Virus record (IMG/VR): IMGVR_UViG_3300044977_000063
Coordinates: 1 to 20,478 of that record
Direction: 5' to 3' (one strand)
From: a virus
DNA: 20,478 bases
The notes beneath the pieces are model-generated. The model ran no database searches. It saw only the letters and a program-made list of their open reading frames with translations, and was not told the DNA's origin. This document shows positions 1 to 20,478 of the stretch, one piece after another. The translations under genes were made by a program, and so were the position numbers. Position 1 is the first letter of the stretch. Every line of letters begins with the position of its first letter.

Positions 1-13
1 CAAACTGTGCCAT
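1..13 (-). CDS. Start of next gene, cut by the window edge
   Basis: An ATG at 13-11, three bases after the previous TAG, opens a frame beginning MAQF. Only four codons are visible. Spacing matches the rest of the operon, so it is probably the next virion gene. There is no clear ribosome binding site. Confidence 0.35.
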
Positions 14-15
14 GG

Positions 16-654
16 CTACACCGAGATCGGCTGTTGCTGGGCCTGCAGCGACTGCAGGGTCGAGTAGTCGATGTACTGGTTCGCCGTGTTCCCCGCGGTC
101 TTGGTGAGCGCTGCGGCGAGGTTCGCATCGATCCCCGCGGTCGTGTTGCCCTGGTTGGTGAGGGCGTTGCCGATGTTCGCAGCGGAGGTGCCGACGTTCT
201 GCGCCTGGCCGGCCGCCGCGGCTTGGCCTGATGCCACCGCGCCTCCGATGTCAGCCACCTCGTTCTGGTAGGTACCGGAGGCAAGGCCCGTGTTGTAGGT
301 GTCCAGCGCCGCAAGCGTATTGCCGCCCACCCCACCGCCCAGGGAGGCCGCATTCAAGATCCCGGTCTCGCCCTGTTGCTGGGTGAACTGGTACCCCGGA
401 GTCGCGGCAAGTGCAGGCCCGATGCCGGCGGCGCCGGCCGGCCCGATGCCCAGCAGCGCCTCGTACTGTGGGATCGCGGCGGATCCTAAGTCACGGTAGG
501 GCTGGGAGAGGGTGGCTTGCTGGGCGAGCGCGGACTGTTGCTGCGCGATGTTTGCATTCGTCGCGCTCGTCGTGGCCGAGGCGGCGCTGCCCGCCGCGAC
601 GGAACTGCCCACCGCCCCGATGACTCCGGCACCGATGATTGCTGCTGCGACCAT
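16..654 (-). CDS. Probable DNA ejection / virion-associated protein, 212 aa
   Basis: ATG at 654 shares TAATG with the upstream gene. The first 30 residues are Ala/Gly/Val-rich and weakly hydrophobic (MVAAAIIGAGVIGAVGSSVA). A Gln/Ala helix (NANIAQQQSALAQQATLSQP) and the conserved-looking block PYRDLGSAAIPQYEALLGIG (52-71) follow, then PGYQFTQQQGETGILNAASL. The rest is Ala/Gly/Asn-rich helix. Such composition and this block are typical of short-tailed phage proteins encoded next to the tail hub and released with the DNA. The exact type (P22 gp7-like or other) cannot be set from sequence alone. Confidence 0.75.
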   Translation of the reverse strand: MVAAAIIGAGVIGAVGSSVAAGSAASATTSATNANIAQQQSALAQQATLSQPYRDLGSAAIPQYEALLGIGPAGAAGIGPALAATPGYQFTQQQGETGILNAASLGGGVGGNTLAALDTYNTGLASGTYQNEVADIGGAVASGQAAAAGQAQNVGTSAANIGNALTNQGNTTAGIDANLAAALTKTAGNTANQYIDYSTLQSLQAQQQPISV

Positions 655-1136
655 TACTCACCCCACCATCCGGAGAAGTACCTATCCACCTCCACCAGAC
701 CCTGCAGCTCGAAGAACCGGCCGCAGTCCTTGTGCACCTTGGAGCCGTAGAATGGCCGCTTCACGCCCCGGCGTACAGCCTCGGTCTTCACCGTCGCGAA
801 GAGCAGCTCCGCGAGCATGTCCTCCTCGAGCTGGCTTAACGAGTCGGTCGCCCGGTATTCCGGGTGGATCCAGAAGATGTCCATCGTGAGCGTAAGGCAC
901 GTCATGTAGTGCATGCCCGGGGCGATGAACCCCACGAAGTAGGCGACCACGGCTCCTCGCTCGCGCGCCACCACGCACAGCACCTCCCCTGCCGCCTCGC
1001 GCTGCAGGTACAGCGGATAGTTCGGGCAGAGAGGCACCTTGTCCTGATTCAACGCAAGCTCGCGCCAGTGCGGGTCGAAGAGCGGCTCTAGCTCCTCGAG
1101 GCACCGGTGCAGCTCCTCGACCGCGACGGTGATCAT
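654..1136 (-). CDS. GNAT-like acetyltransferase, 160 aa
   Basis: ATG at 1136 overlaps the previous TGA (ATGA), and the stop forms TAATG with the next gene. Residues 48-95 have the strand order of GNAT folds: EAAGEVLCVVARERGAVVAY (48-67), then VGFIAPG and MTCLTLTMDIFWIHPEYRAT (78-97). A helix follows, LSQLEEDMLAELLFATVKTE (100-119). The usual acetyl-CoA loop (Q/R-x-x-G-x-G/A) is not clear, with RATDSLSQL in its place, so activity is uncertain. Some podoviruses carry GNAT-like proteins near their internal virion genes. A catalytic enzyme or a degenerate structural relative are both possible. Confidence 0.65.
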   Translation of the reverse strand: MITVAVEELHRCLEELEPLFDPHWRELALNQDKVPLCPNYPLYLQREAAGEVLCVVARERGAVVAYFVGFIAPGMHYMTCLTLTMDIFWIHPEYRATDSLSQLEEDMLAELLFATVKTEAVRRGVKRPFYGSKVHKDCGRFFELQGLVEVDRYFSGWWGE

Positions 1137-1747
1137 GGCGTCTCGATCCCCTGCTCAGGGTCCGGCGGGGTCTGCGCGGTCGCGGCCTTGAAGTGCAGGT
1201 GCTGGCATCGAATGTCGATGATCAGATGGATTCGGTCGCTCGCCGAGTTGTTGACCACCTCGTGCTCGAGCTCGTTCTGGAACCACCAAAGCTCCCCCGT
1301 CCCCATGCTCACCGTCTCCTCCCCGCAGCGAAACAGCACCCCGGGGGTGGAGGAGACGACGTAGTGAAACCGGTCCCAGTACTGGGCGTGCACCGGGGTG
1401 TCGGCGTGCGGGTAGATCCGCCCACCCGGCACGATCTTGTTCAGCATAACCCGGCCGATGCGCTCGCCCGCGACCTGGGCCATCAGGGCGAACACCAGCG
1501 GGCGCGCGGCGGGCAGGTGCAGCCACCCGTCCATCCACACGCACTCGTGCTGGTCCTTCTGCGATCGCTCAAGCTCGGTGACGCTCGCGGGGGGGAAGCG
1601 CAGGAACACGGTCTCCACGTCCTTGAAGGGCCCTTGCGGGTAGTCCCGAAGGTAGGTGTCCTCCCGCCACAGGTGCGGCTGGCGCATCAGCTCCATCATC
1701 AGCGGGGTCATGTTCAGGCCCGCCCCCAGGCGAAAGAAGTTCTTCAT
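1133..1747 (-). CDS. Aspartyl/asparaginyl beta-hydroxylase-like 2-oxoglutarate oxygenase
   Basis: This family uses Fe(II), 2-oxoglutarate and oxygen to hydroxylate protein side chains. Iron ligands are visible in the order H114-A-D116 (RIYPHADTPVH) and H162 (ELEHEVVNN). The 2-oxoglutarate-binding Arg is likely R172 in DRIHLIIDIR. The surrounding WDRFHYVVSSTPGVLFRCGE and GTGELWWFQNELEHEVVNNS are diagnostic of this fold. ATG 1747 is chosen because it overlaps the previous stop (ATGA); a GTG at 1804 would add 19 codons of no known domain. The product of 204 residues is a minimal single domain. The substrate is unknown. Its position among tail genes hints at a virion protein target. Confidence 0.88.
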   Translation of the reverse strand: MKNFFRLGAGLNMTPLMMELMRQPHLWREDTYLRDYPQGPFKDVETVFLRFPPASVTELERSQKDQHECVWMDGWLHLPAARPLVFALMAQVAGERIGRVMLNKIVPGGRIYPHADTPVHAQYWDRFHYVVSSTPGVLFRCGEETVSMGTGELWWFQNELEHEVVNNSASDRIHLIIDIRCQHLHFKAATAQTPPDPEQGIETP

Positions 1748-2016
1748 ACCGGTGCACCGCTCGCGTTCACCCACACAGGCGAGCTCCCGGGGGTCTTCAG
1801 CCACACAGGGATCCCAAGGGTCGTATCAAAGTAGGGCATCCCGACAAACTGCCCCGCCGTGGGCCTGCTCGTGGTCGGCCCCGAGGAGCTCGCGGCGGTG
1901 AGGATACGCTGGGCGGTGGAGAACCACCCGGCCCACTCGCTCGTGAACTTGACGATGGCATTCCCCAACGTCACAAACATCGGCGGCTGCGGGAGGCCTC
2001 CCAGGGGTGATGCCAT
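1744..2016 (-). CDS. Small virion-tip or head-fibre-type protein, 90 aa
   Basis: ATG at 2016 shares a base with the gp10-like TGA (TGATG). The protein has a helix (NAIVKFTSEWAGWFSTAQRI), then a C-terminal beta module with SSGPTTSRPTAGQFVGMPYF, DTTLGIPVWLK and WVNASGAPV. The pattern P-T-S-RP----G--YFDTTLG-P-W---WV-A-G is seen at the ends of many phage fibre and capsid-tip proteins. It may make a small trimeric spike. A longer open frame running to 2715 exists only by reading through the gp10-like gene in another phase and is not supported. The stop overlaps the next gene's ATG (ATGA). Confidence 0.75.
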   Translation of the reverse strand: MASPLGGLPQPPMFVTLGNAIVKFTSEWAGWFSTAQRILTAASSSGPTTSRPTAGQFVGMPYFDTTLGIPVWLKTPGSSPVWVNASGAPV

Positions 2017-3509
2017 CAGCGGCTCCCTGCGGGTCGGCCGGCGCGCATCGAGGTCATCATCGCCCCGGAGGTGATGACGAAGGGCACAGGATCGGTCATC
2101 CGGATCTTGAGGTTCCCCTGCTTCATGCGGCCCCAGCGCCGGCTGTTCACGCGCGTCCAGTACTGCCCCAAGGCTCCTAGCGGGAAGTAGCGGGCGACCC
2201 CGAAGTCCCGGCCGTCCCGGGCGATCGAGAGGGCCACTTGCGGGTAGTATCCCTGCAGCCCTGGTGTGGAAAGACCCACGCCGGTTTGCATGTCGAGGTA
2301 GATCTGGCTTGCCCGGAAGGTGTTGAAGTCCTCGAGCGCGCACGGCGTCACGACCTCGCGCACGATCACATTGCCGTTGTCGGTGAAGACGGTTGGATCC
2401 GGGGTGTAAAGGTTCCCGTTGCTGTAGTCGGACAGGTAAGGCTGCCCATAAGCCTGGGCGCCCAAGTTCGCCAAGTGCCGCGCGGCGTAGCCTTGTGTGA
2501 TCCCGGATTGCACCTCGCTCCACAGGCCCGTGGTCGTATCGAGCAGCAGCGAGCGGTTCGCCGTGGGGAAGTTGAACTGCGCGAAGTGATGCGAGTCGAT
2601 CTGGTAGGACAGGCAGGTGCAGTCGGTGATGATGCTGGTGCGAGCCATCGTCTGCAGGATGTTGTCGATGTCGGGGGTGGAGACCACATCCACCGCGTAG
2701 CCTTTGATCCGGCACACCTGAAACGACCCCGAGGAGCCCTGGAAGCTGCCGCCGCCCGTGTGGGCGAGAAAGAGCAGCGAGTCCCCGACGTGCACCCGGC
2801 CGTACACGGCCTCGAGCCCGTACATCGTGGCGGAGTTCGCGATGTAGACGAAGGGCTCCGGGGTGGAGCCCTGGTTCTGCCAGAACTCCACATGCCCGCT
2901 TGAGAAGACGATCAGGATGCCGCCCAGCTGATCGACCGCCATCACCCCGTCGATCGACTGGACCGCGGTGAAGAAGGACAGCCCGCTCCAGGTGGTGCCA
3001 TCGTTCAGGTTTGAGACAAAGACCTCATTCGTCCCTGGGAGCTCGCAGATGAAGAACCCGTTGCAGTAGGCGATCGTGCGCGCGCCGTTCGGGAAGGACC
3101 CGCCCACCACCGTCTCGGTGAAGCCTGTCATGGTGATGACGTAGCCGGCCTGACCGTCCACCACCATGAGCTGCGTGGGGTTCAAGGCCATGCCGACCAG
3201 GCCCGTGCTCGTGCCGATTGCGGCCGAGGCCAGTACCGCCCCCGACTGGCTCAGCGACTGCACGAGGTTCCCGGAGGTCGTGTAGAAGGCCGAGTCGTTG
3301 CCCACCATGCCGCGCATCGGCTGGTTCTGAGGGGTGGAGGCGTTGAAGAGGAACCGCAAGCCCGGGGTGCCGTAGCACACGATCGAGGATTTGTCCTGAT
3401 CCTTGCGTGGCTCGAGGTAGCAGTTCAGGCGCCGCTGGCGGGTTACCACCGGGCTTTTGGAGAAGATCCCCTCCCCGAAGAGCTTGATCTTTTTGAGCCT
3501 GGCGGTCAT
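2016..3509 (-). CDS. P22 gp10-like packaged DNA stabilisation / tail hub protein
   Basis: This type of protein forms a hexameric plug below the adaptor. The 497-residue product is close to P22 gp10 (about 470). It has the family's start (MTARLKKIKLFGEGIFSKSP, then RQRRLNCYLEPRKD) and CYGTPGLRFLF at about 44-55. It is rich in repeated beta-propeller-like blades, such as AVDQLGGILIVFSSGHVEFW and GRVHVGDSLLFLAHTGGGSF. The end of the chain includes WTRVNSRRWGRMKQGNLKIR. No signal peptide or membrane segment is present. Its TGA overlaps the ATG of the next gene by one base. Confidence 0.88.
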   Translation of the reverse strand: MTARLKKIKLFGEGIFSKSPVVTRQRRLNCYLEPRKDQDKSSIVCYGTPGLRFLFNASTPQNQPMRGMVGNDSAFYTTSGNLVQSLSQSGAVLASAAIGTSTGLVGMALNPTQLMVVDGQAGYVITMTGFTETVVGGSFPNGARTIAYCNGFFICELPGTNEVFVSNLNDGTTWSGLSFFTAVQSIDGVMAVDQLGGILIVFSSGHVEFWQNQGSTPEPFVYIANSATMYGLEAVYGRVHVGDSLLFLAHTGGGSFQGSSGSFQVCRIKGYAVDVVSTPDIDNILQTMARTSIITDCTCLSYQIDSHHFAQFNFPTANRSLLLDTTTGLWSEVQSGITQGYAARHLANLGAQAYGQPYLSDYSNGNLYTPDPTVFTDNGNVIVREVVTPCALEDFNTFRASQIYLDMQTGVGLSTPGLQGYYPQVALSIARDGRDFGVARYFPLGALGQYWTRVNSRRWGRMKQGNLKIRMTDPVPFVITSGAMMTSMRAGRPAGSR

Positions 3510-4576
3510 GGGCCGTACGGGTCATCCCCGTCGACGACGAAGTAGGCGGCCGACTGCTCAGGGTCGCCCTGCTGTGCGATGGCGATCGCGCTCTTGCGCA
3601 GCTCCTCAAGGTCCGTGGTCCATGCGCAGTCGAACATCGGCGCGCCGCGCTTGGCGAGCTCCAAGGTGAGCGGGTCGTACCACTGCTGCGGGTAGTCCGG
3701 CGCATCCCCCGGGTTCAGGAAGTCCTCGGTCGGGGCGAGGAAGACCAGGTGCAGGTGCTTGGTCACATCCTGAGCGCCGCCCACATCCAGGTACAGCCGT
3801 CCGGTCGGGGTCTGGCTCTTGAACTGGCTTTCGTAGAACACTGCCGTCGGGTCCGCGACGTTCGACGGGGCGGTCTTCGTGGGCAGCGCTTCGTACTCCT
3901 CGACCGTGGTGAAGATCCTCAACGGGGTGTCGTTGGCGTAAATGTCCCGCAACGTCGCGGTGATGAGCGCGAGGGGCCGCACGGCCTTGTTGGTGTAGTT
4001 CCACACGTAGGTCGCAGCAGAGCCCGTCACGGCACTCGGCAGGCCAGGGGCGGGGATCGTGACCGTGCCCACCCCAATCGCGCTGATCGTGGTCCAGAAG
4101 ATCGTCCCGCTGATCAGAATCCCGATGTAGTCCAGGATATTGAGCTGGCTCGTGTTTGCGACCGGGATCACCGTAGTGCCGGCCACCACGCTCGCTGAGA
4201 CGTTGGTCTGGCCGTACTTGTTCGGGTAGGAGAGGCCGGTGGTGGACTCGATCCAGTTGTCCGGGCTCGTTTGACCTAGCCCGTAGACATACTGGGTGGG
4301 CGACATGAAAAGCTCGCCGCGTTTTCGGGTCCACACCTTCAGGCCCGGAGCGAAGTCGGTGTTGCCCATCCACTGCTTGGTGATCATGTTCAGGAGACGC
4401 GCCATGTCGCTTGTCTCCTGGGCCGTGGGAACTTCAGCCTCCTGCAGCGCCCCCATGTCCAACATCGCCTGACGGATGATCTGGTCGCGCGTGACCGAGA
4501 AGTTGTAATACGCGCCGGAGGTGCTCGGCTGGTTCGCCGGCAACGAGAGCATCCCGCCGATGTTGAGTGCGGTCAC
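3506..4576 (-). CDS. P22 gp4-like head-to-tail adaptor (tail accessory protein)
   Basis: Adaptor proteins of this type close the portal after packaging and seat the tail. The 356-residue product starts at GTG 4576. VTRDQIIRQAMLDMGALQEA at 28-47 plus ETSDMARLLNMITKQWMGNT at 54-73 is the helical signature of gp4-type proteins. The C-terminal helices include DPLTLELAKRGAPMFDCAWT. P22 gp4 is about 166 residues. The extra length comes largely from a beta-rich insert at about 125-185 (VVAGTTVIPVANTSQLNILD and onward). The stop overlaps the gp10-like start (ATGA). The Trp/Tyr-rich middle suits contact with the portal. The adaptor assignment is firm in kind, less so in detail. Confidence 0.85.
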   Translation of the reverse strand: MTALNIGGMLSLPANQPSTSGAYYNFSVTRDQIIRQAMLDMGALQEAEVPTAQETSDMARLLNMITKQWMGNTDFAPGLKVWTRKRGELFMSPTQYVYGLGQTSPDNWIESTTGLSYPNKYGQTNVSASVVAGTTVIPVANTSQLNILDYIGILISGTIFWTTISAIGVGTVTIPAPGLPSAVTGSAATYVWNYTNKAVRPLALITATLRDIYANDTPLRIFTTVEEYEALPTKTAPSNVADPTAVFYESQFKSQTPTGRLYLDVGGAQDVTKHLHLVFLAPTEDFLNPGDAPDYPQQWYDPLTLELAKRGAPMFDCAWTTDLEELRKSAIAIAQQGDPEQSAAYFVVDGDDPYGP

Positions 4577-4582
4577 TTCCCG

Positions 4583-6262
4583 TTACGCCTTCATCACCAG
4601 CTGGGTCGGTTGGGTGGAGGCGATCGCGCGGCGGATGAGGTCCCAGGCCGCCTCCCCGTCAATGTCCGCCTGGCACTGCGCGGTGCCGGCCTGGGGGTGG
4701 CCTTCCTCGGTGAACTGTTTGCAGAACTCCCAGTTGTAGTGCATCTGGTGGCAGGCGGGCGCCTCGTTGTCCCCGCGGCCCGGGCAGGTGGTTTTGAGGC
4801 TTGCGATGCTAGTGGTGTTCACCCAGTCCCGGGTCAGGTTCTCGTGGGTGCTGTGCGAGAGGAAGACCACCTTCGGGCAGTTGAGCGAGGAGCCGGCGTT
4901 CATGACGCCCGTCTCGGGGCCGACCATCACATCCACGTATTCGAGGAGGCTCATCGTCTCCCTGATCGAGTACTTGCCCGAGCGGCACTTCACCCGCGGC
5001 TCGTGCTCCCACCCGGCCTCGAGGATCGCCGCATCAGGGCCGCCAACCAGCACCACGTGGGAGAGCGGGAACTCCGTCAGGATGCTCGCGATCGTACGGT
5101 CGAGGCCTCCCCAGGTCTTGTGGACGCTGGATCCGGTCAGCGCCCACAGCACGAGCGGTGTGCCGCCGAGCTTCACGCGCTCCTTTTTCGCCCAGTCCTG
5201 CTCGGAAGGGGTGGCATAGAAGCGCACCCGCGGGTTGTGCGGGACGCCGGCGATCGCGTGCTGCATCTCCACGTAGTTGTGGTTCATGTAGCGGTGCCGG
5301 GCGAGGGGCGACCAGGTGTGGGGCGTGCGCCCCGGGATCGACAGCATCGTCACTTCCACCGACTCGGATAGGTTCACCCACTTGTCGTACTTCGCCGCCT
5401 CGTACTTCCAGAACTCCCCGAGCAGGTGGTTCGGGATCTGATCCTTGTCCTGCAAGTAGAAGTGGTCGATGTTCGGGTCGAACTCGATCACCTCATTACC
5501 GGGCGGGGAGGTGTATAGCGTCACGTGGTAGCCCTGCTCTTTTAAGCCCGCGGCGACGCTTGAGAGCTGCAGCAGATCCCCGAAGGCCCCGTACCGCACC
5601 ACCCCACAGGTCTTGGCGGGCTTCAGCCGCTTGGCGTGGCTGAAGTGCTGGCCGGAGCCGGTCTTGCGGAACACGAAAAAGAGCGAGTACTCGTTGCCCC
5701 CGTTGCGCTTCTGATAATCGACCAGGTCCCAGGCGCACCCGGTCGCCTTCATGAGGTCAACGATCACCTCGTAGTTGCAGTTGAAGCAGTGATCGGCGTT
5801 CGCGCCCTCCTCGCCCACCTTCGGGTACTCATCCTCGTCCGGGACGTAGAGCACCAGGTACCCATCGCGCTTGAGCACCCGCATCCACTCCTTCAAGGCT
5901 TGCCCTGCGGTGTGGCTCTCAAGCAGCTGCCGCTCGGCGAGCGCGCGCGCCATGGGGTTTGACCACTTGCGCGGGTCATCCTCCTGCAGCGGGAAGTGCT
6001 CGAGCAGGTGGCTTGCGAACACGAAGTCCATCGACCCTGAGGCGAACATCGGCAGGTCCGCCGCGGTCTTGCAGCGCACGTCCGGGCAGATCGGGTGCCC
6101 GAAAAGCGTACCGTCCTTGCCGTTGTCGACCCCGATGAAGTGCGGGTAGGTCTTCTGCAGGCCCTGGCCTAAATCCAGGCCCCGCCCGCGCGTCCACGGC
6201 ACGATCTCCCACTTGATCTTGCCGCTCTCGTTGCCCTGCGGCGCGTTGATATCCCAGGTCAT
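4583..6262 (-). CDS. Fusion of SAM methyltransferase and glycosyltransferase family 9-like domain
   Basis: ATG at 6262 is preferred: AGGGGAGA lies a few bases upstream. The open frame reaches 6322, but the extra 20 codons would overlap the TylF-like gene and carry no domain. The product is 559 residues. Residues 1-200 are a class I methyltransferase of the type 11 kind: GRGLDLGQGLQKTYPHFIGV at 26-45, PMFASGSMDFVFASHLLEHF at 71-90, KEWMRVLKRDGYLVLYVPDE at 124-143. Residues 218-500 resemble heptosyltransferases of family GT9: RYGAFGDLLQLSSVAAGLKE at 223-242, HVVLVGGPDAAIL and the donor-site VGPETGVMNAGSSLNCPKVV at 447-466. The C-terminal 60 residues are Cys/His-rich (about C493, C504, H505, C514, C530). 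The glycan product and acceptor are unknown; the virion or host surface are options. Confidence 0.88.
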   Translation of the reverse strand: MTWDINAPQGNESGKIKWEIVPWTRGRGLDLGQGLQKTYPHFIGVDNGKDGTLFGHPICPDVRCKTAADLPMFASGSMDFVFASHLLEHFPLQEDDPRKWSNPMARALAERQLLESHTAGQALKEWMRVLKRDGYLVLYVPDEDEYPKVGEEGANADHCFNCNYEVIVDLMKATGCAWDLVDYQKRNGGNEYSLFFVFRKTGSGQHFSHAKRLKPAKTCGVVRYGAFGDLLQLSSVAAGLKEQGYHVTLYTSPPGNEVIEFDPNIDHFYLQDKDQIPNHLLGEFWKYEAAKYDKWVNLSESVEVTMLSIPGRTPHTWSPLARHRYMNHNYVEMQHAIAGVPHNPRVRFYATPSEQDWAKKERVKLGGTPLVLWALTGSSVHKTWGGLDRTIASILTEFPLSHVVLVGGPDAAILEAGWEHEPRVKCRSGKYSIRETMSLLEYVDVMVGPETGVMNAGSSLNCPKVVFLSHSTHENLTRDWVNTTSIASLKTTCPGRGDNEAPACHQMHYNWEFCKQFTEEGHPQAGTAQCQADIDGEAAWDLIRRAIASTQPTQLVMKA

Positions 6263-6275
6263 GGTGTCTCCCCTG

Positions 6276-6806
6276 TCAAAATTGTATGTAGAGTTTCTCG
6301 GCCCGGATGAGCGGCCGGCCACTCGCCTCGCAGTACTCGCGTACCGCGGTGCCGGCGCTGTTCAGGCAGTCCGCATCATCACACCAGATGACCCCGCCTT
6401 TCACCATGCGCGAGTGCAGGTACCACAGCGCATCCCGGTAGCTTCGGTACTGATCGCAGTCCAGGTGCACGAAGCCGACCGGGCCCATCTCGATCGCACT
6501 GGAGGGGAAGACCCCGGGGATGCACAGCCCGTAAGGCACGACCGCCTGGACCTCCTCCACGCTCGTGTCGGAGAAGTCCCCGACCTGGTGCGCATCGATC
6601 GAGTCATCCCGGTAGGGGATCCCGGTGAAGGTGTCGTAGAGGTACAAGGGGCGCATCTGCTCGGCCGCGGCGCGGGCCAGGAACCAGGCGGTGCCGCCGT
6701 GGTAGACCCCGACCTCGACAAAGCAGCCTCTGGGCGTGCCCTGGGCGAGCCTGCACATCGCCTGGGCGACGATGGGGTCGACCAGGGAGTGCGGTCGCTC
6801 CCCCAT
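6276..6806 (-). CDS. TylF/macrocin O-methyltransferase-like SAM methyltransferase
   Basis: This family methylates sugar hydroxyls using S-adenosylmethionine and a divalent metal. The 176-residue product has motif I CFVEVGVYHGGTAWFLA at 28-44. LYLYDTFTGIP (54-64) and GDFSDTSVEEV (76-86) are typical of TylF. The metal-site candidate VHLDCDQYRSYRDAL is at 113-127 and GGVIWCDDAD at 137-146. It is shorter than the usual ~250 residues because the N-terminal lid is reduced. The start at ATG 6806 is backed by AGGAGAA. It directly precedes the methyltransferase-glycosyltransferase fusion, so both probably act on the same glycan. The substrate is not visible from sequence. Confidence 0.85.
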   Translation of the reverse strand: MGERPHSLVDPIVAQAMCRLAQGTPRGCFVEVGVYHGGTAWFLARAAAEQMRPLYLYDTFTGIPYRDDSIDAHQVGDFSDTSVEEVQAVVPYGLCIPGVFPSSAIEMGPVGFVHLDCDQYRSYRDALWYLHSRMVKGGVIWCDDADCLNSAGTAVREYCEASGRPLIRAEKLYIQF

Positions 6807-6816
6807 GGGTCTTCTC

Positions 6817-7386
6817 CTACTGGGCGGCGCGGCGCGGATCGTCGCGGAAGTCCGCGAGCGGGTCGGCCGCCTGCAGGGCCGGGCGAGGCTTCGTCACACC
6901 GATCAGGCGCGGGTTGAAGGCGCGGGGGCTGCCCCGGTTCTCCTCGGTCGCGATGTACTTGTGATCGCGCGCGAACTGGTGCCCGCGCTGCACGTAACCG
7001 ACCACCGGATCCCCCACGACGATGCCGTACGGCTCATCCTCCTCAAACACCGGATCCCCCTCCCGACGGCCCTCTTGAGGCATCACCTCGATCGCGGTCG
7101 CGCGCGGGACTCCTGCCGCACGCTGGGCTCGCATCAGCTGGGCGATCTGCTCCTTGAGGATCCGCATCTCCTCCTCGAACTGGGCGACCCGGTTTTCCGC
7201 CGCGTCCGCCCGCGTCTCGGCCTCAGCGGCGCGCTCCTCGAGCTCCCCGACCGACGGCCCGGGGGCCGCGATGGGCGCCGTGGCGGGCTCCTGGGCGGCC
7301 TGGGCGGCCCTCTCGGCCTCCAGCGCCTCGGCTTGCTCTGAGTTCACCGGCTCGGCCGGCAGCTTCGTGTTCTTGGGCAGTGCCAT
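6817..7386 (-). CDS. Coiled-coil hypothetical protein, 189 aa
   Basis: ATG at 7386 with AAGGGGAGAG upstream. An Ala/Pro/Glu-rich N-terminus (residues 1-45) leads to a clear coiled coil at 46-90 (VGELEERAAEAETRADAAEN through KEQIAQLMRAQR). A compact polar domain follows, with FEEDEPYGIVVGDPVVGYVQ and RGHQFARDHKYIATEENRGS, and a basic Pro-rich end. Such proteins are common near phage head-completion genes. The role is unknown. Its TAG stop lies ten bases before the methyltransferase gene. Confidence 0.72.
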   Translation of the reverse strand: MALPKNTKLPAEPVNSEQAEALEAERAAQAAQEPATAPIAAPGPSVGELEERAAEAETRADAAENRVAQFEEEMRILKEQIAQLMRAQRAAGVPRATAIEVMPQEGRREGDPVFEEDEPYGIVVGDPVVGYVQRGHQFARDHKYIATEENRGSPRAFNPRLIGVTKPRPALQAADPLADFRDDPRRAAQ

Positions 7387-7402
7387 CTCTCTCCCCTTAT
7401 GT

Positions 7403-14945: not shown

Positions 14946-15076
14946 GCGCTGTCCCTTACGATCGACGGGGCGCACCCGGCGGGGGATCTCCCCCGCCGGG
15001 GCGGCCTCAGTGTTGGGGCCTGCATGTCCCTGTTCCATTTATGGATTCACAACAGGGCAGGCCCACTTTGGTGTAT
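14946..15076 (-). promoter_or_regulatory. Structured intergenic region with two inverted repeats
   Basis: This is the longest stretch without a confident gene, given the preferred start of the next gene at 14945. It holds an imperfect repeat (CCTGC/GCAGG and CCCTGTT/AACAGGG arms, 15019-15061) and the perfect hairpin described separately. Neither is followed by a T run on either strand. No convincing sigma-70 boxes were found. It may be a processing, terminator-like or regulatory site between the packaging and head genes. Confidence 0.5.
14975..15000. repeat. Perfect 12-bp inverted repeat with 2-base spacer
   Basis: Left arm CCCGGCGGGGGA (14975-14986), spacer TC, right arm TCCCCCGCCGGG (14989-15000). 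All 12 pairs are Watson-Crick and mostly G-C, so the hairpin would be very stable in RNA from either strand once a minimal loop opens. No T tract follows, which argues against a standard intrinsic terminator. Confidence 0.85.
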
Positions 15077-15475
15077 TCATCGCAGTCCCCAGCCGCGCAG
15101 CTGTCGACGGGCCAGGATCTCCGTCTTCAGGTCCTCCGGGATAACCGGCATGACGGTCCCGTTCCAGGCTCCTCGTGGCAGCTTGAAGGCCTCGAGCAGC
15201 GCACCTGCGAACTTGACCGCGGTCGCGCACGCCTCGTGCACCGTGCCGATCTTGTCCCGGGGCAGCAGGCTCCCGAAACCCTCCCGTCCGGTCGCCACCG
15301 TGATCCAGCTTGCGATCAGCACGTGCCGGACGATGAGGTTGTGGCCGGCGAAGCTCACCAGCCAGTAGTGGTTCGGGTATGCCTTCTCGAGCGCCCCGGT
15401 GATCGCCGTCGCGAGTTCGAGGTCCCGGCTCTCATCCGGATCACCCTTCTCGATGTGGACGATCAGGTCCGACAT
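15077..15475 (-). CDS. Hypothetical phage protein, 132 aa
   Basis: ATG at 15475 follows the previous TAA with no gap. The N-terminus (MSDLIVHIEKGDPDESRDLE) leads into a helix and a hydrophobic beta region, NHYWLVSFAGHNLIVRHVLI at about 35-54. A further helix (TVHEACATAVKFAGALLEAF) comes next. A compact alpha/beta fold is likely. The hydrophobic stretches are too short and too mixed to be membrane segments. I do not recognise the family. It is the last gene before the 131-base structured gap. Confidence 0.75.
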   Translation of the reverse strand: MSDLIVHIEKGDPDESRDLELATAITGALEKAYPNHYWLVSFAGHNLIVRHVLIASWITVATGREGFGSLLPRDKIGTVHEACATAVKFAGALLEAFKLPRGAWNGTVMPVIPEDLKTEILARRQLRGWGLR

Positions 15476-16096
15476 TTACTGCCCGGCGACTTCGATCCAC
15501 ACGCCCATGGTCGGATCGTTGCCCGAGGCCCACTTCTGCTCGAGCTTGCCGGCGGTGAAGCGCAGGTCCGTGGTCTTCGCGTACCCTGGAGGTGGGCTAT
15601 TGGCCGCGACTTTGTGAGCGGCCTGAGGGGCCGGAGCGGGTGCAGGGGCCGGGCGCAGCGCTGTCTCGGGACCTGTCGCGCGGTCCATGACGGCGGCCGG
15701 AGCGGGCGCGGGGGCTGGTGCAGGGGCGGGAGCGGGTTTGGCGGGTGCCATGAGATCTCTCCTGGGTTCTATCGGGTGATCAGGCCCGCCACGGTATACC
15801 GCAGGGCTGAGCGGGGCGCCATCCCCGGCACTCGACCAGGCCCCGCCCTGCAGGTAGCCATGGAACGCACACCCTCCGATCCGACGGATGCTCGGGCCCA
15901 GGGTCGGCTGGGCCTTGTTCCCATCCCACGTCCAGTTGTGCTCGGTCTTCGGCACGCCAGGCCCGGTGATCGGCAGCCAAATCCCGTGGCCGCAGCCGCA
16001 CGGACAGTTCGCCTCAACCGCGAACCTCGAGACCCCGCCGTCGACCACGTACTCGCTGACGTTGTAGTAGCCGGGCGGCTGGGTCTCGATGTCCAT
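15476..16096 (-). CDS. DUF6527-like protein with Pro-Ala linker and extra C-terminal domain, 206 aa
   Basis: Residues 30-82 carry a Cys-rich start (ANCPCGCGHGIWLPI), then HNWTWDGN, QPTLGPSI and GGCAFHGYLQGG. This is the pattern of DUF6527-type phage proteins, with four clustered Cys/His positions that could bind a metal. After residue 116 the sequence changes sharply to two Pro-Ala runs (118-135 and 149-158), then a short domain (TTDLRFTAGKLEQKWASGND, ending VWIEVAGQ). Met116 (ATG at 15751) has its own strong AGGAGAG site five bases upstream, so the C-terminal 91 residues may be made as a separate protein. The full frame may be a natural fusion, a lost stop codon, or a frameshift near 15770-15860. 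I list the whole open frame as one gene. Confidence 0.65.
   Translation of the reverse strand: MDIETQPPGYYNVSEYVVDGGVSRFAVEANCPCGCGHGIWLPITGPGVPKTEHNWTWDGNKAQPTLGPSIRRIGGCAFHGYLQGGAWSSAGDGAPLSPAVYRGGPDHPIEPRRDLMAPAKPAPAPAPAPAPAPAAVMDRATGPETALRPAPAPAPAPQAAHKVAANSPPPGYAKTTDLRFTAGKLEQKWASGNDPTMGVWIEVAGQ
15623..15745 (-). repeat. Pro-Ala dipeptide-coding repeats
   Basis: Two imprecise stretches of CCX-GCX codons encode about seven and five PA units, separated by AVMDRATGPETALR. They look like a flexible linker and are prone to length change. Confidence 0.8.
15749..15763 (-). promoter_or_regulatory. Internal ribosome binding site and ATG
   Basis: On the minus strand AGGAGAG is followed by five bases and ATG (15751-15749), inside the DUF6527-like frame and in phase with it. 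It is stronger than the signal at the gene's own start (16096). It would yield a 91-residue protein starting MAPAKPAPAP. Confidence 0.6.
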
Positions 16097-16099
16097 CGG

Positions 16100-16390
16100 T
16101 TACAGGCGCTCGAGGCGCCCGATCGCTTCGGACTTGTAGCCGAGAGTGCCGCCCAGCTGCTCGATGAGCCGCTCCAGGCGGTCGGCAGCGCAATGCGACG
16201 GCGGATCCTTGTCGGCCGCGCTCACCCCCTGCGGTACCGGGCCGACCAGACGGTCTGCCATGTTGTGCAGTTCCGAGGCCTGCTCCGCCGAGTGCTTCAC
16301 CTGCGCCTCGAGCGCATCGATGATTATGTTGAGGCGCCCGGCTTCACGCGGCGCGGCAGGTCGGTCTTCGTACGCTGATTTCAGTGCCAT
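16100..16390 (-). CDS. Hypothetical coiled-coil-like protein, 96 aa
   Basis: ATG at 16390 with a clear ribosome binding site (GGGAGAG, five bases upstream). Residues 18-48 form an amphipathic helix (RLNIIIDALEAQVKHSAEQA and onward). A loop, GPVPQGVSAADKDPPSHC, separates it from a second helix at 67-96 (AADRLERLIEQLGGTLGYKS). A helix-loop-helix hairpin is plausible. It ends TAA three bases before the next gene. No family is recognised. Confidence 0.7.
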   Translation of the reverse strand: MALKSAYEDRPAAPREAGRLNIIIDALEAQVKHSAEQASELHNMADRLVGPVPQGVSAADKDPPSHCAADRLERLIEQLGGTLGYKSEAIGRLERL

Positions 16391-16407
16391 GTTGCTCTCC
16401 CTTGTGG

Positions 16408-16635
16408 TTACTCCGGATACCCTTCCGGTGGAATGAAGGCCGGCGGGCGGTAGATCCCAGTCGTGCCAAGGTCGGTTGAGTCAAAGCGACGACCGTTGCT
16501 CATCTCGTAGATGCCATGATCGGGAGCCGCGAACTCTGCTCCCAAGGCACGCTCTACCATCTCGAGCAGGCTGAACTGGCGGCTGGTGACCTGGTTTCCG
16601 AGGTTCGGGTTCAGCGGCGGCAGCGGTCCTGACAT
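16408..16635 (-). CDS. Small hypothetical protein, 75 aa
   Basis: ATG at 16635 follows the previous stop with no gap. The N-terminus is Pro/Asn-rich (MSGPLPPLNPNLGNQVTSRQ), followed by a helix (FSLLEMVERALGAEFAAPDH). The C-terminal half, GIYEMSNGRRFDSTDLGTTG and then a Pro-rich end, could form a small beta fold. There is no recognised domain. Codon use and tight packing match its neighbours. Confidence 0.65.
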   Translation of the reverse strand: MSGPLPPLNPNLGNQVTSRQFSLLEMVERALGAEFAAPDHGIYEMSNGRRFDSTDLGTTGIYRPPAFIPPEGYPE

Positions 16636-16818
16636 CTATCCCTCCAGCCGGTCTTCGTCGGTGCCGACCTCGATCCACCCCTCGTGGTTGCGGTGCGCCA
16701 GGACCTTCTTCGTTTCAGTGTGGCGGATCGCCCGGCCGTAGTCGACGAACTCCAGCTCCTCGCGCGGGATGCTGCGGCGCATGGCGAGCCGGTCGATGAA
16801 GTGCTGCTGTTCCGTCAC
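16636..16818 (-). CDS. Small hypothetical protein, 60 aa
   Basis: GTG start coupled to the preceding stop (GTGA), ending TAG directly before the next ATG. The peptide has a charged helix (MTEQQHFIDRLAMRRSIPRE), then two short beta-like segments (EFVDYGRAIRHTETKKVLAH and GWIEVGTDEDRL). There are no cysteines, signal peptide or membrane segment. I do not recognise the family. Confidence 0.65.
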   Translation of the reverse strand: MTEQQHFIDRLAMRRSIPREELEFVDYGRAIRHTETKKVLAHRNHEGWIEVGTDEDRLEG

Positions 16819-16970
16819 GCCTCGCGCTCCTCGGCGGCCATGCGTTCCCGCTCCCCTGCCTGTTCTCGTAGTTCGCGCAGCTCCGCGAGGAGCCGGGCCA
16901 TCAGCTTGCGATTTTCGGCTGAGGATGTCGAGTAAAGCTGCTCGAGCTCGTAGTCACTGAGGTGGCTCAC
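16815..16970 (-). CDS. Small helical protein, 51 aa
   Basis: GTG start overlapping the terL stop as GTGA, and TGA stop overlapping the next GTG in the same way. The product (MSHLSDYELEQLYSTSSAEN, then a long Leu/Glu/Arg-rich segment ending EREA) is predicted by eye to be a single amphipathic helix or coiled coil over residues 18-50, with heptad-like Leu spacing. It has no recognised domain. Position and coupling argue for a real gene; the role is unknown. Confidence 0.65.
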   Translation of the reverse strand: MSHLSDYELEQLYSTSSAENRKLMARLLAELRELREQAGERERMAAEEREA

Positions 16971-18604
16971 GTCTCATCCGGCTCCACGGTGCCCCCGCCC
17001 AGGTCGCTTTCCGGCTTCGTCGGGGAGGCATCATAAATTCTGGCCACCGCGTCGATCAAATCGACTTTCCCACCGAATGGGAAGAAGTCGAACTGCAGGC
17101 GCAGGCGCTCGGCCACGTCGTAGATGTGCTGCTCCTCGTCCATGCGCATGATGCGCCGCGCGATCCGGTAGTCGTACCCCGCTCCGATCATCGAGCGCTG
17201 TAGGCGGGTCAGGCGCTCATCGTCGGTCGGGTAAGGCATATAGAACCGGTGCCCTTTGACGTCCGGCACCAAGCGTTGGATGCGATCCTGTTTGCTCTCC
17301 TCCCCGTCCCGAGGCCACGCCAGCTCGATTACCTCGAACTGACAGCCCTCGAGCATCTGCCGTTCCTTGATGTAGTCCAGGTCCGCCTGCGCACCGAAGC
17401 TCTCATAGCCTGCCACCAACCCCATCACCCCTGGCGCATCGACCCACTTCTGGTACAGATCGCGAAACCACCGCCAGCGCTCCATGAGGTCCATCTTGTG
17501 GGCGACGCCGTCCAGGAAGTACTTGTTGCCGGCCACATCGATACCGATCACCACCATCGCGGTGTCGGCCGAGTTCTTCTTCTTCGACCGGGCCGGGTCG
17601 ACCAGGAGATAACACTGCAGCGTGCGCGGGCGGGCCTCGTACACCTGCAGGTCCTCGACGTTGAACATCCGCTGGGAGCCTGCGAGCGGGCTGCACAGCA
17701 TCTGGCAGGCAAGGGTGGAGTCCAGGGAGTCGACCTTGCGCTTGTCCCACTCGAAGGGGCTGAAGAGCACCGGTACCCCATCCTTGGTGCCGGTGTGGGT
17801 CGCCGCGTGGATGCGCGGGATCGCGGACTTTCGGTCCATGATCGTCTGGTAGGTGTCGGCGAAGTGGTAGCGCGTGCCGATGTACCACTTGCGCCCGCCT
17901 TCCGTGGACAGATTTGAGGAGAGCGACCAGGCCTCGGTTGTCTTCAGGATCTGATCGGGGGTGTTCACGGATTTGTCGGTCACGACATCGTCGTAGACCA
18001 TGAGCTTGAAGTGCGCACCGGTAGGCATGCCATCGACCAAGCCCCAGGCCTCGATCGTCGCCTCCTTCGGATTCCCGCGCCGGCGCACGACGAGCGCCCG
18101 CTCGGACCACTTGGAGGCCTGCTCGGGGGCATTGCTCCAGAGGATCTCGGGGAAGGCCCACTTCAGGAGCTCGTTGCTTTCCAGCTCCTGCTTGATCTGC
18201 AGCAGGAACTTGGAGGCGGTCCCCTTGGTGTGGCTGAAGATCCCGATCGTGATCTCAGGGTCGCGCAGAATCTCCTGGATGATGCCCGCGAAGGTGATGA
18301 CCGTGGATTTGTAGTGCTCGCGCGCCCAGATGTCGATGTAGCCGTCGGGGTTCGCCTCCACCTCCCGGCAGCGCTCATAGATCCAGTCATGCAGGCAATC
18401 GGCTCGGCCGAGGATGCGGACGAGCAGGTAGTACCGGTCAGCCTTTGCCAGGCGTCGGACTGCCGCCTTGTCCTTGAGGTTCTTGTCCTCCCGGATCCAC
18501 TCCCGGATCAGCACCGGGATCGGCACCAAGGGCGCCACCTGGCGCTGAGGGCTTGCCAGAGCGCCTAAGGCGCTCGTAGTACTGGCCAATGAGCTCCGGC
18601 TCAC
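16967..18604 (-). CDS. terL: Terminase large subunit
   Basis: ATPase-nuclease that drives DNA packaging into the prohead. The 545-residue product shows a Walker A-like AREHYKST at 94-101, Walker B LMVYDD at 201-206, the coupling motif GTRYH at 243-247, and a C-terminal RNase H-like nuclease with acidic candidates in LLVDPARS (D336), GYESFG (E401) and DLIDAVARIYD (D515, D518). The length fits the family. The GTG start at 18604 is supported by GGAGG about five bases upstream. Later GTG codons at residues 23, 27 and 31 are possible but would still overlap terS. The stop shares GTGA with the next gene. This is the most securely identified gene of the packaging block. Confidence 0.95.
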   Translation of the reverse strand: MSRSSLASTTSALGALASPQRQVAPLVPIPVLIREWIREDKNLKDKAAVRRLAKADRYYLLVRILGRADCLHDWIYERCREVEANPDGYIDIWAREHYKSTVITFAGIIQEILRDPEITIGIFSHTKGTASKFLLQIKQELESNELLKWAFPEILWSNAPEQASKWSERALVVRRRGNPKEATIEAWGLVDGMPTGAHFKLMVYDDVVTDKSVNTPDQILKTTEAWSLSSNLSTEGGRKWYIGTRYHFADTYQTIMDRKSAIPRIHAATHTGTKDGVPVLFSPFEWDKRKVDSLDSTLACQMLCSPLAGSQRMFNVEDLQVYEARPRTLQCYLLVDPARSKKKNSADTAMVVIGIDVAGNKYFLDGVAHKMDLMERWRWFRDLYQKWVDAPGVMGLVAGYESFGAQADLDYIKERQMLEGCQFEVIELAWPRDGEESKQDRIQRLVPDVKGHRFYMPYPTDDERLTRLQRSMIGAGYDYRIARRIMRMDEEQHIYDVAERLRLQFDFFPFGGKVDLIDAVARIYDASPTKPESDLGGGTVEPDET

Positions 18605-19124
18605 CCGGGCCTCCGTGGATCACCTCGAAGGGCTTGCCAGGCGGGGTCGAGAGTTCCGTGGCCTTGAAGTCGCGCCAGCGGTCCTTCCGGCGGTTCTTCA
18701 GCCAGAAGATCAGGGAGGTAGGGTGCGGGGGCTGGTGCTTCACGACCGGTGCCCGGATGACCTCCTTGGTGCGCGTGGTGACGATCGTCGGACGGTCTTC
18801 GGGCTTCTCGCCTGGGACCTTTTTCTCGGTCACCACATCGACCAGGAACAGCTCCTCGGAGTCGTAGCTGTAGCCGGTGGCACTGCGAAAGAGCGAGCGC
18901 TCGGCCCGATCGTCCGCGACGCCTTTGGCCGGCTTTATGGCCCTGAGAAACTCTTTGTGCGTCCGACACCACAACTCCACCGCTCCGATCGAGACCTTCA
19001 GTGCTTGGGCGATCTCCATGTCCGTGGCGCCGAGCTTCGCCATTGCGCGCACCACGGGCAGCATGCGCTCCGGGTCGTACTTGGGAGGCCGGCCGCCTTT
19101 GCCCTTACTTCGAGGCGAGGGCAT
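18438..19124 (-). CDS. terS: Terminase small subunit
   Basis: The small terminase recognises phage DNA and hands it to the large subunit for packaging. The 228-residue product begins with a basic stretch (SPRSKGKGGRPPKYDPE) followed by a helix-turn-helix-like region at about 20-60 (MLPVVRAMAKLGATDMEIAQ and the segment after it). Residues 95-150 form a mixed region with FWLKNRRKDRWRD, a motif common in phage small terminases. From about 190 the sequence becomes Gly/Pro/Asp-rich (GADPGADPGVDPG) and low in complexity. That tail is read from the same DNA as the first 55 codons of the large subunit. Identification rests on the helix-turn-helix, the W-KNR-K-RW motif and the position directly upstream of terL. 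No strong ribosome binding site is seen, so coupling to the overlapping methylase gene is likely. Confidence 0.85.
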   Translation of the reverse strand: MPSPRSKGKGGRPPKYDPERMLPVVRAMAKLGATDMEIAQALKVSIGAVELWCRTHKEFLRAIKPAKGVADDRAERSLFRSATGYSYDSEELFLVDVVTEKKVPGEKPEDRPTIVTTRTKEVIRAPVVKHQPPHPTSLIFWLKNRRKDRWRDFKATELSTPPGKPFEVIHGGPGEPELIGQYYERLRRSGKPSAPGGALGADPGADPGVDPGGQEPQGQGGSPTPGKG

Positions 19125-19966
19125 CGCGGCAGTGTCGGTTCAACCAGATGCTTTCGGTCCGCGGGACCGATCCCTGGTTGCCGCTGCCGCTGGTGTCATG
19201 GGCCTTGCGCTCCCAGCCCTCCAGCGCGTCCCGATATAGCGGGGAGTCGTAGCCGCTTAGGATGACCATGCCCTTGAGGTTCTGCAGGCAGCTCACCAGT
19301 TGCAGGTGTTCCCAGTCGCTCATCTCGTGCCGGTAGTACCGGTGGATGTGCTTGGAGGCGCGGTCGCGCGTACTGTGCACGTAGGGCGGATCGACGTAGT
19401 GCAGGGTGCCGGGCCCGTCGTGGTGGAGCATCACATCCACCGCGGGGCGATTCTCGATCAGAACACCCTCGAAACGGATGCCGCAAGCACTCAGGGTATC
19501 CGGCAGTCTCGACCACAGGTGCACGTCTTTTCTCGACATGCGAAAACCGTTGGTGGACTTCTGAGCGACCGCCGGGCCGTACCCCATCCACGATCGGATG
19601 GCGACCCGAGCGGCTCGCTCGATCGGATCATCTGTGACCTCGTAAGCCTGGTCGAACTCGGCACGCGCGAAAGGCGTGAGAGCCATGCGCTCGAGAAGCC
19701 GGGCCCGAGCGATCGGCTCGCGCAGGACGCGAAAGAACGTGACCACGTCCCCGTCCAGGTCGTTGTACACCTCGTGAGAGCTGCGAGACTTACGCAGTAG
19801 CACACCAGCCCCCCCCCCCGTAGGGCTCAACGTAGCTTTCGTGGGCAGGCATGTGCTCGAGGATCCAGGTCGCAAGGCGAAACTTGCCGCCGTGGTAGCG
19901 CAGCGCGGGCCGATCGGCGGCTTCACGGCGTTCGGCGGGACCGCAGGCCTCGGCAAGGTCGTTCAC
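19105..19966 (-). pseudogene. DNA adenine methylase (D12 class, Dam-like), frameshifted at an 11-G run
   Basis: Members of this family transfer a methyl group from S-adenosylmethionine to adenine N6. The gene starts at GTG 19966. Its first 49 codons give the family N-terminus, with RYHGGKF (residues 23-29) and YVEPY (45-49). A run of 11 G (minus strand, 19819-19809) then replaces the 10 needed to read PYGGGAGVLLRK, so the frame is lost. Read literally, the product stops after 58 residues at 19790. With one G removed the protein is 286 residues, with motif I YVEPYGGGAG at 45-54, catalytic DPPY at about 192-195 and a C-terminal ESIWLN. Both parts look intact apart from this one base. Causes could be a sequencing error in a homopolymer, phase variation or real decay. 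The open frame that begins at 19956 is out of phase for its first ~45 residues, so its apparent N-terminus is not real. It overlaps the small terminase gene by 20 bases. Confidence 0.85.
19809..19819 (-). repeat. Homopolymer run of 11 G (11 C on the plus strand)
   Basis: Eleven identical bases fall exactly at the codons for the glycine-rich SAM-binding motif of the methylase. Ten would keep the frame; eleven break it. Runs of this length are prone to slippage in vivo and to sequencing error. Confidence 0.95.
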
Positions 19967-19969
19967 GGC

Positions 19970-20110
19970 TCAGCGCCGCTTTTTGTGAGGCTTCTTCGCC
20001 CTATCGGCCGCGATGAACTCCTTCGCGACATCTTTCGGGATTCCGATCTTCGATCGGCCATGCGCCGCAGCTTCCATGGCGCGGTGCTGCTTGGCGGTTT
20101 TACTGGGCAT
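19970..20110 (-). CDS. Small basic phage protein, 46 aa (MPSKT type)
   Basis: ATG at 20110 to TGA at 19972-19970, with AGGTGG six bases upstream as ribosome binding site. The peptide starts [20 protein letters not shown], continues with an [15 protein letters not shown] segment and ends in a Lys/Arg-rich tail. This pattern ([11 protein letters not shown], then a G-IPK--A-EF helix) matches a very common family of uncharacterised small phage proteins that usually sit just upstream of the terminase genes. The strongly basic character suggests nucleic acid or acidic-protein contact, but that is inference. The following methylase gene is in the same frame and begins four bases after this stop. Confidence 0.8.
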
Positions 20111-20408
20111 TGGTGGCCACCTGCTTCTCGAGCGCCTCGGTCTTGGCCGCCTGCCTCTTCTGATACGGCATCCAGGTCGCGCAGTTCACCGGGTGCTCAT
20201 CATCGCCCTGATGAAGCTCAATCCCGCGGCAGATGAAGGGGTTGCCGTCGTGCTTGAAGCCTGCGATGTTGATCGTGCCGTCCTTGTGGACGTAGCAGAT
20301 CTGGGCGGTGTAGGGCGTGGTCTTGTCGTACTGCCCCTGGTCGTAGGCAGGCACGGTCGCCGGCCAGTACCACACCACCCGGCCGATCGTGGGTTCGATC
20401 CTCACCAT
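20100..20408 (-). CDS. Conserved-type small phage protein, 102 aa
   Basis: The ATG at 20408 is preceded by GGGAGGG about five bases upstream, an unusually strong ribosome binding site. The protein begins with a beta-rich stretch containing GRVVWYWP and has Trp, Tyr and His residues spread through the middle (residues 10-80). It ends in a short charged helix ([13 protein letters not shown]). There is no signal peptide or membrane segment. The N-terminal half resembles small uncharacterised proteins often found near phage packaging genes, but I cannot name a function. Its stop overlaps the next start by 11 bases, so the two are probably translationally coupled. Confidence 0.75.
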
Positions 20409-20409
20409 G

Positions 20410-20478
20410 TCATCCCTCCCCTAACTCGTTGATGGCTCTTTCGTACTCGGCCCAGTCAACTCCCAGGAGCGCCGCCAT
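20410..20478 (-). CDS. Hypothetical protein, cut by the window edge
   Basis: An open frame enters from the right edge and stops with TGA at 20412-20410. A Met codon is the very first codon visible (20478-20476), so this may be the true start of a 22-residue peptide (MAALLGVDWAEYERAINELG, then E and G) or an internal Met of a longer gene. The stop lies one base before the ATG of the next gene. The frame also carries that gene's strong Shine-Dalgarno stretch GGGGAGGG, so its last codons double as a ribosome binding site. No function can be assigned. Confidence 0.4.
   Translation of the reverse strand: MAALLGVDWAEYERAINELGEG

Follow-up and report, generated by a model that had tools for sequence, protein, structure and literature searches.

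A methyltransferase and a GT9-type glycosyltransferase in one chain, kept between the capsid and adaptor genes of an uncultured phage clade: a probable virion-modification enzyme

Why should a phage carry, among the genes that build its head, a single protein with a methyltransferase at one end and a relative of lipopolysaccharide glycosyltransferases at the other? The gene in question lies on the minus strand at 4583..6262 of the window, the whole stretch of 20,478 nucleotides analysed here, which is the complete IMG/VR record of the phage (IMGVR_UViG_3300044977_000063). An initial annotation proposed that both domains share one frame of 559 residues within a structural operon, and that the phage may use them to add a sugar and methylate it, either on its own virion or on the host surface.

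The open reading frame is a genuine gene, far above chance. It runs from an ATG at 6262 to 4583, stop codon included, with a ribosome-binding-like GGGGAG directly ahead of the ATG, and both flanking genes abut it. The GC content at codon positions 1, 2 and 3 (0.605, 0.425 and 0.911) fits a coding frame in GC-rich DNA, and the plus-strand counterpart of the frame is interrupted by stops. Full-length homologues share 77, 75, 71 and 58% identity with the window protein. Searches with tblastn gave no match among 50,697 phage records and, among plasmids, nothing beyond one short methyltransferase match, while phmmer gave no match among PDB sequences. The third-position GC of 0.91 also opens long antisense frames through most genes of the window, including one at 4583-6322; these are by-products of composition and not genes.

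The N-terminal half (5648..6262, minus strand; approximately residues 1-205) is a class I SAM-dependent methyltransferase, as judged by fold and motif. The Pfam model Methyltransf_11 matches the window protein with 33.3 bits against a cut-off of 21.2 (E = 7.5e-8) and recognizes all 89 family members tested. The stretch GRGLDLGQG, to which attention had first been drawn, corresponds to residues 26-34 and includes SAM-binding motif I, GLDLGQG (6161..6181, minus strand; residues 28-34), identified from sequence and conservation: D30 is present in 86 of 89 sequences, and G32, G34 and D46 in all of them. In the nearest relatives the motif reads G-C-G, the window copy having Q for C. The acceptor of the methyl group would presumably be a sugar.

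The C-terminal half (4616..5611, minus strand; approximately residues 218-549) has a GT-B fold according to Foldseek, family-wide models and alignment with WaaF. Taken alone, the window protein scores below the Pfam cut-off for GT9 (PF01075; 18.7 versus 22 bits, E = 0.0012), so the assignment rests on family and structure. PF01075 is matched by 39 of 89 relatives at E≤0.01 (best 2.6e-10) and the heptosyltransferase I model by 38 of 89, and TIGR02193/02195/02201 match part of the family. An AlphaFold model built on the 89 sequences recovers both folds in one chain with a pLDDT of 93.6 and a pTM of 0.89; with 6 sequences the pLDDT was only 66. Foldseek matches this model to a Veillonella GT9 protein (3tov, 3.2e-14) and E. 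coli WaaF (1psw, 6.3e-14), as well as to WaaC, to TibC (1.5e-7) and to SAM methyltransferase structures. Aligning the profile with that of E. coli WaaF covers the domain at E = 4e-4 (hhalign probability 35%); comparison with WaaC yields the donor-motif stretch alone, non-significantly. Family, model and Foldseek together confirm the C-terminal half as a GT9-type GT-B glycosyltransferase of predicted activity. Pfam, family-wide matches, model and structural neighbours thus agree on the two domains in one chain, and the kinship with GT9 suggested by the initial annotation is borne out.

Do the residues expected of such an enzyme survive alignment? Within GAFGD (5576..5590, minus strand; residues 225-229), D229 pairs with the catalytic-base position of WaaF and is conserved in 89 of 89 sequences. 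GSSVHK (5117..5134, minus strand; residues 377-382) supplies K382, which pairs with the donor-binding lysine of WaaF; G377, S378 and K382 are each present in all 89. The second stretch singled out at the start, VGPETGVMNAG (residues 447-457), contains the donor motif GPETGVMN (4898..4921, minus strand; residues 448-455), which replaces DSGLMH of WaaF, with E450 conserved in 89 of 89, T451 and G452 in 88, and N455 in 87. The donor-site residues are therefore present, and D229, K382 and E450 are invariant. The motif D-[ST]-G-x-x-H is absent, the family having ETGxxN throughout; one host GT9 enzyme also has N at the last place. Because this departure from the host D and H is consistent, we use the label GT9-type and make no claim that the donor is ADP-heptose.

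The chain ends in a knuckle of four cysteines (C493, C504, C514 and C530; 4673..4786, minus strand) that are invariant in 89 of 89 sequences. The Cys/His-rich end that had caught the eye is thus real, but it is the ordinary end of a GT9 enzyme, since ends of the form C-x2-C...C...C are also found in cellular GT9 enzymes such as the WaaF-like proteins of hosts. For the same reason we dropped it as a special feature, or as a mark of protein glycosyltransferases of the TibC type.

The setting of the gene is, as had been supposed, a structural operon. All genes discussed lie on the minus strand, beginning with a D12-type DNA adenine methyltransferase (19105-19956, domain match), terminase genes, small genes, the portal gene and a scaffold-like protein; a DUF6527 protein (15476-16096; PF20137, 3.9e-13) is encoded between the terminase and portal genes. 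The major capsid protein follows (9818..10807; phrog_1357, 1e-15), the upstream anchor of the conserved block, and then two decoration-like genes (8580-9074 and 9084-9728), four small genes, a TylF-type O-methyltransferase (6276..6806; PF05711, 1e-14) and the fusion. Directly downstream of the fusion come a putative head-tail adaptor (3506..4576; phrog_12985), head closure Hc3 (2016..3509; phrog_578, 5.7e-68), a small protein, an Asp_Arg_Hydrox-family dioxygenase (1133..1753; PF05118, 3.4e-14), a weakly acetyltransferase-like protein (654-1136) and a DNA-ejection protein. The names small terminase, scaffold and decoration were assigned by position and appearance.

Several of these neighbours could be involved in modification. 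The TylF gene, which puts two methyltransferases side by side, is a possible helper with homologues at 30 of the 141 distinct GT9 loci described below. The dioxygenase and the acetyltransferase-like protein, possible further modifiers of the virion, sit as a pair between head closure and ejection protein and are kept in 21 and 22 of the 141 loci, respectively. The decoration-like proteins contain 23% Ser+Thr and are candidate acceptors by composition and position only; we rejected them as obligate partners of the enzyme, since several enzyme-bearing loci have no recognizable copy.

Is this arrangement peculiar to one record? The search for the same fusion in other phages found many: a profile of the GT9 half gave at least 437 viral matches, the best 80 of which were taken further. 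Among the loci collected at that stage there were 138 fused copies longer than 480 residues, 105 of them distinct. A scan of 84,980 bacterial and archaeal genomes provided 10 loci, all beside capsid genes. Across the 141 distinct GT9 proteins, the capsid gene lies upstream of the GT9 gene at 112 loci and downstream at none, while the adaptor or closure gene lies downstream at 106 and upstream at none, with a median gap of 3 bp. Because these loci had been collected with the enzyme itself as bait, we redid the survey from the capsid gene. This yielded 69 new viral loci, whose capsid proteins are at least 77% identical to the query and so represent the near lineage only. The fusion is present in 25 of the 25 loci that extend to the adaptor or closure gene; of the remainder, 5 contain the fusion, 2 contain the methyltransferase half before the contig ends, and 37 stop within 7 kb. 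The fusion is kept in every close relative readable to the adaptor, and the phages that carry it form a large uncultured clade.

Two of the loci from bacterial genomes lie in long isolate contigs of Betaproteobacteria and appear prophage-like. In Aromatoleum anaerobium LuFRes1 the locus is on a 716-kb contig with a tyrosine integrase ∼38 kb away. In Paraburkholderia rhynchosiae WSM 3937 helicase, terminase and portal genes separate the locus from an integrase that precedes it by ∼37 kb; these flanking genes were named from reading their translations. An integrase was found in one of five viral records tested.

The interval between the decoration-like genes and the fusion is a hot spot for surface proteins. 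Large Gly/Ser/Thr-rich fibre-like genes occupy it in L213 (5620-7800), L222 (5375-8161) and L004 (7255-8436), and three of the 37 short capsid-anchored loci (5.2-6.4 kb) have large fibre-like genes between capsid and adaptor positions. Additional glycan enzymes are limited to a minority of loci: GT2 genes in L048, L049, L050, L052, L053, L073 and L118, a GT4 gene in L146 with a homologue in L133, and in L258 a glycosyltransferase-like gene (weak, 0.002) with a methyltransferase, at which point the contig stops. The cassette of L146 (4269-11539), just before the fusion, comprises the GT4 enzyme, a 631-residue protein, a GFO/IDH/MocA oxidoreductase and a hexapeptide acyltransferase, and resembles a nucleotide-sugar biosynthesis cluster placed within a phage head operon. 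A batch scan of interval genes gave one sulfotransferase match that was not assigned to a gene; an L053 gene that resembled a sulfotransferase scored only to a PHROG 'hydrolase'.

If the two halves serve a common end, they should remain together even when they are no longer fused. The 141 distinct GT9 proteins comprise 130 fusions, 7 split cases with a methyltransferase nearby, and 4 with none in the available sequence. The main split group (L034, L067, L074 and L077) forms a clade (100/99) in a maximum-likelihood tree built from 101 rows of the GT9 half, and lies there within clades that contain fused relatives, a nesting that suggests the splitting of a fused gene. Where its loci offer enough sequence, the methyltransferase lies 0.4-2.4 kb upstream of the GT9 gene; in L110 and L114 the separate genes are adjacent or overlapping. 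The initial annotation had looked to split homologues with unrelated functions as evidence against its proposal; those that we found keep their partner close. This enduring partnership is the strongest evidence that both activities serve one product.

Two arrangements in the tree stand apart. L114 (8985-11556) encodes GT9, methyltransferase and GT9 in three overlapping or abutting genes, and its two GT9 copies are distant from each other. L006 (4202-5275) and L166 (2431-3486, on a 3.8-kb contig binned as Phycisphaerae) have a GT9 gene without a methyltransferase beside the capsid gene and form a joint clade (100/100), so that GT9 may predate the fusion, or a methyltransferase may have been lost.

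What, then, is modified? We have two folds with invariant active-site residues, stably paired and fixed in place between capsid and adaptor genes. We consider it probable (roughly 0.6) that the protein is a bifunctional virion-modification enzyme produced with the head proteins. It would be synthesized late, together with those proteins; the GT9 half would take a sugar from a host nucleotide-sugar donor and attach it to a surface protein of the virion, or to a sugar that this protein already carries, after which the methyltransferase half would methylate the added sugar. The decoration-like proteins would be the first acceptors to consider, and the likely benefit would be a capsid that is shielded, stabilized or kept from sticking to wrong surfaces. 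Of the two targets originally proposed, the virion is better supported than the host surface, because of the fixed place in the head module (also in prophages), the lack of a strong membrane segment and the glycan enzymes co-located in some relatives.

Several observations count against this reading. The window capsid protein shares ∼50% identity with its counterparts in Escherichia phage PTXU04 and in Vibrio podoviruses. Both PTXU04 and Vibrio phage 219E41.1 share the order capsid, small genes, adaptor and closure with the window, but in relatives of this type neither annotation (of the two) nor profiles revealed a methyltransferase or GT9 gene in the capsid-adaptor interval. A head with a related capsid can therefore be built without the enzyme. 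The donor motif, with E for D and N for H, sets the enzyme apart from WaaF and WaaC. Also on this side of the balance are the restriction of the additional glycan enzymes to a minority of loci and the enzyme-bearing loci that have no recognizable decoration-like gene.

How far can the nature of the modification be specified? TibC, of the BAHT family, is an example of a GT9-like enzyme that glycosylates a protein directly (PMC4358343), and the fusion has in common with it the GT9-like catalytic domain, the four-cysteine knuckle (metal-binding in TibC) and an S/T-x3-K spacing. However, TibC acts on autotransporters, and its architecture includes a beta-barrel at the N-terminus and a beta-hairpin thumb (PMC4358343), whereas the fusion has an N-terminal methyltransferase, and its neighbours are phage head genes with no autotransporter substrate beside it. 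The iron finger of BAHT enzymes may have its counterpart in the four invariant cysteines, a motif that resembles one in ordinary host GT9 enzymes. We offer only tentatively, at well under even odds, the proposal that phages across the clade use the fusion as a protein glycosyltransferase of the GT9/TibC kind, which would attach an activated sugar, a heptose or similar, directly to Ser/Thr of a capsid decoration protein and cap it with a methyl group by the same chain. If this is true, a whole lineage of phages infecting Proteobacteria would wear a coat of methyl-capped glycans.

GT9 enzymes mainly build the lipopolysaccharide core, and the enzyme might instead place a methylated sugar on lipopolysaccharide or another surface glycan of the host, and so shut out superinfecting rivals or prevent progeny from re-adsorbing to debris. 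The TIGR matches of part of the family agree with this, as do GT2 genes beside the fusion in some relatives that score weakly to GtrB-like O-antigen conversion enzymes. We nevertheless regard it as unlikely: the fusion is fixed within the head module and not with lysogeny genes, the hydrophobicity of the window protein reveals no strong membrane segment, and it is present in all 25 readable close relatives, more than one would expect if the trait were host-specific. We recognized none of the features of a Gtr-type seroconversion module, neither a flippase nor membrane-bound glycosyltransferases, among the window proteins scanned.

The constant junction with the adaptor gene and the universal presence among close relatives could also mean that the two folds have taken on a structural or chaperone role in the neck, with vestigial catalysis. 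This is highly improbable, since in neither half do the catalytic residues vary across the 89 sequences, the gene can split with 0.4-2.4 kb between its halves, and relatives with a related capsid lack it. Least probable of all is glycosylation of a modified base of the phage DNA by the GT9 half, as the gene lies in the head block and not the replication block, no base-hydroxylating or hydroxymethylating gene was recognized within the window, and GT9 is not known as a family of DNA glycosyltransferases. In its favour are the D12 adenine methyltransferase gene and the precedent of phage glycosyltransferases that hypermodify DNA, as cited in PMC12619734.

A bifunctional virion-modification enzyme is thus the reading that we carry into a comparison with known systems. 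The fusion resembles WaaF and WaaC in its GT-B fold, catalytic-base Asp, donor Lys and the TG of the donor motif, and host WaaF-like proteins in its four-cysteine end, but differs from WaaF and WaaC in the fused methyltransferase, in ETGxxN versus D[ST]GxxH, and in lying in a phage head operon rather than a lipopolysaccharide operon. Closer in genome organization are the cluster O mycobacteriophages (Corndog-type), in which the virion structural operon likewise includes genes of both kinds, in their case an O-methyltransferase and glycosyltransferases between the portal and protease genes (PMC4351075). According to Freeman et al. 2023, as cited in PMC11600133, that cassette modifies capsid and tail tube. 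Documented cases of virion glycosylation by enzymes of the phage itself come from a few mycobacteriophages.

If the capsid is indeed modified, a large and overlooked lineage of phages would regularly carry methylated glycans on its capsids, which would affect stability, adsorption and recognition, and the prophages in cultured environmental bacteria make the idea directly testable. The literature searched, which mostly excluded subscription papers, gave no description of a methyltransferase-GT9 fusion. Virion glycosylation with a methyltransferase is known in phages, and what appears to be new is the single chain, the GT9 type, the link of the lineage to Proteobacteria and the fact that no readable close relative lacks the fusion. 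In the cluster O phages, which are siphoviruses of Mycobacterium, the enzymes are encoded separately, between portal and protease, and are reported to modify the virion; the family described here has one GT9-type chain between capsid and adaptor in podovirus-like, Proteobacteria-linked phages, whose virion glycans are a prediction. On present evidence, the fusion may best be read as a GT9-based counterpart of the O-methyltransferase/glycosyltransferase cassettes of mycobacteriophages.
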